This document shows, one piece after another, positions 1 through 64,000 of a DNA stretch of 64,000 nt. A program made the position numbers and the translations under genes. The notes beneath the pieces were generated by a model. The model saw only the letters and a program-made list of their open reading frames with translations. It was not told the origin of the DNA and searched no databases. Positions within the stretch are counted from its first letter, which is position 1. Each line of letters begins with the position of its first letter. The DNA comes from Balneolaceae bacterium (GTDB lineage: Bacteria > Bacteroidota > Rhodothermia > Balneolales > Balneolaceae), in NCBI GenBank assembly GCA_017795005.1, contig CP051242.1, positions 2,194,976 through 2,258,975 of the forward strand. Direction: 5' to 3'.

Positions 1-1031
1 AGCCTCTTAATTCTACCTATGATTATGGCAATGAACCAAGTATACAATTAATCAGTAGCGTAAGAACAGGCTATGCTCTGCATCGTTTCCAATTCAATAA
101 ACGATGGCAACCTGGATTTGATGAATATCAGTACAAAGAGTTAAGTCTCTTTTTCTCTAAAGAAAGAATGTTCAATTCAGAATACCGTCCTTATAAAGCT
201 CTTTGGCAAGATGATTGGAAATCATTGTTAGGTCTGAACTTTGTATGGAGTTCAAACCCTGATTTTGGACTTTTTTTAGCAAAAGTATCTGTTAATCATG
301 ATGTGAATGAAAAAACAGAAAACTTTACCGTTGGAACCATAGAGCTTCTTCAAAGAATTGATCTTAATGAAAAATTTAAACTTCGATTAAGATTCTTTGG
401 AGGAAAAGGAAGCGAATTTACTCCGCCTGAGTATTTATTTTTAACAAGCATGAATTCAGCACAAAACTGGCTTGAAAAAGGCGTTTCACGTGCAAAAGGA
501 ACAATTCCAATGCCCTGGTTGGAAGCAGGTAGTTTTCAGGTTGGGGGTGGGGCAAACCTAAGAGGATATTTGAACCGGGATATAAATATGCTAAACTCGT
601 TCCAAAATTCAGACATCAAAGTACTGTTTCCTCTTTATAAGTCGATGCTGGCATTTAATGCTGAATTTGAATTTCCAAACCTTGTTAATCGAGCAATTAA
701 AAACATTTCAATAATTGGAGATTTAACCGAAGTGAGGACATATATGTTTGCTGATATAGGAAAAGGAAATGAGTTTACTATTGTAAGAATAACAGATGGA
801 ATATCTCAAAATGTTCCTGTAGAGGTTCAAGGAATCCCCGAAGATGGAATTATTCTCGCTGATGCAGGAATCGGACTTCAATTTTCTTTCAATATCCCTG
901 ATTATCTAGGTAAGGATCGTGGTATTTTTATCCGATATGATATTCCATTTTGGTTATCTCACCCGGAAGATTCAGAATCAAATTTTTCATTCCGACAACT
1001 GGTCGGTTTAGGTGCAATAATTTCATTTTAA
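1..1031 (+). CDS. Outer-membrane beta-barrel protein, C-terminal part (5' end outside window)
   Basis: The reading frame is open from the first bases of the window to the TAA at 1029-1031, so the gene starts upstream and only about 340 C-terminal residues are seen. The internal ATG at 168 is not a convincing start because the frame continues above it. The sequence alternates aromatic and polar residues as transmembrane beta strands do. It has a GGGANLRGY stretch resembling the (V/L)RG(F/Y) signature of Omp85/BamA-type barrels, and it ends in phenylalanine, as outer-membrane barrels often do. It may be the barrel of a larger protein such as an Omp85-family member or a peptidase-barrel fusion; the missing N-terminus would decide. 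It ends 3 nt before acetate kinase, so the two are probably cotranscribed. Confidence 0.6.
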   Translation, partial: PLNSTYDYGNEPSIQLISSVRTGYALHRFQFNKRWQPGFDEYQYKELSLFFSKERMFNSEYRPYKALWQDDWKSLLGLNFVWSSNPDFGLFLAKVSVNHDVNEKTENFTVGTIELLQRIDLNEKFKLRLRFFGGKGSEFTPPEYLFLTSMNSAQNWLEKGVSRAKGTIPMPWLEAGSFQVGGGANLRGYLNRDINMLNSFQNSDIKVLFPLYKSMLAFNAEFEFPNLVNRAIKNISIIGDLTEVRTYMFADIGKGNEFTIVRITDGISQNVPVEVQGIPEDGIILADAGIGLQFSFNIPDYLGKDRGIFIRYDIPFWLSHPEDSESNFSFRQLVGLGAIISF

Positions 1032-1034
1032 CTC

Positions 1035-2252
1035 ATGAAAATCTTAGTTATCAATTGCGGAAGTTCTTCTATTAAGTATCAGCTTATTGATTCTCAGGAG
1101 AAAGAAACCCTCTGTAAAGGTCTGGTTGAACGCATCGGGGCAGTTACTTCCATCATAAAACAAGAGTTTAAAGGAGAGAAAGCTGTCAAAAAGTCGATGG
1201 CAATAGATAATCATGCAGTGGCTCTGAAGGTAATTATGGAGCTGTTAATTGAAGCTGATAATGATTACCTGCATTCTCTGGATGAAATTGAAGCAGTCGG
1301 GCATAGGGTTGTTCACGGAGGGGAAACTTTCAAAGATTCTGTATTAATTGATGAAGATGTGGAAGAAGCTATTGAGCATGCATTTGATATTGCTCCGCTT
1401 CATAATCCGCCAAATTTACAAGGGATAAGAGCTGCTAAGAAGCATTTACCTAATGTGCCACATGTAGCTGTATTTGATACCGCTTTTCATCATTCTATTC
1501 CTCAGCATGCGTATTTATATGGAATCCCAAATCGTTTATATCGGAGATATAAAATACGACGCTATGGGTTTCATGGAACTTCACATTACTATGTTAGCCG
1601 CCAGTATTTTAAACTTTCGGGAAAACCGAAGGAAGGATCAAAAATTATTACCTGTCATTTAGGAAATGGAGGTTCAATAACCGCAATCAAAGATGGCGAT
1701 TCTTACGATACCAGTATGGGATTTACTCCATTAGAAGGACTTGTAATGGGGACCAGAAGTGGAGATATCGATCCTTCTATCTTATTCTATCTCATAGAGA
1801 AAGAGGAATTATCTCTGGCTAATGTTCACGCTTTGTTAAACAAACATAGCGGACTCCTTGGACTTAGTGGTTATGCAGCTGATATGCGTGATCTTTTAGA
1901 AGAAGCGGATAATGGAGACAGGCGTTGTAAAGAAGCAATTGACGTTTTTTGCTACAAAGCTAAAAAATATATCGGCTCATATATCGCTTCTTTGAATGGG
2001 GTGGATGCTATTATTTTTACCGGAGGAATAGGTGAAAATGCTCCAAAAATTAGAGAGCAGATTCTATCTGAAATGGAAGGTTTAGGTATCAAAGTGGATG
2101 GTGATAGAAATAAAAATCTTCCCGAAAATAAAATAATCAGTACAGAAGACTCAAATACTGATATTTACGTTATTCCAACCAATGAAGAATTGGTAATAGC
2201 CATCGATGCTGCAAAAATTGCAATAGCATCTAAACAAACTCCATGGGCCTGA
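1035..2252 (+). CDS. ackA: Acetate kinase
   Basis: Interconverts acetyl phosphate + ADP with acetate + ATP in the cytosol, the substrate-level phosphorylation step of acetate overflow or fermentation. The 405 residues match the usual family length (about 400). Visible hallmarks of the acetate/sugar kinase fold are N-terminal CGSSSIKY, GHRVVHGG, the FHHSIP region, RYGFHGTSH, GTRSGDID and the late FTGGIGENAP nucleotide loop. The partner enzyme phosphotransacetylase is two genes downstream (4829-5779), separated by a lipoprotein and a transporter. The 3' end overlaps the next gene by 10 nt, indicating translational coupling. Function is confident. Confidence 0.96.
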   Translation: MKILVINCGSSSIKYQLIDSQEKETLCKGLVERIGAVTSIIKQEFKGEKAVKKSMAIDNHAVALKVIMELLIEADNDYLHSLDEIEAVGHRVVHGGETFKDSVLIDEDVEEAIEHAFDIAPLHNPPNLQGIRAAKKHLPNVPHVAVFDTAFHHSIPQHAYLYGIPNRLYRRYKIRRYGFHGTSHYYVSRQYFKLSGKPKEGSKIITCHLGNGGSITAIKDGDSYDTSMGFTPLEGLVMGTRSGDIDPSILFYLIEKEELSLANVHALLNKHSGLLGLSGYAADMRDLLEEADNGDRRCKEAIDVFCYKAKKYIGSYIASLNGVDAIIFTGGIGENAPKIREQILSEMEGLGIKVDGDRNKNLPENKIISTEDSNTDIYVIPTNEELVIAIDAAKIAIASKQTPWA

Positions 2253-3973
2253 TAGTGAATTTTCCAACGAAAATAGTATTGGTATTTCTGATTTTGATTG
2301 GTTCAGCATGTTCCAGTTCTAAATGGGTTGTAGAAAATCAATATGAAATTGATCGGAATGATTTTGAACTATTGAATTCAACCAAGTTCCTGGAAAGGAC
2401 AGGCTCTACAAATCCAGAATCTCCCATTGTATCTTTTCAGTTGAAAGCTGAAAACACCTTTGAATATGCCCAAAGAGTTAAAACAGATAGATACATACAA
2501 AGATACAGACCTACCTTTAAATCGGTTCTTTTAGGTTTAGCTGGTGCAGGCGTAGCAAGTACAGCCGCAATTACAGTAGCAAATAATAATTCTCAAAATA
2601 ATATTAGCAGGAATATTCTATTTGGGACTGCGGGTTTTATTACACTTAGTTCTTTCTTGAATATGAAACCTGTTGGAGAACCTACACCAACTGGAGAAAG
2701 CAGGTTATTAAGGAAAACAGGTACTATTGAAGAAACTGAAGTAGTAAGGGCAAGTCCGGAACCCGGTTTAATAGCCAGATATTCAATTTTTTATAGAAAT
2801 GAAATCTTAATCGGGGAAAAAGAAATAGAACCACAAAATTCTGTTTATTCTATAAATCTTATCGAAGATTTAAACCCCGAGATATTCGAATATGATAGCA
2901 GTGATGTTATAGAAGTCGAAGTTTATTTCAATGGTGAAACTTATACTGAAATTATACCCCTTAGGAATATTTTTGAAAGTTTTGCCGTTGTTTCCACACA
3001 GGTTACAGCATTAAGAGATGAACCCGAATTTAATTCCAGAAATATTTTAACAGACTTGGCTTTTGGTAGCCAAATGAAACTGGTATCTGAGGACAGTTTA
3101 TGGTACAAGGTCTTATATGGAATTTCAGAAACCTGGATTTCAAAAACGGATGCCTATCCAATTTGGAGACCCTCTGAATTCGCATCTCAACTTTCAATAA
3201 TTACTATACCTAATATTCCTTTTGGCAATATTGATGTTGAAAATAACATCCCCGTTTTACGAACCAATAATGACAGTACTTTTGTTTTTATGCTATCCAA
3301 TGGGGAATATCAGGATACCTATTCAGAGCGTAGTTATGCCGAAAGAGATTTACGCCTAATGGAAGAGTATTTTGAAACTGCCCTTGGAATCCCTTCATCA
3401 AATATCGATAAAGCAATTAATATCGATACCCAGCAGCGTTTAAATAATGCTTACAACCGTTTTGCTAATAAAATGAGGCGACCTCAAAAACAATTAATTG
3501 TGTATTTATCAGGCTATTCGGTAATTAATGAAAATGGAGAGGTTGAAATGATTTCGACCATACCTAACCGTAATCCATCATTTAACTTAAATGCATTATT
3601 AAGAGGGTTATCACGGTTTCCGGTTGAGGAGGTTGTTGTAATAGCTGATCTTGACCCTGTTGAATCAAACTCAGATGGAGGAATCTATGAATCCCTGGCA
3701 GAAACGGTTCTAAACAATATTGAGCAATCAATCGTCATATTTGGTTCTTCAGAAAATCAACAATCAAGGAGTTATTCGGTAGCTAATGGAGATCAGAAAA
3801 GGCATAGTATTTTCACCTATTTCGTAGCTGATGCAATCAAAAACAGACAGGGTACTATTTCTGGAATCATCAATCATCTCCAAAGAAACGTAGATTATAC
3901 TTCCAGAAGGCTTCATAATCGCCCACAAAACGTGATTTACTTCGGTGATACCAGTATAAGTCTCATTGACTAA
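2243..3973 (+). CDS. Lipoprotein with SH3-like and degenerate caspase-like (pseudo-caspase) domain
   Basis: A 576-residue exported protein. The N-terminus has a hydrophobic stretch ending in a lipobox (IGSAC), so it is probably a lipid-anchored envelope protein. A second hydrophobic segment follows at about residues 93-135. Around residues 245-310 is an SH3-like stretch (VTALRDEP, WYKVLYG, ETWISK). The C-terminal third resembles a peptidase C14 caspase-like domain: the strand LIVYLSGY corresponds to the usual YLSGHG, VVVIADLDP to the usual LDAC strand, and VIFGSSENQ ... HSIFTYFVADAIK to the typical ASS..Q ... H..FTY.L. Both catalytic positions are changed (His to Tyr, Cys to a non-Cys residue), so proteolysis is unlikely. 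It sits between ackA and a transporter with 10 nt and 1 nt overlaps. Its role is unknown. Confidence 0.7.
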   Translation: MGLIVNFPTKIVLVFLILIGSACSSSKWVVENQYEIDRNDFELLNSTKFLERTGSTNPESPIVSFQLKAENTFEYAQRVKTDRYIQRYRPTFKSVLLGLAGAGVASTAAITVANNNSQNNISRNILFGTAGFITLSSFLNMKPVGEPTPTGESRLLRKTGTIEETEVVRASPEPGLIARYSIFYRNEILIGEKEIEPQNSVYSINLIEDLNPEIFEYDSSDVIEVEVYFNGETYTEIIPLRNIFESFAVVSTQVTALRDEPEFNSRNILTDLAFGSQMKLVSEDSLWYKVLYGISETWISKTDAYPIWRPSEFASQLSIITIPNIPFGNIDVENNIPVLRTNNDSTFVFMLSNGEYQDTYSERSYAERDLRLMEEYFETALGIPSSNIDKAINIDTQQRLNNAYNRFANKMRRPQKQLIVYLSGYSVINENGEVEMISTIPNRNPSFNLNALLRGLSRFPVEEVVVIADLDPVESNSDGGIYESLAETVLNNIEQSIVIFGSSENQQSRSYSVANGDQKRHSIFTYFVADAIKNRQGTISGIINHLQRNVDYTSRRLHNRPQNVIYFGDTSISLID

Positions 3974-4824
3974 TGGGACTACTCTACATCACTCTAAGTG
4001 TTGCCTGCTCATTAACTATTGCTCATTTACTAAAGCTTTCTGAACAATCTAAAAGCAGAGTATTAAATATACTTTGTATTAATTATATCACAGCAGCAAG
4101 CGTCAGCTTTTTTTTATCAGATAGTTCTGCTCCATTAAGCGAAGATTTTCCGGAATATCTTATTCTACTCGCACTGTTCTTAGGGCTTATTTTCATTGCC
4201 AACCTTTTTATATATAGTACATCTATTGATAAGATAGGAATGGGTATCAGCATTGCTGCGATGCGAATGTCTCTTGCTATACCTATTGGCTTAAGTATTA
4301 TTTTTTATAATGAACAAATCTCTGTAGTACAATACATTGGTATGTTGTTAGTCTTTATTTCGTTGTATCTATTGTTACCGAGAATAAAATCAAATACCTT
4401 AAGCTTAAGAAGCAGTATAATGTTTCCTGTACTATTGTTTGCTATGACTGGGATAGCCGATGCCTCTTTAAAAGTTTATGAAAGAGAGTTTTCAGGAGTA
4501 ATTTCAGAGTATGGTTTTCTTAGTATGATATTTTCATCTGCTTTCATTTTCGGGACGTCGATTCTGATCTTTAAAAAAGAATTAAGCTTCAAACCGAAAG
4601 AAATTATCTATGGGATAATCATTGGATTGGCTAACCTTTACTCTTCATTTTTCTTAATTTTAGCTCTTCAGGAAATGAATGGATCTATTGTCTTTTCCAT
4701 TACTAATATTGCAAATGTAGTACTAGGAGCATTAATTGGAATTATCATCTGGAAAGACACTTTATCCACTAAACAAAAAGGTGGGCTAGTACTCGCATTA
4801 ATTTCAATTTTGATATTGATTTAA
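3973..4824 (+). CDS. EamA/DMT-family membrane transporter
   Basis: A 283-residue, very hydrophobic protein with about ten predicted transmembrane helices in two halves, the layout of drug/metabolite transporter (EamA) proteins. Examples are the helices around LILLALFLGLIFIANLFIYS and the C-terminal GALIGIIIWKDTLSTKQKGGLVLALISILILI region, where the short charged loop before the last helix is typical of this superfamily. The substrate cannot be read from sequence. Its ATG overlaps the stop of the preceding lipoprotein gene (TAATG), and it ends 4 nt before pta, so it belongs to the ackA-pta transcription unit. Confidence 0.75.
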   Translation: MGLLYITLSVACSLTIAHLLKLSEQSKSRVLNILCINYITAASVSFFLSDSSAPLSEDFPEYLILLALFLGLIFIANLFIYSTSIDKIGMGISIAAMRMSLAIPIGLSIIFYNEQISVVQYIGMLLVFISLYLLLPRIKSNTLSLRSSIMFPVLLFAMTGIADASLKVYEREFSGVISEYGFLSMIFSSAFIFGTSILIFKKELSFKPKEIIYGIIIGLANLYSSFFLILALQEMNGSIVFSITNIANVVLGALIGIIIWKDTLSTKQKGGLVLALISILILI

Positions 4825-4828
4825 TCTT

Positions 4829-5779
4829 ATGCAGATAATTGAAGAAATCAGGAAAAAGGCATCTTTACTTAAAAAGACCATTGTTTTACCAAGATCATCC
4901 GATGAGCGGGTTATAAAAGCAGCTGAATTTCTTACCAGAAATGAACTTTGTAATGTGGTACTTCTTAAAAACGAAGGTATTCCGTTAGATACTGAACTTT
5001 TTCTTATTGAGCCTGAGGATTCACCAAAACTTGAAAAATATGCTTCTGCTTTTTTTGAAAAAAGAAAACGTAAAGGGATAACGGAAAAAAAAGCCCTGGA
5101 AGTAGTACAAGATCCATTATTCTTTGCGGCATCTATGGTTGCTGAAGGAGATGCTGATGGTTGTGTTGCCGGATCAGTTTCTACTACCGGAGATGTATTA
5201 AGGGCAGCAATTCAAACTATTGGGTTAAAATCAGGCTCAAATGTAGTTTCAAGTATTTTTTTAATGAGCTTTGATGATGGTAGAGTCTTCTCTTATGGAG
5301 ATTGCGCCGTTGTTCCATATCCAACATCTGAACAACTGGCTACTATTGCCATCGATTCAGCAAAATCTCATCATGCACTTACAGGAGTGGAACCTAAAGT
5401 TGCAATGCTTTCATTTTCTACAAAAGGAAGTGCTAGGCATGAAAGAGTAGATTTGGTGGAAGAAGCATTGGAAGTTGCAAAAAAGAAAGAATCGGCTTTA
5501 AAAATAGATGGTACTCTTCAATTTGATGCAGCATTGATCGATCATATTGGAAAAAGAAAAGCTCCCGGTTCTGATGTAGCAGGTAACGCTAATGTATTTA
5601 TTTTTCCAAATTTGGATGCAGGAAACATTGGCTATAAGATTACAGAAAGATTAGCTGGCGCTACAGCAACCGGACCTGTAATTCAGGGACTTGCAAAACC
5701 GATGATGGATTTATCCCGTGGTTGCAGCTGGGAAGATATAGTAAATACAAGCTGTGTGGCGGCCTTATTAAGTGAGTAA
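4829..5779 (+). CDS. pta: Phosphate acetyltransferase (phosphotransacetylase)
   Basis: Converts acetyl-CoA + phosphate to acetyl phosphate + CoA, supplying acetate kinase encoded upstream. The 316 residues are one PTA/PTB domain without the N-terminal DRTGG/BioD-like extension of long enterobacterial Pta, so this is the short form. Recognisable segments are KTIVLPRSSDERV near the N-terminus, ADGCVAGSVSTTGDVLRAAIQTIG, and the C-terminal ANVFIFPNLDAGNIGYKI followed by GPVIQGLAKP. It follows the EamA gene by 4 nt and precedes a small unknown gene by 5 nt. A phosphotransbutyrylase is an alternative, but ackA nearby favours Pta. Confidence 0.93.
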   Translation: MQIIEEIRKKASLLKKTIVLPRSSDERVIKAAEFLTRNELCNVVLLKNEGIPLDTELFLIEPEDSPKLEKYASAFFEKRKRKGITEKKALEVVQDPLFFAASMVAEGDADGCVAGSVSTTGDVLRAAIQTIGLKSGSNVVSSIFLMSFDDGRVFSYGDCAVVPYPTSEQLATIAIDSAKSHHALTGVEPKVAMLSFSTKGSARHERVDLVEEALEVAKKKESALKIDGTLQFDAALIDHIGKRKAPGSDVAGNANVFIFPNLDAGNIGYKITERLAGATATGPVIQGLAKPMMDLSRGCSWEDIVNTSCVAALLSE

Positions 5780-5784
5780 ACTAA

Positions 5785-6204
5785 ATGACTAAGTACAGAG
5801 AAATAGATGATTCAAATTGGCCTAAAGTAATTAATCATAATGTTTTCGTTACTTTGTTAAAGCATCATTTCCCGGAAGTATATTCGAAAATTGATTACGC
5901 ATCTGCGGGTTTATTGCATTGTGAAATGGGAGTTTTTCTACAAGAGTCATTATCATTGTACTCAAATAGAGAAAAGTTAACCAGAACACACTTCGACTTT
6001 GCTAATAAAATCCTTAAAAGAGCAGATTCGGATGTTTTGAATGCTTTAACAGTTAGCTATATAGAAGGCTTTGTTTTAGGAAGTAAAGACGAACAAACAG
6101 CAAGAGAATGGATGCCAGAAGATCTAAAGGAGCTGTATGATGACTTTCAAGAATACTACACCGAATTAGTTAAATTTTCTTTAGAAAGAAGAAATAAAAA
6201 ATAA
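5785..6204 (+). CDS. Small cytoplasmic protein of unknown function
   Basis: A 139-residue, mostly helical, soluble protein with no signal peptide or transmembrane segment. The pattern (HCEMGVFLQES..., HFDFANKILKRADSDVLNALTVSYIEGF) resembles small bacterial proteins of the DUF7674 type, in which a conserved Glu lies in a helix and another in the VSYIEGF-like segment; this is recollection of a pattern, not a search. It starts 5 nt after pta and its last base is the first base of the manA start codon. The function is not known. The conserved-looking core and tight spacing support a real gene. Confidence 0.6.
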   Translation: MTKYREIDDSNWPKVINHNVFVTLLKHHFPEVYSKIDYASAGLLHCEMGVFLQESLSLYSNREKLTRTHFDFANKILKRADSDVLNALTVSYIEGFVLGSKDEQTAREWMPEDLKELYDDFQEYYTELVKFSLERRNKK

Positions 6205-7175
6205 TGAACCTAAACCCATTAAAATTCAAACCCATCCTCAAAGACAAAATTTGGGGCGGTAATAAACTCAGATCAGTTCTTAATAAACCTACAGAGTCTG
6301 ACAATGCAGGAGAAAGTTGGGAAATTTCCGGAGTCGACGGAGATATTTCTGTTGTTGCCGAAGGACCATTAGAAGGAAGGAATCTGGTTGAATTGATTGA
6401 TGAATTCAAAGGTAAACTTGTAGGTGAGAAGGTATTCCAAAAGTTTGGGAATAAATTCCCGCTTCTAATAAAATTCATTGACGCCAATGATGATCTTTCC
6501 ATCCAGGTTCATCCGGATGATGAATTGGGTATGAAAAGACATAATTCTTTCGGGAAAACCGAAATGTGGTATGTGGTAGATGCAGAAGAGGGAGCTACAC
6601 TTATTTCAGGGTTTAATAAACCAACCAATAAAGAAGAATACCTTGAAGTATTCAAAGCTGGGAATCTGATTGATATTCTGAACAGGGAAGACGTATTCAA
6701 TGATGATGTTTTTTTTCTTCCTGCAGGGAGAGTTCATACCATAGGAAAGGGACTTTTAATAGCCGAAATCCAACAGACCTCCGATATAACCTATCGCATC
6801 TACGATTTTGATAGGGTGGATGCTAATGGAATTGGAAGGGAACTACATGTAGAAGAGGCAGTAGATGCAATAGATTATAATTTTTACGACGAGTATAAAA
6901 CAAAATATGACCAATCAGCTAATGAAGCTGAAATCGGTCGGAGTACGTATTTCATAACGAACAGGCTCATAATCGAAGATTCGGTGCATCGTAATTATTC
7001 AAAGTTCGATTCCTGTATTATAATTATGTGCCTTAAAGGAAGTACTCAACTTAAATATGAAAATGGTACTGTTGATCTTAAATTAGGGGAAACACTTTTA
7101 ATTCCTAATTCCATAGACTCGGTTACCATTAAAACGGAAAATTCAGCTAAACTACTTGAAGTAAGAATACCCTGA
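6204..7175 (+). CDS. manA: Mannose-6-phosphate isomerase, class I
   Basis: Interconverts mannose 6-phosphate and fructose 6-phosphate using a zinc ion in a cupin fold, linking glycolysis to GDP-mannose for glycans. The 323 residues match the short bacterial type I enzyme. Visible motifs are KIWGG near the N-terminus, the metal-binding IQVHPDDE, the KTEMWYV strand and the FLPAGRVHTIGKG strand bearing a further metal His; the C-terminal cupin half includes GETLLIPNS. It overlaps the preceding and following genes by 1 nt each, so expression is probably coupled to the acetate genes. Confidence 0.92.
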   Translation: MNLNPLKFKPILKDKIWGGNKLRSVLNKPTESDNAGESWEISGVDGDISVVAEGPLEGRNLVELIDEFKGKLVGEKVFQKFGNKFPLLIKFIDANDDLSIQVHPDDELGMKRHNSFGKTEMWYVVDAEEGATLISGFNKPTNKEEYLEVFKAGNLIDILNREDVFNDDVFFLPAGRVHTIGKGLLIAEIQQTSDITYRIYDFDRVDANGIGRELHVEEAVDAIDYNFYDEYKTKYDQSANEAEIGRSTYFITNRLIIEDSVHRNYSKFDSCIIIMCLKGSTQLKYENGTVDLKLGETLLIPNSIDSVTIKTENSAKLLEVRIP

Positions 7176-7903
7176 TGAAAGAAGTAAAACAGGAAACGTG
7201 TATCGCATGTGGATATAACCACAAAGAAAACTATTGTCCTAATTGTGGGGAAGTAGCAACTTTGAGGAAAATATCTTTTAAGTCGGTAGTAGAGGAGTCG
7301 TTTTCTACTTTTATTAATATGGATAAAGGGTATATGTACAATTTGAGAGGGTTAACATTCAGTCCCAAATTATTTATCCAGGAGTACTTATCAGGTAGAC
7401 GAAGAGGAATATTTAATCCTATATCCTATCTGATTATCTCAATTTCTTTATACCTGATTTTCGAAAATTTATTTCCGGTTGAAAAACCACCGATTTCTAC
7501 CGAAGGAATGCAGGATACCATTTTCTTTAAAGTAGGGTATGAAGCGGGTACAATTATTACTGAATACTTCAAGTTTTTTTGGTTTATCTCAATCTTTTTG
7601 CTGGCACTTCCTTCTTATTTGATTTACAGTAATAAAAATTATGCTGAGCATGTAACAATTGCGTCATTCATAATTGGTCACGCTACATTACTGGTGGCAT
7701 TCTTATCACCATTATTCAGGATTCCGCTCATATTCAATTATGTACTGTATGCGTTCATTTTCATTTTATACTACCGATTTTATAAAACACCTGAGGATAA
7801 TTTAGGTTCCTTTATAATTAGTTTTCTCGTGGTAATCGTATTCTTTGTTGAACTGTTTTTACTAACGATCCTGCTCGGTGCTTTATCTTATTTTCTGTTT
7901 TAA
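7175..7903 (+). CDS. DUF3667 membrane protein with N-terminal zinc ribbon
   Basis: A 242-residue protein. The N-terminus holds a four-cysteine zinc-ribbon-like motif (CIACGYNHKENYCPNCG), followed by a short amphipathic region with NLRGLTFSPKLFIQEYLSGRRR and then four or five transmembrane helices. The combination of CxxC...CPNCG, a G(L)..P...I.eY..G.R...f.P..yl stretch and terminal membrane helices is the hallmark of DUF3667, common in Bacteroidota and of unknown function. It is the last gene of the ackA-pta-manA run; the next gene is 187 nt downstream behind a promoter-like site. Confidence 0.8.
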   Translation: MKEVKQETCIACGYNHKENYCPNCGEVATLRKISFKSVVEESFSTFINMDKGYMYNLRGLTFSPKLFIQEYLSGRRRGIFNPISYLIISISLYLIFENLFPVEKPPISTEGMQDTIFFKVGYEAGTIITEYFKFFWFISIFLLALPSYLIYSNKNYAEHVTIASFIIGHATLLVAFLSPLFRIPLIFNYVLYAFIFILYYRFYKTPEDNLGSFIISFLVVIVFFVELFLLTILLGALSYFLF

Positions 7904-7989
7904 CATAAGAACTTCTTGTACTCACTAAATATATCTGCTCAATAGAAATTCTCAATCACTCTTCATTTAGTTCTGAGACAGAGATTTTG

Positions 7990-7997
7990 TATCTTTG
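7990..7997 (+). promoter_or_regulatory. Promoter -7 element (Bacteroidota type) before sufB
   Basis: TATCTTTG matches the TAnnTTTG -7 consensus of the Bacteroidota housekeeping sigma factor exactly. A TTTAG stretch about 20 nt upstream (around 7966) is a weak match to the -33 TTTG. This would give a leader of roughly 85-90 nt before the sufB ATG at 8091. It is the only long gap in this part of the window, which fits a promoter for the SUF operon. No Rrf2/IscR-type operator was recognised by eye. Confidence 0.55.
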
Positions 7998-8090
7998 GAC
8001 TTATTCTAAATAAGCGTGTAAACCGTTGAACGAAGTGGTATTAAAGACGGTTCTATCAGTTGAAGTAAACGGATTAATAAAAAGAAATTA

Positions 8091-9548
8091 ATGAGCGAAG
8101 AACTAAGCGACGAAGTAAAAGCTCTTGAATCGATGATTGGTGAAGAATATAAGTATGGGTTCACCACCGATGTCGAATATGAAGAGTTTCCTAAAGGAAT
8201 TAGCGAAGAAATAGTACGAGAACTTTCTGCTCGTAAAAATGAACCGGAATGGATGACCGATTTCCGTGTGAAAGCTTATCATGCATGGAAAGAAATGGAA
8301 GAGCCAAACTGGTTCAATGCTACCTATAAATCTCCGGATTTTGAAAACCTGTTATACTATTCAGCTCCAAAAAAGAAGCCTCAGTTGGATAGTATGGACG
8401 ATGTAGACCCAAACATCCGTGAAACCTACGAAAAACTTGGTATCCCATTAGAAGAGCAAAAAATGCTCGCTGGTGTAGCAGTTGATGCTGTTTTTGACAG
8501 TGTTTCTATCTTTACCTCGTTCAAGGAAAAATTAGCAGAAGCTGGTGTTATTTTCTGCTCTATGTCGGAAGCTATTCAGGAACACCCTGAGTTGGTTAAA
8601 AAGTACTTAGCATCAGTAGTACCGGTAAGAGACAATTTTTACTCAGCACTAAACTCAGCAGTATTCTCTGATGGTTCTTTTTGTTTCATTCCTAAAGGGG
8701 TTGCTTGCCCAATGGAGCTTTCTACCTATTTCAGGATTAATAACATGGAATCAGGTCAGTTCGAAAGAACGTTAATTGTAGCTGAAGAAGGGGCGAGCGT
8801 TAGCTATTTAGAAGGATGTACAGCTCCAATGTATGATGAGAATCAGCTTCATGCTGCTGTTGTTGAATTAGTAGCTCTGGATGATGCAGATATTAAATAT
8901 TCTACCATTCAAAACTGGTATTCCGGTGATGAGAATGGAAGAGGTGGTATTTATAATTTTGTAACTAAACGTGGAATCTGTAAAGGAAGAAACTCCAAAA
9001 TTTCATGGACTCAACTTGAAACAGGCTCTGCAGTTACGCTGAAATACCCAAGTGTAATTTTACAAGGTGATAATTCTATCGGGGAATTTTATTCGGTTGC
9101 AGTTACAACTAAAATGCAGCAAGCTGATACTGGTACTAAAATGATCCATCTCGGCAAGAACACTAAGAGTACGATTATATCGAAAGGTATTTCTGCAGGA
9201 AAGTCTAATAACAGCTATCGTGGAGAAGTGAAAATTGGTAAGAAAGCTCACGGGTCAAAAAATTACTCCGTGTGTGATTCAATGCTAATTGGACAGGAAT
9301 GTGGAGCTCATACCTTTCCATATATTTCATCTGAAAATCCAACCAGTAGTGTGGAGCATGAGGCAACAACTTCAAGAGTAGGTGAAGAGCAAATTTTCTA
9401 CCTGATGCAGCGTGGAATTAGTGAGCAGGATGCTATTTCGATGATCATCAATGGATTCGTGAAAGATGTATTGAAAGAGCTGCCACTGGAATTTGCAGTA
9501 GAAGCCAACAAGCTGCTTGATGTGAAGCTTGAAGGTAGTGTTGGGTAA
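8091..9548 (+). CDS. sufB: Fe-S cluster assembly scaffold SufB
   Basis: Core subunit of the SufBC2D scaffold, on which Fe-S clusters are built from persulfide sulfur delivered from SufS. The 485 residues are typical for SufB. Diagnostic segments are the [19 protein letters not shown] region, SVSYLEGC, the beta-helix core and the C-terminal CDSMLIG(Q)ECGAHTFPY, which carries the cysteine known from other SufB proteins to be needed for assembly. It is the first gene of sufB-C-D-S-nfu-sufA-DUF2480. There is no Rrf2 regulator or SufE/SufU gene in this window. Confidence 0.97.
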
Positions 9549-9558
9549 TAGAATTTTA

Positions 9559-9634
9559 GTCATCCTGAGGATACTTCCGAAGGATCTGCACAATTGAATG
9601 GTCTTGCAGATTCTTCGCTTTCGCTCAGAATGAC
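9559..9634. repeat. Intergenic palindromic repeat (GTCATCCTGAG type)
   Basis: An imperfect inverted repeat lies between sufB and sufC. The left arm begins GTCATCCTGAGGATACTTCC and ends GGATCTGCA; the right arm, read in reverse complement, begins GTCATTCTGAGCGAAAGCGA and ends GAATCTGCA, about 32 and 30 nt with a short spacer. The same architecture is found as dispersed extragenic palindromes in many bacterial genomes. It may form a stem-loop in the suf transcript between the first two cistrons and so affect mRNA stability, but it has no T-run that would make it a terminator. A second element of the same general type is at 14597-14703. Confidence 0.7.
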
Positions 9635-9675
9635 CTTGACGAAATTAAAAATCAAAAAAAAGAAAAGAAGAAGAC

Positions 9676-10446
9676 GTGTTAGAAATCAAAAATTTACATG
9701 CCGTTGTTGAAGGCGAAGATATTGAAATCCTTAAGGGTGTAAACCTGAAAGTTAATGCTGGTGAAATCCACGCGATCATGGGACCTAACGGGAGTGGTAA
9801 AAGTACACTTTCGAAAGTGGTTTCAGGTCACCCTGAATACGAAGTAACAGAAGGTCAGATTTTATTTGAAGGAGAAGATATCACAGAACTGGATGCCGAT
9901 GAACGCGCTCATCTCGGTTTATTCCTTGCTTTCCAATATCCGGTGGAAGTTCCTGGAATTACTAACAAAACATTGCTTAGGGAAGCATATAACACAATAG
10001 CACGTGCCAATGAACGAGAAGAACTTGATCCCCTTGAATTCGAAGACTATCTCGAAAGTAAATTGGACGTTATCGAGATGAAGGATGAATTCCTTAGCCG
10101 ATCCATCAATACAGGATTTTCCGGTGGTGAGAAAAAGAAAAATGAGATTTTTCAAATGGCTGTGTTAGATCCGAAGCTTTCTTTTCTTGATGAAACTGAT
10201 TCAGGGTTAGATATCGATGCTTTAAAAATTGTATCAGATGGTGTGAATAAAATAGCCGGACCTGAAAAAGCTATGGTTCTAATTACACATTATCAGCGAC
10301 TGTTAAACTACATCAAGCCTGACTTCGTGCATATTATGATGGGAGGAAAAATTATTAAAACAGGTGATTTCTCTCTCGCTGAACAACTGGAAGCGCATGG
10401 CTATGATGAACTGCAAAAAGAATTTTCACTAAACGGAGCTCAGTAA
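9676..10446 (+). CDS. sufC: Fe-S cluster assembly ATPase SufC
   Basis: ABC-type ATPase of the SufBCD complex; it powers conformational changes during cluster assembly and has no membrane partner. The 256 residues include Walker [10 protein letters not shown], the Q-loop [10 protein letters not shown], the ABC signature [10 protein letters not shown] and a SufC-type Walker [13 protein letters not shown]. The start is GTG at 9676, preceded by a purine-rich GAAGAAGA; the protein then begins LEIKNLHA exactly as SufC proteins do. It is separated from sufB by a palindromic repeat and abuts sufD with a 1 nt gap. Confidence 0.96.
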
Positions 10447-10447
10447 G

Positions 10448-11758
10448 ATGAGTGAAGTACTTCAAAAAGAAACGATGCTATCGTACATAGATGGAAAAGT
10501 AGAGCCAAAAGGTACTTCTATTTCCATTCGTGCGATTAATGAGCGAGGCAGAGAAGAGCTTGAAAGCACTCCATTTCCTACACGTAAAGACGAAGACTGG
10601 AGATTTATTGATCTGAAATCGATCACTAAAAATACTTTTGTATCTGTTGAAGAGGCAGGTACTGAAGAAGTGGGTGATATTTCAAATCATTTCTTACCTG
10701 AAGCAATGAATACCAGATTGGTTTTTGTGAATGGTATTTATAATGAAGAATTATCTTCAATCTCAGATTTACCTAATGGTGTAATTGTTGGTAACCTTGC
10801 TGATAACACAGATCACGATTCCGTTAAATCACATTTAGGCACCATTACGAATTATGAGAATGATGTATTTGCTCCATTTAATGATGCCGCTTTTTCTGAT
10901 GGAACTTTCATTCATGTACCTGAAGAAACCGTTGTAGAAGCACCTATTCATATATTGAATGTTTTTACCGATGCTGAGAAAGCTTTTTATGCTACTCCAA
11001 GATTACTTTATGTTGGAGAGATGTTTTCAAAGTCTACGATTATTGAAGAGCATATCGGACTTTCGAATAATGTATATCTGAATGTTCCGGTTACTGAATT
11101 TAAGATGTTTACAGGGTCAAATGTTCATCATGCACGTATTCAACGTGATTCTAAGCAGGCGTCACATGTATCCAGACCAATTGCGATGCTGGACAAAAAC
11201 GCTGAGTATCATTCCTATACCATTTGCCTTGGCGCAAAATTATTCCGCAATGAGCCTCGAGTGATTCAAAACTCCGAAGAAGTGGATTTTACCGTTGATG
11301 GCTTGGTGCTAATTGATGGAGATCAGATCGCTGATACTCATTCAATCATGGATCACCGTTATGCACATGGAAAGAGCCATCAATTACATAAATGTGTAGT
11401 AAATGACAGTGCTCATTCTATTTTCAATGGAAAAATCTTTGTAGCTAAAGACGCTCAGAAGATTGATTCATTCCAGGAAAACAGAAATTTATTGCTTTCA
11501 GAAGAAGGGAAAGTAAATACAAAACCACAGCTTGAAATTTTTGCGGATGATGTACTGTGTTCACACGGTGCAACTATCGGTCAACTTCAGGATGAAGAAG
11601 TTTTCTATTTGCAAAGCCGGGGATTAACGGAACAGAAATCCCGTGAATTACTTGTATATGCATTCGCTCTTGAAAGCGTTGAAAGTATGGAAGTGGAATC
11701 GGTTGAAAAGCTACTTCTCGATGAAGTAATTAAATATACCAACAGAGACGATAAGTAA
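10448..11758 (+). CDS. sufD: Fe-S cluster assembly protein SufD
   Basis: Paralogue of SufB that completes the SufBC2D scaffold and is involved in iron acquisition for the nascent cluster. It has 436 residues. Visible signatures are the N-terminal FPTRKDEDWRFIDL segment and, near the C-terminus, FADDVLCSHGATIGQL, which contains the histidine conserved in SufD, then FYLQSRGL. It starts 1 nt after sufC. The following 62 nt gap before sufS is filled by a perfect palindrome. Confidence 0.95.
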   Translation: MSEVLQKETMLSYIDGKVEPKGTSISIRAINERGREELESTPFPTRKDEDWRFIDLKSITKNTFVSVEEAGTEEVGDISNHFLPEAMNTRLVFVNGIYNEELSSISDLPNGVIVGNLADNTDHDSVKSHLGTITNYENDVFAPFNDAAFSDGTFIHVPEETVVEAPIHILNVFTDAEKAFYATPRLLYVGEMFSKSTIIEEHIGLSNNVYLNVPVTEFKMFTGSNVHHARIQRDSKQASHVSRPIAMLDKNAEYHSYTICLGAKLFRNEPRVIQNSEEVDFTVDGLVLIDGDQIADTHSIMDHRYAHGKSHQLHKCVVNDSAHSIFNGKIFVAKDAQKIDSFQENRNLLLSEEGKVNTKPQLEIFADDVLCSHGATIGQLQDEEVFYLQSRGLTEQKSRELLVYAFALESVESMEVESVEKLLLDEVIKYTNRDDK

Positions 11759-11762
11759 GTTA

Positions 11763-11805
11763 GTTATTGGTTAATGATTATTGGAAAGTATGATTAACCA
11801 ATAAC
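11763..11805. repeat. 13-bp perfect inverted repeat between sufD and sufS
   Basis: GTTATTGGTTAAT at 11763-11775 is exactly complementary to ATTAACCAATAAC at 11793-11805, with a 17 nt loop. It ends 15 nt before the sufS ATG. The element at 13983-14025 has the same stem length, loop length and related sequence, so both look like copies of a small mobile or repeated palindrome. No T-run follows, so simple termination is unlikely. Confidence 0.75.
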
Positions 11806-11820
11806 CATTAACAATTCACC

Positions 11821-13068
11821 ATGAACCAATCCAAAACAGACATATCAACTAATATAAACTGGGAAGAAATCAGAGCTCAGTTTCCCGTTCTTAATCAGGA
11901 AGTGAACGGCAAGCGATTGGTATATCTTGATAACGGGGCAAGCAGTCAGATGCCGCAGGTGGTTGTGGATCGGATTAATAAGTATCACTCTCATGAACAT
12001 GCAAATGTACACCGTGGAATTCATTCCTTAAGTCAGCACGCTACGGATGCTTACGAAGCTACTCGTGAGAAAGTTCGAAGACTGATTAATGCCCGGTATC
12101 AGGAAGAAATCATTTACACAACCGGTACAACTGATTCTATCAATCTGGTTGCTAACAGCTACGGTCGTAAGTTTTTCAAAGAAGGGGATGAAATCATCGT
12201 ATCCGAAATGGAACACCACGCTAATATTGTTCCATGGCAACTTGTTGGAGAACAAACAGGAGCAAAGCTTAGAGTTATCCCGATGAATGAGAATGGTGAG
12301 CTCGAGATGGAAAGGTTCTATGAGCTGTTATCAGAGAAGACAAAATTCGTTTCTGTGATTCATGTCTCTAATGCTCTTGGGACCATCAATCCGGTTAAAG
12401 AAATTATAGATGCCGCTCACGAGCGAAATATTCCGGTGTTAGTGGATGGAGCTCAGGCTGTTCCGCATTCCAAAGTAGATGTTCAGGAATTGGATACAGA
12501 TTTTTACGCATTCTCAGCTCACAAAATGTGTGGTCCAACGGGATTCGGAATTCTGTATGGAAAGAAAGAACTGTTGGATTCTATCCCCCCATACCGTGGT
12601 GGTGGAGATATGATAGATAAAGTGACCTTTCAGAAAACCACCTGGAATGATCTTCCTCACAAATTTGAGGCTGGTACTCCACCTATTGCCGCCGGAATAG
12701 GACTTGGAACAGGGATTGATTTCCTCAACTCCATTGGAATGGAAAACATTGCCGCTCGTGAAGCTGAATTAGTTGCTTATGCTACAAAGAAGCTTAGTAA
12801 AATAGAAGGATTGAGAATAGTAGGGACTTCCCATGAAAAAGCATCTGTAATTTCATTTTTACTGGATGGAATTCACCCGACAGATGCAGGTACCATTCTG
12901 GATAAAGAAGGAATTGCTGTTCGTACCGGACATCATTGTGCTCAACCTGTGATGGATCACTTTAATATTCCCGGTACTTTAAGAGCCTCCATTTCATTTT
13001 ATAATAATGAAGACGATATTGATCGTTTAGTAGATGGAATTGAATACACCAAAGAATTTTTTGCATAA
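11821..13068 (+). CDS. sufS: Cysteine desulfurase SufS (group II)
   Basis: PLP-dependent enzyme that removes sulfur from cysteine as a persulfide for Fe-S assembly. The 415 residues are typical of SufS/CsdA. Motifs: YLDNGASSQMP near the N-terminus, VHRGIHSLS, the PLP-binding SAHKMCGPTGFG, and the catalytic-cysteine segment RTGHHCAQPVM of group II desulfurases. The usual sulfur acceptor SufE or SufU is not encoded in the window, so it must lie elsewhere or be replaced. ATG at 11821 directly follows the palindromic spacer. Confidence 0.95.
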   Translation: MNQSKTDISTNINWEEIRAQFPVLNQEVNGKRLVYLDNGASSQMPQVVVDRINKYHSHEHANVHRGIHSLSQHATDAYEATREKVRRLINARYQEEIIYTTGTTDSINLVANSYGRKFFKEGDEIIVSEMEHHANIVPWQLVGEQTGAKLRVIPMNENGELEMERFYELLSEKTKFVSVIHVSNALGTINPVKEIIDAAHERNIPVLVDGAQAVPHSKVDVQELDTDFYAFSAHKMCGPTGFGILYGKKELLDSIPPYRGGGDMIDKVTFQKTTWNDLPHKFEAGTPPIAAGIGLGTGIDFLNSIGMENIAAREAELVAYATKKLSKIEGLRIVGTSHEKASVISFLLDGIHPTDAGTILDKEGIAVRTGHHCAQPVMDHFNIPGTLRASISFYNNEDDIDRLVDGIEYTKEFFA

Positions 13069-13081
13069 ATAAGAGAAGAAG

Positions 13082-13633
13082 ATGGCTAAAATTAAAGAAA
13101 TAGAACGTACACCAAATCCTGATGCTATGCGCTTTGTGCTGGCTGAACCTCTTACAAGCGGAACCACCCGTTCTTTTGAGAATGCTTCAGAAGCAGAAGG
13201 GGACAACTTAGCATCGGCACTTTTTGAAATAGAGAATGTGATAAATGTGTATTACGTGGATAAGTACATCACAGTAACACAAGATGGTAATGCTGTATGG
13301 TCCGAATTACTGCGGAAATTAGCTCCTCCAATCAGAGAAGCAGAAGCTCAGATCTTTGACGAAGATGATTCTGAAGTTCATGTGAGTAAAGAAGCAATGG
13401 AATCAGATGATCCGCGTCTGCAGGAAATTAACCGTATGCTTGACGAGCAGGTTCGTCCGTATTTGTTAGCTGATGGCGGTGGATTAAAAGTTCTCGGATT
13501 GGATGAAAATCGATTAAAAGTACATTATCAGGGAGCGTGTGGAACTTGTCCTACCGCTTCAACTGGTACGTTATATGCCATTGAAAGCATGGTAAAACGG
13601 ATCGATCCGGAAATTCAGGTAGTTTCAGTTTAA
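13082..13633 (+). CDS. Nfu-type Fe-S scaffold/carrier
   Basis: A 183-residue protein with two domains. Residues 1 to about 90 resemble the Nfu N-terminal domain (IERTPNPDAMRFVL). The C-terminal part is a NifU-C/Nfu domain with the cluster-binding CxxC in GACGTCPTAS. Such proteins receive 4Fe-4S clusters from SufBCD and pass them to client enzymes. It follows sufS by 13 nt and precedes the A-type carrier by 5 nt. There is no PaaD/SufT-like domain. Confidence 0.9.
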   Translation: MAKIKEIERTPNPDAMRFVLAEPLTSGTTRSFENASEAEGDNLASALFEIENVINVYYVDKYITVTQDGNAVWSELLRKLAPPIREAEAQIFDEDDSEVHVSKEAMESDDPRLQEINRMLDEQVRPYLLADGGGLKVLGLDENRLKVHYQGACGTCPTASTGTLYAIESMVKRIDPEIQVVSV

Positions 13634-13638
13634 AGAAA

Positions 13639-13977
13639 ATGGGTGAGATCACGATCAATGACAGAGCCATTCAGCGAATTAATGAAATTCGTTCTGAAAA
13701 AGGCATTTCCAGCGACTCCTACCTCAAAGTGGGAGTAGAGAGTGGCGGGTGTTCAGGCTTGACCTACAATCTTGATTTCGAATCCAAAGAACAACCCGGA
13801 GAGCAGGATCAGGTGTTCGAAAAGGACGGACTGAAAGTCTGGGTGGATATGAGAAGTTTTCTTTATCTGGCCGGAACCGAACTCGATTACACCGATGGGT
13901 TAGAAGGGCAGGGATTCCATTTTCATAATCCCAACGCCAGCCGAACTTGTTCTTGTGGGGAAAGTTTTAGCATTTAG
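13639..13977 (+). CDS. A-type Fe-S carrier (HesB/IscA/SufA family)
   Basis: A 112-residue A-type carrier that moves Fe-S clusters from the scaffold to apo-enzymes. The three conserved cysteines are visible as SGGCSGLTY and the C-terminal RTCSCGESF. The length and start (ITINDRAIQRINEI) fit the family. SufA, ErpA or IscA cannot be told apart from sequence alone; the operon position suggests a SufA role. Confidence 0.92.
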   Translation: MGEITINDRAIQRINEIRSEKGISSDSYLKVGVESGGCSGLTYNLDFESKEQPGEQDQVFEKDGLKVWVDMRSFLYLAGTELDYTDGLEGQGFHFHNPNASRTCSCGESFSI

Positions 13978-13982
13978 TGATT

Positions 13983-14025
13983 GGTTATTAGTTAATGGTT
14001 AATTGATCCTCGTTAACTAATAACC
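13983..14025. repeat. 13-bp perfect inverted repeat before the DUF2480 gene
   Basis: GGTTATTAGTTAA at 13983-13995 pairs perfectly with TTAACTAATAACC at 14013-14025 across a 17 nt loop. A further ATTAACCAATAAC reaches up to the ATG at 14040, and this 13-mer is identical to the right arm of the repeat at 11793-11805. The shared stem and loop sizes mark the two as copies of one repeat family. Confidence 0.75.
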
Positions 14026-14039
14026 ATTAACCAATAACT

Positions 14040-14549
14040 ATGGCAGAGCCAATCATTAACAAAGTAAAAGCAAACACGAAGCTGGTCACTATCGACCTGG
14101 CAAAGTTGTTTCATGATGACACACCCATAGCAGAGCTGGACATCAAAGACTTTCTGCACATGGGATTGTTGTTGAAGGAAAATGATTTTCGGGAGTACTT
14201 AAAAAAACATGAATGGTCGCAATACGAAGGTCAATACTTATCTGTCTTTTGTTCTACTGATGCCATTATTGCTCCGTGGGGCTGGATGTTGATAACAACT
14301 CATGCCAATCAATTTGCTAAAGAAGTCTTCCATTTAACGAAGAAAGAAGTTATTCACGAACTCTTCCGCAGAAGAGTAGAAGCCTTTAACTGGGGCGAAT
14401 ACCAGGACAAGTTTGTACTTCTTAAAGGGTGCGGAGATATTCACGTGCCTGATTCTATTTACCTCCTGGCTACCAACAAATTACTGGGAACAGCAAAAAA
14501 GATCATGTACGGAGAAGCATGTAGTTTTGTACCTGTCAGTTCTCGTTAA
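14040..14549 (+). CDS. DUF2480 family protein
   Basis: A 169-residue soluble protein with the pattern of DUF2480 (TIDLAKLF, LDIKDFL, WMLITTHAN, LKGCGDIHVPDSIYLLAT), a Bacteroidota family often found next to SUF genes. No catalytic motif is recognised; a Cys and His occur in GCGDIHVP. Its place at the end of the suf operon suggests an accessory role in Fe-S assembly, but the biochemical function is not established. Confidence 0.8.
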   Translation: MAEPIINKVKANTKLVTIDLAKLFHDDTPIAELDIKDFLHMGLLLKENDFREYLKKHEWSQYEGQYLSVFCSTDAIIAPWGWMLITTHANQFAKEVFHLTKKEVIHELFRRRVEAFNWGEYQDKFVLLKGCGDIHVPDSIYLLATNKLLGTAKKIMYGEACSFVPVSSR

Positions 14550-14596
14550 TCGAGGTTCGTTATTCGTTGAATAGTTAACTGTATTTCCCTCTCGAG

Positions 14597-14703
14597 GTCA
14601 TCCCGGACTTGATCCGGGATCTGTGAAGATAAGAGCGTTGTTCCTTCTCATTACAAAATCAAAGAATCACTCCCTACAGATACTCGAATAAATTCAGCAT
14701 GAC
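14597..14703. repeat. Palindromic repeat element (GTCATCCCGGA type)
   Basis: The left end begins GTCATCCCGGACTTGATCCG and continues GGGATCTGTGAA. The right end, in reverse complement, begins GTCATGCTGAATTTATTCGA and continues GTATCTGTAG. Together they are imperfect terminal inverted repeats around about 45 nt of unrelated sequence. The left part alone is a smaller palindrome (CCCGGACTTGATCCGGG). The organisation matches the repeat at 9559-9634. It sits between the convergent ends of the DUF2480 gene and the minus-strand gene at 14705. Confidence 0.65.
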
Positions 14704-14704
14704 G

Positions 14705-15187
14705 TCAAGGATTTTTATTTAGTGAATCAGGTAAAACGAAAAAAGGTATTTCATCTAGTTTTTTATTCATTTCTTTTAATTGAATATTATTTTCAATTAA
14801 AGCATTTAGTTGTTCATTTTTCCATTCTTCATCTGAGATTTGATCTACTTCAGAATAAGAAAGAGTTTTATATCCTATAATTGCTGTAGAGATTGCAAGA
14901 AATATAGTACCGAATGCTAAGCCAGTACTCCATTTACTAGCTTTCTTATTATTAATTTTCAATTCTTCTATTTGCAATCTTAGATCAGTTATTTCAGTGA
15001 CTAAATCAGATTGTAATCTAACTGATAATTCATCAAAGCCAAGTCTTAATAAATTATCCCAAGCTGACTGATTAAATGTTTTTTGTTTGTTAAAACGATT
15101 AGCTTGTACAGATTGTAGTTCAATAATGACTTCAATTATTTCTTGATTTGTTAAATCATTTGGATAACCCTCAGGTATCTGATACAT
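14705..15187 (-). CDS. Small coiled-coil protein with one transmembrane segment, unknown
   Basis: About 160 residues from the ATG at 15187; an ATG at 15220 would overlap the divergent gene, so the shorter start is preferred. The N-terminal half is soluble and helical with a heptad-like stretch before the membrane (DLRLQIEELKINNKK). A single transmembrane helix follows (about GLAFGTIFLAISTAIIG), then a charged tail ending FFVLPDSLNKNP. No family is recognised. It is the only minus-strand gene in an otherwise collinear plus-strand region and borders a palindromic repeat, so it may be a recent insertion. Confidence 0.55.
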   Translation of the reverse strand: MYQIPEGYPNDLTNQEIIEVIIELQSVQANRFNKQKTFNQSAWDNLLRLGFDELSVRLQSDLVTEITDLRLQIEELKINNKKASKWSTGLAFGTIFLAISTAIIGYKTLSYSEVDQISDEEWKNEQLNALIENNIQLKEMNKKLDEIPFFVLPDSLNKNP

Positions 15188-15203
15188 AATAAGAGGACAT
15201 TTT

Positions 15204-15923
15204 ATGGTTTGTTTAATCACTGGTACATCCAGAGGTATTGGTAAATCTATTGCAATCGAATTAATAGAACAAAATCATTTTGTTATAGGCACCTCAAGAA
15301 CCACAATTAACGAATCAACGAATAACCAATACCGCCACATAGCTTGTGATCTTTCAAAACCTGAAGAAGTAGCCAAACTCAAAAAACTTTTCGAAGACGA
15401 ACCAATCCCTGAGGTATTAATCAATAATGCCGGAATTTTCGAAGACGCTGATTTCTCCATATCCGATGAAGAATGGCTGGAAAACTGGGACAAAACCTTT
15501 CAGGTTAACCTTCGGTCAGCGGCTTTGCTATGTAAATGGGCAGTAAATGCTTGGAAAGAAAAAGGAATTGAGGGGAGGATCATTAATATCTCAAGTAGGG
15601 CCGGACAGCGAGGTGATACCCAGGAATACGCATCTTATGCTGCCAGTAAAGGAGGGATGATCGCCCTAACCAAAAGCATTGCCCGTAGCTTCGGTAAGAA
15701 TGGAATCACCGCTTATACCATTTGTCCTGGTTTTGTAGATACTGATATGGCCAGAGATTCTATCAAAGTATATGGAGAGGAATATCTTACTCAGAGTTTA
15801 TTTTTAGACACGATTGCTCCACCGGAAGAGTTTGCTAATCTGGTGCTACTTCTGGCCGAAGGAAAACTCAAACACGCTACCGGTCAGACTTTTCATGTGA
15901 ATAGCGGGAGTTATTTGCCATAG
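15204..15923 (+). CDS. Short-chain dehydrogenase/reductase (SDR)
   Basis: A 239-residue NAD(P)-dependent oxidoreductase of the classical SDR family. Visible: cofactor motif TGTSRGIG at the N-terminus, LINNAG, a catalytic Ser in INISSRAG, and the catalytic YAASK. The C-terminal TGQTFHVNSG is typical of FabG-like enzymes. The substrate is unknown. Residues encoded by about 15306-15327 (INESTNN) have repeat-like nucleotide composition also seen at 14559-14570. The Tyr-X3-Lys pair and full length suggest an active enzyme. Confidence 0.88.
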   Translation: MVCLITGTSRGIGKSIAIELIEQNHFVIGTSRTTINESTNNQYRHIACDLSKPEEVAKLKKLFEDEPIPEVLINNAGIFEDADFSISDEEWLENWDKTFQVNLRSAALLCKWAVNAWKEKGIEGRIINISSRAGQRGDTQEYASYAASKGGMIALTKSIARSFGKNGITAYTICPGFVDTDMARDSIKVYGEEYLTQSLFLDTIAPPEEFANLVLLLAEGKLKHATGQTFHVNSGSYLP

Positions 15924-15935
15924 CTGCGCAAGTAC

Positions 15936-16034
15936 AAAATTCAAATTACAAACAAGCACCAATTGTTAATGTTTTAATGATTAAAAACTGAGATTTGAAA
16001 TTTGTTTGGGATTTGATGATTGTAATTTGGAATT
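15936..16034. repeat. Imperfect inverted repeat before the IPP isomerase gene
   Basis: AAAATTCAAATTACAAACAA near 15936 is matched in inverted orientation by GATGATTGTAATTTGGAATT near 16015, with an AT-rich centre. The right arm ends 8 nt before the ATG at 16042. It falls in the same kind of position (just upstream of a start codon) as the palindromes in the suf operon but has a different sequence. Confidence 0.6.
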
Positions 16035-16041
16035 TCCATGT

Positions 16042-17070
16042 ATGGCAGACATCAGACAAAGAAAAAAAGACCACGTCGAACTTACTATCACCGAAGGAAC
16101 TCAGTATTCGCAATCTTCCGGTTTTGATAGGTATTATTTCAATCATAATGCTCTTCCTGAAGTTAACCTTGATGATGTTTTGACGGAAGCTGTGTTACTG
16201 GGTCATACTTTTTCATTTCCGCTGTTTATTTCTTCGATGACCGGAGGGTATGCAGATGCTGGTCCGGTAAATGCAATTATAGCTGAGTTTTGTGAAGCCA
16301 ATAATCTTCCGTTTGGAGTTGGGAGTCAACGTGCCATGCTGGAGGATAAAACGCTCACTAAAACTTTTTCCATAGTTCGTGAAAAAGCCCCAAATGCTTT
16401 TATCTCTGCCAATATCGGTGGAGTACAACTGATTAATGGCTTTTCTAAAGATAAAATTATGTTGCTAACCAGTAGCGTAGAAGCCAATGCGATTATTGTT
16501 CATCTAAATCCTCTTCAGGAATTAATGCAGCCGGAAGGAGACCGGAATTTCAAAGGGGTATTAAATGGAATCGAACAACTAGTGAAAGACGCCCATGTTC
16601 CGGTACTGGTGAAAGAGACAGGAGCAGGAATTTCAAAATATGTTGCTAAAAGATTACTGAATGTAGGTGTAGAGGTGCTTGATGTAGCAGGAGCAGGAGG
16701 GACAAGTTGGGCTAAAGTGGAAAACTACCGGACTTCCAATAAAAACCCCAATCATACTTTTAACGACTGGGGAATACCTACCGTTGAATGCCTAAAGCAA
16801 ATAAGTACTCTTCAATGGGAGCGGAGTTTTGGGTTAATTGCATCCGGGGGTATTCGTTCTGCACATGATATAGCTAAAGCCCTTTGTTTAGGAGCTAATT
16901 TTACCGCTTCTGCACAACCTGTCATTAAAAGTATATCTGAATCCGGTTTAGAAGGAATACAAGCGTTATTTGACGATTGGAAAAACGATCTGAAAATCAT
17001 TCTTACTCTGCTTGGTTGTTCTTCGGTATCCGAACTTAATTCGTCCCATCTTTTAGAGAAAACAGCCTGA
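16042..17070 (+). CDS. fni: Isopentenyl-diphosphate delta-isomerase, type 2
   Basis: FMN-dependent isomerase that interconverts IPP and DMAPP for isoprenoid synthesis. The start chosen is ATG 16042 (MADIRQRKKDHVEL); an upstream in-frame TTG at 16006 lies inside an inverted repeat and would add 12 non-conserved residues. From 16042 the protein has about 342 residues, normal for Fni. Motifs: RKKDHVEL, FISSMTGGY, GVGSQRAMLED, VKETGAGIS, DVAGAGGTSWAKVE and IASGGIRSAHDIAKAL. The next gene encodes the prenyl-chain synthase that uses the products. Confidence 0.94.
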   Translation: MADIRQRKKDHVELTITEGTQYSQSSGFDRYYFNHNALPEVNLDDVLTEAVLLGHTFSFPLFISSMTGGYADAGPVNAIIAEFCEANNLPFGVGSQRAMLEDKTLTKTFSIVREKAPNAFISANIGGVQLINGFSKDKIMLLTSSVEANAIIVHLNPLQELMQPEGDRNFKGVLNGIEQLVKDAHVPVLVKETGAGISKYVAKRLLNVGVEVLDVAGAGGTSWAKVENYRTSNKNPNHTFNDWGIPTVECLKQISTLQWERSFGLIASGGIRSAHDIAKALCLGANFTASAQPVIKSISESGLEGIQALFDDWKNDLKIILTLLGCSSVSELNSSHLLEKTA

Positions 17071-17089
17071 TAAAGCGCTAAGTATTGCG

Positions 17090-17097
17090 TATCTTTT
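17090..17097 (+). promoter_or_regulatory. Possible -7 element before polyprenyl synthetase
   Basis: TATCTTTT differs at one position from TAnnTTTG and lies 22 nt upstream of the TTG start at 17120. No convincing -33 element is seen about 20 nt further up, and the gap after fni is only 49 nt, so readthrough from upstream is also likely. Confidence 0.3.
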
Positions 17098-17119
17098 AAG
17101 CTTAATTCTACAGACAGAT

Positions 17120-18115
17120 TTGAATACTACGGATTTACAAAAACAGCTTTATATACAGGTTGAGACCGCTCTGAAAGAGCTGAACCTTCCAATTACCCCA
17201 ACAACACTTTATGAGCCTTTTCGCTACGCTTTGGATGCTGGTGGAAAGAGAATCCGTCCGATTCTTACCATGCTGGCTTGTGGAATATGCGAAGGAGATA
17301 CAAAAAAAGCTTTACCGGCTGCATCAGCGATAGAAATTCTCCATAATTTTACACTGGTTCATGATGACATCATGGATTCAGCTGATACCCGGAGAGGAAA
17401 ACCCAGTGTATTTAAAAAGTGGGATGAAAACATAGCTATCCTTTCGGGAGATGTGATGTTTGCCGGTGCAATGCAGCAAATCGGGTATTACGGACAAAAT
17501 GAATCTTTCTCTAAAGAAGAGTTTTACGCAATGTATCAGGTTTTTCTGGATGCAACAGTTACCGTGTGCGAAGGACAGGCAATGGATATGGAATTTGTTG
17601 ACCGGCAGGATGTAGCCCTTGCGGAATACATTGAAATGATTTCCGGTAAAACGGCAGCTTTGCTATCAGGAGCATTAGAAATGGGAGCTATCTCAGCTCA
17701 TGCTTCAGAAACTCAACGTAAAGAGATGCATGAACTTGGTTTGGAAATGGGGATTGCATTTCAAATTCAGGATGACTTATTGGATGCAACAGCAGATCCT
17801 GAAAAGTTTGGTAAACGTCCGGGCGGAGATATTTTTGAGGGAAAGAAAACATATCTCACTATTCTTGCGTTAGAACGTGCGAATGAAGAACAATCATCAC
17901 TTATACAAAATACATTACTTGATCAAAATCCTTCTCAGGAATCTGTTGAGGAGGTTCTTAAAGTGATGAAAGAGTTAAATGTAATGGAAGATGTCTCTGC
18001 TGAAATAACAAACAGGTATGAAAAAGCTAAAACGTTGCTTACCCATTTTCCTGAATCAGAATACAAACAAGAACTGAAAAATCTCCTTATCTTCTTACAA
18101 TATCGTGATCACTAA
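17120..18115 (+). CDS. Polyprenyl (farnesyl/geranylgeranyl-type) diphosphate synthase
   Basis: Head-to-tail prenyltransferase that condenses IPP with allylic diphosphates. The 331 residues contain GGKRIRP, the first aspartate-rich motif LVHDDIMDSADTRRG and the second FQIQDDLLD. A phenylalanine lies five residues before the first DDxxD, an arrangement usually linked with short-chain products (FPP or GGPP), but chain length cannot be fixed by eye. The start is TTG at 17120; no in-frame ATG is close enough to keep the N-terminal helix. It follows fni, its substrate supplier, by 49 nt. Confidence 0.9.
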   Translation: MNTTDLQKQLYIQVETALKELNLPITPTTLYEPFRYALDAGGKRIRPILTMLACGICEGDTKKALPAASAIEILHNFTLVHDDIMDSADTRRGKPSVFKKWDENIAILSGDVMFAGAMQQIGYYGQNESFSKEEFYAMYQVFLDATVTVCEGQAMDMEFVDRQDVALAEYIEMISGKTAALLSGALEMGAISAHASETQRKEMHELGLEMGIAFQIQDDLLDATADPEKFGKRPGGDIFEGKKTYLTILALERANEEQSSLIQNTLLDQNPSQESVEEVLKVMKELNVMEDVSAEITNRYEKAKTLLTHFPESEYKQELKNLLIFLQYRDH

Positions 18116-18134
18116 AGAATTGAAACCATCTACA

Positions 18135-18962
18135 ATGAGATATTTAAGTATTGCCCTGTTAACGGCAATGATTTTACTTACCGCCTGCAGAAATAAAGAA
18201 CTAGTACGTCCCGGAGAGCCTATTAACGTAGCTTTTGATAAATCCATGGCTCTTTTCGAAAAAGAAAAATATGGCGATGCTGCTTATGGTTTCGATATTG
18301 TAACACGATTAGGTAGAGGCACTAATTACTCTCAGGAAGCTCAATTTTACCTCGCAGAAAGTTATTATTTAGATAGCCAATACATTTTAGCCGCTTCAGA
18401 ATACCAACGCTTTATTAGCTATTATCCTCAAAATGAAAAGAGGGAAGAAGTAGAATATAAAAGAGCTTTGTGCTATTACGAACAAAGTCCCAGATACCGT
18501 TTAGATCAAAGCGCCACAAGCAGAGCAATTGAATTGCTTCAGCTGTTTAATACGAAATACCCTAATTCTGAATTTGTTCTGGATGCAGCTTCTAAAATCG
18601 ATGAGCTTAGAAATAAACTGGCACGAAAGAATTTCGAATCTGCAGAGTTCTATCTCAGAACAGACCGTTTTAAAGCCGCTTCTATATATTTTGATCAAAC
18701 CATTGATTTATATCCCGAATCTGTATGGGCTGAACGTTCTCTAATAAAATTGATAGAAACCTATATAGTGTATGCAGATCGTAGTATCGATACCAAACAA
18801 TCTGAAAGATACAGCCTGGCAATTTCTACCTATGAAAAATTTCTTCAGCTTTTCCCTCAAAGTCAAAACAGAGAGCGTGCAGAAGAATTATATGTTGAAG
18901 CTTCTAAAAAATTATCGGAAGTGGAAGTACCTGCTACTGGTGAGACATTAGGAAGTAATTAA
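18135..18962 (+). CDS. bamD: Outer-membrane assembly lipoprotein BamD
   Basis: TPR-type lipoprotein of the BAM complex that inserts beta-barrel proteins. From ATG 18135 the protein begins MRYLSIALLTAMILLTAC, a lipoprotein signal with lipobox LTAC. A GTG at 18105 would add a charged, non-signal N-terminus and overlap the previous gene, so 18135 is preferred (275 residues). The body contains repeated helical TPR-like units such as AQFYLAESYYLDSQYILAA and DAASKIDELRNKLARK, the usual BamD layout. It is followed 6 nt later by nadD. Confidence 0.85.
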   Translation: MRYLSIALLTAMILLTACRNKELVRPGEPINVAFDKSMALFEKEKYGDAAYGFDIVTRLGRGTNYSQEAQFYLAESYYLDSQYILAASEYQRFISYYPQNEKREEVEYKRALCYYEQSPRYRLDQSATSRAIELLQLFNTKYPNSEFVLDAASKIDELRNKLARKNFESAEFYLRTDRFKAASIYFDQTIDLYPESVWAERSLIKLIETYIVYADRSIDTKQSERYSLAISTYEKFLQLFPQSQNRERAEELYVEASKKLSEVEVPATGETLGSN

Positions 18963-18968
18963 GTTGTG

Positions 18969-19559
18969 ATGAGGATTGGGTTATTTGGTGGAACCTTTGA
19001 CCCGGTTCATAATGGTCATCTTTCCATTGCTGATTCTTTTCTAAAATCCGGACAACTAGATGAGCTTTGGGTTTTACTAACTCCATTTCCTCCTCATAAG
19101 GAAGATGCGAACCATGCGTCTTATCCTCTAAGACTTAAAATGTTGGAAACTGCCTTCGAAGGGTTATCCAATATCTCTATCCTTACCATCGAAAATGAGC
19201 TGCCCAGACCCTCTTATTCGTTTAATACAATCAGGCATCTAAAAAAAACATATGGTTCTGACTATGAATTTTATTTTTGTATCGGGGAAGATAATCTTGC
19301 AAAATTTAATACGTGGAAATTTCATGAGAAAATACTGGATGAAACACGCTTAATTGTTGCCCAACGTCCCGGATCAGATCATTCTGAAGTAGAAAGTTAT
19401 ATACTTGAAAAGACTACCTTCGTATATCATGATCCATTGGATTATTCATCTTCTGAGGTTAAGGAAATGATCAATAACAGGAATGCTCTGGAAAATATGC
19501 TTCCTGAAAAAGTTTTGAATATTATTGAGGCAGAAGAGTTATATAGAATAAAAATCTGA
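18969..19559 (+). CDS. nadD: Nicotinate-nucleotide adenylyltransferase
   Basis: Transfers AMP from ATP to nicotinate mononucleotide in NAD biosynthesis. The N-terminal nucleotidyltransferase motif GLFGGTFDPVHNGHL is complete and the second motif appears as DYSSSEVKEMI, corresponding to the ISSTxIR region. It has about 196 residues, the usual length. An in-frame GTG lies directly before the ATG at 18969; ATG is preferred (MRIGLFGG). Confidence 0.94.
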   Translation: MRIGLFGGTFDPVHNGHLSIADSFLKSGQLDELWVLLTPFPPHKEDANHASYPLRLKMLETAFEGLSNISILTIENELPRPSYSFNTIRHLKKTYGSDYEFYFCIGEDNLAKFNTWKFHEKILDETRLIVAQRPGSDHSEVESYILEKTTFVYHDPLDYSSSEVKEMINNRNALENMLPEKVLNIIEAEELYRIKI

Positions 19560-19561
19560 CA

Positions 19562-20581
19562 ATGATGAGTATCTCGCGAAAAAACTTTTTCAAACTATCA
19601 GGCTTGGGAGCTGCGGCAGGCCTGTTAACTGGTTTGGACAAAAAGAAGGAGGGTCACCTAAACACCCTTATTAAACCTGAAAGACTAAAAAGAGGAGCTA
19701 CTCTTGGGCTTGTAGCGCCTGCAAGCCCAATCTATAATGCTTCTGATTTTGATACAATGTTAGAAGACCTTGAATCATTGGGCTACAAATTGAAGCTTGG
19801 GGAACATGTCAGAGACAGATATGGATATTTAGCTGGTAAAGACGAGGATCGTGCTTCAGATTTAATGGCTATGTTTAAAGATGATGAAGTAAATGCAATT
19901 CTTTGTATACGAGGAGGTTGGGGCTGTAATCGAATATTGCCATTACTTGATTATGATCATATTCAATCTAATCCTAAACCACTAATCGGATTTAGTGATA
20001 TCACATCCTTGCATATGGCTATTCAGTATAAAACGGGATTGGTAACTTTTCATGGACCTGTAGGGAAATCAGATTGGAATGAATTCACCGTTAATTCATG
20101 GAATGAAGTCTTAATTGAAGCCAAAAAATTTGAATACATTATCCCTGAAGATCAGGATGATCTGTTATTAATCAACCCTGGCAAAGCTCAAGGAAAGCTC
20201 TTAGGGGGTAACCTTACCGTTTTAACTGCAATGATTGGCTCTAATTACCTTCCTGATTTTGAAGGAGCTATTCTATTTCTTGAAGATGTTGGAGAAGATG
20301 CCTATCGGGTCGACAGAATGCTTACTCAGCTTAAGCTTTCAGGTATATTAGATAAGATAAACGGGTTCGTTTTTGGTAAATGTACAAACTGCGATACAGG
20401 TATAAACAGCTTAAGTTTTAAAGAAGTATTTGATGATCACATATCTAAATTAGATATTCCCGCTTTTTATGGTGCAATGATCAGCCATGAGAACAGAAAT
20501 GTAACTATTCCAATAGGAATACAAGCAGAAATAGATGCTGATAAAAAAACTATTCGTTTGCTTGAAACCGGAGTAGTTTAA
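19562..20581 (+). CDS. LD-carboxypeptidase, peptidase family S66
   Basis: Peptidoglycan-recycling-type carboxypeptidase that cleaves the L-D bond of muropeptide tetrapeptides. It has 339 residues. S66 features are GLVAPASP near the start of the domain, IRGGWGCNRILPLLDYD, and IGFSDITSLH containing the predicted serine nucleophile; LFLEDVGEDAYRVDRMLTQL matches the C-terminal half. The N-terminus SRKNFFKLSGLGAAAGLL resembles a Tat signal but has a single Arg-Lys rather than Arg-Arg, so the route is uncertain; an exported or membrane-attached enzyme is likely. Confidence 0.88.
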   Translation: MMSISRKNFFKLSGLGAAAGLLTGLDKKKEGHLNTLIKPERLKRGATLGLVAPASPIYNASDFDTMLEDLESLGYKLKLGEHVRDRYGYLAGKDEDRASDLMAMFKDDEVNAILCIRGGWGCNRILPLLDYDHIQSNPKPLIGFSDITSLHMAIQYKTGLVTFHGPVGKSDWNEFTVNSWNEVLIEAKKFEYIIPEDQDDLLLINPGKAQGKLLGGNLTVLTAMIGSNYLPDFEGAILFLEDVGEDAYRVDRMLTQLKLSGILDKINGFVFGKCTNCDTGINSLSFKEVFDDHISKLDIPAFYGAMISHENRNVTIPIGIQAEIDADKKTIRLLETGVV

Positions 20582-20688
20582 TTTCGTCTTTCACTTTTGA
20601 CTTAAATTTAAAACCGAAGGCTATTTCTCAGGGGAAAAATATTTTCTATCGACTTTTCTGTATTCAGTTCAGGGTATTTTCTTTATTC

Positions 20689-23082
20689 ATGATGCTAATG
20701 GGTTTTTGTTCTATATATGTTCACGCCCAAAAAGCTACCCTAACTGGTACCGTCTATGATGCTGCTACAGGAGAAACCATTCCATACGCTAACATCATAA
20801 GAGTAGGGACACTTACAGGAACCTATACCAATGATGAAGGAATTTATTCTCTTCAACTTAATCCCGGAAAATTTGATATCAAGTTCTCAAGTCTGGGATT
20901 TCTGGATACTCTGATAAATTTAGATTTGAAATCTGAGCAAACTCTCCAGCTCGATGTATACTTAAAACCGGATATGCTTTTGATGGAGGAGATTGTAGTT
21001 AGTGCAGATAGAGTTACAAAAAAGGTTCAGGAATTGGCTGTTAATAGGGATAAGTTAAACAGAGGGCTAAATTCCTATAAAGCTGATATATATAAATTGG
21101 CAATATTGGGTTCTAATGACACCAGAAAAGACTCGGCTAATCAATTTACTCCTTCTGCATACTCAGAGCGTGTTACTCGTGTAAAGCACATTATTCGTCC
21201 CGAACGTTTTACAGAAGAAATAGTAGCGAACAGAGCCAGCAAGAACTTCTTCAGTGAATACGATTTCTTTTCTACTGGGGGGCCACCATTAAATTTAAAC
21301 CAGGATTTAGTACCTCTAAGTATCCTTTCTGAGGATATCACCGTGGTTGGACCAATTTCAAAAAGAGCGGGTAGATTTTATGAACTGGATGACAACCCTG
21401 CTGATCAATCCTGGCCGGAAGGAACAATTCGAATTGATGTAAAACCTAAAATTAATAACAGACCTTTATTTATTGGCTCGATTTGGTATGATGAAGTTTC
21501 TTCAACCATTCTTGGGATCGATGTTAAACTCAACGAGTATGCCTCAACGAGTAATGGCTTATTTAGTATCTCTGATTTAAGATATATCCAGAGTTATAAA
21601 AAAATAGAAGACTTTTGGCTACCTGATGAAACAGCTTTATCAGCTAAGCTCAGCTTTTTTGGAACTTCAAATCCTATTATCTATAACGATGAATGGACGT
21701 GGAGCAATCACGAGATCAATCCAGAAGATTTAAAAGCAGAGGATCTGGAATTAAATACTTCAGTTATGCTACCAGGAGCACATCGTAAAAGAAAGGTTTT
21801 CTGGGATTCTCTGTCTGTCAAAAAAGACAATAATAACCTTGATTACCTTCCTCAAGCTCAATCGTATACCGAGAAGAATAGAACACTCAGACTAGGGATG
21901 TCTATGATGAGTAATTTCTTTCGGTTACCCTATCAACTAGAGCGCTTTTATTTAACTAATATCAGTGATATTTACCATTTCAATAGGGTAGAGGGTCATT
22001 ATCTGGGACTAGGGCTTAGAACTCCAATTCATTCTGATTATGATTATCGTATTATTGCCGGGTATGGATTTTCAAATAAAGAGTTCAGCTATAGATTAAA
22101 AGCTCATCATTTTATTCCGGGTACGGCTTTCGCGCCAGACCTGACAATTCAGAATCAAGTTGCTTTACAATATCAGGACTATGAATACAATAGAACCCCA
22201 CTTGATTTCTATGACTTTCGACAAACTGCTAATTCTTTACTTTTTGGAACAGTATTAAACAATTACTTCCAAAGGGAAGGTTTTCAAGTCGGTTTCAGAT
22301 ACCGTTTCGATATAGAGTCATTCTTCAGAGTTTTATACCTGAACGAAACTCATACCCAACTAAATAGTAATTCTGATTTTGCAATTTTTGGAGAGCCGAA
22401 TACAGAACTTTTCCCAAATAATGACACAAATTTTCCAGCACAAAATGGAGAAATAAGGGGTATCTCAGTCCATTTTCATCACGATACAAGAAAGTATATC
22501 CGAACACAGTTTCTTAGAGATTATAACATCAGAGACTTTGGCTGGTTAATAGATGGAAAGCTGGAACAAGGAGTTTCTTCCTGGGGTAGTGACTTTGACT
22601 ATAACCGATACAGAGTTGGGATTACTACTAATGTTCCGGTATTTAGCTCGCACTTTATTCAAAGCGAGTTAATCTTTGCAGCGGCAGACAATGGAACTCC
22701 ACATCAAAGACTGTTCGGGTATAATGGTTTTGTACTGGATGATTATGTACGTGTGCGACCCTTTAATACCGTTAGTTTCAAAGAACCAATAGGATACAGG
22801 TCTTCTGTACTCAAGGTGAAATATAAGTTTGGTAGTTCAATTACCCGTAAAGCTCCGATTAATTTTATACAAAAAAGTGGAATCCATTTAGCAACCTTTT
22901 TTACGGTAGGAGTAATCGACCAAACTCCTTCATTAGAGCCTCTTATCCCATATTCAAATGCTGAAACACAAGCAGAACTAGGGTTGGCTGCTTTTAAAAT
23001 TTTTGGATTTATGTACGTGGAATTCAGCCGAAGATTAATCGGTAATTATGGGAATTCATTGGGCTTGACTATTCTATTTTAA
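20689..23082 (+). CDS. DUF5686-type outer-membrane protein with carboxypeptidase-regulatory-like domain
   Basis: A protein of at least 797 residues. After a signal peptide ending HAQ, residues 15-100 form a CarboxypepD_reg-like beta-sandwich (TLTGTVYDAATGETIPYANI, YTNDEGIYSL). The remainder matches the DUF5686 pattern of Bacteroidota outer-membrane proteins: RP.RFTEE, LSEDITVVGPISKRAGRFYEL, a middle beta-rich region and a C-terminal barrel ending GLTILF with terminal Phe. The annotated start lacks a basic n-region; the frame is open upstream (YRLFCIQFR), so the real start may be earlier with a non-standard codon. It ends inside the convergent gene by 9 nt. Function is unknown. Confidence 0.72.
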   Translation: MMLMGFCSIYVHAQKATLTGTVYDAATGETIPYANIIRVGTLTGTYTNDEGIYSLQLNPGKFDIKFSSLGFLDTLINLDLKSEQTLQLDVYLKPDMLLMEEIVVSADRVTKKVQELAVNRDKLNRGLNSYKADIYKLAILGSNDTRKDSANQFTPSAYSERVTRVKHIIRPERFTEEIVANRASKNFFSEYDFFSTGGPPLNLNQDLVPLSILSEDITVVGPISKRAGRFYELDDNPADQSWPEGTIRIDVKPKINNRPLFIGSIWYDEVSSTILGIDVKLNEYASTSNGLFSISDLRYIQSYKKIEDFWLPDETALSAKLSFFGTSNPIIYNDEWTWSNHEINPEDLKAEDLELNTSVMLPGAHRKRKVFWDSLSVKKDNNNLDYLPQAQSYTEKNRTLRLGMSMMSNFFRLPYQLERFYLTNISDIYHFNRVEGHYLGLGLRTPIHSDYDYRIIAGYGFSNKEFSYRLKAHHFIPGTAFAPDLTIQNQVALQYQDYEYNRTPLDFYDFRQTANSLLFGTVLNNYFQREGFQVGFRYRFDIESFFRVLYLNETHTQLNSNSDFAIFGEPNTELFPNNDTNFPAQNGEIRGISVHFHHDTRKYIRTQFLRDYNIRDFGWLIDGKLEQGVSSWGSDFDYNRYRVGITTNVPVFSSHFIQSELIFAAADNGTPHQRLFGYNGFVLDDYVRVRPFNTVSFKEPIGYRSSVLKVKYKFGSSITRKAPINFIQKSGIHLATFFTVGVIDQTPSLEPLIPYSNAETQAELGLAAFKIFGFMYVEFSRRLIGNYGNSLGLTILF

Positions 23083-24165
23083 ATAAATTTTTAAACTAAG
23101 GTGATCGATATTCTCATTGTTAGGCGTAACATAACCGCCCATCAAATCAGCCATTAAACATGAATGAATGGGTAGAATAGGGATTATATCTCCAATATGA
23201 ACTTCATTGAAATAGAAGGGAGTGCATTGTATAATTCCGTGTTCCTGAGATATTGACTTTAATGATACCCCATCAATTACTTTTCCCCATCCTGATTCTT
23301 CTTTATTAGTTACAACACCGAATAAAGTGTTTCCAGATTCGTCTGTAAAAGAATCTTTAGAAAAATGAACCGCCCCACCATGTATTAATAATTCATTTCT
23401 TCGTGGGTATTTAGCTACAACCGGACAAAACATCGCTACTCCAATGTCCTCTATATTACAGGAACCAATGTTGAACTGAGTCCAATCGTAAAACACAAAA
23501 TTTCCGGGACTGATCTGAGAAATACTCCCAAAATCATCTAATACAGAACAGGAGGGGGTATCACCAAAGCAAATTGGGTCATTAAATTCATTTTTGAGTT
23601 TAGCCAAATCTTCAAGAATTGGATGTACTAGCTCTTCAATTTCTTTTTTTGATCTACATTTATAGCTATGTCCTGCATGAGTATAAAAACCTTCAAATCG
23701 AAGTTTATCTGAGTCAAGAATAAATGATTTTAGTTGGAGTAAAGTTTCAAACTCGTCGATAGGTATTCCGCTTCTATTGTAACCTGGGTCTAATTCGATA
23801 TACACACCAATTTCATTCGAAATGGAGTCATTGAGTCTTCTTAGCACTTCAAAATGAGTTGCTAAAACTCGTATATCAATCTTTTCGGCTAAATCATCTA
23901 ATCTATTTGCTTCCAGTATGTTAACCGGAAAAGCAATGGTAATACTACTCCATCCATCATAACAAAAATATTCTGCCATTTTAATAGATGAAACAGTTAT
24001 TCCCTGAACACCGGAGTCTCTGAACCATCTCCCAATTTCATGAGATTGATGAGTCTTAAAATGAGGTCTCAACTCAACGTTCAATTCATTGGCTTTGGTC
24101 ATCATTCTCTTAATATTCTTTTTAACTTTTTCAGTATCCAGAATAAGAGTCGGCGAAGTAATCAT
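23074..24165 (-). CDS. D-threonine aldolase / D-serine dehydratase-like PLP enzyme
   Basis: A 363-residue fold-type III PLP enzyme of the alanine-racemase superfamily. The N-terminus carries the PLP-lysine motif in RPHFKTHQSHEIG. Later segments IELDPGYNRSG, FYTHAGHSY, GDTPSCS, ISPGNFVFYDW, QEHGII and the metal-site motif ILPIHSCLMADLM are those of D-threonine aldolase and eukaryotic-type D-serine dehydratase. Substrate could be D-threonine, D-serine or a beta-hydroxy D-amino acid. It is a single-gene unit with its own promoter-like site, convergent with the DUF5686 gene. Confidence 0.82.
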   Translation of the reverse strand: MITSPTLILDTEKVKKNIKRMMTKANELNVELRPHFKTHQSHEIGRWFRDSGVQGITVSSIKMAEYFCYDGWSSITIAFPVNILEANRLDDLAEKIDIRVLATHFEVLRRLNDSISNEIGVYIELDPGYNRSGIPIDEFETLLQLKSFILDSDKLRFEGFYTHAGHSYKCRSKKEIEELVHPILEDLAKLKNEFNDPICFGDTPSCSVLDDFGSISQISPGNFVFYDWTQFNIGSCNIEDIGVAMFCPVVAKYPRRNELLIHGGAVHFSKDSFTDESGNTLFGVVTNKEESGWGKVIDGVSLKSISQEHGIIQCTPFYFNEVHIGDIIPILPIHSCLMADLMGGYVTPNNENIDHLSLKIYLK

Positions 24166-24198
24166 ATATTTTTAAAAAATGACATTCATTTGTTCCAA

Positions 24199-24206
24199 CA
24201 AAAGTA
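24199..24206 (-). promoter_or_regulatory. Promoter -7 element for the D-threonine-aldolase-like gene
   Basis: On the minus strand the sequence reads TACTTTTG, an exact TAnnTTTG match, about 34 nt upstream of the ATG at 24165. A weak T-rich -33 region (GTTTTAA) is about 20 nt further upstream. Together with the plus-strand element at 24275 it makes this 123 nt gap a divergent promoter region. Confidence 0.5.
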
Positions 24207-24274
24207 CCAAATACCGTACATATTAAAACATTTTATATTCTTCCCATTAAGATGTACATGAACTGAAATAATGA

Positions 24275-24282
24275 TATTTTTG
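24275..24282 (+). promoter_or_regulatory. Promoter -7 element for the RimB-like gene
   Basis: TATTTTTG fits TAnnTTTG. It ends only 6 nt before the ATG at 24289, so a transcript starting at the usual distance would begin at or near the start codon, that is, a leaderless or nearly leaderless mRNA. No Shine-Dalgarno sequence is visible before 24289, which is consistent. Confidence 0.4.
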
Positions 24283-24288
24283 ATATGA

Positions 24289-24726
24289 ATGAATCGTCAA
24301 AACTTACATACAATTGGAAGGGTAGAACTGGTTGAATTACCTGAATGGCAAATTGATGCTATCGAAGCCAAAATAGATACCGGAGCTTATTCATCCAGTC
24401 TTCATTGCCATCATATTGAAGAGTTTGAGAACTCTGGAAAATCATTTGTTAGATTCAACTTATTAGATCCTGAACACCCTGCTTATAACGAGCAACTTCT
24501 GGAACTTCCAATTTTTGATAAGAGGGATGTAAAAAGCTCAAATGGAGTTAGTGAAACCCGATTTTTTGTACAAACCGATATCTCTTTTTTTGGAGATGTG
24601 TACAAAATTGAGTTTTCATTAACGGACCGCTCAGAAATGAAATATCCGTTATTAATTGGGAGGAAATTTTTAAAGAATAAATTCCTTGTTGACGTTTCAA
24701 AGAAAAATTTATCACAAAAAAAATAA
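24289..24726 (+). CDS. RimB-like retropepsin-type protease (RimK-associated)
   Basis: A 145-residue protein of the family often annotated as putative ATP-dependent zinc protease, which has a retropepsin-like aspartic protease fold. The active-site-like motif is [11 protein letters not shown]; later RFFVQTDI and [18 protein letters not shown] match the family ending. In Pseudomonas the homologue RimB works with RimK in modifying ribosomal protein S6. A rimK-like gene starts 12 nt downstream, so the same partnership is likely here. Confidence 0.82.
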
Positions 24727-24737
24727 GAGAGGTATTC

Positions 24738-25667
24738 TTGAAATTAAAAATTGGAATCTTGTCACGAAATGCAGAACTCTATTCAACCAAAAGGCTAGTT
24801 GAAGCTATTGAAGCAAAAGGGCATGAAGCAAAAGTAATAGATCATCTGAAGTGTGATATTATAATTGAGCAGGATAAACCGGACATCTTTTATAAAGGGG
24901 AAAGTTTAAGTGACCTTGATGCGGTAATTCCAAGAATCGGAGCGTCGGTCACATTCTACGGGACTGCTGTTGTTAGACAGTTTGAAATGATGAAAAAATT
25001 CACAGCTGTTCATTCCCAGGCCTTAGTAAGATCCCGAGACAAATTAAGGAGTCTTCAAATACTGGCAAGGTCCGGAGTTGGTCTTCCTAAAACTGTATTT
25101 ACAAATTATTCAAAAGAAGTAAATAAACTTATTGATTCCGTTGGTGGAGCTCCACTTATTGTAAAGCTTCTTGAAGGCACTCAGGGTTATGGGGTTGTAT
25201 TGGCTCCTACTAAAAAAGCCGCTCAATCTATTATAGAAGCTTTCCATAGTATGAAGGCGAGAGTAATTGTTCAGGAATTTGTATCAGAATCTAAAGGAGC
25301 AGATATTCGAGCATTTGTAGTAGATGGTAAAGTAGTTGGAGCGATGAAACGACAGGGTAAAGATGGAGAATTCAGATCAAATTTACATCAAGGGGGAAGT
25401 AGCTCTCTTATTAAACTTACTAAAAAAGAACGTGAAGCCGCATTAACAGCAGCTCAGGCAATGGGTCTTCCAATAGCAGGGGTTGATATGCTTCAATCTG
25501 AAAGAGGTCCTCTTATTCTTGAAGTAAATTCATCTCCCGGATTAGAAGGAATAGAGAAAACAACAGGAAAAGATATTGCGGGAGCAATAGCAAAGTATGT
25601 GATCTCACAGACCGAAGAGTTAAAAAAGAAACCTGTAAGACGGCGTAAGATTAAAAGTAATGCCTGA
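24738..25667 (+). CDS. rimK: RimK-like ATP-grasp ligase
   Basis: ATP-dependent carboxylate-amine ligase; E. coli RimK adds glutamate residues to the C-terminus of ribosomal protein S6. It has 309 residues: an N-terminal domain ([20 protein letters not shown]), [28 protein letters not shown]-grasp loop [41 protein letters not shown] and the metal-binding [14 protein letters not shown], followed by a basic tail. The start is TTG at 24738 with GAGAGG 8-13 nt upstream. The S6 target is inferred from the family and the neighbouring rimB-like gene. Confidence 0.86.
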
Positions 25668-26601
25668 ATTTATTACGATAAAAGATCAGCAAATTGGTCT
25701 TGGGCAGCAGAAAAAAATCAATCTCAATATCGCCCGACTTCCAACTTATACGAACATAGATTTACCTGTTCATGTGTACAGAGCTAAAGAAGATGGTCCG
25801 GTTCTGTTACTAACGGGTGGACTTCATGGTGATGAGATAAATGGAATTGAAATAATCAGAGAGCTTATTTCAACCAAAAAAATTATTCCTAACAGAGGTA
25901 CCGTAATCGCATTACCTATTGTAAACGTTTATGGTTTTATTCTTAATGTTAGAGGAGTTCCTGATGGAAAGGATATTAACAGAAGCTTTCCTGGAGTGAA
26001 GGGAGGCTCTCTTGCACGTTTACTTGCTTACACGCTTATGAACGAAATTATCCCACAAATCGACTGTGGAATTGATTTTCATACTGGAGGAGCAAGTCGA
26101 GCTAATTATCCTCAAATACGATGTTCATTCAATCTTGGAAATGCAAAGGAACTTGCGAAAGCCTTTAATGCTCCGGTTACTCTTCATTCCACTCTGATTG
26201 CAAAATCTTTTCGGAGTGCTGCTCATAAAAAAGGAACACCCATTCTGGTTTATGAAGCTGGCGAATCACTTAGATTTGATAATTCAGGCATTCAAATAGG
26301 TATTGAAGGTACTTTGAGATTAATGAAAAATTTAAATATGATCGATAATGCACCTCAATCAGTTCCTACCAAAATGAAAAGAAAGTCCAGTTGGATCAGA
26401 GCCAAAAACGCAGGGTTGTTTCATCCGGAGTTTGAGCTTGGCACAGAAGTCGAAAAGAGACAAATTTTAGGATATATAAACGATCCGTTTGGAGGCAGAA
26501 AAACAAAAGTCGTATTTTCAGAAGGTGGCATTATTATTGGGCAGAATAATAATCCAATTGTTCACAAAGGTGATGCCCTAATTCATATTGCATATAATTA
26601 A
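25660..26601 (+). CDS. Succinylglutamate desuccinylase/aspartoacylase-family zinc hydrolase
   Basis: A 313-residue M14-like zinc deacylase. Metal ligands are visible in [14 protein letters not shown] (His and Glu) and in DFHTGG (His); [10 protein letters not shown] probably supplies the catalytic glutamate. The C-terminal beta domain ([21 protein letters not shown]) is typical of the AstE/AspA group. Its ATG overlaps rimK by 8 nt. Genes of this family repeatedly neighbour rimK and rimB in other bacteria; it could remove or trim amino-acid modifications, but the substrate is unproven. Confidence 0.82.
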
Positions 26602-26606
26602 TAGTT

Positions 26607-26954
26607 TTGGACTACGATCTTTTATTTACACTTATTAAAAAACCTGAATGGAAAACATATTCTTCTTCAGGAAGTTTTGAACCTTCATCATTAATAGAGA
26701 AAGGCTTTATTCAATGTTATACAGGAGCACAAGTTGAACAAGCCGCAAACTCTTTTTATGAAAATGAAAACGAGCTTTTCTTAATTGTGATAGACCCACT
26801 TAGAATTCAGGTACCAATCAAAAATGAGCATTCAGGAGATGAAGTGTATCCAAATTTGTATGGAGCTTTTTCAATAGATGCAGTGATTGATCGTATTCTA
26901 ATTAAAAGGGGGACAAAAGGGGACTTTTCTATTCGGGTTAAACATTTCGATTAA
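26607..26954 (+). CDS. DUF952 family protein
   Basis: A 115-residue protein with the DUF952 pattern: a tryptophan in KPEWKTY, SLIEKGFIQCYTGAQVEQAANSFY, LIVIDPLRIQVPI and YPNLYGAFSIDAV. The usual family signature GFIHCS is here GFIQCY, so the conserved His is Gln. The start is TTG at 26607. Function is unknown; the fold is thought to resemble ADP-ribosyltransferase-like domains in some descriptions, which I cannot confirm. It lies 5 nt after the AspA-like gene. Confidence 0.65.
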   Translation: MDYDLLFTLIKKPEWKTYSSSGSFEPSSLIEKGFIQCYTGAQVEQAANSFYENENELFLIVIDPLRIQVPIKNEHSGDEVYPNLYGAFSIDAVIDRILIKRGTKGDFSIRVKHFD

Positions 26955-26957
26955 GTT

Positions 26958-27845
26958 TTGAACTCCTCCAGAAGCTTTTGTTTGATCGTAAATTCGGCTT
27001 CCAATTCTGGCAAAGCACCCGAAGTTATTGAAAAATACAGGTCCGAAATTGAATCTAAACTTAAGCGTTTCGAGATAGTCTGGGTAACTTCAGAAGACTC
27101 AATAACCGATATCGCAAAGTCTAAAGCTTCTTCTTTTGATGTAGTGGTGGCTTGTGGTGGCGATGGAACAATTAGAAAAGTAGCAATTGGATTAATTGGC
27201 AGCAATGCAATTTTAGGAGTTCTTCCAATAGGAACCGGGAATGATTTTGCGAAAATGCTTCAATTAACCGATTCCTTTTCAGAAAACCTTCATAAACTTG
27301 CTACTTCATCTGTTGAATATCTCGATGTAATCCAATTTAATGACTCCTATTTTATTAATACACTTGGTATTGGATATGATGGAAGAACAAATAAGTATGC
27401 ATCAAGATTAAATTTATTCAAAGGTCCAATTAAATATTTACTTGCGGGTATTCAATCTCTTTTTACTGCAAGCCCTTTTGAGACTTCTCTATATATAGAT
27501 GATAAAAGTTATTCCTACAAAACGTTGATGGTTATTATTGCTAATGGAAAATGGGAGGGAGGTCGATATTTTATTTCTCCTGAATCAAAGAATAACGATG
27601 GTATATTTGAAATACTTGTACTTGAAAATGTTTCAAAAGTAAGATTAGCATTTGAGTTTATACGTTTATCTGCCGGCAAAAAACCTTCAGAAAATATTTT
27701 TAAAGTTTTTAAAACAAATCGAATTAAGTTAAATACCTCAATTCCTGTACATATTCATGCTGATGGAGAAGTAGAATCACATTCTAATACATTTAATATT
27801 AAGCTCTTAGAATATAAGCTGAAGGTTGCTGGAAAATTTCTTTAA
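26958..27845 (+). CDS. Diacylglycerol/lipid kinase (DagK/YegS family)
   Basis: A 295-residue lipid kinase with the diacylglycerol kinase catalytic domain: IVNSASNSGKAPEV, VACGGDGTIRKVA (the GGDGT nucleotide motif), LGVLPIGTGNDFAK and GIGYDGRTN. The C-terminal half is the beta-sandwich domain (FEILVLENVSKVRLA, HADGE). It phosphorylates diacylglycerol or a sphingoid/other lipid at the membrane. The start is TTG at 26958, directly after DUF952. Cotranscription with rimK genes is likely; a functional link is unclear. Confidence 0.88.
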   Translation: MNSSRSFCLIVNSASNSGKAPEVIEKYRSEIESKLKRFEIVWVTSEDSITDIAKSKASSFDVVVACGGDGTIRKVAIGLIGSNAILGVLPIGTGNDFAKMLQLTDSFSENLHKLATSSVEYLDVIQFNDSYFINTLGIGYDGRTNKYASRLNLFKGPIKYLLAGIQSLFTASPFETSLYIDDKSYSYKTLMVIIANGKWEGGRYFISPESKNNDGIFEILVLENVSKVRLAFEFIRLSAGKKPSENIFKVFKTNRIKLNTSIPVHIHADGEVESHSNTFNIKLLEYKLKVAGKFL

Positions 27846-27874
27846 CATTTCTTTATACAAAAAACGCAACAAAT

Positions 27875-27882
27875 TAATCTTG
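27875..27882 (+). promoter_or_regulatory. Possible promoter -7 element before first tonB gene
   Basis: TAATCTTG differs from TAnnTTTG at one position. A TTTA lies 19 nt upstream in the place of the -33 element. The site is about 47 nt before the ATG at 27929 in an otherwise featureless gap. Confidence 0.35.
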
Positions 27883-27928
27883 TTTTCGGATAATGCGCCT
27901 GTTAAAAAAATTCTTAAAGGAGCATAAA

Positions 27929-28588
27929 ATGAGAGAACCAGTTAAAAGAATGAAACGGAATAAAGATCTCAAAAAAAATTACAAACTTCGGTTACAATTA
28001 GGGCTAATCGCAAGTTTGGCAATCTTTCTAGTAGCTTTTAAAATTACTATAGAATCGGAACCACCGCAGGTAATTCCGATTGAAGTTCAGGAAGAAGTTG
28101 TGATGGAAGAAGTTATTCAAACTAAACAAGTAGAAACACCACCACCACCACCAAGACCGCCGGTGCCTGTAGAAGTTCCAAACGACGAGATTATTGAAGA
28201 TGAAATTCTTAATCTTGATGCAGAACTAGACCTAGACGGCCCATTAGATTTGCCACCGCCGCCGCCGCCATCAGATGACGTTGAAGATGAAATCTTCGTA
28301 GTTGTTGAAAATCCACCTGAATTAATCGGAGGAATTGCTGGTGTGCAAAAAAGAATTAAATATCCGGAAATGGCGAGAAAAGCAGGTATTGAAGGACGTG
28401 TAATTATCCAGTTTATCGTTGATAAAGAAGGAAACATAGTGAATCCAAGGGTAGTTAGAGGAATTGGCGGAGGTTGTGATGAAGCAGCTTTAGAAGCCTT
28501 AAAAGGAGCTAAATTCAGACCTGGAAGACAACGTGGAGTACCAGTAAATGTAAGTTATAGTTTACCAATCGCGTTTAGTTTGAATTAA
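27929..28588 (+). CDS. TonB-family energy transducer, copy 1
   Basis: A 219-residue inner-membrane-anchored periplasmic protein that couples proton motive force to outer-membrane receptors. A basic N-terminus precedes one transmembrane helix (LGLIASLAIFLVAF), then a linker with PPPPPRPPVPVEVP and PPPPPPSDD, and a C-terminal TonB domain (YPEMARKAGIEGRVIIQF, GGGCDEAALEALKGAKFRPG). The start at 27929 is chosen because AAAGGAG lies 7 nt upstream; an ATG at 27893 has no such site. No exbB or exbD gene is nearby. It is followed by a strong terminator and then a paralogue. Confidence 0.9.
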   Translation: MREPVKRMKRNKDLKKNYKLRLQLGLIASLAIFLVAFKITIESEPPQVIPIEVQEEVVMEEVIQTKQVETPPPPPRPPVPVEVPNDEIIEDEILNLDAELDLDGPLDLPPPPPPSDDVEDEIFVVVENPPELIGGIAGVQKRIKYPEMARKAGIEGRVIIQFIVDKEGNIVNPRVVRGIGGGCDEAALEALKGAKFRPGRQRGVPVNVSYSLPIAFSLN

Positions 28589-28614
28589 CTATTAAACTTA
28601 TTTTTTAAATTTAT

Positions 28615-28643
28615 AATAGCCTCATTCGAGGCTATTTTTTTTT
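28615..28643 (+). terminator. Rho-independent terminator after tonB copy 1
   Basis: A 9-bp perfect stem AATAGCCTC / GAGGCTATT with a 4 nt ATTC loop is followed by a run of nine T (28635-28643). It lies 26 nt after the stop codon and separates the two tonB paralogues into independent transcription units. Confidence 0.92.
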
Positions 28644-28715
28644 GAAACTGGTTTCATATAACCTTCACAAACTCAACATACATTCTAATTGAACAAAGTT
28701 GATAGGAGGTATGTC

Positions 28716-29390
28716 ATGAAAGTTCCAATTAAACTCAGCCAGTCTACTTTTCATAAAAGCTATCGAATTACAATGGAGCTAGGATTAATATTTTCATTAA
28801 TACTAAGTCTTATTGTTGTAAAAGTTGATATTAATCCGGAAAAAAAGTCTCAGAAAATTGTTTTAGATACACAGGAAGAAATATACATAGAAGAAATAGT
28901 ACAGACTAAACAAGAACTTAAGGCTCCGGCACCACCCAGACCAGTTGTGCCAATTGAAGTACCAAATGACGAAGTTTTAGAGGATGAAATCATTGATATA
29001 GATGCAGAAATAGATTTTGGAGAAGTTTTAGAAGTTCCACCACCACCAAAACCTATAAATAATGACTCAGATACTGAATCTGAAATTTTCGTAGTTGTCG
29101 AGCAACCACCAGTATTAATAGGTGGAATAACAGCAATTCAAAAAATTATAGTTTATCCTGATATAGCTGCTAAAGCAGGAATTGAAGGAAAAGTAATTGT
29201 TCAATTTGTGATAGATAAAGATGGTAATGTAAAAGATCCATTCATTATCAGAGGGATTGGTGGCGGATGTGATGAAGAAGCATTAAGAGCGGTAAAGCAA
29301 GCCAAATTTAAACCAGGTATGCAGCGAGGAAGAGCTGTTTCAGTACGATATACTTTGCCAATAACGTTCAAACTTCAAAATGCTATATGA
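28716..29390 (+). CDS. TonB-family energy transducer, copy 2
   Basis: A 224-residue paralogue of the preceding protein with the same order: short basic N-terminus, transmembrane helix (LGLIFSLILSLIVVKV), EEIVQTKQELKAPAPPRP linker with PPPPKP, and TonB C-terminal domain (YPDIAAKAGIEGKVIVQF, GGGCDEEALRAVKQAKFKPG). ATG 28716 is chosen because AGGAGG is 6 nt upstream; the in-frame TTG at 28689 is upstream of this site. Linker and N-terminus have diverged more than the C-terminal domain, suggesting duplication followed by specialisation for different partners. Confidence 0.9.
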   Translation: MKVPIKLSQSTFHKSYRITMELGLIFSLILSLIVVKVDINPEKKSQKIVLDTQEEIYIEEIVQTKQELKAPAPPRPVVPIEVPNDEVLEDEIIDIDAEIDFGEVLEVPPPPKPINNDSDTESEIFVVVEQPPVLIGGITAIQKIIVYPDIAAKAGIEGKVIVQFVIDKDGNVKDPFIIRGIGGGCDEEALRAVKQAKFKPGMQRGRAVSVRYTLPITFKLQNAI

Positions 29391-29405
29391 TATAGCCAAC
29401 CCAGA

Positions 29406-29765
29406 TCAAGCTTTGACCTTATTCATAGTTTCCTTTAAAAGGTCAAAGCTTATTGGTTTAACCAAATAATCTATATAGTTCGTCTTTTTAGCCCGTTCGC
29501 GGTTATAAGAATCTGAATTACCAGTGATGAAAATAACAGGTACTTGAATGTTTTCTTCACGAAGTTTAAGAATAGCATCAATTCCATCAATATCATCTTC
29601 AAGCATGATGTCCATTAGAATTAAATCAGGAGCAAGTTCAATAACTTTCGTTATTGCTTCACGTCCGGCAACACAAGTACCAACAACATTAGCCCCGAAT
29701 TTGTCAACCATTTTCGATAGGAGAAGAGATAATACTTTATCGTCTTCAACAATTAATACATCCAT
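29406..29765 (-). CDS. Single-domain response regulator (CheY-like)
   Basis: A 119-residue receiver domain with no output domain. Conserved residues are visible: acidic pair in LIVEDDKVL, phosphoacceptor Asp in LILMDIML, Thr in VIFITGNSD and Lys in YLVKPIS. It probably acts in a phosphorelay or binds a partner protein. No histidine kinase is encoded next to it. Its own promoter-like site is at 29791-29798. The last codons overlap a 13-bp inverted repeat. Confidence 0.9.
   Translation of the reverse strand: MDVLIVEDDKVLSLLLSKMVDKFGANVVGTCVAGREAITKVIELAPDLILMDIMLEDDIDGIDAILKLREENIQVPVIFITGNSDSYNRERAKKTNYIDYLVKPISFDLLKETMNKVKA
29408..29451. repeat. 13-bp perfect inverted repeat at the end of the response regulator gene
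   Basis: AAGCTTTGACCTT at 29408-29420 is exactly complementary to AAGGTCAAAGCTT at 29439-29451, with an 18 nt loop. It lies within the 3' coding end of the minus-strand gene, 18 nt from the stop of the convergent tonB copy 2. There is no T-run, but it may act as a bidirectional 3' end structure. Confidence 0.6.
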
Positions 29766-29790
29766 AAAGTAAAAAGCGCTTTAATTTTTT

Positions 29791-29798
29791 CGAAGGTA
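29791..29798 (-). promoter_or_regulatory. Possible promoter -7 element for the response regulator
   Basis: The minus strand reads TACCTTCG, one change from TAnnTTTG; the identical octamer occurs upstream of apt at 46913-46920. It is 26 nt upstream of the start codon at 29765. The rest of the 146 nt gap (29766-29911) is AT-rich with nothing else recognised. Confidence 0.4.
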
Positions 29799-29911
29799 AA
29801 TAAATTATTAATACTAAAGCATTATAATTTAGAATGAATAGAATTCCTATAATTTATATTATGTAAAGCTAAGTATATTAAAACACTCCTACCATCTAAT
29901 ATTAATCCCTT

Positions 29912-30379
29912 TTAAAGATCTGATAACACGTTTTGTATTGCATCAAAGTTTGGTACATCAGAAGAATGTTCCAATACTTCAGCATATTTTACGACTCCTT
30001 CTTTATTAATAATAAAAGCGGATCGTTTTGCAACACCTTTCATTCCAAAGAAATCCTCATACAAAACACCATAACTCTTAGCAGCCTCTTTATTAAAATC
30101 GCTAAGAAGTTGAAAGTTAAGATTCTGAGAATCTTTGAAAGCTTTCTGAACAAAAAAACTATCAATACTCACTCCCAATACTTCCGCATTGAAAGCATCA
30201 TATATTTTTAAGTTATCTCTTGTAGAACAAAGTTCGCTTGTACATACACTAGAAAATGCAAGCGGATAAAAAAGTAATAATACATTCTTCTTCCCTATAT
30301 AGTCAGATAACTGAACAAAATCCCGGTTCGTGTTCTGTAATTTAAAATCTGGGGCTTTATCGTTGACTTTAATAGACAT
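29912..30379 (-). CDS. Peroxiredoxin (AhpC/TSA family, AhpE/Bcp-like)
   Basis: A 155-residue thiol peroxidase that reduces peroxides in the cytosol. The peroxidatic cysteine is in FYPLAFSSVCTSELC, close to the AhpE-type PLAFT.VC motif; a second cysteine four residues later in SELCSTRDN could act as resolving residue. Other features are DFKLQNTN, GVSIDSFF and AKRSAFIINKEG. It ends the der - membrane protein - peroxiredoxin run, starting 1 nt after the preceding gene. Confidence 0.9.
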   Translation of the reverse strand: MSIKVNDKAPDFKLQNTNRDFVQLSDYIGKKNVLLLFYPLAFSSVCTSELCSTRDNLKIYDAFNAEVLGVSIDSFFVQKAFKDSQNLNFQLLSDFNKEAAKSYGVLYEDFFGMKGVAKRSAFIINKEGVVKYAEVLEHSSDVPNFDAIQNVLSDL

Positions 30380-30380
30380 A

Positions 30381-30992
30381 TTATTTTTTTGAATTTATTG
30401 ATTCAGAGATTTTCTTAAATCCAATTGTTGCTACAATAATTCCAAATGAGAAAATAATTCTTCCCAGTTCTTTTCCTGGAAATTTTCCCAGATCGTTCAT
30501 AAACCAAAAAGAAATATATGAGAACAACATTATTAGTGTTGCTGAAACCAAAAAACCTCTTTGTTTATAAAGCAATTGATTTATTGCAATCACTAAGATA
30601 GCTACTAATATCGCTCCACCTTGATAAATTCGCTGTAAAAGCTCTTTTATCACATCTGAATCAATTACTAAAGGATAAAAAAGTATGGTTATGAATGGAA
30701 TAAATGTTAAATATAATGGGAATCGAGCGAAAACAGGTTTAGAATCTCTTATTTCAATAAACAAACCAGATAACATCGTTATTACAGCTATTAAATCTCC
30801 CCATTCCCTTGCTGTGTGTAGAGTATCAGTAAATGAATAGTCTAGTCCAACTCCGGTTAAAAATGCACCTAGGGAAATACTAAACATTAAAACGGATAAT
30901 GAATTATCCTTTCTTGCGATAATAAAAAGATTTATTAATGCAGGAATTCCTACAGAAAGATACAGAATATATGTCCAATTAAGGCTCTCCAT
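30381..30992 (-). CDS. Multi-pass membrane protein of unknown function
   Basis: A 203-residue protein with about six or seven hydrophobic segments (for example YILYLSVGIPALINLFIIA, LSVLMFSISLGAFLTGVGL, AILVAILVIAINQLL, LIMLFSYISFWFMNDLG). No motif or known family is recognised. It lies 14 nt downstream of the der stop codon and 1 nt upstream of the peroxiredoxin gene, so it is almost certainly cotranscribed with both. Confidence 0.65.
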   Translation of the reverse strand: MESLNWTYILYLSVGIPALINLFIIARKDNSLSVLMFSISLGAFLTGVGLDYSFTDTLHTAREWGDLIAVITMLSGLFIEIRDSKPVFARFPLYLTFIPFITILFYPLVIDSDVIKELLQRIYQGGAILVAILVIAINQLLYKQRGFLVSATLIMLFSYISFWFMNDLGKFPGKELGRIIFSFGIIVATIGFKKISESINSKK

Positions 30993-31006
30993 TATATTAT
31001 GGACTT

Positions 31007-32214
31007 CTATTTTTGCCTAAATACCATAGTTATTGGTACTCCCGTAAACTGATATTTATCTCTGATCTTATTTTCAATATAACGTCGATAATTAGGAGGC
31101 ATATCCTGAGGATTATTCATAAAAAACTTGAATACTGGAGGGTCATTTTTAACCTGGGTTATATATTGGATCTTCAATTGCTTCCCTCTTTTCATTGGTA
31201 ATGGCCGGTCTCGTAGAATCTCTTCCAGGAAATTATTTAACTCTGAAGTACTTATTTGTTTTGAGCGCTCTTCAATTACTTGATCAGAAAGCTCAATTAC
31301 TTTATGTATTCTTTTTTTGTTTACTGCAGATATCGTCAGAATTGGCACGTAACTAAGTTGAGGTACACTTTCTTTAATATAATCTTCGAATTCCTTAACC
31401 GTATTAGTGTCTTTATCTTCAATGAGGTCCCATTTATTTAGTACTATAATTAGGCCTTTATTAAACTTTTCTGCCTCTCTAAGAACTCTTTTATCCTGAT
31501 CTTCAAATCCTCTAACGGCGTCTAAAATTAAAATTGCTACATCACATTCCCGAATTGCCCGTTCAGTTCTAACAGTACTATAGAACTCAATGTTTTCTTT
31601 AACTTTAACACGCTTCCTAAGACCAGCTGTATCGACCAGATAACAAGACTACTTTTACCAACATTTGGTCGACCAACAAAAGCTAATTTTGGAGCTGAGT
31701 CTTCAGGTTCAGGAGCTGATTCCGGGAGTAGCTCAACTACCCTATCCAATAATTCTCCTGTTCCGGAACCACTTATTGCAGATATTGGAAATACTTCTTC
31801 AAAACCCAGTTCATAAAATTCTGAAGAGTTAAACCTGCGCTCATCATTATCCGCTTTATTTGATACAATAAGAACAGGTTTGTCTTGTTGGCGAAGTAAA
31901 TTTGATACCGACTTATCCAAGGTATTTAACCCAGTATCCGAATCAACCACAAAAAGAATGACATCCGATTCCTCTAAAGCAATATGAACCTGTTCGCGAA
32001 TACCAACTACCATAACATCCATGTCATCCGGTAAATACCCTCCTGTATCGATTACCGTAAAATCCCTTCCATTCCAGTAAGATTCACCATAGTGCCGATC
32101 TCTGGTAACTCCATATTCGTCATGAACAATAGCTTTTCTCTCTCCAATTAATCGGTTAAAAATAGTCGACTTTCCAACATTTGGCCGACCAACAATAGAA
32201 ACAACAGGAAGCAT
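31007..32214 (-). pseudogene. der: der (engA) ribosome-assembly GTPase, interrupted by an internal deletion
   Basis: Der is a double-GTPase needed for 50S ribosome biogenesis. The first domain is intact: GRPNVGKST, VTRDRHYG, DTGGYLPDD and NKADNDE. The second starts normally with FVGRPNVGKSSLV, but at about 31640-31645 the sequence jumps to YLVDTAGLRKR in another frame. Family members have about 33 residues between these points, including the switch I region. The missing length must be 1 modulo 3, so near 95-105 nt. As written, translation runs into unrelated residues and stops at 31537. Downstream of the junction the frame is open and normal (RTERAIRECDVAILILD, LNKWDLIE, ISAVNKK, KH-like end ITMVFRQK). 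TTA at the junction could be microhomology. Assembly error and true deletion are both possible. Confidence 0.85.
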
Positions 32215-32283
32215 TTTATAAATTGAATTAGTAGTTTAATCAAGAATTAAAGTTAAGGAAATTTTATCACTTTAAAGCCGCTC

Positions 32284-32523
32284 ATGCTTAAAAGCTTTTA
32301 CGAACATATTGGTTTCTTTGGATCTCTTTTTCTCTCATTATTCCTTTTCATTTTTTTCATTTTTTGGATCGCTGGAGTTGCAGGAATTACATTGCCAGTT
32401 GATGGAGGAAAAGCAAAATATAATAAGTGGCAGGTTTTACTTGCAGTACTTATTCCAATTTACCCTGTTATTTGGATTATAAGTGATATTATTGTGCAAC
32501 ATAGGTTTATGAAGAAGAACTAA
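32284..32523 (+). CDS. Small two-helix membrane protein, unknown
   Basis: A 79-residue protein with two transmembrane helices (FFGSLFLSLFLFIFFIFWIA and WQVLLAVLIPIYPVIWIIS) joined by a short loop with VDGGKAKYNK, and a basic tail. No family is recognised. It is divergent from der and its stop overlaps the end of the helicase gene by 4 nt. The even hydrophobic architecture supports a real gene, with moderate confidence. Confidence 0.5.
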   Translation: MLKSFYEHIGFFGSLFLSLFLFIFFIFWIAGVAGITLPVDGGKAKYNKWQVLLAVLIPIYPVIWIISDIIVQHRFMKKN

Positions 32524-34538
32524 TTATTTAATAAATTATTTTTTCCTTCTTCTAACTCTTCCTGACCTTCCTCCATAAGCTGCCATACTTCAAGTGAATT
32601 GTCTTCAAGTTGATCTAAAAATCTTGAAGGTTTTGTGAAATAATCACCATATGCCGATTGAGCTAAAGCAGGATATGAATAATAAAGCATTTTTTTAGCA
32701 CGAGTTGTGGCCACATATAAAAGTCTAAGTTCTTCATCCAGTTGCGCATCATCTTCAATGGAATATGCAGATGGCAGAATACCATCTAGGCATTGAATAA
32801 TAAAAACATGTTCCCATTCTAATCCTTTTGCTGAATGAATGGTACTCAAAACCAATGGAGGCTCATCCTTTTGTTTTTGTTCAGTATCTACTGCTGATGC
32901 TGTTATTGGATCTAAAGCGAGTTCCTCAAGCATTTTTTCGAGTGATACAAACCCTAAGGAAATATTTATAAAAGCCTCCAGATCTTTTAGCCTTTTAGGG
33001 TAATCATCATATCTTTTTTCACAGAAATCACGGTAATATTCAACAATTAGCTCTACTGTTTCTGACACAGTATGCTCTGAGTCTTTGATATTAACCAGCA
33101 GTTTACTCAGGCTTTTTATTTGTTTCAGATATGATTTACTGACAGATTCAGACATATCTAATTGATATGGATTACTTGATAAGCGAATCCATTGAAATAA
33201 ATCCTGGGCTGATTTAGGACCAATTCCATCAATTAGCATAAGTACCCGATTCCAGGCTATTGTATCCATTGGATTTACCATGACTCTTATATGAGCCAGA
33301 ACATCCTTAATATGAGCTGCTTCAGTGAACTTTTGTCCACCATACTTCACAAAAGGAATATTTTTTCGATTTAACTCAACTTCAAGATCAAAAGAGTCTC
33401 TCCCATTTCTGAATAGAACAGACATATCGTTTAATTCTATACCTTGCTCTCTTAGTTGAATAACAGCTTGAGATATAAAACGGCTTTGATCGTGCTCAGA
33501 GGGTGCTTTTACTAAGGCTGGCCTGTCTCCTTCACTATTTTTAGAATACAGATGCTTATCAAATTTATAGGTAGCCTGACTCAATAAATTGTTAGCTGTA
33601 GTTAATATCTCAGGTGTAGATCTGTAGTTTTCCTCAAGCTTGATTATCTTAGTCCCTGCAAAAAGGTTTGGGAACTCCATAATATTTTGATGATCAGCTC
33701 CCCTGAACGAATATATGCTTTGTGCATCATCCCCCACTCCCATTACATTTCCATGTACACTCGAGAATAAGACAGTAAGTTTGGCTTGTAATTTATTAGC
33801 ATCCTGGTATTCATCAACCATTACAAACCTATGATTACCAGCTACTTTAATTCTTATATCTTCATGCTGTTCAAGTAGTTCAGTAGTTTTTATGAGCAAA
33901 TCATCGAAGTCCATTACAAAGTTTCTCTCTTTATATTGTTCGTACCCTTCTGAGACTTTCTCAATCTTACTTTCCAGATTTATAAACTGAGGATAAGAAT
34001 CCATCAGAACTACCCTCAAATCAAGATGCTTATTCTTACAAGTACTAATAATGGAGTACAATGTATTTTTATTGGGAAATCTTTCTTTTTTCTTATTCAG
34101 GTTTAACTGAGTTCGTACAAACTGGATAATTTCCAGGGCATCAGCAGTATCAATTATGGTAAAATTATTTGGGTAACCAATAAACTCGACATAACGATGA
34201 AGAATTTGGCTACAATAAAAGTGAAAGGTCCCTCCTTTCACTCTCTTACAACGCTCATCAAGTATAGAGCTGGCACGCTGAATCATTTCATTTGCCGCTC
34301 TCCTGGTAAAGGTAAGTAACAATATTTCGGATGGATCTATCCCACTTTCAACAAGTCTAGCAACCCGATGAATTAACGTTCGTGTTTTCCCTGTTCCTGC
34401 ACCCGCAACAACTAAAGCCGGACCTTTATCATGAAAAACAGCTTCCAGTTGCTGCTTATTAAGTAAATCTGAATATGGTATCGAATAATCTTCGGGACGA
34501 AGTCTGGGTTCTTCCCTTTTTAAAACAAATTTTTTCAT
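32520..34538 (-). CDS. UvrD/PcrA/Rep-family ATP-dependent DNA helicase
   Basis: A 672-residue superfamily 1A helicase working in DNA repair or replication restart. Motifs in order: Q-motif LNKQQLEAV, Walker A GAGTGKTRT, Ia LTFTRRAA, II VDEYQDAN, III GVGDDAQSIYSFRGAD, IV LEENYRS, V TIHSAKGLEWEHVFI and VI VATTRAKK. The length suits UvrD/PcrA/Rep, but the C-terminus is short and acidic rather than the typical RNAP-interaction tail, so the exact subgroup is not assigned. It is a single-gene unit divergent from tdk. Confidence 0.92.
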   Translation of the reverse strand: MKKFVLKREEPRLRPEDYSIPYSDLLNKQQLEAVFHDKGPALVVAGAGTGKTRTLIHRVARLVESGIDPSEILLLTFTRRAANEMIQRASSILDERCKRVKGGTFHFYCSQILHRYVEFIGYPNNFTIIDTADALEIIQFVRTQLNLNKKKERFPNKNTLYSIISTCKNKHLDLRVVLMDSYPQFINLESKIEKVSEGYEQYKERNFVMDFDDLLIKTTELLEQHEDIRIKVAGNHRFVMVDEYQDANKLQAKLTVLFSSVHGNVMGVGDDAQSIYSFRGADHQNIMEFPNLFAGTKIIKLEENYRSTPEILTTANNLLSQATYKFDKHLYSKNSEGDRPALVKAPSEHDQSRFISQAVIQLREQGIELNDMSVLFRNGRDSFDLEVELNRKNIPFVKYGGQKFTEAAHIKDVLAHIRVMVNPMDTIAWNRVLMLIDGIGPKSAQDLFQWIRLSSNPYQLDMSESVSKSYLKQIKSLSKLLVNIKDSEHTVSETVELIVEYYRDFCEKRYDDYPKRLKDLEAFINISLGFVSLEKMLEELALDPITASAVDTEQKQKDEPPLVLSTIHSAKGLEWEHVFIIQCLDGILPSAYSIEDDAQLDEELRLLYVATTRAKKMLYYSYPALAQSAYGDYFTKPSRFLDQLEDNSLEVWQLMEEGQEELEEGKNNLLNN

Positions 34539-34644
34539 CGTCAGAAAGTACTAAAATCTCTGTGTATGTAAAAATTATGTGCGGTCAAATGTTTTCTTTA
34601 ATTCTTTCTTTCCATTTCATGTTTACCCCAATATATTCCATGCT

Positions 34645-34652
34645 TAAATTTG
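34645..34652 (+). promoter_or_regulatory. Promoter -7 element before thymidine kinase
   Basis: TAAATTTG is an exact TAnnTTTG match, 23 nt before the ATG at 34676, with GTTTA about 19 nt upstream in the -33 position. It would drive the tdk-nucleoside transporter pair. Confidence 0.5.
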
Positions 34653-34675
34653 GCTCAATTTTAGACTATTAATTA

Positions 34676-35332
34676 ATGATCAACGAACCTTCGTTAGCAC
34701 CTAAAGATTTTGGATGGATTGAAGTAATTTGTGGCGGTATGTTCAGTGGAAAAACTGAAGAACTTATACGAAGAGCCCGAAGAGCCCATATTGCAGGGCA
34801 AGATGTTGTAGTTGTAAAACCTGCAATAGACAAACGCTACAGCGATACCGAAGTTGTTTCCCACAATGAAACCGCTTTACCCAGTATACTTGTTGATACC
34901 GCGGATCAAATCATATTACTCACAGGTAATGCAAGAGTTGTTTGTATTGATGAAGCCCAGTTTTTCGATGATAGAATTATTGAGGTAGCAAATACACTTG
35001 CCAATGATAAGAAGAGAGTCATAATTGCTGGTTTGGATATGGATTTCAATGGTAAACCATTTGGACCTATGCCCTATTTATTAGCTATTGCTGAATTTGT
35101 TACAAAATTACATGCAATCTGCTCTGAAAGCGGGGCCTTGGCAAATTTCTCTCAGCGAGTAGTGAATAATCAAAACACGGTTTTGGTTGGGGAATATGAT
35201 GCTTATGAACCACGAGCTCGTCACTGCTTTAGACCAAGCGTAGATATTAGACGGGGAAAACCAATTCGACCATTTAAATCTCCTGAACAAACGCCTCAAA
35301 AAGAAGAAACTACTAATCAACAGCAAAACTAA
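34676..35332 (+). CDS. tdk: Thymidine kinase
   Basis: Phosphorylates thymidine to dTMP in nucleoside salvage. It has 218 residues: P-loop ICGGMFSGKTEELIRRARRA, Walker B VCIDEAQFFD, and a C-terminal lasso region with VLVGEYDAYEPRARHC. The zinc-ribbon cysteines of type II kinases are reduced: the usual CxxC is ICSES and the second pair has one Cys (RARHC), so zinc binding is probably lost. Its last base is the first base of the nucleoside transporter start codon, fitting a salvage operon. Confidence 0.93.
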   Translation: MINEPSLAPKDFGWIEVICGGMFSGKTEELIRRARRAHIAGQDVVVVKPAIDKRYSDTEVVSHNETALPSILVDTADQIILLTGNARVVCIDEAQFFDDRIIEVANTLANDKKRVIIAGLDMDFNGKPFGPMPYLLAIAEFVTKLHAICSESGALANFSQRVVNNQNTVLVGEYDAYEPRARHCFRPSVDIRRGKPIRPFKSPEQTPQKEETTNQQQN

Positions 35333-36663
35333 TGGAAAACATTTTACGAGGATTGCTTGGCATGGCTGTGATCATAGCCGGCACATATCTGCTTAGCAGG
35401 GATAAAAAGAGTATTAACTGGCGACTCGTAGGTACAGGATTGGGTATTCAATTTGTATTAGCTGTTTTCATACTCAAAGCAGATGTATTAACCGAATTTT
35501 GGAGCCCATTGGGTTGGCCAATGTTACTTTTCCAGTTTATAGCTAGTTTTTTTGTAGTGGTTTTGAAGTATACTACTGCTGGAGCTGAGTTCCTTTTTGG
35601 TTTTCTTGGCCACGGACCTGAATACGAAGATAGTATGGGTGTAATTTTTGCTTTCCAGGTTTTACCGACCATTGTCTTCTTTGCTTCCCTGACAGCAATT
35701 CTATACCACTATGGTGTGCTCCAATTTGTGGTAAAGATTATGTCTAAAGGTATGCAGAAGCTTCTCGGGACGTCTGGCGCAGAAACACTTTCTGTGATAT
35801 CAAATATTTTTGTGGGTCAGACAGAAGCACCATTAGTTATCAAGCCATTTATTGAAAAGATGACTAAGTCTGAGTTACTCGCTGTAATGACCGGCGGGAT
35901 GGCTACTATTGCCGGAGGAGTTATGGCTGCTTATGTAGCCATGCTTGGAACTTCTTTTGCAGCTGCAAATGGTCTTGAAATTGAAGTAGCTCAACAATTA
36001 TTTGCAGAACGTTTGTTAGGTGCAAGTTTAATGGCAGCTCCTGCAGCTTTAGTTATAGCAAAAATACTTTACCCTGAAACTGAAGAATCTGTAACGGCAG
36101 GAGATGTTCAGATGGTGGTTGAAAAAACAGACGCCAATGGAATTGATGCAGCTGCATCTGGTGCTGGAGTAGGTTTAAAATTAGCCGCAAATGTTGGAGC
36201 TATGTTATTGGCGTTCATTGCATTACTTGCGATGTTCAATGGTCTTTTTGGTTGGGTTAGTAACTCTACCGGACTAACTTCATTGATTGGTTCACCTTTG
36301 ACTATTGAGATGGTACTTGGATGGGTTCTGGCCCCTCTTGTTTGGTTAATAGGAATACCCTGGGCAGATGCAACATCGATGGGATCATTATTGGGCACTA
36401 AAATTGTACTAAATGAGTTTGTAGCCTATTTAATGTTAGCTGAAGAAGTAGCAGCAACTGCTTTATCTCCTAAGACGGTAGCCATGGCGACATTTGCCTT
36501 ATGTGGTTTTGCTAATTTTTCATCTATTGCAATTCAAATTGGAGGTATCGGAGGCTTAGCACCAAGCAGGAAATCGGATTTAGCAAAATTTGGGCTCAAA
36601 GCTGTTTTTGCTGGCACTCTGGCTAATTTAATGACTGCAACAATTGCAGGAATGCTTTTTTAA
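35332..36663 (+). CDS. Concentrative nucleoside transporter (NupC/CNT family)
   Basis: A 443-residue cation-coupled nucleoside importer with many transmembrane helices. The CNT signature is visible in NIFVGQTEAPLVIKPFI, TGGMATIAGGVMAAYV, GWVLAPLVWLIGIPW and LCGFANFSSIAIQIGGIGG, which form the nucleoside- and cation-binding core. It overlaps tdk by 1 nt, so imported thymidine would be trapped by phosphorylation. Confidence 0.94.
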   Translation: MENILRGLLGMAVIIAGTYLLSRDKKSINWRLVGTGLGIQFVLAVFILKADVLTEFWSPLGWPMLLFQFIASFFVVVLKYTTAGAEFLFGFLGHGPEYEDSMGVIFAFQVLPTIVFFASLTAILYHYGVLQFVVKIMSKGMQKLLGTSGAETLSVISNIFVGQTEAPLVIKPFIEKMTKSELLAVMTGGMATIAGGVMAAYVAMLGTSFAAANGLEIEVAQQLFAERLLGASLMAAPAALVIAKILYPETEESVTAGDVQMVVEKTDANGIDAAASGAGVGLKLAANVGAMLLAFIALLAMFNGLFGWVSNSTGLTSLIGSPLTIEMVLGWVLAPLVWLIGIPWADATSMGSLLGTKIVLNEFVAYLMLAEEVAATALSPKTVAMATFALCGFANFSSIAIQIGGIGGLAPSRKSDLAKFGLKAVFAGTLANLMTATIAGMLF

Positions 36664-36698
36664 TTATAAATCAAAACTAATAACACTATTCATAGACT

Positions 36699-38587
36699 AT
36701 GAAAAAAAGCGGATTCTCAAGAGTAATTTTATTCTCGGTTTTTGTTACTCTTATTTCGTGTACCGGAAGTAATACAACTACAGATAAAAGCGATAGTACT
36801 ATTTCAATTGAAATTGTTGGAGAAGTTGGATCGGAAAAAATTACTTACTCTGAATTAAAAGATAGTTTCACAAATGGTCCTGTTCGAAATGAAATTTCTT
36901 TAAAAGACCTACAGGATTTTTTGCCTATTTTTCTTGACTATAAAGCAAAATTAATGTCGGCGAAGGATGCCGGATATTACGAGAATCCAACTATTCTCAG
37001 TGAATTTGATCTCTATGCTAAACAAGCCGCCTATTCCTATTGGTTGGAAAATAAAATACGTCCGACTCTATTTGAAGAGTTCAAGTCTCGGTACGACTTT
37101 GAGATGAAATCTTCTCATGTATTAGTTTCCCTTGGAACTAACCCTACTCCGGAGGATACACTCGAAGTATATAATACTATGATTGAGGCTCGGAATAAAT
37201 TTCTGGCGGGAACATCAACAATGAACGAGCTTAATGAAGAATACTCTTCTTCATCACAAGGACAAAAAATGGGAGGAGAACTTCCCTGGTTTGGAATCGG
37301 AACTACAGTTAAACCATTTGAAGATGTACTTTACAGCCTTAAAGTTGGAGAAATTTCAATGCCTTTCAGAACTCAATTTGGTTACCATATTGTGCTTTTG
37401 GAAGAGAAAAGAGAAAAAAAACCCGGCAGAGAGGTTTCTCATATTTTCGCCCGCCCCTCTTCCTCTGTTTCAGTACTTGACTCCGCTTATAACAAACTCC
37501 AGGCAGGTGAGGATTGGTCAGAAATTGTAAAGGAATATACTCAAGATACTCCTTCTGCTTCTACCGGCGGTAAAATCGGTTGGATTAACTATGGTTCCAG
37601 ATACAGAGGAGATTTTATAGATTCGGTTATGACCCTCGATCCATCTATGGAATATTCAAAGCCTTTCAGGTCCAGTTACGGTTTTCATATCATCAAAATT
37701 GACTCTGTCCAAACATTCGAAAACGAACAAGCAAGAAATGATTATATAATGAGTGAATTGGAAAACTCCAGAAACTTCAGAAAAAATAACGCTTTCATTG
37801 TTGATTGGCTTTTAGACAACTATAATGGGTATGAAAATGAAGAAGTTCTAAATAAAGCTAAATCCTTTTTAAGTGTAGTTGATTCAGCTTCATTTGATAA
37901 TCCAGGTTTTCCTGAAGGACTTGAGTCATCTATCATATTCTCATTTAATGAGGAAAACTATTCCGTCAAAGATTATTACGATTATTTAGTATCCACAGGA
38001 AAAAAGCCCAAACATGTTTCTTATAGAAATTCATGGCTTGGAGAATATAAAGAGTCAATTGTTGATTCTGAAATAACCAGCATGGCTTTAGTAGAATTCT
38101 CAGATTTTTCTGATCAGGTCGATAATTACAGAAATGGATTAATCGTATATCAAATTAATGAAGATTCAGTTTGGAGTGCGGCAACTGTTGATTCAACCAT
38201 TTTGATGAATATTTATACAAATAATCCTGAAGAATATTCTTATGGAACAAGGTATTTTTACCATTTGGTGACTCAGCCGGTATCAATGTAGGAGTAGTTT
38301 CGGATTCAACAGGAGCTTTTCAGGGAGAGCCTTTTGATAAGTTAGAAATTATGGAAGAAAATAGTCTTTCAGAGATATTTAATTATAACAGCAGGAAAGG
38401 GTTCTTCTATTTGAATGATATTCTAAGCCCTAGAAAAATGACTTTTGACGAAGCATTCAATAAACTTCTTGCTGACTATCAACCCGAAAGAGAAGAAAAA
38501 TGGCTTTCAAACTTAAGATCTACATATAATATCAAAGTGTACCAGGAAAACTTACGTAAAGCCTACGAAGAAGATAATACACCTTAA
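36699..38587 (+). pseudogene. Parvulin-type PPIase lipoprotein, frameshifted near the 3' end
   Basis: The N-terminus is a lipoprotein signal with lipobox LISC. The body has a SurA/PrsA-like helical region and two parvulin rotamase domains (SSHVLVSLG ... GELPWFGIG ... FGYHIVLLEE, then VSHIFARP ... GGKIGWINYG ... YGFHIIKID). The frame stops at 38291 after HLVTQPVSM. A second frame continues without interruption from about 38264 as FGDSAGINVGVVSDSTGAFQ and runs to 38587. Restoring one T in the TTT at 38264-38266 joins the frames as YFYHFGDSAG, giving about 629 residues. The missing base may be a sequencing error or a real mutation. The gene is followed by two more PPIase-type genes. Confidence 0.8.
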
Positions 38588-39441
38588 TGAAACCCTTCTT
38601 TTATCTTTTACTTTGTACAACTGCTTTAATTAGTTGTACAAGAAAACCACAATTCTCAGAGCCTACTCTTGCAAGAGTTGGCTCTGCAGTTTTAACTGTC
38701 GCTGAGGCGAGAAATGCTATCCCTCACCACACATTTAAGGAAGATAGTATTAAAGCTTTTGAAAAATACCGTGATGACTGGATTGAACAACAAATCATTT
38801 TACAAGATGCCTATCGTTTACGAGTTCACAGACAACCCGAAATCCAGGATAGACTGAATAAAATTCAGGATGATTTTTTAGCAAAAGCTGCTCAGCAATA
38901 TATTTTAGGTGAATTAGAACTTGAAGTTCAGGTTTCTGATGAAGAAGCAAGAGCCTATTATCAGGAAAATAAAGACAGTTTTGTTCTTGAAGAACGATAT
39001 GTACGATACCGGCATCTTATTGCTTCCTCGCTCACAGATGCACAAAGAGCCCGACAGGATTTATTACGCGGTGTTGACTGGACTTTAGTTGCTAATGACT
39101 TTTCTATAAACCCTGAAGTAGCATTAAGGGAATCAGAGCGTTTTTGGCCCGAGTCTATTGCGGCCGGTGATGTAAATATCCTTAACAGGTATTTAAAGGT
39201 GATAGGTTTGTCAGAAATAACTGTAATTGAAAGAGTTGGCAACCAATATCACTTTGTGCAATTAATGGAAGAGCGCGCAAAAGGAGATCATCCTGATCTG
39301 GAATGGTTAATTGTTCAAATAAAAGAATGGTTAATCCTTGAAAAAAGACGCCGAGCCTTTAATACCTATGTAAAGAATCTTTATCTTCAGGCACAAGCGA
39401 ATAATGAAATTGAAACTTTCAACGTTCTACAGGAAAACTAA
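38587..39441 (+). CDS. PpiC/SurA-like periplasmic lipoprotein
   Basis: A 284-residue exported protein with lipobox ISC near residue 17. The N-terminal half is the chaperone-type helical region (TLARVGSAVLTVAEARNAI, WIEQQIILQDAYRLRV, QIQD-type coils). The parvulin-like portion (YVRYRHLIASSLTDAQRARQDL) is shortened and lacks the GG..GW and FG.H motifs, so isomerase activity is doubtful. It starts on the last base of the frameshifted gene upstream. It probably assists folding or transport of outer-membrane proteins together with its neighbours. Confidence 0.7.
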   Translation: MKPFFYLLLCTTALISCTRKPQFSEPTLARVGSAVLTVAEARNAIPHHTFKEDSIKAFEKYRDDWIEQQIILQDAYRLRVHRQPEIQDRLNKIQDDFLAKAAQQYILGELELEVQVSDEEARAYYQENKDSFVLEERYVRYRHLIASSLTDAQRARQDLLRGVDWTLVANDFSINPEVALRESERFWPESIAAGDVNILNRYLKVIGLSEITVIERVGNQYHFVQLMEERAKGDHPDLEWLIVQIKEWLILEKRRRAFNTYVKNLYLQAQANNEIETFNVLQEN

Positions 39442-39474
39442 ATCAGGTAATTACTTATCTATCAAAACTTACTA

Positions 39475-40839
39475 ATGAAGAATATCCTTTTCTTACCCCT
39501 TCTTTTTATTGCCACTCTATTTTCAGTTAACTCATTTGCTCAGAATTTACAACCTGCAGACCAAATTGTAGCTCTGGTTAATAATCATGTAATTCTAAAA
39601 TCAGACATAGATGCTGATGTAGCTAACTATATGCGTCAGGCTCAAAGTTATGGACAACCAATATCTTTTAGCACAGATCTTTGGTATCAGTTTTTAGACG
39701 CTTCAATCGAAAATTACATTCTTATTGAAAAAGCCAGAGTTGATTCAATTGTTGTTCCCGAGGATAGGGTCAACCGCCAAATGGATCAACGGGTAAATCA
39801 ATTAGTTCAACAGGCAGGAAGTGAGCGTGCATTGGAACAGGCTTTTGGAAAATCCATTATTCAACTAAAAGACGAGTTCAGAGATGATTTCAGAGAACAA
39901 ATGCTTACTGAGCAGGTTCGACAAACAAAATTCCAGTCAATAAAAATTACGCGTCCTGAAGTACTGGAGTTTTTTGAAGCTATCCCTAAGGATTCACTTC
40001 CAACCATTCCTGAACAAGTCTCTATATCTCAGATAGTGATTTTACCACCAGCAAAACAGGATGCGAGGGAATCTGCCAGAGCTTTAGCAGAAGCTTTAAG
40101 AGATTCTGCAGTTAATCATGGAAAATCAATCGAAGAGCTTGCCATGAGACACAGTGACGGACCATCCGGGCCAAGAGGTGGTTTATTACCAATGATGGCT
40201 TTGAGTGATCTGGTTTCAGAATACTCTGCTGCTGCCTCTGCTCTTCAACCCGGACAAATATCTAATGTTGTTGAAACAGAATTCGGTTTTCATGTAATCC
40301 AGTTAATTCAACGTGTAGGTGACCAGATTGAGACCAGACATATTCTTATTTCCGTTGATGCTTCAGAGTTAGATGATCAATATGCAATAGATCGTTTAAA
40401 TGGAATTAAAGATAGTCTTGAGACTAATGCTAATCTTAGTTTTTCGGCTTTCGCACAAAGAGTAAGCGAAGATCCATCAACTAAATCTTCCGGTGGAAAA
40501 ATAATTGATCCTCAAACCGGGGAACGACTAATTCCTTTAAACAGACTTGATCCATCCCTATACAGAGTTGTATTAGTAATGGATGAAGTTGGTAAAATTT
40601 CTGATCCCCGCCCTTTTAATCCAAACAATGCAAATGCCGGAAAAGCGTACCGAATTGTACGACTAGATCGCCAGATTCCTGAGCATGTTGCAAATTTTGA
40701 ACAAGATTACGACCGAATTAAGGCAATCGCCCTACAACAAAAACAGTACAGAGAGTACGGCGAATGGATTGAAGAGCTGAAAAGTGAATTCTATATCGAA
40801 TACAGAATTCCAATGCCAAATATGCAGGAGGCCAATTAA
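39475..40839 (+). CDS. surA: SurA-like periplasmic chaperone/peptidyl-prolyl isomerase
   Basis: A 454-residue protein with a cleavable signal peptide (ending SFAQ). The N-terminal chaperone domain begins ADQIVALVNNHVILKSDID. Two parvulin domains follow: VSISQIVILPP ... GPRGGLLPMM ... FGFHVIQL, and TRHILISV ... SSGGKIIDP. A C-terminal helix (YGEWIEELKSEFYIEYR) completes the SurA layout. It escorts unfolded outer-membrane proteins through the periplasm to BAM. It abuts moxR by a 1 nt overlap. Confidence 0.88.
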   Translation: MKNILFLPLLFIATLFSVNSFAQNLQPADQIVALVNNHVILKSDIDADVANYMRQAQSYGQPISFSTDLWYQFLDASIENYILIEKARVDSIVVPEDRVNRQMDQRVNQLVQQAGSERALEQAFGKSIIQLKDEFRDDFREQMLTEQVRQTKFQSIKITRPEVLEFFEAIPKDSLPTIPEQVSISQIVILPPAKQDARESARALAEALRDSAVNHGKSIEELAMRHSDGPSGPRGGLLPMMALSDLVSEYSAAASALQPGQISNVVETEFGFHVIQLIQRVGDQIETRHILISVDASELDDQYAIDRLNGIKDSLETNANLSFSAFAQRVSEDPSTKSSGGKIIDPQTGERLIPLNRLDPSLYRVVLVMDEVGKISDPRPFNPNNANAGKAYRIVRLDRQIPEHVANFEQDYDRIKAIALQQKQYREYGEWIEELKSEFYIEYRIPMPNMQEAN

Positions 40840-41834
40840 TGTCTACAGAAATTGCAGATCCAGTAAAACTAGCTGATGAGTTTGAAGAAGCGTTTAAAGC
40901 TATTAAACAAGAGATTCACAAGGTAGTTATTGGACAGGAAGATATAATCGATCTCTTACTAATCAGCTTATTTTCAAAAGGTCATTGTGTACTTGTTGGA
41001 GTACCTGGACTTGCCAAAACTTTGTTGATTCGAACACTTGCGGATACTTTGGGACTTTCCTTTAACAGGATTCAATTTACCCCGGATTTAATGCCCGGCG
41101 ATATTACAGGAACTGAAGTTATTGAAGAAAATAAAGACAAAGGCACCAAAGAGTTTAAGTTCATTAAAGGACCCATTTTTTCAAATATAGTTCTTGCCGA
41201 CGAGATCAATAGAACTCCTCCAAAAACACAGGCTGCATTATTGGAAGGAATGCAGGAATATCATGTTACCGCATCAGGAACAACGTATAATCTGGATACC
41301 CCATTCTTTGTATTAGCAACACAAAACCCTATTGAACAAGAAGGTACCTATCCTCTTCCTGAAGCACAGTTAGATCGGTTTATGTTCAATATTTGGGTGG
41401 ATTATCCAAGCTTTGAGGAAGAAAAGGAAATCGTCAGTCAAACTACCTCAAAGCAGGAAATTAGTCTTACCTCCATTTTAGATAAAGAAAAGATTGAGAA
41501 ACTTCAGTCTTTGGTTCGGGAAGTACCTGTTCCTGAAAGTGTATTAGATTATGCGGTTAAGTTAGTTGGCATGACACGACCGGATTCTGACCTTGCTCCA
41601 GACTATATCAAAAAATATATGAGTTGGGGAGCAGGACCAAGAGCTTCTCAATATCTGATTTTAGGTGGAAAAGCCAGGGCACTCTCGCAGGGAAGATATA
41701 ATGTAACAGAAGAAGATATTAGAACACTGGCTGTTCCCGTTTTAAGACATCGTATTGTAAACAATTATGCAGCTGAAGCAGAAGGTTTCACCACAGTTAA
41801 GCTAATTAATCGGTTACTTGATGATGTTCATTAA
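40839..41834 (+). CDS. MoxR-family AAA+ ATPase
   Basis: A 331-residue cytosolic AAA+ protein. Walker A is GVPGLAKTLLIRTL, Walker B NIVLADEINRTPPK followed by QAALLEGMQE, sensor 1 ATQNPIEQEGTYPLPEAQLDR; the C-terminal lid carries GAGPRASQYL. MoxR proteins act as chaperone-like remodelling ATPases, commonly with VWA-domain partners. The next gene encodes a VWA membrane protein 20 nt downstream; the usual DUF58 gene is missing. Confidence 0.93.
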   Translation: MSTEIADPVKLADEFEEAFKAIKQEIHKVVIGQEDIIDLLLISLFSKGHCVLVGVPGLAKTLLIRTLADTLGLSFNRIQFTPDLMPGDITGTEVIEENKDKGTKEFKFIKGPIFSNIVLADEINRTPPKTQAALLEGMQEYHVTASGTTYNLDTPFFVLATQNPIEQEGTYPLPEAQLDRFMFNIWVDYPSFEEEKEIVSQTTSKQEISLTSILDKEKIEKLQSLVREVPVPESVLDYAVKLVGMTRPDSDLAPDYIKKYMSWGAGPRASQYLILGGKARALSQGRYNVTEEDIRTLAVPVLRHRIVNNYAAEAEGFTTVKLINRLLDDVH

Positions 41835-41854
41835 GAACGTAAGAACGAATTGAT

Positions 41855-43960
41855 GTGGAGTTTCAAGGATTTCAAAATAGCTTACCCCTTTTTCTGATCA
41901 TCAGTATTGCAGCATCTTTAGTTGCAATCGCTTTTTATGCTTATCGAAATTTAAATAGTATTCCTACCCTGCCTAGAACCGGTCTTATATTTGTAAGATC
42001 TTTAGCTCTTCTTTTAATTTTTCTATTATTTCTCAATCCCTATTACTTTTCTTCAGAAACAGTATCAAAAAATCCACGACTTCTTTTCCTTTTGGATGAT
42101 TCTGAAAGTCTCGGAATTAACAAAGGTGATTATAAGGGGACTGAATCTTACCTAAATGTATTAACTCAGCTTAACCTTTCTGACTTCCAGGATATTGATG
42201 TTGAGTTTTTTACTCTTGGGTCTTCTTCCAAGCAAATTCAATCGCCTGATTCATTGAAGCTGAAAGATGCTGAGACAAATTTTGCTAATGCAATTTCACA
42301 AATCCAGGAACTGGAGGATAATTTTGATGCTTCAGTACTGCTTAGTGACGGAATAATAACCTATGGAAGAAACCCATCCATCCAAGCATCTGAGATCTCT
42401 ATTCCATTGTATACCATTGCATTAGGGGATACAACTAATGTTCGAGACATCACCGTAAACAATATAGTTTCAAATCCTAATGGTTTTACAGATACTAAAC
42501 ATATTGTTGAAGTTGAGATTGCTCAAAATGGATTCGCAGATCAACGAATTAATGTAGAATTAAGAGATTCAGAAAATCGCATTATAGATAGCAAATCGAT
42601 AGAATTTAATAGTACTGAATCAGTCACAAATACATCGTTTGAGCTTGAATTAACGGAGGCCGGACTACAACAATATTCAGTTAAGATTCAACCGATTGAA
42701 GGAGAATGGAGTACAGACAATAATTCCGGCGTTATTTCTATTGATGTATCAGACAGTAAAACCAGAATAATTCATATTGCTTTTGAGGTACATCCCGATG
42801 TAAAAATGATTCGATCAATTCTATCAGAAGATCAAAATATTGAACTTTCTACATTAACCTGGTTAGGTGGTTCGCGGTTCATTGAAAATGAAATTCCTGA
42901 TTTAATTGGATTTGACTTACTTATTATTCACGGTCTCCCTTCGAATTCCAGTGGAATTGAATTTATTTCAGAGATAAACACACTTCCAACAGTATATCTG
43001 CAACTCCCAAAAACAAGAACTATCAATACAGGGACTTTATCTGAGATTAATCTACTTGATAACTCAGGGAATCAATTATTTCAACTTTCTCTTTTTCCAG
43101 CTGCAGAGAGCAATGAACATCCGGTTTTGGAACTACCTGAAATTGGCTTTCAAACCATCTCCCCCGTCATTAGTTCTTTACGTAGCGTTGCTTCTTATCC
43201 CGATGCAATTGATCTTTTTAAAAGTGGATTTCAAGGTATAGAAACACCAAATACAATTATTAGTGTATATGAGCGTGGCTTAATTCGAAGAGCTACCATT
43301 TCTGCATGGGGTTGGTACCGGTTATATCAATCCCCGCTGGAAACAGAAAGAATGTTTGTCACTCAACTCTTTAATAATATAATTACCTGGACTGCCAATG
43401 ATCCTGATGAACGAAGAATGAAAATCATCCCATCAAAATCGGTATTTAATCTTTCGGATCAGGTAATTATCAATGGAAATCTGAATAATGAGAGTGGTGA
43501 ACCTGAATCAGAAGCGACCATTGAGTTCACTCTTACACCTCAAAATGGCGATGAACAAACCGTAAACATGAGTAATGAAGGTAATGGAGTATATAAATTC
43601 GAAAGTTCTTCCTTAAGCCCGGGACTTTATTCTTATTCAGCAATTGCTCGTAAAGGTGGGAGAGAAATTGATACACAAACTGGTGAATTTTTAATTCAGG
43701 ATTCCAATTCAGAACTAATAAATACGGTCAGAAACGATGAATTACTGATGACGCTTTCGAATGAGACTGGCGGTCGATTTTTTGAATATGATAATCTTGA
43801 TACTTTCTGGACCCAACTCAACAACGACGATATTCTTCAAAAAAAAGAAGAGTTAGTTGAATCCTATATCTTCCCGGTCAGATCAGCTTTCTGGTTTATG
43901 TTAGTTTTAATTTTATTGGGAACCGAGTGGTTTGGAAGAAAATACTATTCCCTCCCCTAG
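41855..43960 (+). CDS. VWA-domain membrane protein (MoxR partner candidate)
   Basis: A 701-residue protein with GTG start at 41855. Two N-terminal transmembrane helices (PLFLIISIAASLVAIAFYAY; IFVRSLALLLIFLLFLNPYY) and one near the C-terminus (SAFWFMLVLILLGTEW) frame a large extracytoplasmic region. A von Willebrand A domain starts LLFLLDDSESLG, which keeps the metal-site DxSxS pattern, and VLLSDGIITYG carries the later Asp-Gly. Later parts contain a Rossmann-like DLLIIHGLP region and an Ig-like segment. Function unknown; pairing with MoxR suggests ATPase-driven envelope quality control. Confidence 0.75.
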   Translation: MEFQGFQNSLPLFLIISIAASLVAIAFYAYRNLNSIPTLPRTGLIFVRSLALLLIFLLFLNPYYFSSETVSKNPRLLFLLDDSESLGINKGDYKGTESYLNVLTQLNLSDFQDIDVEFFTLGSSSKQIQSPDSLKLKDAETNFANAISQIQELEDNFDASVLLSDGIITYGRNPSIQASEISIPLYTIALGDTTNVRDITVNNIVSNPNGFTDTKHIVEVEIAQNGFADQRINVELRDSENRIIDSKSIEFNSTESVTNTSFELELTEAGLQQYSVKIQPIEGEWSTDNNSGVISIDVSDSKTRIIHIAFEVHPDVKMIRSILSEDQNIELSTLTWLGGSRFIENEIPDLIGFDLLIIHGLPSNSSGIEFISEINTLPTVYLQLPKTRTINTGTLSEINLLDNSGNQLFQLSLFPAAESNEHPVLELPEIGFQTISPVISSLRSVASYPDAIDLFKSGFQGIETPNTIISVYERGLIRRATISAWGWYRLYQSPLETERMFVTQLFNNIITWTANDPDERRMKIIPSKSVFNLSDQVIINGNLNNESGEPESEATIEFTLTPQNGDEQTVNMSNEGNGVYKFESSSLSPGLYSYSAIARKGGREIDTQTGEFLIQDSNSELINTVRNDELLMTLSNETGGRFFEYDNLDTFWTQLNNDDILQKKEELVESYIFPVRSAFWFMLVLILLGTEWFGRKYYSLP

Positions 43961-43965
43961 CTTTA

Positions 43966-44481
43966 TTAAAATTTAGCAAGCTTCACCTCACCTGCTCCCA
44001 TTTCAGTAGTAGTAACTATAAACATGTCCCCATAGGTTGACTCCTCAAGCTGTTCAAATTTCTCTTCGCCAAGAACCAGATTCGTTAACATGGGAGTAGT
44101 ATTAGAATGCCCTACAATTAATACCGCACTACCTTTATACTCAGAAATTAACTTTGCAAGTAATTCACGAATACCTTCGAAACCGTATTCCTGAACATCA
44201 AGTCCAAGAGAATCTGATATAGGTTGAGCGGTCATTTGAGTTCGCTTGTATGGGGTACTGAAGATTGCTTTTACATCATACTCTTTAAGAGCCTGAACTA
44301 AATTTATAGCCCTTTTTTGTCCTTCTTCGCTGATTGGAGGGTTTCTGGTACCATCCTCTGACCTTTCAGCATGCCGAACAAAAATTAGCGTTGTTGATTC
44401 TGACTGGAAGGCAAGCGTAACATCCTGTGCTACAAATAGAAAGGTAAAAATGAGCGCTACAGCCTTGAGTGTATTTTTCAT
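43966..44481 (-). CDS. Exported histidine phosphatase (phosphoglycerate-mutase-like/SixA-like)
   Basis: A 171-residue protein with a signal peptide (ending TLAF). The catalytic motif is IFVRHAERSEDG, and the second catalytic His is in LIVGHSNTTP; IFSTPYKRTQMTA gives the conserved Arg. It belongs to the short branch-1 histidine phosphatases, which dephosphorylate small molecules or proteins. Export to the periplasm rules out glycolytic function. It lies downstream of a strong terminator, so it is probably independently transcribed. Confidence 0.85.
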   Translation of the reverse strand: MKNTLKAVALIFTFLFVAQDVTLAFQSESTTLIFVRHAERSEDGTRNPPISEEGQKRAINLVQALKEYDVKAIFSTPYKRTQMTAQPISDSLGLDVQEYGFEGIRELLAKLISEYKGSAVLIVGHSNTTPMLTNLVLGEEKFEQLEESTYGDMFIVTTTEMGAGEVKLAKF

Positions 44482-44513
44482 GAGATCTTAATTGATTAAC
44501 TAACCGATTATAC

Positions 44514-44551
44514 AAAAAAAGCCCCGCACTTAAACCGAGTACGGGGCTTTT
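44514..44551. terminator. Bidirectional rho-independent terminator
   Basis: AAAAGCCCCGCACT and AGTACGGGGCTTTT form a GC-rich hairpin flanked by an A-run on the left and a T-run on the right. On the minus strand it terminates the 45807-44569 gene with seven T after the stem. Confidence 0.9.
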
Positions 44552-44568
44552 AATTACTTTTTGCAATC

Positions 44569-45807
44569 TTAGGCTTTCTTTGTTTTAAACATGGCTAATG
44601 TAAACCCAATCAAAGAAACCACAGTTAACACGAGCAATACAATTAAAAAAGGATGTATTGGTCTAGATTCGTATTCCCAGCCACTTAACTGATCATCAAT
44701 AGATGAAATTTGTTCCACTGTTAGCACATCTGCCTCATGGATAAGGTTACTCCATTCATTTTTGATCTTATCCGACCAGAATTCCTGAAATTTTAAATAG
44801 TCGTTATAACTTTCCGATGAAATAATTTCATCCTCACTTTTCTTTTTAGCTTCTTTCACGAAGTTATCCAGCGCTATAAAAAAGCTATAATTATTGTCGA
44901 ATGCTCCAAGATCCACATCAGAAAACTCAAGATACTGATCCATTGAACTCCACATCTTTTGAGAAGTTACCATTCTCCAGTCTCTCATTTTTTCATCAAT
45001 TCTGGTTTTCCACTCATTTTGTTTACCTCCACCATAAGCAGATAGCAATCGGTTTCCGATCTGTCCCCAGGCTTCTTCGAAATGATTTTGAACAGCGTAC
45101 ATTCTTAAATGATCTTCTACAGAAAGTGCCCGGTTCGTGGTTGCTGCATATTCTGTATTTTCTTCGATAATATTTTCAATCATCTCCAATGGATTATCAG
45201 ATTGTGATATTGTTCCGGATTCCATTTGTTCAGAAATCTCAGTTAGTCTTCCTGTACTCATAGAACGGTACGTTACCATTAATGAATCTACAACTCCCAT
45301 TACAAGCTCATCTCTGCGTTCCAAATTCTGTCTGTAGCGCTTTACAAGTGCTGCAAGACGTTCTTCACTCTCCATTGAGGTTGCAATCGCTTTGCGTAAA
45401 GAATCAGCCCTTGAATTCAGAAAGCTAATTTCTGATTTATACACAGCTACTTCACTACTTAATTCTGCAAGTCGCTTGTTTTGATTCTCAATAATCAAAA
45501 GTCGTTGCTCTGCTGAATTTACTTCTTGAGTAATTGCTTCAATTTGACCTGCAAAAGTTCTTGGATACAGGGCATTATCTAATAACTTACTATGGTTCTC
45601 GTATTTTTTTGAAAGGGAATCTATTTCCATTTTAAGGCTATCCACTTCCAATACACTTGAAGCATTTATTAAACCTTGCTCAATGCTAGAGTAAGTACTC
45701 TCGAAATTTGTTTTTATTTCGTGATCACTTTCCTGAGCCATTGCTCCACTGGTGATTAAGAATATCGATGCAATAACGTAGGTAATTCTTCTATTTAACT
45801 TTTTCAT
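44569..45807 (-). CDS. Exported coiled-coil protein with C-terminal membrane anchor, unknown
   Basis: A 412-residue protein. A signal peptide (ending AMAQ) is followed by a long coiled-coil rich in Leu, Glu and Lys at about residues 50-160 (for example QRLLIIENQNKRLAELSSEV), a helical middle domain (WKTRIDEKMRDWRMVTSQK), and a single C-terminal transmembrane helix (FLIVLLVLTVVSLIGFTLAMF) with a short basic tail. No family is recognised. Its start overlaps the preceding lipoprotein gene by 4 nt, so the two probably act together at the envelope. Confidence 0.65.
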   Translation of the reverse strand: MKKLNRRITYVIASIFLITSGAMAQESDHEIKTNFESTYSSIEQGLINASSVLEVDSLKMEIDSLSKKYENHSKLLDNALYPRTFAGQIEAITQEVNSAEQRLLIIENQNKRLAELSSEVAVYKSEISFLNSRADSLRKAIATSMESEERLAALVKRYRQNLERRDELVMGVVDSLMVTYRSMSTGRLTEISEQMESGTISQSDNPLEMIENIIEENTEYAATTNRALSVEDHLRMYAVQNHFEEAWGQIGNRLLSAYGGGKQNEWKTRIDEKMRDWRMVTSQKMWSSMDQYLEFSDVDLGAFDNNYSFFIALDNFVKEAKKKSEDEIISSESYNDYLKFQEFWSDKIKNEWSNLIHEADVLTVEQISSIDDQLSGWEYESRPIHPFLIVLLVLTVVSLIGFTLAMFKTKKA

Positions 45808-46283
45808 GATGTAATCTCCTCAACATAAATTCCATTCTCGTTTAATAATATTGCCACATTGTTGGTTTCGTCAATCAATTGAACTACCGGATCTCTCCAG
45901 TTGAATGCAGGTGAAAGCAATCCATCTGCATCAACCAAGATCTTTTTTTCTAATTTAAACTCTCCACGTTTTGGAGCCATTACATATACATGCTTGAATT
46001 TATCTGCAGTGATAAAATAATAGCCTTGATGGTTGCGGATCATTCGCACCTCGGAAATCATTACCGAAGAAGAATCATTGAATTCTTCGAATTGAAACGG
46101 AAGAATAGAATAGCTTAGCCCATGTCGTAGATCTGTTACATTTCCTTCGGAATCAGGTATTAAAACAGATTCGATTTGTTGGGCATAATTTACATTTTTT
46201 ACGACCAGCGACTTATTGCAAGCCTGTAAAAAAAATGTGGATAGTAAAACAAAAGCCAGCGTTGATTTTTTTAGAATAGTCAT
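45804..46283 (-). CDS. Small lipoprotein, unknown
   Basis: A 159-residue protein with lipoprotein signal MTILKKSTLAFVLLSTFFLQAC (lipobox LQAC, split here as MTILKKSTLAF and VLLSTFFLQAC). The mature part is beta-rich (YYFITADKFKHVYVMAP, VQLIDETNNVAILLNENG). A strong Shine-Dalgarno GAGGAGG lies 6 nt upstream, next to a 7-bp hairpin (GATTAAA / TTTAATC). It is the first gene of a two-gene unit with the coiled-coil protein. Family not recognised. Confidence 0.6.
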   Translation of the reverse strand: MTILKKSTLAFVLLSTFFLQACNKSLVVKNVNYAQQIESVLIPDSEGNVTDLRHGLSYSILPFQFEEFNDSSSVMISEVRMIRNHQGYYFITADKFKHVYVMAPKRGEFKLEKKILVDADGLLSPAFNWRDPVVQLIDETNNVAILLNENGIYVEEITS

Positions 46284-46349
46284 CTGGTCCTCCTCGATTA
46301 AATTTTGGTTTAATCAATTATAGACCAGTTACCGGATTTTGTTTCTGGC

Positions 46350-46892
46350 TTAAAGAATAATAATTGACTCTACAGGGGCTGTTTTGCTTAATGAGTCTCT
46401 CCCTTTCAAAAAGCTTAGCTCCATAATGAAAGAATAACCAATAACTTCGCCTCCCAGCCTCTCCACTAATCTGGTTGCCGCAGAAGCAGAACCACCAGTA
46501 GCTATTAAGTCATCATGAATAACCACTTTTGCTCCTTCTTTGAAGGCATCACTGTGAAGTTCGAGTGAGTCTTCTCCATATTCTAAAGCATAAGTTTCCG
46601 AGATAGTGTCAGAAGGTAGCTTGCCCGGCTTGCGTACTGGAATAAACCCTGCATTAAGATCCTGTGCCATATTAGTTCCAAACAAAAAACCTCTGGATTC
46701 CAGCCCAACAATATAATCCACTTGTTTTTCAAGCCAGGGCTCTGTTAACATAAAAGAAGTAAGTTGTAATGCTTTTTTATCTGCTAGTAATGTGGTTATA
46801 TCTTTAAACTGAATACCTGGTTTCGGGAAATCAGGAATAGTTCTGATATTTTCGATTAAATACTCTTTTATACTTTCTTCTACTTTTTGCAT
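46350..46892 (-). CDS. apt: Adenine phosphoribosyltransferase
   Basis: Converts adenine + PRPP to AMP in purine salvage. From ATG 46892 (MQKVEESIKEYL) the protein has 180 residues, the normal size; an ATG at 46940 would add 16 hydrophobic, non-conserved residues and lies upstream of the likely promoter. Motifs: IPDFPKPGIQFKDIT, GLESRGFLFG, the PRPP-binding VVIHDDLIATGGSA and ERLGGEVIGYSFIMEL. Confidence 0.94.
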   Translation of the reverse strand: MQKVEESIKEYLIENIRTIPDFPKPGIQFKDITTLLADKKALQLTSFMLTEPWLEKQVDYIVGLESRGFLFGTNMAQDLNAGFIPVRKPGKLPSDTISETYALEYGEDSLELHSDAFKEGAKVVIHDDLIATGGSASAATRLVERLGGEVIGYSFIMELSFLKGRDSLSKTAPVESIIIL

Positions 46893-46912
46893 GGGAATTG
46901 AATTAATTTGCA

Positions 46913-46920
46913 CGAAGGTA
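46913..46920 (-). promoter_or_regulatory. Possible promoter -7 element for apt
   Basis: The minus strand reads TACCTTCG, the same octamer as upstream of the response regulator at 29791. CTTG lies 21 nt upstream in the -33 position. It would give a leader of roughly 15 nt before the ATG at 46892 and excludes the longer start at 46940. Confidence 0.45.
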
Positions 46921-46949
46921 GACAAAAGCAAACCCATCAATCAAGTTAA

Positions 46950-46975
46950 ATGACCAATTTAAATGACCAATTTAA
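46950..46975 (+). repeat. Tandem 13-nt duplication over the tadA start codon
   Basis: ATGACCAATTTAA occurs twice in direct tandem (46950-46962 and 46963-46975), followed by a third partial copy ATGAACCAATTT. Only the ATG at 46963 opens the tadA frame. The first ATG opens a nine-codon frame ending in TGA at 46979, overlapping the true start. Confidence 0.7.
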
Positions 46976-47445
46976 ATGAACCAATTTGGCAATCTCATCA
47001 GCGCTTTATGGCAAAAGCTGTAATGCTGGCTGAACAAGCGTTTGAAGAAGGAGAAGTACCCGTTGGTGCGATAGTTGTTCACAATAATATTATTGTTGGA
47101 AAAGGATATAATCAGGTAGAAAAACTAGGTGACCCAACGGCTCATGCAGAAATGCTGGCTATTTCTGCAGCTTGTGACACACTGGAAGAAAAATATCTTA
47201 GTGATTGTACTTTATATGTAACCCTTGAACCGTGTCCTATGTGCGCAGGTGCTTTAGTATGGTCTAAGATTGGAACCATTGTTTATGGTGCTTCTGACCC
47301 TAAATCCGGGGCTTCAGGAAGCGTATTTAATATCACTCAAAATGAAGTTTTAAATCATAAGGCAGAAGTAATACAGGGAATTCTGGAACAGGACTGTGAG
47401 TATCTTTTAAAAGCTTTTTTCTCTTCTAAAAGAATGAAATATTAA
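46963..47445 (+). CDS. tadA: tRNA-specific adenosine deaminase
   Basis: Deaminates adenosine to inosine at the wobble position of tRNA-Arg(ACG). It has 160 residues with the zinc deaminase signature HAEM and PCPMCAGALVWSKI. VGAIVV near the N-terminus and YGASDPKSGASGS are family features. No good ribosome binding site is seen, and the start is within a tandem duplication. It converges with the large fusion gene, overlapping it by 4 nt. Confidence 0.93.
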   Translation: MTNLNEPIWQSHQRFMAKAVMLAEQAFEEGEVPVGAIVVHNNIIVGKGYNQVEKLGDPTAHAEMLAISAACDTLEEKYLSDCTLYVTLEPCPMCAGALVWSKIGTIVYGASDPKSGASGSVFNITQNEVLNHKAEVIQGILEQDCEYLLKAFFSSKRMKY

Positions 47446-49892
47446 CGTAGTAATGATAATAAATGAGAAACAGATGGAGTCTTTATAGAAGGATTATTCT
47501 CTTTTACCTGCTTACCAATTTCAAATGCTATTCTCCATTGTTTCATTAACGTTCTTATCCCATAAAAGAACGAGTGACTAGGGTCATAAATATTAGTAGA
47601 CTCAGAGGTCACTCCATTAACTTCAATTACTTTGATCCCTGCTCCTCTTTTTAAGTGATCTTTGGATGGAACCTTTATATCGTACCGCCCAAAATAAAAT
47701 CCTTCAAAGCTTTTACTTATCCGGTCAATTTCTTCAACCAATTTTTCTGTCTGTAATTCACTTCCATCGTAAAAAACAGCCCCACGGGAATGAGTTCCTA
47801 ACTCTACAAGTTTAATAATCTTTCCTTTTTCAGGTATTTCATAAAGATCATCAATATGCTGGTCGAAATGATACTTTGCCATACAGACCGCTCTCGAATC
47901 CTTCAAAATAAGTTCTTCAAGTGTATGCTTTCCATCACCCGTTAATTTCAGATATACTTTTTTAGTAATGGAAAAGACCTTCCCTTTACTTTGATCAGGA
48001 AATCGATAATAAAAAACACCGAACTCCTCTCCTTCTATAAATTCCTGAATAACATGACCTGTTGATAGGTTTGGTATTAATACATTTAATTCTTCTTCAT
48101 CTTTTATGATGTTTACCCCTTTCCCACGTTCACCTACATCCGGTTTTATAACAATCGGATAGTTCAAGTTGTTCTCTTTTATAAATGAGTCGACTATATC
48201 CTTTTTTTTCTCATCTGATTCTTCTCCTTCGATGAAACCAAACTTAGCAACCGATTCAATCGTTTTTATATTCTTAAGAATCCCAATTTTTGACTCTCGG
48301 ATAAACCCACCTTCAGGGATAGCAGGGTTAGCGAGTGTGAACATAGTAAAGCTTCTGAATTTAATCCATAACCCAATTATGTAGATAAAAACTGGCAGAT
48401 AAACGATAAAGGGAGGCCAGAATTCCCAGTTTGTTATACGTTTCCATTTACCAAGCAAGACTCTTCTTCCTCTGAATGTAAACATTGGGATCAGAATTTT
48501 GAATAGCAGATATGCTACAATAAAAAAGCCCAATAATACCCATAGTGCATAATCTTGATAGAGATTAAAATAACTCAGCATTTTTTGTCCGGATATGGCA
48601 GCTAATCCAACGAGAGCAGGAGTCCAAAGAATAGAGGCAACTCCGAAATAGAAAATAAACATCCAGAAACTTGCTCCGATTGCCCCTGCGGAAAAATAAG
48701 TTGGAAACCTAGTTCCTGGTATAAAACGACTGGCAATAATAATTGCCGGACCTTTAGCTTCAAACCAGTGATATGATTTCTCTACATCTTTTTCATTTAT
48801 AAACCATTTTAAAGGTGCTTTGTGTAATGTACTGGAAGCCAGCCATTTACCTGATAAATAAACAAGGATATCTCCAAAGAAGATTCCAAAAAGGCAAGCA
48901 AATAAACCCGGGAAAAAACCAATTAAACCACGTGCTATTAAAAGCCCTGTACCAATACATGTCAGATCTTCTGAGATTAAAGTTGATAGTACTATTACTA
49001 TCATTAGAATCAGAAGTGCTTTACCCTCTGCACTAACATTATTTGAAATATCAAATGGTAATAAAGATTGAACCTCTCTAAGTGATGAAATTTCTGAATC
49101 TAATGTCTTGTCTTCAACAGACATCAAATAAAAAGCTAAATCAGATGCCGCCTTCTCTTTTCCATCTTGATTTTCATAGAATTTAAACATGCTTTGAGGA
49201 AGAAGTCTTGCATGTTCCTTAGCTAGTTCCAGTGAGACTCCGGACTCATCAAATTGCTGAATAAGTACCGGAATTTTAATCTGGTTTAGATTAGTTCTGA
49301 TCAATCGTTGATCTGAATCCAATTGTATTTTAGCCCGAGTGATTTTTTCATTTAGATTACCAAATAACCCGAAATGAGGGACTAAATATTTAATGGTCAT
49401 AAAAAAAACATGCTTTGTCCTGTACAATGCATGATTCAGATGGTAGCCACCAAGCAATTCTAACTCGGTTACTCCAATAGCATTGATTAAGCTTAATGAT
49501 TTTGTTTTCTCAGGATATTTGGATGAAAAGTGAATTGCAGGACCTCCTCCCACAGCTTCACCTAGTACATGTACAGATATTACCCCAATAGAATCCAGAT
49601 AATTAGCCGCCAGTTTTGCTTGGTTTTGATATGAAAGGTCGGCGTATTCAGATGAATAACTCCAATAAATAAAATTTTTACTTTTAGAAACTTCGTTAAC
49701 TATTTCATTTTTGGTAATTAAAGGATCTGAAAAGTATAAAACCCAGGAATCTGTCTGTTTGGTAATACTCTTGATACTAGGAGTCTCTGTATCTGAAAGA
49801 TTTATTAAGACGTTAGAAATAAACAGTAAAACAAGATAAATGGATATAAAAAGCTTCCATCCGTGCTTTAAAGAAGCTTTTTTTAAACTCAT
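47442..49892 (-). CDS. Three-part membrane fusion: inactive alpha/beta-hydrolase, DedA/VTT, ATP-grasp ligase
   Basis: An 816-residue protein. Residues 11-30 are a transmembrane anchor. Residues about 45-260 look like an alpha/beta hydrolase, but the nucleophile elbow reads VLGEAVGGG, with Ala113 where the catalytic Ser should be. Residues about 290-470 are a DedA/VTT domain: FFGDILVYLSGKW and the conserved SRFIPGTRFPTYFSAG, with several transmembrane helices. A further helix pair follows at about 490-512. Residues about 520-800 are an ATP-grasp ligase: ANPAIPEGG, IRESK, IVIKPDVGERGKGV, VIQEFIEGEEFGVFYYR and metal-binding KVIEVNGVTSES. DedA proteins move or scramble lipids; ATP-grasp enzymes form amide or ester bonds. 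It is the last gene after N-acyltransferase, PlsC and DinB genes, so a role in making and flipping an amino lipid is an attractive inference. Confidence 0.8.
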   Translation of the reverse strand: MSLKKASLKHGWKLFISIYLVLLFISNVLINLSDTETPSIKSITKQTDSWVLYFSDPLITKNEIVNEVSKSKNFIYWSYSSEYADLSYQNQAKLAANYLDSIGVISVHVLGEAVGGGPAIHFSSKYPEKTKSLSLINAIGVTELELLGGYHLNHALYRTKHVFFMTIKYLVPHFGLFGNLNEKITRAKIQLDSDQRLIRTNLNQIKIPVLIQQFDESGVSLELAKEHARLLPQSMFKFYENQDGKEKAASDLAFYLMSVEDKTLDSEISSLREVQSLLPFDISNNVSAEGKALLILMIVIVLSTLISEDLTCIGTGLLIARGLIGFFPGLFACLFGIFFGDILVYLSGKWLASSTLHKAPLKWFINEKDVEKSYHWFEAKGPAIIIASRFIPGTRFPTYFSAGAIGASFWMFIFYFGVASILWTPALVGLAAISGQKMLSYFNLYQDYALWVLLGFFIVAYLLFKILIPMFTFRGRRVLLGKWKRITNWEFWPPFIVYLPVFIYIIGLWIKFRSFTMFTLANPAIPEGGFIRESKIGILKNIKTIESVAKFGFIEGEESDEKKKDIVDSFIKENNLNYPIVIKPDVGERGKGVNIIKDEEELNVLIPNLSTGHVIQEFIEGEEFGVFYYRFPDQSKGKVFSITKKVYLKLTGDGKHTLEELILKDSRAVCMAKYHFDQHIDDLYEIPEKGKIIKLVELGTHSRGAVFYDGSELQTEKLVEEIDRISKSFEGFYFGRYDIKVPSKDHLKRGAGIKVIEVNGVTSESTNIYDPSHSFFYGIRTLMKQWRIAFEIGKQVKENNPSIKTPSVSHLLSLLR

Positions 49893-49907
49893 AGCAAATT
49901 AAGCTCT

Positions 49908-50444
49908 TTAAGAAGCTTGTACACTTATACTAGATTCATGCTCGTGCTTTAATGTAGAAGGTGCTACTCCGAATTCTGGAGATGGCTCAAATCCCATAGT
50001 TTTAAGTATCAAACCAATTAAGGCGTAATGATGAACGGTATGACTAATCAAAAACTGAAGTTCTCTTCTGATTGTAGATTCACTTAATGGAGAATCTTCT
50101 TCTCCTATTCCTTCATTGCTCCTGACTTTAACTTTTTTAACCAAATCTGATGCTTCAATCTTTCTGAGTGACTGAGATATATTTTGCATATTCGAGATCA
50201 TAAATTCTCTGTCATTTTCCAGTCTTAGATTTCTTTCTCTTGCATCATAATCAACTAATCCATTTTGCTCATCTAAAAGACTGAAATAATGTTCTATTAT
50301 ATGACGAAAATGTCTTCCAATACCACTTTTATTGTACTTACCATCATTGGCTGAATATTGATCATCAGAGACTTCAGAAAGAAGTTCTATGCCTTGATTT
50401 AAAAAAAATATATTTGATTTAACTACTGGCAATCTCTTTTGCAT
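49908..50444 (-). CDS. DinB-like putative metal-binding protein
   Basis: A 178-residue helical protein resembling the DinB/YfiT four-helix bundle family. The His ligands expected for a metal site occur in GIGRHFRHIIEHY and HTVHHYALIGLIL. Members act as thiol-dependent transferases or have unknown roles. It overlaps the PlsC gene by 26 nt and ends 15 nt before the fusion gene, so it is embedded in the lipid operon, where its role is unknown. Confidence 0.7.
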   Translation of the reverse strand: MQKRLPVVKSNIFFLNQGIELLSEVSDDQYSANDGKYNKSGIGRHFRHIIEHYFSLLDEQNGLVDYDARERNLRLENDREFMISNMQNISQSLRKIEASDLVKKVKVRSNEGIGEEDSPLSESTIRRELQFLISHTVHHYALIGLILKTMGFEPSPEFGVAPSTLKHEHESSISVQAS

Positions 50445-51210
50445 ATGTTTCTGAGTCTATCACTGGTATAAATGTTTGCTCAACTAGTTTTTGAACTGTT
50501 TTGGCCAAAACCTTACGGTTTGAATTTATGGTGGTTTCGTGACTAAAAGTAATGGTTGCTGAGAACTCTTTCATCACAAAAAGGTAAAATAAATGCTTAA
50601 AAAAAGGAGTATCGTCCCACCAGCAAACTGATTGATATGCAGGTCGTTCGTTGTCAGGAGTATCATAACTCAAAGATACACAATGAACAGGTAATTCTTC
50701 TTCTGCAGGAAATTGAAACAAAGAAGACTTAAAAGGCAAAATTTCTGCACCAACACTTGTTGTGCCTTCAGGAAATAATACTATTCCCTGAGAATTAGTT
50801 AAATGTTTTGATATTTCATCATTTACACGTGCAACATCGCTTCTTTTTTTTCTATCAATAAATAATATGCCTGATGTTTCTAAGATAAACCCAATTAAAG
50901 GCCATTCTCTTACTTCACTTTTAGCTATGAAGGTACAATTCAACTGTGAAAAGAGAACCCATACATCGGCATAGCTTAAGTGATTTGAAACAAGAAAAAA
51001 AGGCGGTTTAGGCGCTTCTCCTTCAACTTTAATTTTAATTCCACAAATTCGGGATGTAGCTTCTCCCCATTTCTTTCTGTTTTTGGCAGACCAGCCAATC
51101 TTATCAACTCCTAAAAAAGATAATGCTCTTCCTATTATAATTTTGAAATAGTAATAAAGAGTAGTTAGTAAAAATACAATGAGCTTAAATACCGCCGTAA
51201 CCTTTCGCAT
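50419..51210 (-). CDS. 1-acyl-glycerol-3-phosphate-type acyltransferase (PlsC/OlsA/GlsA-like)
   Basis: A 263-residue membrane-attached acyltransferase. The N-terminal hydrophobic helix is VFKLIVFLLTTLYYYFKIII. Acyltransferase motifs: NHLSYADVW (the HX4D catalytic pair), a FIDRKKR segment and LFPEGTTS. In lipid operons paired with an OlsB/GlsB-type enzyme, such proteins O-acylate the hydroxy fatty acid of ornithine or glycine lipids. Its neighbour 18 nt upstream is of exactly that type, so this is the likely second acylation enzyme; a PlsC role in phospholipid synthesis is the alternative. Confidence 0.85.
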   Translation of the reverse strand: MRKVTAVFKLIVFLLTTLYYYFKIIIGRALSFLGVDKIGWSAKNRKKWGEATSRICGIKIKVEGEAPKPPFFLVSNHLSYADVWVLFSQLNCTFIAKSEVREWPLIGFILETSGILFIDRKKRSDVARVNDEISKHLTNSQGIVLFPEGTTSVGAEILPFKSSLFQFPAEEELPVHCVSLSYDTPDNERPAYQSVCWWDDTPFFKHLFYLFVMKEFSATITFSHETTINSNRKVLAKTVQKLVEQTFIPVIDSETYAKEIASS

Positions 51211-51228
51211 GGTAGAAATTAACTAATT

Positions 51229-52014
51229 CTACCTAAAAAAAAGTGTTTTAGATTGCTCCGATAGGTTTTCAATATCGAGTAAGATTAGGAAGTCTATGGT
51301 TTTAAAAATTGAGTCTAACGCAGGTTCACTACAAACTGTCACTCCAATATCCATGTAAAGTCTGAAAAGCTGTGGCAATTTTACTTCATCATTAAATGAG
51401 AAATTTCCGGCTAAGCTTAAACATTCAAAATTTTTCTGCACAGGTATTAAATAATCAGAATGCAGGTATTCATTTTGTTTTAAATAATTAAGAACAGCTT
51501 TACCTTCAGCAGGATTTTGACTGGTAATAGAACAACAACCGAATAAATACTTTTTCTTTGAGAGTACTAAATATTTTGCCAGACCTCTCCATAAAAGATA
51601 TAATACCCTTCCGCTTCTGTGGTCCATATGGATACAAGCTCTTCCTAATTCAACTACATTATTAAGTACTTCTTCCGGAAACTTTGTTATGTCAAATTCT
51701 GATTGGGTATAAAAACCAATCCCAGATTCTGCCATGGAATTGTCTTGCATTCTGTAAGTCCCAATAACCTGATTTGATTCATTTTCAACCACAATAAGAT
51801 GATGACATTGTGCATCAAACTCATCTTCATCCATCTGATTCTGATAGGATGTTTCTAATCCTTCACCAAGTTCGATATTGAAGACATCAAACCTAAGCTT
51901 AAGAGCTTCTTCAATTTCCCCTCTGGACTGCGCAATTTTTACAGAATATTTATGCCCCGGAATTGAAAGGCTTGTTACATTTGTTGATATGGATGTATGT
52001 TCCGAAGTACTCAC
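51229..52014 (-). CDS. Amino-acid N-acyltransferase of the OlsB/GlsB type
   Basis: A 261-residue GNAT-like acyltransferase of the ornithine/glycine-lipid and hemolysin-like acetyltransferase family. Diagnostic pieces are ALKLRFDVFNIELGEG, DEFDAQCHHLIV, IGTYRMQ, VVELGRACIHMDHRSGRVLYLLWRGL, FGCCSI, and the end LFRLYMDIGVTVCSEPALD ... TIDFLILLD. OlsB transfers a 3-hydroxy fatty acid from acyl carrier protein to ornithine; in Bacteroides GlsB does this to glycine. The amino acid used here cannot be told by eye. It is the first gene of the four-gene minus-strand operon. Confidence 0.85.
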   Translation of the reverse strand: MSTSEHTSISTNVTSLSIPGHKYSVKIAQSRGEIEEALKLRFDVFNIELGEGLETSYQNQMDEDEFDAQCHHLIVVENESNQVIGTYRMQDNSMAESGIGFYTQSEFDITKFPEEVLNNVVELGRACIHMDHRSGRVLYLLWRGLAKYLVLSKKKYLFGCCSITSQNPAEGKAVLNYLKQNEYLHSDYLIPVQKNFECLSLAGNFSFNDEVKLPQLFRLYMDIGVTVCSEPALDSIFKTIDFLILLDIENLSEQSKTLFFR

Positions 52015-52029
52015 GTTTAACTAATTCAA

Positions 52030-52063
52030 TTTTGAAGAGTATAAACAGACATTGTTATCTTAG
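52030..52063 (+). promoter_or_regulatory. Promoter for the alpha/beta hydrolase gene
   Basis: TTTTG at 52030-52034 and TATCTTAG at 52056-52063 resemble the -33 TTTG and -7 TAnnTTTG elements with a 21 nt spacer. The ATG is 56 nt downstream at 52119. The 104 nt gap also has to hold the start signals of the divergent lipid operon, for which no clear motif was seen. Confidence 0.45.
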
Positions 52064-52118
52064 TATCACGAATATATAAATTCATTATTTCCAAAAATCA
52101 AATCCTGGCCACAATAAT

Positions 52119-52910
52119 ATGCTCTATTACAAAAAATATGATCACCCTTCGAATAAAGAATGGGTAGTTTTTGTGCATGGTGCAGGTGGAAGTTCTTCTA
52201 TTTGGTTTCAACAGTTAAAGGCCTTTAAGAAAGTATTTAATGTTTTACTAGTTGATTTAAGAGGACATGGAAAATCTAAGGATGTCTTACAAAAATACTA
52301 CGACAAAGAATATACTTTTGATGATATAAGCAGAGACATTTTTGAAGTTCTCGATCACTTAAACATTCAAAAAGCACATTTTATTGGGGTTTCATTAGGT
52401 ACAATTATAATAAGAAACCTTAATGAATTACAGCCCAACAGAGTTAAATCAGCCATTTTATGCGGAGCTATTACACGTTTAAATGTACGTTCCCGTTTTC
52501 TGGTTTTTGTTGGTAACGCGTTTAAAAAAATAATACCCTACATGTGGCTTTATAAACTATTCGCATGGATAATTATGCCGCGTAAAAGACACGCAAAGGC
52601 AAGAAATTTATTTATCAGAGAGGCAAAAAAACTTTATCAAAAAGAGTTCTTAAGGTGGTTTAAACTCACACATTCAGTCAACCCATTATTAAAATATTTC
52701 AAAGAGAAAGAGACTGAAACCCCAATGTTGTATGTTATGGGAGATGAAGACTATATGTTTCTTCCACCTGTACAACAAATAGTGAATGAACACAAACAAG
52801 CTTTCTTAGAAGTAATAGAACGTTGCGGTCATGTCTGCAATGTAGAAAAGCCGACTGAGTTTAATAAAGTCTCAATCGGCTTTTTAAAAAAACAATCGGG
52901 GATGATTTAA
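52119..52910 (+). CDS. Alpha/beta hydrolase
   Basis: A 263-residue serine hydrolase. The oxyanion region is VFVHGAGGSSSIWF, the nucleophile elbow IGVSLGTII, an acidic residue in MGDEDYMF, and the catalytic His in RCGHVCNVEKP. DLRGHGKS is typical of the family. Substrate unknown. Divergent from the amino-lipid operon, it could act on lipids, but this is only positional. Its last 20 codons contain a terminator-like hairpin. Confidence 0.87.
   Translation: MLYYKKYDHPSNKEWVVFVHGAGGSSSIWFQQLKAFKKVFNVLLVDLRGHGKSKDVLQKYYDKEYTFDDISRDIFEVLDHLNIQKAHFIGVSLGTIIIRNLNELQPNRVKSAILCGAITRLNVRSRFLVFVGNAFKKIIPYMWLYKLFAWIIMPRKRHAKARNLFIREAKKLYQKEFLRWFKLTHSVNPLLKYFKEKETETPMLYVMGDEDYMFLPPVQQIVNEHKQAFLEVIERCGHVCNVEKPTEFNKVSIGFLKKQSGMI
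52846..52886. terminator. Bidirectional terminator hairpin inside the 3' coding end
   Basis: AAAGCCGACTGAG and CTCAATCGGCTTT pair over 13 positions with one mismatch and an 11 nt loop; a T-run follows on the plus strand and an A-run precedes it. It is contained in the last codons of the alpha/beta hydrolase and would also stop transcripts of the convergent secretin gene. Confidence 0.7.
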
Positions 52911-54785
52911 TTATTCTGGTCTAGTAAATAACCAGGCTTCTGAATTTAAATCAGCTCTTACGGACCTTAAATATTCCACTGCATCATCAAAACGTGCAAA
53001 TCCCTGATAAGCAACAAAGTTAAATCGTGATTCAGGATGAAATAAAACACGGGTATCGAATCCCTGATCCATTAAACTTTTATGAAACCTATCTGCATTG
53101 TTTTGAACAATGAAAGAGCCTCCAATAATAAAGTACTTTAAATCTGATGATTCCTCATCTTCTACTTCTTCTCCATTTTGAGTTTGGTTTAAATATTCAT
53201 CCAAACTAAATGCTTTTGGAACAACAACCATCAGCTCAGGATTGTCTACAGGTAGACTTAATTCTTCAGCAAGTTGTTTTTGTTCTTCCGTTAATTCTTC
53301 CTCAGGTTGATCAGTTTGTTCGTCATCCTGAACCGGAATTTTCTCATCATTATCCTCTTCAGGGATTTGTACAGGAATCTCAGTTGTATCGGCAGTATTT
53401 TCAACCGGGATCTCTTGAACTTCTTCAGTTTTTTCTTCCACTGGTATAGTCGCATATGGGTTTTCGAAAACCTGATCCAAAGCCGTTCGATGGCTTTCTT
53501 TTGTCGATTCTAAAACCTGTCGGGTAGATTCATAGTTTCTCCGTGTTAATCGATCACGGAGCGATTCTTCCATTTTTGCCTGTACAATAATGATTAGTTC
53601 ATTCTCAACATAATCATTAGAGTTATACCCGAATAGATACCGTAATCCAAAAAACCATGGTGGAAGATCCTTTAGAATTGGAATTCCTCTCCTAACTTGG
53701 TTTTCTTCCGTTCTATACAAACCTGCAATTGATGTTGCTTCTCCATCAAGTAAAAAAGCCTGAGTTGTAGCTTCCTGTTTATTAATGATTGTACTAACCG
53801 CATCAGGCTGAGCAGAAGATCTCTCTACAGCTATATCAAGATGGATAAACGTGGTATCTCCATCATCGATTACCTGTGGAGTTACTGTAAGAATTGTACC
53901 TGTACTAAAAAATTGATCTGTAACATTTCCGGCAATATCTCTTTGTTTAATAGAGAAATCCTGACCTACTTGTATACGCCCTTCTTCCCCATCTACTACT
54001 TTAACAGACGGAGTGGCAATAACTTCTCCTAAGTTGTCCGCTTCAAAAGCACTAAAAAGTGCCTGAACACGGATTCCTGGACCTACCTCACCTAAGTTCA
54101 CTAATGCATTAAATACATTCTGTGAAACCCCGGAAGCTCCAAAAGAATTAACTGACACAAACTGATCATTGAAATTAACACCTTGAGGTACACCCTGATC
54201 AGGATCAATACCTTCTCCAGTAACGATTTCGTTAATATTTGCGGGAACATTATTAGTTAGTGTAGACCAATCAATCCCAATTTCTTGTAAGGCGCGCTTA
54301 TTACCTTCGAAGAAAGTTGCGTTAATTCTAACTTCCCGGGTTTGTAGGTTAAAATCAGACAAAGTAGCTGCATTTGGATTTGCTGCTGCGCCACTTTGTT
54401 CTTGAGTATTTTCAGACTCTAATTGTGATAGAGGAACAATTTCTACATAATCGTCAAATTCTCTAGTTCCCAGCGATTTAATTCTCAGAATAAATTTAAG
54501 AGCATCTTCCCAGTGCATTGCAGGTAAATTAACTCCTATTTCACCACTTGCTCCAGATTGATCTATAATGAATTTATTTCTGTACTCTTGAAGAAACTGA
54601 TTTATGACCTCCATAGCCTCTACATATGGAGTAGTTTTATCGAATGCAACGATCTCATCTGGATTAGTATACTCTCTGGGATACTCATCTTGTGCGAATG
54701 CGTTAATCTGAGTAAAAGAAACCCAAAATAACATCATAAAACCGCATAGGATTGTTTTATTAATACTCATTTTCGTTTTGTTCAT
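52911..54785 (-). CDS. Secretin (PilQ/GspD-like) with C-terminal SPOR domain
   Basis: A 624-residue outer-membrane secretin, the exit channel of type IV pili or type II secretion. A signal peptide (ending AFAQ) precedes an N-domain (YVEAMEVINQFLQEYRNKF), a second N-type region (FNLQTREVRINATFFEGNKRA) and the secretin core (VIATPSVKVVDGEEGRIQVG, RRGIPILKDLPPWF). After an acidic, Pro/Glu-rich linker (about 440-545), residues 546-624 form a SPOR domain (YFIIGGSFIVQNNADRF ... VAYQGFARFDDAVEYL ... AWLF). SPOR domains bind denuded peptidoglycan, so this secretin may be anchored to the cell wall. Last gene of the pilus operon; 1 nt apart from the convergent hydrolase gene. Confidence 0.85.
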   Translation of the reverse strand: MNKTKMSINKTILCGFMMLFWVSFTQINAFAQDEYPREYTNPDEIVAFDKTTPYVEAMEVINQFLQEYRNKFIIDQSGASGEIGVNLPAMHWEDALKFILRIKSLGTREFDDYVEIVPLSQLESENTQEQSGAAANPNAATLSDFNLQTREVRINATFFEGNKRALQEIGIDWSTLTNNVPANINEIVTGEGIDPDQGVPQGVNFNDQFVSVNSFGASGVSQNVFNALVNLGEVGPGIRVQALFSAFEADNLGEVIATPSVKVVDGEEGRIQVGQDFSIKQRDIAGNVTDQFFSTGTILTVTPQVIDDGDTTFIHLDIAVERSSAQPDAVSTIINKQEATTQAFLLDGEATSIAGLYRTEENQVRRGIPILKDLPPWFFGLRYLFGYNSNDYVENELIIIVQAKMEESLRDRLTRRNYESTRQVLESTKESHRTALDQVFENPYATIPVEEKTEEVQEIPVENTADTTEIPVQIPEEDNDEKIPVQDDEQTDQPEEELTEEQKQLAEELSLPVDNPELMVVVPKAFSLDEYLNQTQNGEEVEDEESSDLKYFIIGGSFIVQNNADRFHKSLMDQGFDTRVLFHPESRFNFVAYQGFARFDDAVEYLRSVRADLNSEAWLFTRPE

Positions 54786-55642
54786 CGAACTACCTCCAAG
54801 GTAACTACTTCTTGAATGCCGCCTTTATTTAAATTAAATGTAGCCGTTTTACTGTCGAAATCAATATTTGAAAGATAACCCAGATATACTCTGTCACCAA
54901 CTTTCAATGAAATTATCTTTCCGCCACTGTTCAAAAATATTCTATTCGAAGTCATACCAATTATTCGGGATGCTTCTGCATTAATTAATCCTTCAGTATT
55001 CGGTGGTAAAGAGTTTTGGATTAAAGGATAAAGTGGGTTATAAGAGGAAATACCGGGAAATTCGTTAATTCTAAATTCAGTACTTGTTGAATCAAATAAT
55101 TGCATTTTTTGATAGTAACTTTCCATGGCAAAAGAGAAATTAACAACATTTTCCTCATCATCTGACCTACCAGGTGATATTGTTACATCACTGATTTTAT
55201 TAAGAAGCTGACTATTCTCAATTTTATTAATGAAATCCACAAGTGATCCATAATCACCAAAACCTGAAATTGAAGAATTAATAATTCCATATTCAGCGTT
55301 AGGAGTTGAGTCAGAATAGACAAAATCAAAATAAATTTGATTCCCTCCACTGGAATTTACTTCCGTGATAAAATCATATATATCGTCAGGCTGGTTCGAT
55401 TGAAAAAGAGTTTTGTCGTAATCATTTATAATACGTACAGCCGTTTCATATCTACTATTTAATTCAGCAAAATCATTATTAATATTTTGTTTAGAATTTA
55501 GATCTTGTTGCTTTCTACCAATTTCATCCTGTAATGATGTAATTTTATCTTCCTGATAAAATTTAGCATAACCTAATCCTGCTCCAACTATTAAAAACAG
55601 CGTAACGAGGAGAATAATGGTATTTCGAATGGCGTATGACAT
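54782..55642 (-). CDS. PilO-like protein with PilP-like C-terminal domain
   Basis: A 286-residue inner-membrane alignment protein. An N-terminal transmembrane helix (IILLVTLFLIVGAGLGYA) is followed by a coiled-coil (ITSLQDEIGRKQQDLNSK) and a PilO-type ferredoxin-like domain (ISGFGDYGSLVDFINKIE). The C-terminal 70 residues (IIGMTSNRIFLNSGGKIISL, VYLGYLSNIDFD) resemble the PilP/GspC homology region that contacts the secretin. So PilO and PilP appear fused. The stop overlaps the secretin start by 4 nt. Confidence 0.7.
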   Translation of the reverse strand: MSYAIRNTIILLVTLFLIVGAGLGYAKFYQEDKITSLQDEIGRKQQDLNSKQNINNDFAELNSRYETAVRIINDYDKTLFQSNQPDDIYDFITEVNSSGGNQIYFDFVYSDSTPNAEYGIINSSISGFGDYGSLVDFINKIENSQLLNKISDVTISPGRSDDEENVVNFSFAMESYYQKMQLFDSTSTEFRINEFPGISSYNPLYPLIQNSLPPNTEGLINAEASRIIGMTSNRIFLNSGGKIISLKVGDRVYLGYLSNIDFDSKTATFNLNKGGIQEVVTLEVVR

Positions 55643-57402
55643 TAATTACCAGTTAGGTCCTCCAGCCCTTTTAAATTATCAGGAGTGTAAACTGACTCAT
55701 CAGGTACAATCTTACTAATCGAATAGGTAAATAAGTACACTTCTTGTTCCCGAATTTCAGATGTGGAAACATTAAGCAAAGTTGCTTCTGCAAAAAGCTC
55801 TGCTACTTCAGGAATTCTATTTCTATAACGAGCAATTCCCTGAATTTCAAGAGTATTAGGTTCATCTCCTACAGAAAAAGAAGTTAACCAAACCCCTCCG
55901 ATTTTATCAATTCCGTTATTCACTAATTGTAGATTCTTTGTCCAAGTAATTGAGTTCACAGATAATGTATTCAGTAACTCAAGTTTGTCCTGAATCTGAG
56001 AAAGTTCATTACTAATACGATTATAATTGTTCACAATCGGTGTAAAAGAATTAATCTGTGTATCCAGAATAGAGACTTCATTTTCTAAATTATTAATCTC
56101 TGAAATATTAGTGCGAATAAAATCATTAAGAATTGGAAATGAAGCCATTATCATTAATAAAAGAATAAATCCATGCCATTCCAGTTTAAAAATCTTTTGT
56201 CTATCCACTACATATTTTGGAACAAAAGAAATATCTGGAAGAAGTTTCTTTTCAAAACCTGTGGTCGACCAAGCTGTCCCTATCGCAGTTGTAAAAGATG
56301 CGATAGTCTCATTGGTATATTCTCCTGGATCCAAAAATTCATCGGAATAATTAAAATCAGAGACCTCAATATCAGGGAAACGATCCTGGAAGAAAGTAGT
56401 AGCTTCTTCTCCTAATGAATTATTACAAATAATAAGTCTATCCAGATTTGGAACTTCACCAGTATCAAGCTGAAAAAGTATTTTACTAAATACCGTATTT
56501 AAAAATTTTCTTGATCTCGTACCCTCTGTAATAATAGGGGAAACCAGCCAAAGATTTGTACCTCTCAAAAAGAGAACTCTACAATTTAAATCTGAAAACT
56601 GAAGCAGGCATGTAATACCACCATCATCAAGTTCATAATTTGCACGAACTAATCCTAAAAGAAGAGTTTCATCCGGTAACACTTCTTTAACTGTAAGTTT
56701 ACCTCGATAAAAAGAAAGTGTTTTATTGACTAGCTGAATTAATTCGGGCTCTTCATCTATAGAACATAATAGTAAAGCTCCATCATTTCTCACGCCATAA
56801 GAATAGTAATCCTCCCCTTTTGGAGATCCATGTAAAGACTCTAACCTATCATCAATAATAATTTGAAGATCTTTTTTCTTAACCTCGTTAAAATCTACAT
56901 CCTTTAAGATTTGGTAAATCGCCACACCAGCGGGGATGTTAAGACCTATATTTATTTTCTTTGGGTCAATAGAACTTAAGATATTATATAGAAGCATTTC
57001 ATTGCTGGCAGGTGTCTCGGTTTCATCAACCATATCAACATCTACATCAACAAGTTCATCTTCTGTTTGTTCTAACTCATCGAGTTCAAGGTCAATATCA
57101 TCTCCTAAATCCCCTAAAATATCTTCTTCTAACTGTAACTCATCTAATTCTTCGCTAATAGAATCTTCATCAAGGGAAGCTTCTAAATCAAGATCAAATA
57201 CAGATTCATCTGCTAATGGATCATCTAAATCTCCAAATATATCTTCGGTAGCTTCAAGTTCTTTTTCTTTTTCAATTGGAGATATTAACGTGTACTTATC
57301 AAGTCTTTGTAGAACTAGTTTTTTATTCTTTAGCTCAACTACAGCAATTTTTAAAGAATCGTTATCTAGCGCAATACCGATATGTTGTTTTCCAGATGCC
57401 AT
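55642..57402 (-). CDS. PilM-PilN fusion (GspL-like) with acidic insert
   Basis: A 586-residue inner-membrane platform protein. Residues 1-45 and about 132-400 form an actin-like PilM fold (HIGIALDNDSLKIAVVELK, INIGLNIPAGVAIYQ, FTTAIGTAWS). Residues about 46-130 are an insert of mostly Asp, Glu, Leu. A transmembrane helix follows (about 410-428), then a coiled-coil (ISEINNLENEVSILDTQI) and a PilN-type periplasmic domain (SITWTKNLQLV, VWLTSFSVGD). In most pilus systems PilM and PilN are separate. It overlaps the PilO-like gene by 1 nt. Confidence 0.78.
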   Translation of the reverse strand: MASGKQHIGIALDNDSLKIAVVELKNKKLVLQRLDKYTLISPIEKEKELEATEDIFGDLDDPLADESVFDLDLEASLDEDSISEELDELQLEEDILGDLGDDIDLELDELEQTEDELVDVDVDMVDETETPASNEMLLYNILSSIDPKKINIGLNIPAGVAIYQILKDVDFNEVKKKDLQIIIDDRLESLHGSPKGEDYYSYGVRNDGALLLCSIDEEPELIQLVNKTLSFYRGKLTVKEVLPDETLLLGLVRANYELDDGGITCLLQFSDLNCRVLFLRGTNLWLVSPIITEGTRSRKFLNTVFSKILFQLDTGEVPNLDRLIICNNSLGEEATTFFQDRFPDIEVSDFNYSDEFLDPGEYTNETIASFTTAIGTAWSTTGFEKKLLPDISFVPKYVVDRQKIFKLEWHGFILLLMIMASFPILNDFIRTNISEINNLENEVSILDTQINSFTPIVNNYNRISNELSQIQDKLELLNTLSVNSITWTKNLQLVNNGIDKIGGVWLTSFSVGDEPNTLEIQGIARYRNRIPEVAELFAEATLLNVSTSEIREQEVYLFTYSISKIVPDESVYTPDNLKGLEDLTGN

Positions 57403-57406
57403 ATAA

Positions 57407-58648
57407 TTAGTAAGCTACCTCACTAAAAAGCTGAAGCATTTTTGTTTTATTATTGGAATAATTTAAAGCGGATTCCTTTGAAATTTTTCCTTCATCATAC
57501 AATCTCTTTAGATCTTGTTCCATAGTATTCATTCCTTTTTCGCGCCCTTCCATCAACATTTGGTATATTTCACCAATATTATTGTTTCTTATTGCTGCGC
57601 GAACTGAGGAATTAGCTAACAAAACTTCTTTTGCAAGCACACGTTTTCCGTCAAGGCTTGGTACAAGTTTTTGACTAATTACACAGGTTAAAACATCCGC
57701 AAGACGAGCCCTAACCCTGTTTTGCTCTTCTGTAGGCATTTCACCAAGAATCCTTTCAATGCTTTCCATTGCTGAGGAAGTATGGAGTGTACCGAATGTT
57801 TTATGCCCTGAATCTGTGATTTCCAATGCGGTCATAATGGTTTCAGGATCTCTAAGCTCTCCAATTACTATTATATCCGGATCCTGTCTTAATGCCTGAA
57901 TCGCTCCATCTTTGAAAGAAAGTACATCGGTTCCTACTTCTCTATGTCTGACAACAGAACGAATAGGGTCGTGGATCAATTCTACGGGGGATGCAATTAT
58001 TACAATGTGAGAATCAACTGTCCTGTTATTTGCATCAATGATGGTATCCAGAGTTGATGATTTACCAGAGCCGGTAATTCCAGTAACCAGAGTCAGTCCG
58101 TATTTATAATATTTTAAACTTACAGCCTTTGCTACTTCTGCATTAACTCCCAATGATTTGAATGGTCTGATTGTATTATCAATCTTTCTCATATTTAACC
58201 CAAGATGATCAAGATCAAAGTACATATCAGCACGAAAACGTTGACTTTTATCTTTTGATAAATTTATGGAGTACGAGAAATCAAGATTTTTATCCTCTAA
58301 AAGTTTATCCCTTTGAGTACTAAGCAGTACATTATGAAGTAAAATATCCGTTTCCAGAAGAGGCAATTTTTTAAGCATTTTAAGAGGACTCTTATCTCCA
58401 AAGACTCTGTACCATACTTTTCCCGCACAACCGGGACCACCTAGATCAATATCAGAAGCATTGATCTTTATCATATTAACGAGAAAAGTGTCTAAGATTT
58501 CTTTAAGATCCACACGAAGGCTAATTTCGGCTTCTTCAATTAAATCACCTATTCTTTTATGCAAATCAATTCCACGCGCAGTTTTGGGAATGCGTTGGAT
58601 TAAAGGCTGGGTAAGCCCCGAAATTTTATCTATATCTATTGCCGCCAT
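57407..58648 (-). CDS. PilT/PilU-type pilus retraction ATPase
   Basis: A 413-residue type II/IV secretion ATPase. Walker A is TGITGSGKSSTLD, the Asp box DPDIIVIGELRDPETIMTALEITDSGH, His box GHKTFGTLHTSS, and Walker B-like region QALRQDPDIIVIGE. The C-terminal AIRNNNIGEI resembles the AIRNLIREGK retraction motif of PilT. Powers pilus disassembly, which implies dynamic pili rather than a pure secretion pseudopilus. It sits between the CNB-domain gene and the PilM-PilN fusion. Confidence 0.88.
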   Translation of the reverse strand: MAAIDIDKISGLTQPLIQRIPKTARGIDLHKRIGDLIEEAEISLRVDLKEILDTFLVNMIKINASDIDLGGPGCAGKVWYRVFGDKSPLKMLKKLPLLETDILLHNVLLSTQRDKLLEDKNLDFSYSINLSKDKSQRFRADMYFDLDHLGLNMRKIDNTIRPFKSLGVNAEVAKAVSLKYYKYGLTLVTGITGSGKSSTLDTIIDANNRTVDSHIVIIASPVELIHDPIRSVVRHREVGTDVLSFKDGAIQALRQDPDIIVIGELRDPETIMTALEITDSGHKTFGTLHTSSAMESIERILGEMPTEEQNRVRARLADVLTCVISQKLVPSLDGKRVLAKEVLLANSSVRAAIRNNNIGEIYQMLMEGREKGMNTMEQDLKRLYDEGKISKESALNYSNNKTKMLQLFSEVAY

Positions 58649-58742
58649 GTATTATCCATCTTGTTGATGGAAATAATAGATTAATAACGAAGTAAATTGT
58701 TACGAAAAATTAATAAATAAGAATAATTCTAATTAGTGATTG

Positions 58743-59246
58743 TTACCAATTAGAATCATTAAGTAATCGTTTTTTTAAGTTCAACAATTGAACGTTCATA
58801 TTACTAATTTTTCTTTGCTGTATTTCGATGATATTTTTTGTAAAAATGTTGAATAATTTTTCAGGTTTTTTTCTGAAAAAATTTAATGCTTCATAACGTT
58901 CATATCGAAGCAATACACAATCTCCTTCAGCAGTTACCTTAGCCATCCTATTGTTTTTACTAAACAGAAAGGCTTCACCTAAAAAATTTCCATCCGATAA
59001 GGTAGCTAATTGTATGTTATCTTTCCAAATAGCCACCTTTCCTTCGGCAACCAGATATGCAGAATTAACATATTCTGACTCGTTTAATATAATATCGTCA
59101 GATTGAAAACGCTCTTCTAAGCCTAGTTCTAAAAACTCAAGTACATCCTCATAATGGAAATTCTTCAATAAAAGAGGCGGCTCTTTTAAAAATTTTTTGA
59201 TGTGATCTGACATTAGATCACCGGAAGATTCATTTTCTGTACTCAT
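58743..59246 (-). CDS. Cyclic-nucleotide-binding domain protein without DNA-binding domain
   Basis: About 167 residues from ATG 59246 (GAGGT 8-12 nt upstream; an in-frame TTG at 59258 is rejected). The CNB beta-roll is visible: EERFQSDDIILNESEYVNSAYLV, VAEGKVAIW, SDGNFLGEAFLFSKNNRMAKVTAEGDCVLLRY. The phosphate-binding cassette (GEAFLFSKNNRMAKV) keeps Gly-Glu but the Arg is displaced compared with Crp. The C-terminus is a helical tail without a winged helix. It lies between pilB and pilT and may regulate the motors in response to a nucleotide. Confidence 0.78.
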   Translation of the reverse strand: MSTENESSGDLMSDHIKKFLKEPPLLLKNFHYEDVLEFLELGLEERFQSDDIILNESEYVNSAYLVAEGKVAIWKDNIQLATLSDGNFLGEAFLFSKNNRMAKVTAEGDCVLLRYERYEALNFFRKKPEKLFNIFTKNIIEIQQRKISNMNVQLLNLKKRLLNDSNW

Positions 59247-59320
59247 ATACAACCTCAATATTTCCTAAAGCTATTAAATATGGTTTAAAATCATGATTAA
59301 ATACAACTATTATGAAGATT

Positions 59321-61096
59321 CTAATCTTCTATTGTTGCGGCTATTATTTCTTCTATTGTCGTTATTCCTTCTTTAATGCGCTCCCTTCCTGAACCTCTTA
59401 GGGTTAGCATTCCTTGGCTTATGGCCAATTTTTTTATTGCACCTTCATCAATATCATCACCAGCATCAAGAATTAATTCTTTCAACTCTTTTGAGAAGTA
59501 TAAAGCTTCATGTATTGCTGATCTTCCTTTAAATCCGGTTTCCCCACACTTTTCACATCCAACAGCTTTATAAAAAGTGGTTGTTTCAATTTCCTCTTCT
59601 GTAAATCCAATACCTTTAGCAACTTCGGGGTGAGGTTGAAATTCTTCTTTACACTCTTTGCATAATCTTCTTATTAAACGTTGTGCCATTACAAGGTTTA
59701 CTGCGTTTGCGATCAAAAAAGGCTCGATTCCCATTTTAAATAAACGAGAAACAGCACTGGGAGCATCGTTGGTATGCAAAGTAGAAAAGGTAAGGTGACC
59801 AGTATTCGCCAGTTTGATTGCAACACTAGCCGTTTTTAAATCCCTCATTTCACCTACTAATACAATATCCGGATCATGCCTTAGAATCCCCCTAATACTT
59901 TGATCGAAAGACATAGATGCACTTATCTTTAATTGCCTCGCTCCTTCGATAATATATTCTACCGGTTCCTCAATGGTAAGAACATTTTTCGTAGGGTCAA
60001 TAACCGAATACAGAGCAGCAACAAGCGTAGTTGATTTTCCACTTCCCGTTGGACCAGTGATAATTACAATACCGGAAGGTTGAGTAATAGATTTAACAAA
60101 ACTATCTTTTGCATTTTTTTGAAGTCCCAGTAAATCTAAATCCCGAATTACTTTTCTGTCATCAAGAATTCGAATAACGATTGATTCAAATTTTCTATCA
60201 TACTGATTTCCTACTATAGGCATTATAGATACACGATATCGGATGTTATATCCATCAATTTGTCGCTGTATAAATCCATCCTGAGAGGAATCTCTTTCAA
60301 AACGGTCAACATTTCTTGTTTTATCTTTTATTACAGCAGAAATCGCTTCTGGTTTAACGTTATTTTGTTGATACCATAATTGAAGCTTACCATCAATCCT
60401 GAATCTGATATCAGTTGCAGCAGGTCCACTGGGTATTATATGCAAATCACTAACCCCTTGACGAACAGATTCAACCAACATACCCTCAACCAATGAATTG
60501 AGCATACTTTGATTAATTTCTGCATCAATTTCTTCTTCATTTACTTCCTCTTCACCCTGATCAATCTGAGTTTCTTCATAATCAATCTCTTCTAGGAGAT
60601 CCAGGAACTCATTCTTTTGTTCATATACTTTTGAAAGAATTTGATCAACCAATTCATAATTACAATAAACCAATTCAGTTTGTTTGAAAGTAAGTCGGTT
60701 TATTATGGTTTGAATATTTGGATCTGAAGGGTCTGCTGCTGCAATTGTTAAAGCTCCATTCGTTCTTTGAAAGGGTACAGCTTTATGATGGACTAAATCA
60801 TCAATTATATCTTCAGGAAGCTCTTCAACATTATTTTTTATATGGTCTATGATATCGTCAGGAGCAACATCAGTATCAGGAAGTACCTCTCGGAAAGCAT
60901 ATACTTTTGAGATTTCTCTCATTATTATATGCCTGTTTAGACCTATTTCCTGATAAAGGATTTGACCTAAACGACGGGAACTACTTTCGGGCTCTTCTTC
61001 CAGAATTGCGAGCGCTTCCTGTAATTGTTCATCAGTGACAACTCCTTTGCTTACAAGGATATCTCCAATGTGTCTCCTGATGTTAATTTTTCCCAT
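59321..61096 (-). CDS. pilB: PilB/GspE-type assembly ATPase
   Basis: A 591-residue assembly motor. The N-terminal MshEN/GspE-N region starts IGDILVSKGVVTDEQLQEAL, with a second domain (VPFQRTNGALTIAAADPSDPN). The ATPase core: SDLHIIPSG, Walker A ITGPTGSGKSTTL, DPDIVLVGEMRDLKTASVAIKLANTGHLTFSTLHTNDA. The zinc-binding tetracysteine motif is CKECKEEF ... CEKCGETG. An acidic insert (EEEVNEEEIDAEI) precedes the core. It drives pilin polymerisation through PilC. Confidence 0.93.
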   Translation of the reverse strand: MGKINIRRHIGDILVSKGVVTDEQLQEALAILEEEPESSSRRLGQILYQEIGLNRHIIMREISKVYAFREVLPDTDVAPDDIIDHIKNNVEELPEDIIDDLVHHKAVPFQRTNGALTIAAADPSDPNIQTIINRLTFKQTELVYCNYELVDQILSKVYEQKNEFLDLLEEIDYEETQIDQGEEEVNEEEIDAEINQSMLNSLVEGMLVESVRQGVSDLHIIPSGPAATDIRFRIDGKLQLWYQQNNVKPEAISAVIKDKTRNVDRFERDSSQDGFIQRQIDGYNIRYRVSIMPIVGNQYDRKFESIVIRILDDRKVIRDLDLLGLQKNAKDSFVKSITQPSGIVIITGPTGSGKSTTLVAALYSVIDPTKNVLTIEEPVEYIIEGARQLKISASMSFDQSIRGILRHDPDIVLVGEMRDLKTASVAIKLANTGHLTFSTLHTNDAPSAVSRLFKMGIEPFLIANAVNLVMAQRLIRRLCKECKEEFQPHPEVAKGIGFTEEEIETTTFYKAVGCEKCGETGFKGRSAIHEALYFSKELKELILDAGDDIDEGAIKKLAISQGMLTLRGSGRERIKEGITTIEEIIAATIED

Positions 61097-61103
61097 GCTA
61101 TAC

Positions 61104-62438
61104 TTACTGCGATGTTGGGTTTATGGTAGCTGATTCGGATGATACAACTGTTATCCCAATCAACGAAACCATAATAAATAAATTTATGAACAAATTTATA
61201 GTATCAATCACAGATTGCATTTTATAAGTAGTTTGAATCTCATAATACTCTGCTAGTTGCTTAGCATTTTCTCTCAGTGCACCAGACTCAGCCCCTAACT
61301 TAAACCTACTTAAAGCGGTATGAGGGAAAACACCAGTTGCTTCCAATGACTCAATTAGACCAGCACCATCCTTCAACATCTTTTTAATTGCTACTTCTTT
61401 GATCTGTTTTTCTATGTATTTATTTCTACATGCTTCAGCAGCTACCTTAATTACCTCAATATTTTGCCCAGATCCACTATAAAGGGTATAAAAAACTCTC
61501 GAAAAAATTTCGATACTTGTTTTATGGAGTAAGTCTCCCATAACCGGCAGATGAATGATATACTTATCAATTATTAGCTTACCCTTCGACGATTTGGCGA
61601 AGAAAATAAATCCTACAATAGGAGCTAGAAAACCCAATAAAATGTACACCCAATTATCTTCTAACCAATAACTTAAATCCAATGTGGCCTGTGTCATTGG
61701 AGGAAGTTGAATATCCATTTCTACAAAAAGTTCAGCGGTAGCAGGAAAAATATATCCTACATAAAAAAGAATTACCCCGATAACCGCCAATACAGTTACC
61801 GCGGGCATCATTAATGATCTTCTCAGATTTTTTTTAAACTCAGCATCTCGTTCAAGAAATTTCGCCGTACTATCAAATACAAGGGACATATTACCAGAAG
61901 TGGAGGCTACACTTAACATGTAGGCAGCAAACTTTCCAAAAATAGGCTCGTGCTTTCCATATACCTGAGTACCTTCTTTACCGTCTTTGAGGTCTTTTTG
62001 AATTTCTTTAATTACCTCTTTCATTCTTTTGTTGGTAGAATCCTCAATTAGAAGGTTTAGAATTTCATCAAAGGTTAGTTGTTGCCGTAATAAATCAGCA
62101 CACATTCTAATAAATGAAACGACTTCATCCATGGGGACTCCACCTTTAAAATCGAACCATTTTTTGTTGATACTAACAACCTGATATCCAAGCTTTACAA
62201 GTGCTCTTTCTAACTCTTCTTTATTGTAAGCCTCTTGCTCTCCATTAACCGGTTTTTTTCCTGCTCTTTTAACTTTATATAAATAAACAGATTTCTGGTC
62301 TATAGATTGAACTTTTAAACCATTACTTTTTGATAGTCTGTCTACTTTATTCTGAGCTTCTTTTTTATTATCAGCTTCAAATTCGGTTTGAACTGTTTTT
62401 CCAGCTTTAGATACTGCTTTTAATCGAAACTGAGCCAT
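61104..62438 (-). CDS. pilC: PilC/GspF-type inner-membrane platform protein
   Basis: A 444-residue protein. Two tandem N-terminal small modules of the AxFxYKA..G type are seen (FRLKAVSKAGKTVQTEFEAD and YLYKVKRAGKKPVNGEQEA, each followed by a helix and a K/QV(Q/S)I strand), then two T2SSF domains: MDEVVSFIRMCADLLRQQLTF and the second starting IEIFSRVFYTLYSGSGQNIE. Transmembrane helices occur at about 205-230, 250-275 and at the C-terminus. It couples the assembly ATPase to growing pilus. It starts 27 nt after the second pilin gene and ends 7 nt before pilB. Confidence 0.9.
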   Translation of the reverse strand: MAQFRLKAVSKAGKTVQTEFEADNKKEAQNKVDRLSKSNGLKVQSIDQKSVYLYKVKRAGKKPVNGEQEAYNKEELERALVKLGYQVVSINKKWFDFKGGVPMDEVVSFIRMCADLLRQQLTFDEILNLLIEDSTNKRMKEVIKEIQKDLKDGKEGTQVYGKHEPIFGKFAAYMLSVASTSGNMSLVFDSTAKFLERDAEFKKNLRRSLMMPAVTVLAVIGVILFYVGYIFPATAELFVEMDIQLPPMTQATLDLSYWLEDNWVYILLGFLAPIVGFIFFAKSSKGKLIIDKYIIHLPVMGDLLHKTSIEIFSRVFYTLYSGSGQNIEVIKVAAEACRNKYIEKQIKEVAIKKMLKDGAGLIESLEATGVFPHTALSRFKLGAESGALRENAKQLAEYYEIQTTYKMQSVIDTINLFINLFIMVSLIGITVVSSESATINPTSQ

Positions 62439-62465
62439 TTTTAAATATTTGGGTTATAAGCTTAT

Positions 62466-62831
62466 TTATTCCCATTCAACTCGATTACTATAAACAACTA
62501 ATACGAGATCGTCAAGATCACTTTTGGGGCTGGCAGTGATCTTAAAATATTCAACAGCTCGTTCAGAAATTTCGAATGTACTAACAACAGAAGCAGTATC
62601 AAGTTGAATATCAACCATTGAAATTGAAGCAAAAGATTTTCCTCCGCCACCCAAGGCAGTAGGCTTTCCATAATAAAGTTGACCAAATGAAGCTGCTTCT
62701 AAAACTTCTTGTCGAATAATGTCTTTGTATGACTCATCTCTGAAATTTTCAAAGAGAACAAGCCCAACAATGGATGAAATACCAACAATTATCGACACTA
62801 ACACAATAAGAAGTAGTTGTTGTTGTCCCAT
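62466..62831 (-). CDS. MGQQQ-type pilin-like protein 2
   Basis: A 121-residue protein sharing the first eight residues MGQQQLLL with the neighbouring larger pilin, followed by a hydrophobic helix (IVLVSIIVGISSIVGLVLF) and helix continuation with acidic and basic residues. The globular part is short; the shared motif YYGKPTALGGGGKSFASI marks it as a paralogue. No canonical prepilin leader with basic residues and no Glu at position +5 after Gly are present. It is probably a minor pilin, expressed at lower level because a hairpin separates it from pilin 1. Confidence 0.75.
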   Translation of the reverse strand: MGQQQLLLIVLVSIIVGISSIVGLVLFENFRDESYKDIIRQEVLEAASFGQLYYGKPTALGGGGKSFASISMVDIQLDTASVVSTFEISERAVEYFKITASPKSDLDDLVLVVYSNRVEWE

Positions 62832-62849
62832 CTTGAAATAATTTTAAAT

Positions 62850-62882
62850 AAAAAAAAAGCTTCCCATTAAACTGGGAAGCTT
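62850..62882 (-). terminator. Terminator/attenuator hairpin between the two pilin genes
   Basis: On the minus strand AAGCTTCCCA / TGGGAAGCTT form a 10-bp perfect stem with a 6 nt loop, followed by a run of T. It lies 20 nt after the stop of pilin 1 and 19 nt before pilin 2, so it likely makes pilin 1 more abundant than the downstream assembly genes. Confidence 0.88.
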
Positions 62883-62902
62883 AAGTTTCTTAGATAATAA
62901 GA

Positions 62903-63349
62903 TTAGTTATTATCTGTGAAAGAAGTACTACCTGGGGTAATATCAGCAGCAATCGTAGTTGCACCTAAAGTAGCAGTAGAAGTAAGAGATACGTCTCCTA
63001 CAATACGGCTAGCTGGGTGAGCAGTAACTGTAAATTGTCCTGCAGCCTGACCACTAATTACATAACGTCCGTTTGCATTAAATGCGTTTGTACCAGCAGC
63101 ATCAATAGTATCAGCTGCGAAAGCAATATTATTGAAAGTAATTGCTGCAAAGCTATTACCACCACCACCTAACATAGAAGGCTTGATGTAGTACCCTTGT
63201 GCAGATGCAGCAATAGAAGCGATATCGTTTCTTACTGCGTCCAAGTTAGCAGAGTCTGCAGAACTTGAAAAAGTATTGATAGCAACTACAGTTGCAATAC
63301 CAACGATGATTGTTACTAGAATTACGAGAAGTAATTGTTGTTGACCCAT
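62903..63349 (-). CDS. MGQQQ-type major pilin-like protein 1
   Basis: A 148-residue protein. The N-terminus MGQQQLLLVILVTIIVGIATVVAINTF is a single long hydrophobic helix (given here in parts: MGQQQLLLVILVT and IIVGIATVVAINTF), like a type IV pilin but with only two residues before any Gly cleavage point and without Glu at +5. The globular part contains YYIKPSMLGGGGNSFAAI and a Ser/Thr/Ala-rich C-terminal tail (LTSTATLGATTIAADI). It is the first gene of the operon, preceded by AGGAGA at a normal distance. Probably the major fibre subunit. Confidence 0.78.
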   Translation of the reverse strand: MGQQQLLLVILVTIIVGIATVVAINTFSSSADSANLDAVRNDIASIAASAQGYYIKPSMLGGGGNSFAAITFNNIAFAADTIDAAGTNAFNANGRYVISGQAAGQFTVTAHPASRIVGDVSLTSTATLGATTIAADITPGSTSFTDNN

Positions 63350-63387
63350 GATGATCTCCTAGGTTTTGTTTTTTGTTTTGATTTGTA

Positions 63388-63395
63388 CAAAGTTC
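63388..63395 (-). promoter_or_regulatory. Possible -7 element for the pilin operon
   Basis: The minus strand reads GAACTTTG, one change from TAnnTTTG, about 39 nt upstream of the pilin 1 start, with T-rich sequence in the -33 region. The rest of the 231 nt gap (63350-63580) is very AT-rich and shows no gene or clear repeat. Confidence 0.35.
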
Positions 63396-63580
63396 TTAAA
63401 TCGTAGTTAGAAAGAAAATTAGAATCTTCTTAGCCGATATTTTAATATTAAGAGTCTTTAATGTAAATGATGTTACAATCTAACAAATATGTAAAAAAAA
63501 ATGTCAATTAATTATTTGTAGTAATTAAATAATACTATACTCTAATTCAAAATATCAGAAAAGACTAAAAATACTGATAG

Positions 63581-64000
63581 ATGGCTCCTTCGGGAAAGGT
63601 AAATCCTTACTATATAATTTTTTCTTTATGGCTTCTGGTTTTCGCTGCTAGTAGCCAGGTAATGATCATCTCCCCCATCCTCCCTAAAATCGGCGCTGAA
63701 TTAAACACTTCCGAAAGTTTGTTAGGTTATTTAGTTACCGTTTATGCAACTATGATTGGGGTTTTTGCAATCATTATGGGACCACTTTCCGATAAAATTG
63801 GGAGAAGAAAGATTTTGCTAATTGGAAGTTCGGGTATGACAATAGCCTTATTACTGCATAGTATGGCAAATAGTTTTACCTCATTATTGATCCTTAGAGC
63901 ATTCGCCGGAATGGCTGGTGGTGTTTTAAGTGGATCTGCAGTTTCCTACGTTGGCGATTACTTTCCATATGAAAAAAGAGGTTGGGCGAATGGATGGATT
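63581..64000 (+). CDS. MFS transporter, N-terminal part (3' end outside window)
   Basis: An open frame from ATG 63581 to the window edge (140 codons). It has four or more transmembrane helices and the MFS loop 2-3 motif GPLSDKIGRRKILLIG. Later GMAGGVLSGSAVSYVGDYFP and KRGWANGWI match helices 4-5 of drug-efflux-type 12-TM transporters. It is divergent from the pilin operon. The substrate cannot be deduced. Confidence 0.88.
   Translation, partial: MAPSGKVNPYYIIFSLWLLVFAASSQVMIISPILPKIGAELNTSESLLGYLVTVYATMIGVFAIIMGPLSDKIGRRKILLIGSSGMTIALLLHSMANSFTSLLILRAFAGMAGGVLSGSAVSYVGDYFPYEKRGWANGWI

Follow-up and report, generated by a model that had tools for sequence, protein, structure and literature searches.

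Four genes on the minus strand of the window (the whole stretch of 64,000 nucleotides analysed here) stand in the order OlsB-like, PlsC/OlsA-like, DinB and a three-domain fusion, whose features are listed in Table 1. The translation of the fusion ORF contains ...SVHVLGEAVGGGPAIHFSSKYPEKTKSLSLINAIG... around Ala113. Its membrane part was recognized by the Pfam VTT (DedA) domain PF09335 at residues 314-430 (55.1 bits against a cut-off of 33.9), and the ATP-grasp part, from about residue 564, by PF02655 (24.6 against 23.2 bits) and PF08443 (23.1 against 21 bits). A Pfam search of the full 816-aa protein returned no hydrolase family, and residues 34-282 taken alone matched neither a Pfam family at E 0.01 nor an NCBIfam family at 1e-6; weak matches to hydrolases were limited to residues 78-142 in the NCBIfam and PDB sequence searches (E 6.1e-5 and 2e-4). 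Among the related proteins, PF00561 was matched by the triad-bearing L040 at 1.8e-29 and by L037, which lacks Ser and keeps Asp and His, at 4.8e-24. Inverted repeats were not found in 49900-49990.

Table 1. Features of the fusion gene and its upstream neighbours, in window coordinates.
Feature	Coordinates	Strand	Evidence or remark
OlsB-like N-acyltransferase (GNAT)	51229..52014	-	PF13444; OlsB models 141, 138 bits vs 350, 320
PlsC/OlsA-like lyso-lipid O-acyltransferase	50419..51210	-	PF01553; OlsA models 125, 115 bits vs cut-off 300
DinB-family protein, directly upstream of the fusion	49908..50444	-	PF05163, 25.6 bits vs cut-off 23
816-aa three-domain fusion (N-terminal TM helix, pseudo alpha/beta hydrolase, DedA/VTT, ATP-grasp)	47442..49892	-	
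N-terminal transmembrane helix, residues 9-32, predicted N-in	49797..49868	-	model helix and charge count
Alpha/beta-hydrolase-fold domain without catalytic triad, about residues 40-265	49098..49775	-	
Ala113 codon GCT, nucleophile-elbow position	49554..49556	-	
Lid region, residues 140-199 (GVTELELLGGYHLNHA...VPHFG...SDQRLIR)	49296..49475	-	many residues common to triad-bearing and Ser-less rows
DedA/VTT membrane domain, about residues 290-470, R389 and R395 conserved	48483..49025	-	PF09335
ATP-grasp ligase domain, about residues 495-797	47502..48410	-	PF02655, PF08443, fold

The structure of residues 34-282 was predicted from this segment alone with an 11-row alignment of the window protein and proteins of related loci, giving a mean pLDDT of 80.4 and a pTM of 0.83. 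In this model, strand 107-112 is followed by a helix whose first residue is Ala113, which is the nucleophile-elbow position. The closest structural match in VIA-align was the thermophilic esterase 4uhd (Z 20.5, rmsd 2.8, 210 aligned), and the best 50 matches listed were all alpha/beta-hydrolase-fold proteins or constructs with Z of at least 18.4. When the domain model was compared with a viral fold library, the names listed were for the most part common alpha/beta hydrolases and esterases of viruses, with nothing specific among them. The domain has the fold and the elbow of the superfamily; the Ser, Cys or Asp nucleophile of its enzymes is replaced by Ala113, the column of the catalytic Asp holds Ser217, and the His column is a gap. 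The first-pass annotation had read an Ala at the nucleophile position (elbow VLGEAVGGG) of an otherwise normal fold at 49455-49590; the GCT codon indeed lies there, and the resemblance of the model to alpha/beta-hydrolase esterases agrees with the fold assigned.

Homologues were collected from 58 related genomes, a scan of genome contigs (11 loci), 244 genomes of the class and 394 of the phylum, and additionally from the phyla to which a KSB1 genome (82 genomes) and a Kiritimatiellia genome (288 genomes) belong. The 95 rows counted below are the fetched loci with a hydrolase domain rather than every match of the genome searches; identical copies, L088 (elbow stretch unaligned) and eight rows without the hydrolase domain were dropped beforehand. 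Overall, the elbow residue was Gly in 54 rows, Ser in 32, Lys in 3, Ala in 2, Arg in 2, and Asn and Gln in one each. Within Balneolaceae (n = 56) the usual state was Gly (46 rows), followed by Lys (3), Ala (2), Arg (2), Asn, Gln and Ser (1 each), so that Ser was absent from 55 of the 56, L013 being the sole Ser-bearing member. Outside this family (n = 39), Ser was present in 31 rows, all with Asp and His, and Gly in 8, which belong to the Verrucomicrobiota side (L041/L153, two loci of one protein, L135, L137, L138, L143, L144 and L145). Since Ser-Asp-His occurs in 31 of these 39 rows, the ancestor of the domain was probably an enzyme. Among the 52 Ser-less Balneolaceae rows tabulated, Asp was retained in 40 and His in 21; L024-L026, whose N-terminal part aligns poorly, were for that reason left out of this table and kept among the 56 and in the 94-row set used below.

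Inspection of the homologous columns, as the first-pass annotation had proposed, thus gave Ala, Ser and a gap for the window protein. According to the same annotation, close homologues with Ser and an intact Asp/His pair would reduce Ala113 to a local mutation, but the closest relatives, L002 and L003, carry Gly, and the conserved nucleophile loss that it had envisaged extends over nearly the whole family. Ala itself is rare, as would be expected from a mutation or sequencing error confined to this genome; nevertheless, with Ser missing from 55 of 56 Balneolaceae and with Asp and His missing from the window protein too, this explanation was rejected, its probability being practically negligible. 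Ser132 was likewise rejected as a substitute nucleophile: it is equally invariant in the triad-bearing relatives and therefore gives no sign of a shifted nucleophile.

The three residues were lost in a nested order. Across the 94 rows placed on the DedA tree (L153, another locus with the L041 protein, is counted in the 95 and 39 rows but not here), the patterns were Ser-Asp-His in 32, Asp-His in 24, Asp alone in 23 and none of the three in 15, with gaps scored as losses and the His column depending on the alignment; the other four possible patterns did not occur in any of the 94 rows. Such a distribution suggests that Ser was lost before His and His before Asp. The Ser state requires at least five changes on the DedA tree, and at least three on an 87-row tree built from hydrolase and DedA parts without the triad columns. 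The count on the latter is lowered by the omission of four Ser-less proteins of the Verrucomicrobiota side, the rows left out being 8 of the 95 (L153, L024-L026, L041 and L143-L145). On the 87-row tree, its 53 Balneolaceae rows form one side of a branch with a support of 99.7. The nucleophile was thus lost in one or more events within Balneolaceae and independently among the Verrucomicrobiota-side rows. The Ser-bearing L013 sits inside Balneolaceae, and constraining the 52 Ser-less rows to one group, i.e., a single loss, gave a p-AU of 0.058; L013 may have reverted, or other members may have lost Ser in parallel.

Despite the loss of the triad, a set of residues is shared at 88% or more by both the 31 triad-bearing outgroup rows and the 52 Ser-less Balneolaceae rows, namely S132, G140, E143, G148, N153, P172, G175, D194, R196, P208, I211, E226, R229, P232 and S234. 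Those from G140 to R196 lie within the lid region, between strands 130-136 and 209-214. Selection was estimated by the Nei-Gojobori method in 28 pairs, of which 17 had a usable dS for the hydrolase domain, 12 of them Ser-less. In these 12 pairs the domain dN/dS was 0.06-0.32: three pairs of the L010/L011/L039 clade had 0.06-0.11, four pairs of the Balneola clade 0.18-0.24, and two further pairs from Balneolaceae 0.13, while L143-L144, L024-L025 and the pair of the window protein with L003 (Q-L003, dS 2.2) spanned 0.15-0.32. Ser-bearing pairs gave 0.10-0.28, apart from 0.82 for L040-L118, which at a dS of 0.02 are too close to judge. For the DedA part, nearly all usable pairs fell within 0.01-0.11, with L024-L025 at 0.20 and L040-L118 at 0. 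The hydrolase domain is therefore under purifying selection, which is looser than that on DedA; it is at its loosest in the genus of the window protein, where congener pairs had a domain dN of 0.53-0.71 against 0.12 for DedA. The looser selection speaks against a strictly essential role, and because the window domain evolves so much faster than its DedA partner, constraint on it may be relaxed. Moreover, in one genus (10 genomes) only DedA is found in that frame; the hydrolase domain is thus dispensable in places.

Around the first membrane helix, positive charges were more numerous before than after the helix in 82 of 95 rows, with 9 ties and 4 opposite cases, as counted in rows with enough N-terminus and in frames taken from the preceding stop rather than from a start codon. 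This N-in bias predicts a periplasmic position of the hydrolase domain, in line with the first-pass annotation, which had suggested a domain facing the periplasm or the membrane. Access to ATP requires the ATP-grasp part to lie in the cytoplasm.

In the DedA part, R389 and R395 are invariant in alignments A1 (16 rows) and A2 (11 rows). A MAFFT alignment that set the fusion beside four DedA proteins of a single domain, plus two unrelated frames, places them on RFxxGxR of the single-domain proteins, so that the arginine pair of the second re-entrant helix of COG0586 is present. It has the spacing of Arg130/Arg136 of YghB, the pair which, together with two acidic positions of the first re-entrant helix, is described for COG0586 in section 6 of PMC10127716. 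In the same MAFFT alignment, which is gappy and includes the two unrelated frames, D309 aligns with the Asp of PGD, but no acidic counterpart was found for the Glu of the ENxxPP segment of UptA/COG0586; furthermore, the UptA equivalog NF052604 scored 45.8 bits against a cut-off of 250. With one clear match for the two acidic positions, the lipid carried by the DedA part may not be undecaprenyl phosphate. The ATP-grasp assignment is carried by profiles above their cut-offs and by the fold: in the full-length model, residues 495-792 matched cyanophycin synthetase 7wae with Z 16.2, and D-Ala-D-Ala ligases and glutathione synthetases were also matched in Foldseek. The DedA part of that model has a pLDDT of about 40, which makes its lid-DedA contact unusable.

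Both upstream acyltransferase genes score below the respective equivalog cut-offs (OlsB 141 against 350, OlsA 125 against 300). A PlsC-like gene stands beside the fusion in each of the 35 loci that Balneolaceae contribute to L001-L026 and L031-L039 (some being the same gene twice), and a DinB-family gene in some relatives only. For the fusion families f10, f13 and f19, PlsC, OlsB and DinB were each found in 16 of 18 loci. In L090-L109, all with hydrolase and DedA only, PlsC was present in 17 of 20 loci (absent in L091, L100 and L106), and OlsB or DinB matched in none of the 20. The class search matched 93 genomes, 81 of which were sorted by architecture (43 with ATP-grasp, 28 with hydrolase and DedA only, 10 with DedA only) and 12 set aside because they were partial or diverged (G006, G024, G033, G088, G089, G099, G112, G114, G125, G212, G218 and G232). 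OlsB lay within 5 kb of 41 of the 43 fusions with ATP-grasp, the exceptions being G229, where the contig is cut, and G223, with no match. The corresponding figures were 2 of 28 for hydrolase and DedA only and 3 of 10 for DedA only; in one of the two (G004) a contig end cuts the locus and an ATP-grasp piece lies on another contig. In 10 of the 28 genomes there was no OlsB match at E 1e-20. Because a single clade supplies most of the 28, these figures represent few evolutionary events.

Linkage of the fusion to OlsBA-like genes holds within this class. Beside triad-bearing fusions, OlsB/PlsC matches were found neither in five short KSB1 loci (flanks about 1.5 kb), nor in L040, also from KSB1, with 6 kb flanks, nor in the nine Verrucomicrobiota loci L125-L133 (flanks about 1.5 kb), where DinB stood beside 8 of 9 fusions. 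In view of these loci and of the 10 genomes without an OlsB match, the link to an OlsBA product is not general. In L155 and L158, the two loci in which the next gene was scanned, DinB is separated from the fusion by a TANGO2 gene. An intact hydrolase at 52119-52910, which might conceivably compensate for the dead domain, neighbours the operon of the window; a relative of it was found in 8 of 18 loci with f10, f13 or f19 fusions and was not detected in the loci L035, L036, L037 and L039, which have Ser-less fusions.

The reading that we slightly favour, putting it a little above an even chance, is that the domain is a non-catalytic accessory part of a DedA-type transporter. The first-pass annotation had suggested a binding or scaffolding domain, perhaps one for acyl chains. 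Movement of lipids is the presumed function of DedA/VTT proteins, and the lid in alpha/beta-hydrolase enzymes covers the substrate pocket. An ancestral catalytic alpha/beta hydrolase would have lost its nucleophile in Balneolaceae, then His in some lineages and Asp in fewer, that of the window among them. The resulting pseudo-enzyme would sit in the periplasm, joined in one polypeptide to a lipid transporter of the DedA type, and its lid and pocket would hold, or perhaps gate, the lipid or head group moved by the DedA part. In this class, the lipid would probably be the product of the upstream OlsB/OlsA-like pair, and the cytoplasmic ATP-grasp part might amide-link an amino acid or a similar group to it; our confidence falls from the holding of a lipid through the gating of DedA and the OlsBA product to the modification by ATP-grasp. 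A more elaborate version, which we consider doubtful, makes the fusion a machine that flips and ligates: Balneolaceae would have converted a formerly active lipid hydrolase or acyltransferase on the periplasmic side into a receptor, with Ser, His and Asp disappearing in that order, and this receptor would read the amino-acid head group of the OlsBA lipid through the charged set E143, N153, D194, R196, E226 and R229 and gate DedA, while ATP-grasp adds a further residue on the cytoplasmic face.

The strongest competitor to an accessory role in transport is plain decay, in which the enzyme became jobless in Balneolaceae and its fold is kept only for insertion or stability of the chain. The nested order of triad loss, the high dN in the window genus, the failure of residues 34-282 to match any Pfam or NCBIfam family any more at the above thresholds and the lack of the domain from that frame in one genus would all fit a vestige. 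Nevertheless, the domain is kept across 56 diverged Balneolaceae rows, none of the 12 usable Ser-less pairs reaches a dN/dS of 0.35, the lid residues are conserved and the fold is predicted with confidence, which makes decay rather unlikely. Cofactor-free alpha/beta-hydrolase dioxygenases use the dyad as a general base without serine, and residual or altered catalysis of this type might be proposed for the members with an Asp-His dyad: Asp and His occur without Ser in 24 of 94 rows, including 10 of 10 in the L010/L037 clade, whose domain dN/dS (0.06-0.11, 3 of 6 tested pairs usable) is about that of the lowest Ser-bearing pairs. However, His has been lost too in 38 of 94 rows and the window protein lacks all three residues, so we regard this alternative as improbable. 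Still less probable is a protein-docking scaffold comparable to neuroligin, NDRG or AXR4, which would recruit a periplasmic partner or form a dimer without lipid contact; roles of this type have been described for alpha/beta-hydrolase proteins without enzyme activity (PMC7022630 and PMC10756756), but many of the residues kept here are in the lid.

The relatives of the domain form a natural series from the full triad to none beside a constant DedA, i.e., a protein set for asking whether the domain chooses, gates or edits the lipid. To our knowledge, what chooses the substrate of DedA/VTT proteins is largely open. The co-occurrence of ATP-grasp with OlsB (41 of 43 against 2 of 28) points, in addition, to a putative aminolipid-modifying ligase.

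Among known systems, the OlsB/OlsA ornithine-lipid pathway likewise has adjacent OlsB-like and OlsA-like genes; it differs in that the window genes fall below the equivalog cut-offs and come with extra DinB, DedA and ATP-grasp parts. OlsI, an alpha/beta-hydrolase O-acyltransferase of the planctomycete aminolipid pathway, also places this fold in an aminolipid setting (PMC12493201). Its model NF052614 had no match at E 1e-6 in the window domain, L040, L037 or L069 and was not among the best 25 of 28 NCBIfam families for L125 at the same threshold; for the triad-bearing domains, the matches were to general hydrolase models, with scores under the cut-offs of those models. An OlsI-type acyltransferase was rejected for the window domain, which has no NCBIfam family at 1e-6. 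Cyanophycin synthetase, glutathione synthetase and D-Ala-D-Ala ligase share the ATP-grasp fold, which here is fused to a membrane protein. The COG0586 fusions named in section 6 of PMC10127716 are with rhodanese and PAP2, a hydrolase or ATP-grasp fusion not being among them. None of the literature titles and abstract openings listed described a hydrolase-DedA-ATP-grasp fusion, subscription journals being mostly outside that search, and the combination is apparently undescribed in the literature searched. A dead alpha/beta-hydrolase domain, on the other hand, is of a known kind, recognized by lineage-wide loss of the triad with a kept fold, which is what was found here. Nonenzymatic proteins of this superfamily, described in binding and docking roles, likewise kept the fold and replaced the triad, and one of them, AXR4, assists a membrane transporter (PMC7022630 and PMC10756756 for the former, PMC10756756 for AXR4). 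The examples known from these texts are eukaryotic, whereas the present domain is bacterial, shares one chain with DedA and ATP-grasp, and has an outgroup in which the triad is intact.

A separate alpha/beta hydrolase adjoins the operon of the fusion protein (Ser-less alpha/beta-hydrolase domain, DedA and ATP-grasp ligase). It matched the model of OlsI, a planctomycete O-acyltransferase, only weakly, with 38 bits at a cut-off of 385. Its relatives were found near the fusion in 8 of the 18 loci of families f10, f13 and f19, and in 19 of the 20 loci L090-L109, whose protein consists of hydrolase and DedA only.

The domain content of the fusion frame varied, with domain shedding seen among the loci L021-L023, L014-L020 and L024-L026: one genus had DedA alone and other genera the hydrolase and DedA without ATP-grasp, while in L024-L026 the N-terminal part was strongly diverged and hardly alignable. 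DedA-ATP-grasp fusions without the hydrolase domain occurred on the Verrucomicrobiota side (L136, L139, L140, L141, L142 and L146), the one in L141 (the same as L159) adjoining OlsB- and PlsC-like genes. In the Kiritimatiellia copy, left uncorrected, the ATP-grasp part is spread across three reading frames, reflecting either a frame break or an assembly error.

Five loci place a relative of the ATP-grasp part, as a separate protein or within the fusion, next to DinB and TANGO2 genes. A DoxX-like gene, detected by scan in L171, and YHS-like genes, identified by eye, often accompany them. A 596-aa frame in L169 with a TANGO2/NRDE-like start matches the fusion model, whose hit in that genome (G434) is confined to the ATP-grasp part; this frame appears to be a fusion of TANGO2 with the ligase. 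The genome of the window itself encodes a TANGO2, at a site distant from the fusion operon. Human TANGO2 is reported as an acyl-CoA binding protein (PMC11867700). The bacterial neighbourhoods of ATP-grasp, DinB and TANGO2 genes are a possible handle on TANGO2.

Coordinates of the hydrolase, the ATP-grasp relatives and the TANGO2 genes
Feature	Position	Strand	Remark
Separate alpha/beta hydrolase	window 52119-52910	+	intact GVSLG elbow; strand opposite to operon
ATP-grasp relative, DinB/TANGO2 neighbours	L171:4867-7469		TANGO2 by PF05742 scan
ATP-grasp relative, DinB/TANGO2 neighbours	L155:4874-9260		TANGO2 by PF05742 scan
ATP-grasp relative, DinB/TANGO2 neighbours	L158:317-4193		TANGO2 by PF05742 scan
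ATP-grasp relative, DinB/TANGO2 neighbours	L166:5144-7360		TANGO2 by eye, start MCTVS..NRDE
ATP-grasp relative, DinB/TANGO2 neighbours	L173:6491-9221		TANGO2 by eye, start MCTVS..NRDE
596-aa frame, TANGO2/NRDE-like start	L169:5384-7171		start MCTVTYIPTT...SNRDES, by eye
TANGO2 of window's genome	G000:C1:929496-930215		
Kiritimatiellia copy	L041:5521-8265

Follow-up and report, generated by a model that had tools for sequence, protein, structure and literature searches.

Type IV filaments share, as general features, a class III signal peptide on their subunits and a dedicated prepilin peptidase, and cleavage of the leader by this enzyme is treated as a universal step for them (PMC4471445, PMC10191384). 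Two known groups resemble the system described here in part. MSHA loci likewise contain no prepilin peptidase gene, but the T2SS, T4aP or Tad systems of MSHA genomes encode one (PMC6668835), whereas most genomes with the present family have no A24 peptidase anywhere and its pilins carry no leader. Archaeal pilins often lack Glu5 and follow relaxed leader rules, yet they retain class III signal peptides that are cut by an archaeal prepilin peptidase (PMC4471445). The closest comparison is with type IVa pili, which also combine a platform, extension and retraction ATPases, PilN/PilO-like proteins and a secretin in one operon, and whose pilin alpha-1 helix, as seen in Geobacter PilA, is similar. 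Unlike them, our system has no leader, cleavage site, Glu5 or PilD, and its pilins carry a YYxKPxxLGGGGxSF motif.

The system was found in a 64,000-nucleotide stretch of a Balneolaceae bacterium genome (hereafter the window), in two neighbouring minus-strand open reading frames (62466-62831 and 62903-63349) whose products both begin with MGQQQLLL. In our judgement these are probably leaderless type IV pilins, in which the start codon replaces leader cleavage and which are assembled in a type IVa-like manner without PilD. The basis for this reading is a start directly before the alpha-1 helix, an upstream sequence in which no leader is possible, a pilus machine in the same operon and a genome in which no A24 was detected. 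If it is true, bacterial type IV filaments can do without prepilin peptidase, N-methylation and Glu5, all three regarded as general among them, and neither cleavage nor methylation nor Glu5 is fundamental to the type IV mechanism; such pilins would be a natural test of what the pilin N-terminus does when a subunit is pulled out of the membrane. The description of pilus gene sets in these bacteria as incomplete would then have an explanation, and so would the failure of standard pilin searches to pick up the subunits, neither of which matches Pfam at E<=1, N_methyl (PF07963) included, or any NCBIfam model near its cut-off. Our search of open-licence papers for MGQQQ or GQQQLL found no publication.

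Two probable pilin genes and their operon

The larger gene (62903..63349, minus strand, 148 aa; start MGQQQLLLVILV, motif YYIKPSMLGGGGNSF) likely encodes the major pilin, here pilin 1, and is closely preceded by an AGGAG ribosome-binding site. The smaller one (62466..62831, minus strand, 121 aa) likely encodes a second or minor pilin of the same family, pilin 2. In-frame stops lie four codons (NYFK) and three codons (EII) 5' of the Met in the two genes, and therefore a leader cannot be encoded; reading back to these stops revealed no hydrophilic leader before the hydrophobic stretch of either protein. The first-pass annotation had described both proteins as beginning MGQQQLLL and passing at once into the helix, with no room for a leader, no Glu5 and a shared YY.KP..LGGGG.SF motif. 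This description holds on every point: both frames are present, the stops exclude a longer in-frame start with a classical leader, Leu occupies the aligned Glu5 site in ungapped and gapped alignments alike, and the motif recurs throughout the family. Its further claim of a two-residue MG leader does not, since only Met-Gly is in evidence and nothing shows a cut after Gly2.

The pilins open a minus-strand operon that runs from 63349 down to 52911, in which pilin 1, pilin 2, PilC and PilB are followed by a cyclic-nucleotide-binding-domain protein, a PilT-like ATPase, PilN-like and PilO-like proteins and a PilQ-type secretin. The PilC/GspF inner-membrane platform (61104..62438; Pfam T2SSF 1.3e-28, NCBIfam GspF 6e-48 and PilC 2e-43) and the PilB extension ATPase with an MshEN domain (59321..61096; Pfam T2SSE 1.7e-96 and MshEN 3.6e-8, TIGR02538 PilB 1.3e-128) are clear matches, as is the secretin (52911..54785; Pfam Secretin 4.2e-29, TIGR02515 PilQ 7e-35). 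The cyclic-nucleotide-binding-domain protein (58743..59258) was assigned by Pfam cNMP_binding (2.3e-12) and synteny, and the PilT-like retraction ATPase (57407..58648) by TIGR01420 PilT/PilU (6.8e-92), with a score of 308.3 bits where the cut-off is 319.1. The PilN-like protein (55642..57402) matches Pfam PilN below the cut-off (E=0.001) and was assigned with the help of its position and length; it is probably a PilM-PilN fusion, with a PilM part that Pfam does not recognise. The PilO-like protein (54782..55642; Pfam PilO E=0.0036, below cut-off) bears a C-terminal extension that, by eye, is possibly PilP-like; searched separately, this piece matched no domain and PilP was not recognised, and separate pieces of PilQ, PilO, PilC and PilM likewise gave no clear domain. 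PilB, PilC, the secretin and a PilT-like ATPase scoring just under its cut-off stand in one operon, as in a type IVa pilus machine. The full PilB/C/M/N/O/Q set reported in the first-pass annotation is nearly borne out, with PilM unrecognised by Pfam and PilN and PilO weak, and the PilT-like and cyclic-nucleotide-domain proteins are present in addition to it.

The last 80 residues of the secretin (52911-54785) look weakly SPOR-like, with E=0.18, below the Pfam cut-off, which would be an odd site for a peptidoglycan-binding domain. Residues 1-100 of PilC contain, by eye, two copies of a short beta-rich motif that is single in GspF/PilC proteins; in NCBIfam, the GspF model aligned from residue 4 and the PilC model from residue 51. 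A cyclic-nucleotide-binding-domain gene stands between PilB and the PilT-like gene in many Balneolota loci and is missing from most other phyla, and the protein in the window (58743-59258) may regulate the pilus.

Predicted fold and relation to classical pilins

AlphaFold models built with the family alignment have high confidence for pilin 1 (pLDDT 93.3; helix 2-55 and five strands) and pilin 2 (pLDDT 92.6; helix 2-55 and four strands), and both proteins are predicted to have the lollipop shape of a pilin, with an N-terminal helix of about 50 residues and a beta-sheet head. In Foldseek searches of the PDB, PilV, PilE and PilA4 came first or nearly so, with N. meningitidis PilV as the best match for pilin 2 (probability 0.98), but no E-value was significant (0.083 at best). 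Additionally, the family profile matched Geobacter PilA (9egp) at E=6.6e-4. From residue 9 on the alignment is free of gaps, and it sets Gly17 of the family against Gly14 of mature PilA, Asn25 against Pro22 and Leu8 against Glu5; we took these pairings from the alignment as printed, which had to be prolonged by one residue towards the N-terminus for the last of them. A gapped profile alignment with the classical pilins of sister genomes instead places Leu6 opposite Glu5. The register is thus uncertain by two residues, and in both registers the acid at the Glu5 site is replaced by Leu. Given a predicted shape that is pilin-like and tests for a class III signal peptide that failed, the machine would be described as type IVa-like and its pilins as a variant.

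An alternative is that the two products are not subunits of a pilus fibre but membrane proteins belonging to the base of the pilus or to a secretion pseudopilus. Linkage alone is no proof of export, classical Glu5 mutants form no homopolymers (PMC4471445) and some copies of the gene stand apart from the machine. We nevertheless regard this as quite improbable in view of the pilin-like predicted fold, the PilT-like retraction ATPase and PilQ-type secretin in the operon, and the failure of both N_methyl and the family profile to reveal any other pilin candidate in this genome. The earlier view of the two proteins as probable subunits of the fibre in a separate class of pilus fits the predicted structures, the PilA profile match and the linkage to the machine in distant lineages.

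The first-pass annotation had also asked whether MGQQQ proteins always adjoin PilB or PilC. One of the two lies near the MGQQQ gene in 55 of 79 loci, and many of the remainder are short contigs; some solo genes are nevertheless real and stand apart from pilus genes, so the linkage is common and not invariable. No pilus machine gene was recognised near the MGQQQ gene in six loci (L041, L068, L069 near 10001, L017, L024 and L038). In three Aliifodinibius loci, the MGQQQ gene adjoins an apparent DEAD-box helicase gene.

Conservation of the N-terminus across the family

When one genome of each species was scanned, at least 373 relatives came up, and 80 of the loci were retained. Members are numerous in Balneolota/Rhodothermia and in Ignavibacteria, and also occur in Kryptonia, KSB1, Calditrichota, Marinimicrobia and others. 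Among the 114 members of the kept loci, residue 2 is Gly in 111, Ala in two and Ser in one, positions 3-5 are Gln in nearly all, and the start falls at the same place; the upstream stop lies a median of 4 residues from the start in the 113 members with a readable upstream region. A second sample of 98 members, overlapping the first, and a third of 65, drawn with a profile lacking the first nine residues, agree with it: stop-to-start medians are 3-4 over all three, and some members have a stop directly before the ATG. The three samples share some genomes and genes and are therefore not independent. No member with a longer leader was found in any of them, the one sampled independently of the N-terminus included. 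Furthermore, neither 37 family-negative genomes nor the best hits from 296 genomes of the phylum yielded a leadered homologue to this shortened profile; the run on the former gave three weak matches, at E 0.03-0.1, which fell in frames 558-1051 aa long.

These data also bear on the idea that the start has been misplaced and that a classical leader lies upstream. The upstream stops at a median of 3-4, together with an SD-like sequence 5' of 60 of 112 family starts as compared with 23 of 336 control windows inside genes, rule this out with near certainty. The few members with Val or Leu at the start position also argue against it, as they keep a Val- or Leu-coded start at the same position (GTG in the one case that was read, presumably TTG for Leu). 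Residues 1-8 hardly vary, whereas the codons behind them do so freely (GGA in 48 and GGT in 42 for Gly, all six for Leu), and the constraint therefore acts on the protein; a DNA-level effect is ruled out by this codon variety. Such invariance suggests that GQQQ contacts the machine or neighbouring subunits.

The family also appears in a MAG labelled Patescibacteria (L067), in a locus with no recognised pilus machine gene, which is either a bin error or a gene transfer.

Prepilin peptidase and the processing of the N-terminus

The genome that contains the window consists of one contig, is 99.5% complete and gave no match to the A24 prepilin peptidase family (PF01478). The model did match in 12 of the 14 known genomes that served as controls, and two other members of the genus also gave A24 hits with it. 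A second profile, made from eight A24 proteins of further Rhodothermia genomes and run without a positive control, found none in this genome either; within the MGQQQ loci no A24 homologue turned up even at E values as high as 10. The search for pilD proposed with the first-pass annotation thus came out negative by PF01478, so that the option of no such processing, which it had left open beside processing by a prepilin peptidase, is now favoured for this organism.

The same pattern extends to its relatives. Across 147 Rhodothermia genomes of at least 90% completeness, A24 is present in 13, the MGQQQ family in 106 and both in 11, which leaves 95 of the 106 family-positive genomes without A24. 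In the class to which an Ignavibacteria locus belongs, A24 occurs in 7 of 119 genomes, all of them with the family, which is present in 67; 60 of the 67 are without A24. Together this makes 155 of 173 family-positive genomes without the peptidase, a count over related genomes that are not independent. Cultured relatives such as Gracilimonas mengyeensis and Fodinibius species likewise carry the family, with no A24 gene detected. N_methyl pilins, on the other hand, occur in 14 of the 147 Rhodothermia genomes, 12 of the 13 with A24 among them; A24 thus goes with classical pilins (Fisher p about 9e-15) and not with the MGQQQ family (p=0.52). Several A24-positive Rhodothermia encode a basic-leader pilin with a GFSLTELL or GFTLPELL core near the A24 gene, and the patchy distribution of A24 and classical pilins in this class suggests gain or loss. 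Loci of this kind (L121-L128 and L130) in several cases also hold a GspE-like ATPase or a secretin-like gene. One genome (G056) has N_methyl pilins and no A24 match in an assembly that is 98% complete, which reflects either a missing contig or a real exception. Outside Balneolota, A24 was found in the same genome in 12 of 24 cases (KSB1, Calditrichota, Marinimicrobia and some Bacteroidetes MAGs); it is common in KSB1, Calditrichota and Marinimicrobia, so pilin processing may occur there.

It could still be argued that the proteins are prepilins with a two-residue leader, cut between Gly2 and Gln3 by an unrecognised peptidase, after which the new N-terminal Gln may become pyroglutamate. Position 2 is Gly, rarely Ala, as would be expected of a prepilin peptidase site, given that leaders always end in Gly or Ala according to one review (PMC10191384), and both shortened leaders in some systems and a cyclised N-terminus in an archaeal pilin have been described (PMC4471445). 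However, known leaders are hydrophilic and 6-26 residues long (PMC4471445), one family member has Ser2, and the cleavage-site Gly does not fall at Gly2 in either alignment to classical pilins. The lack of A24 in this genome, as in the great majority of family-positive ones, and a pilus operon in the window in which every gene could be assigned argue against a cut after Gly2 by another enzyme, and we consider such processing unlikely.

A leaderless pilin would follow a simpler route. Methionine aminopeptidase accepts Met before Gly, Ala or Ser. Position 2 consequently suits this enzyme as well as the -1 site of a prepilin peptidase and is not decisive. The pilin would be inserted by Sec/SRP in an N-in/C-out orientation, and methionine aminopeptidase would probably remove the Met, leaving a Gly-Gln-Gln-Gln-Leu N-terminus on the cytoplasmic side. 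We propose that translation itself sets the N-terminus, so that neither leader cleavage nor methylation by PilD would be needed, and that QQQ may take over the role in assembly that the free N-terminus and Glu5 have in classical pilins. PilC and PilB would then extract the subunits and polymerise them through the secretin, and the PilT-like ATPase would retract the fibre. With somewhat less assurance, we think that Rhodothermia and Ignavibacteria (Bacteroidota broadly defined) and neighbouring phyla are likely to hold a major branch of leaderless pilins, whose N-terminus is made by start codon and methionine aminopeptidase, with no prepilin peptidase, N-methylation or Glu5.

A published case may belong here. 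In the genome of Melioribacter roseus, pilT, pilQ, pilB and pilC were found with neither pilA nor pilD, and the authors considered the set probably incomplete (PMC3534657); the MGQQQ family may explain why the two genes were not found. A Melioribacteraceae locus in our set (L082) has two MGQQQ pilins beside the machine, with an A24 gene elsewhere in that genome. Finally, the second pilin of four loci begins with MANKELLL or MANKEIII and not MGQQQLLL, so that Glu is residue 5 from the Met (from 2010 onward in L101 and 1968 onward in L104, as offsets on the strand of the family gene, 10520-10882 in L013 and 10536-10904 in L023).
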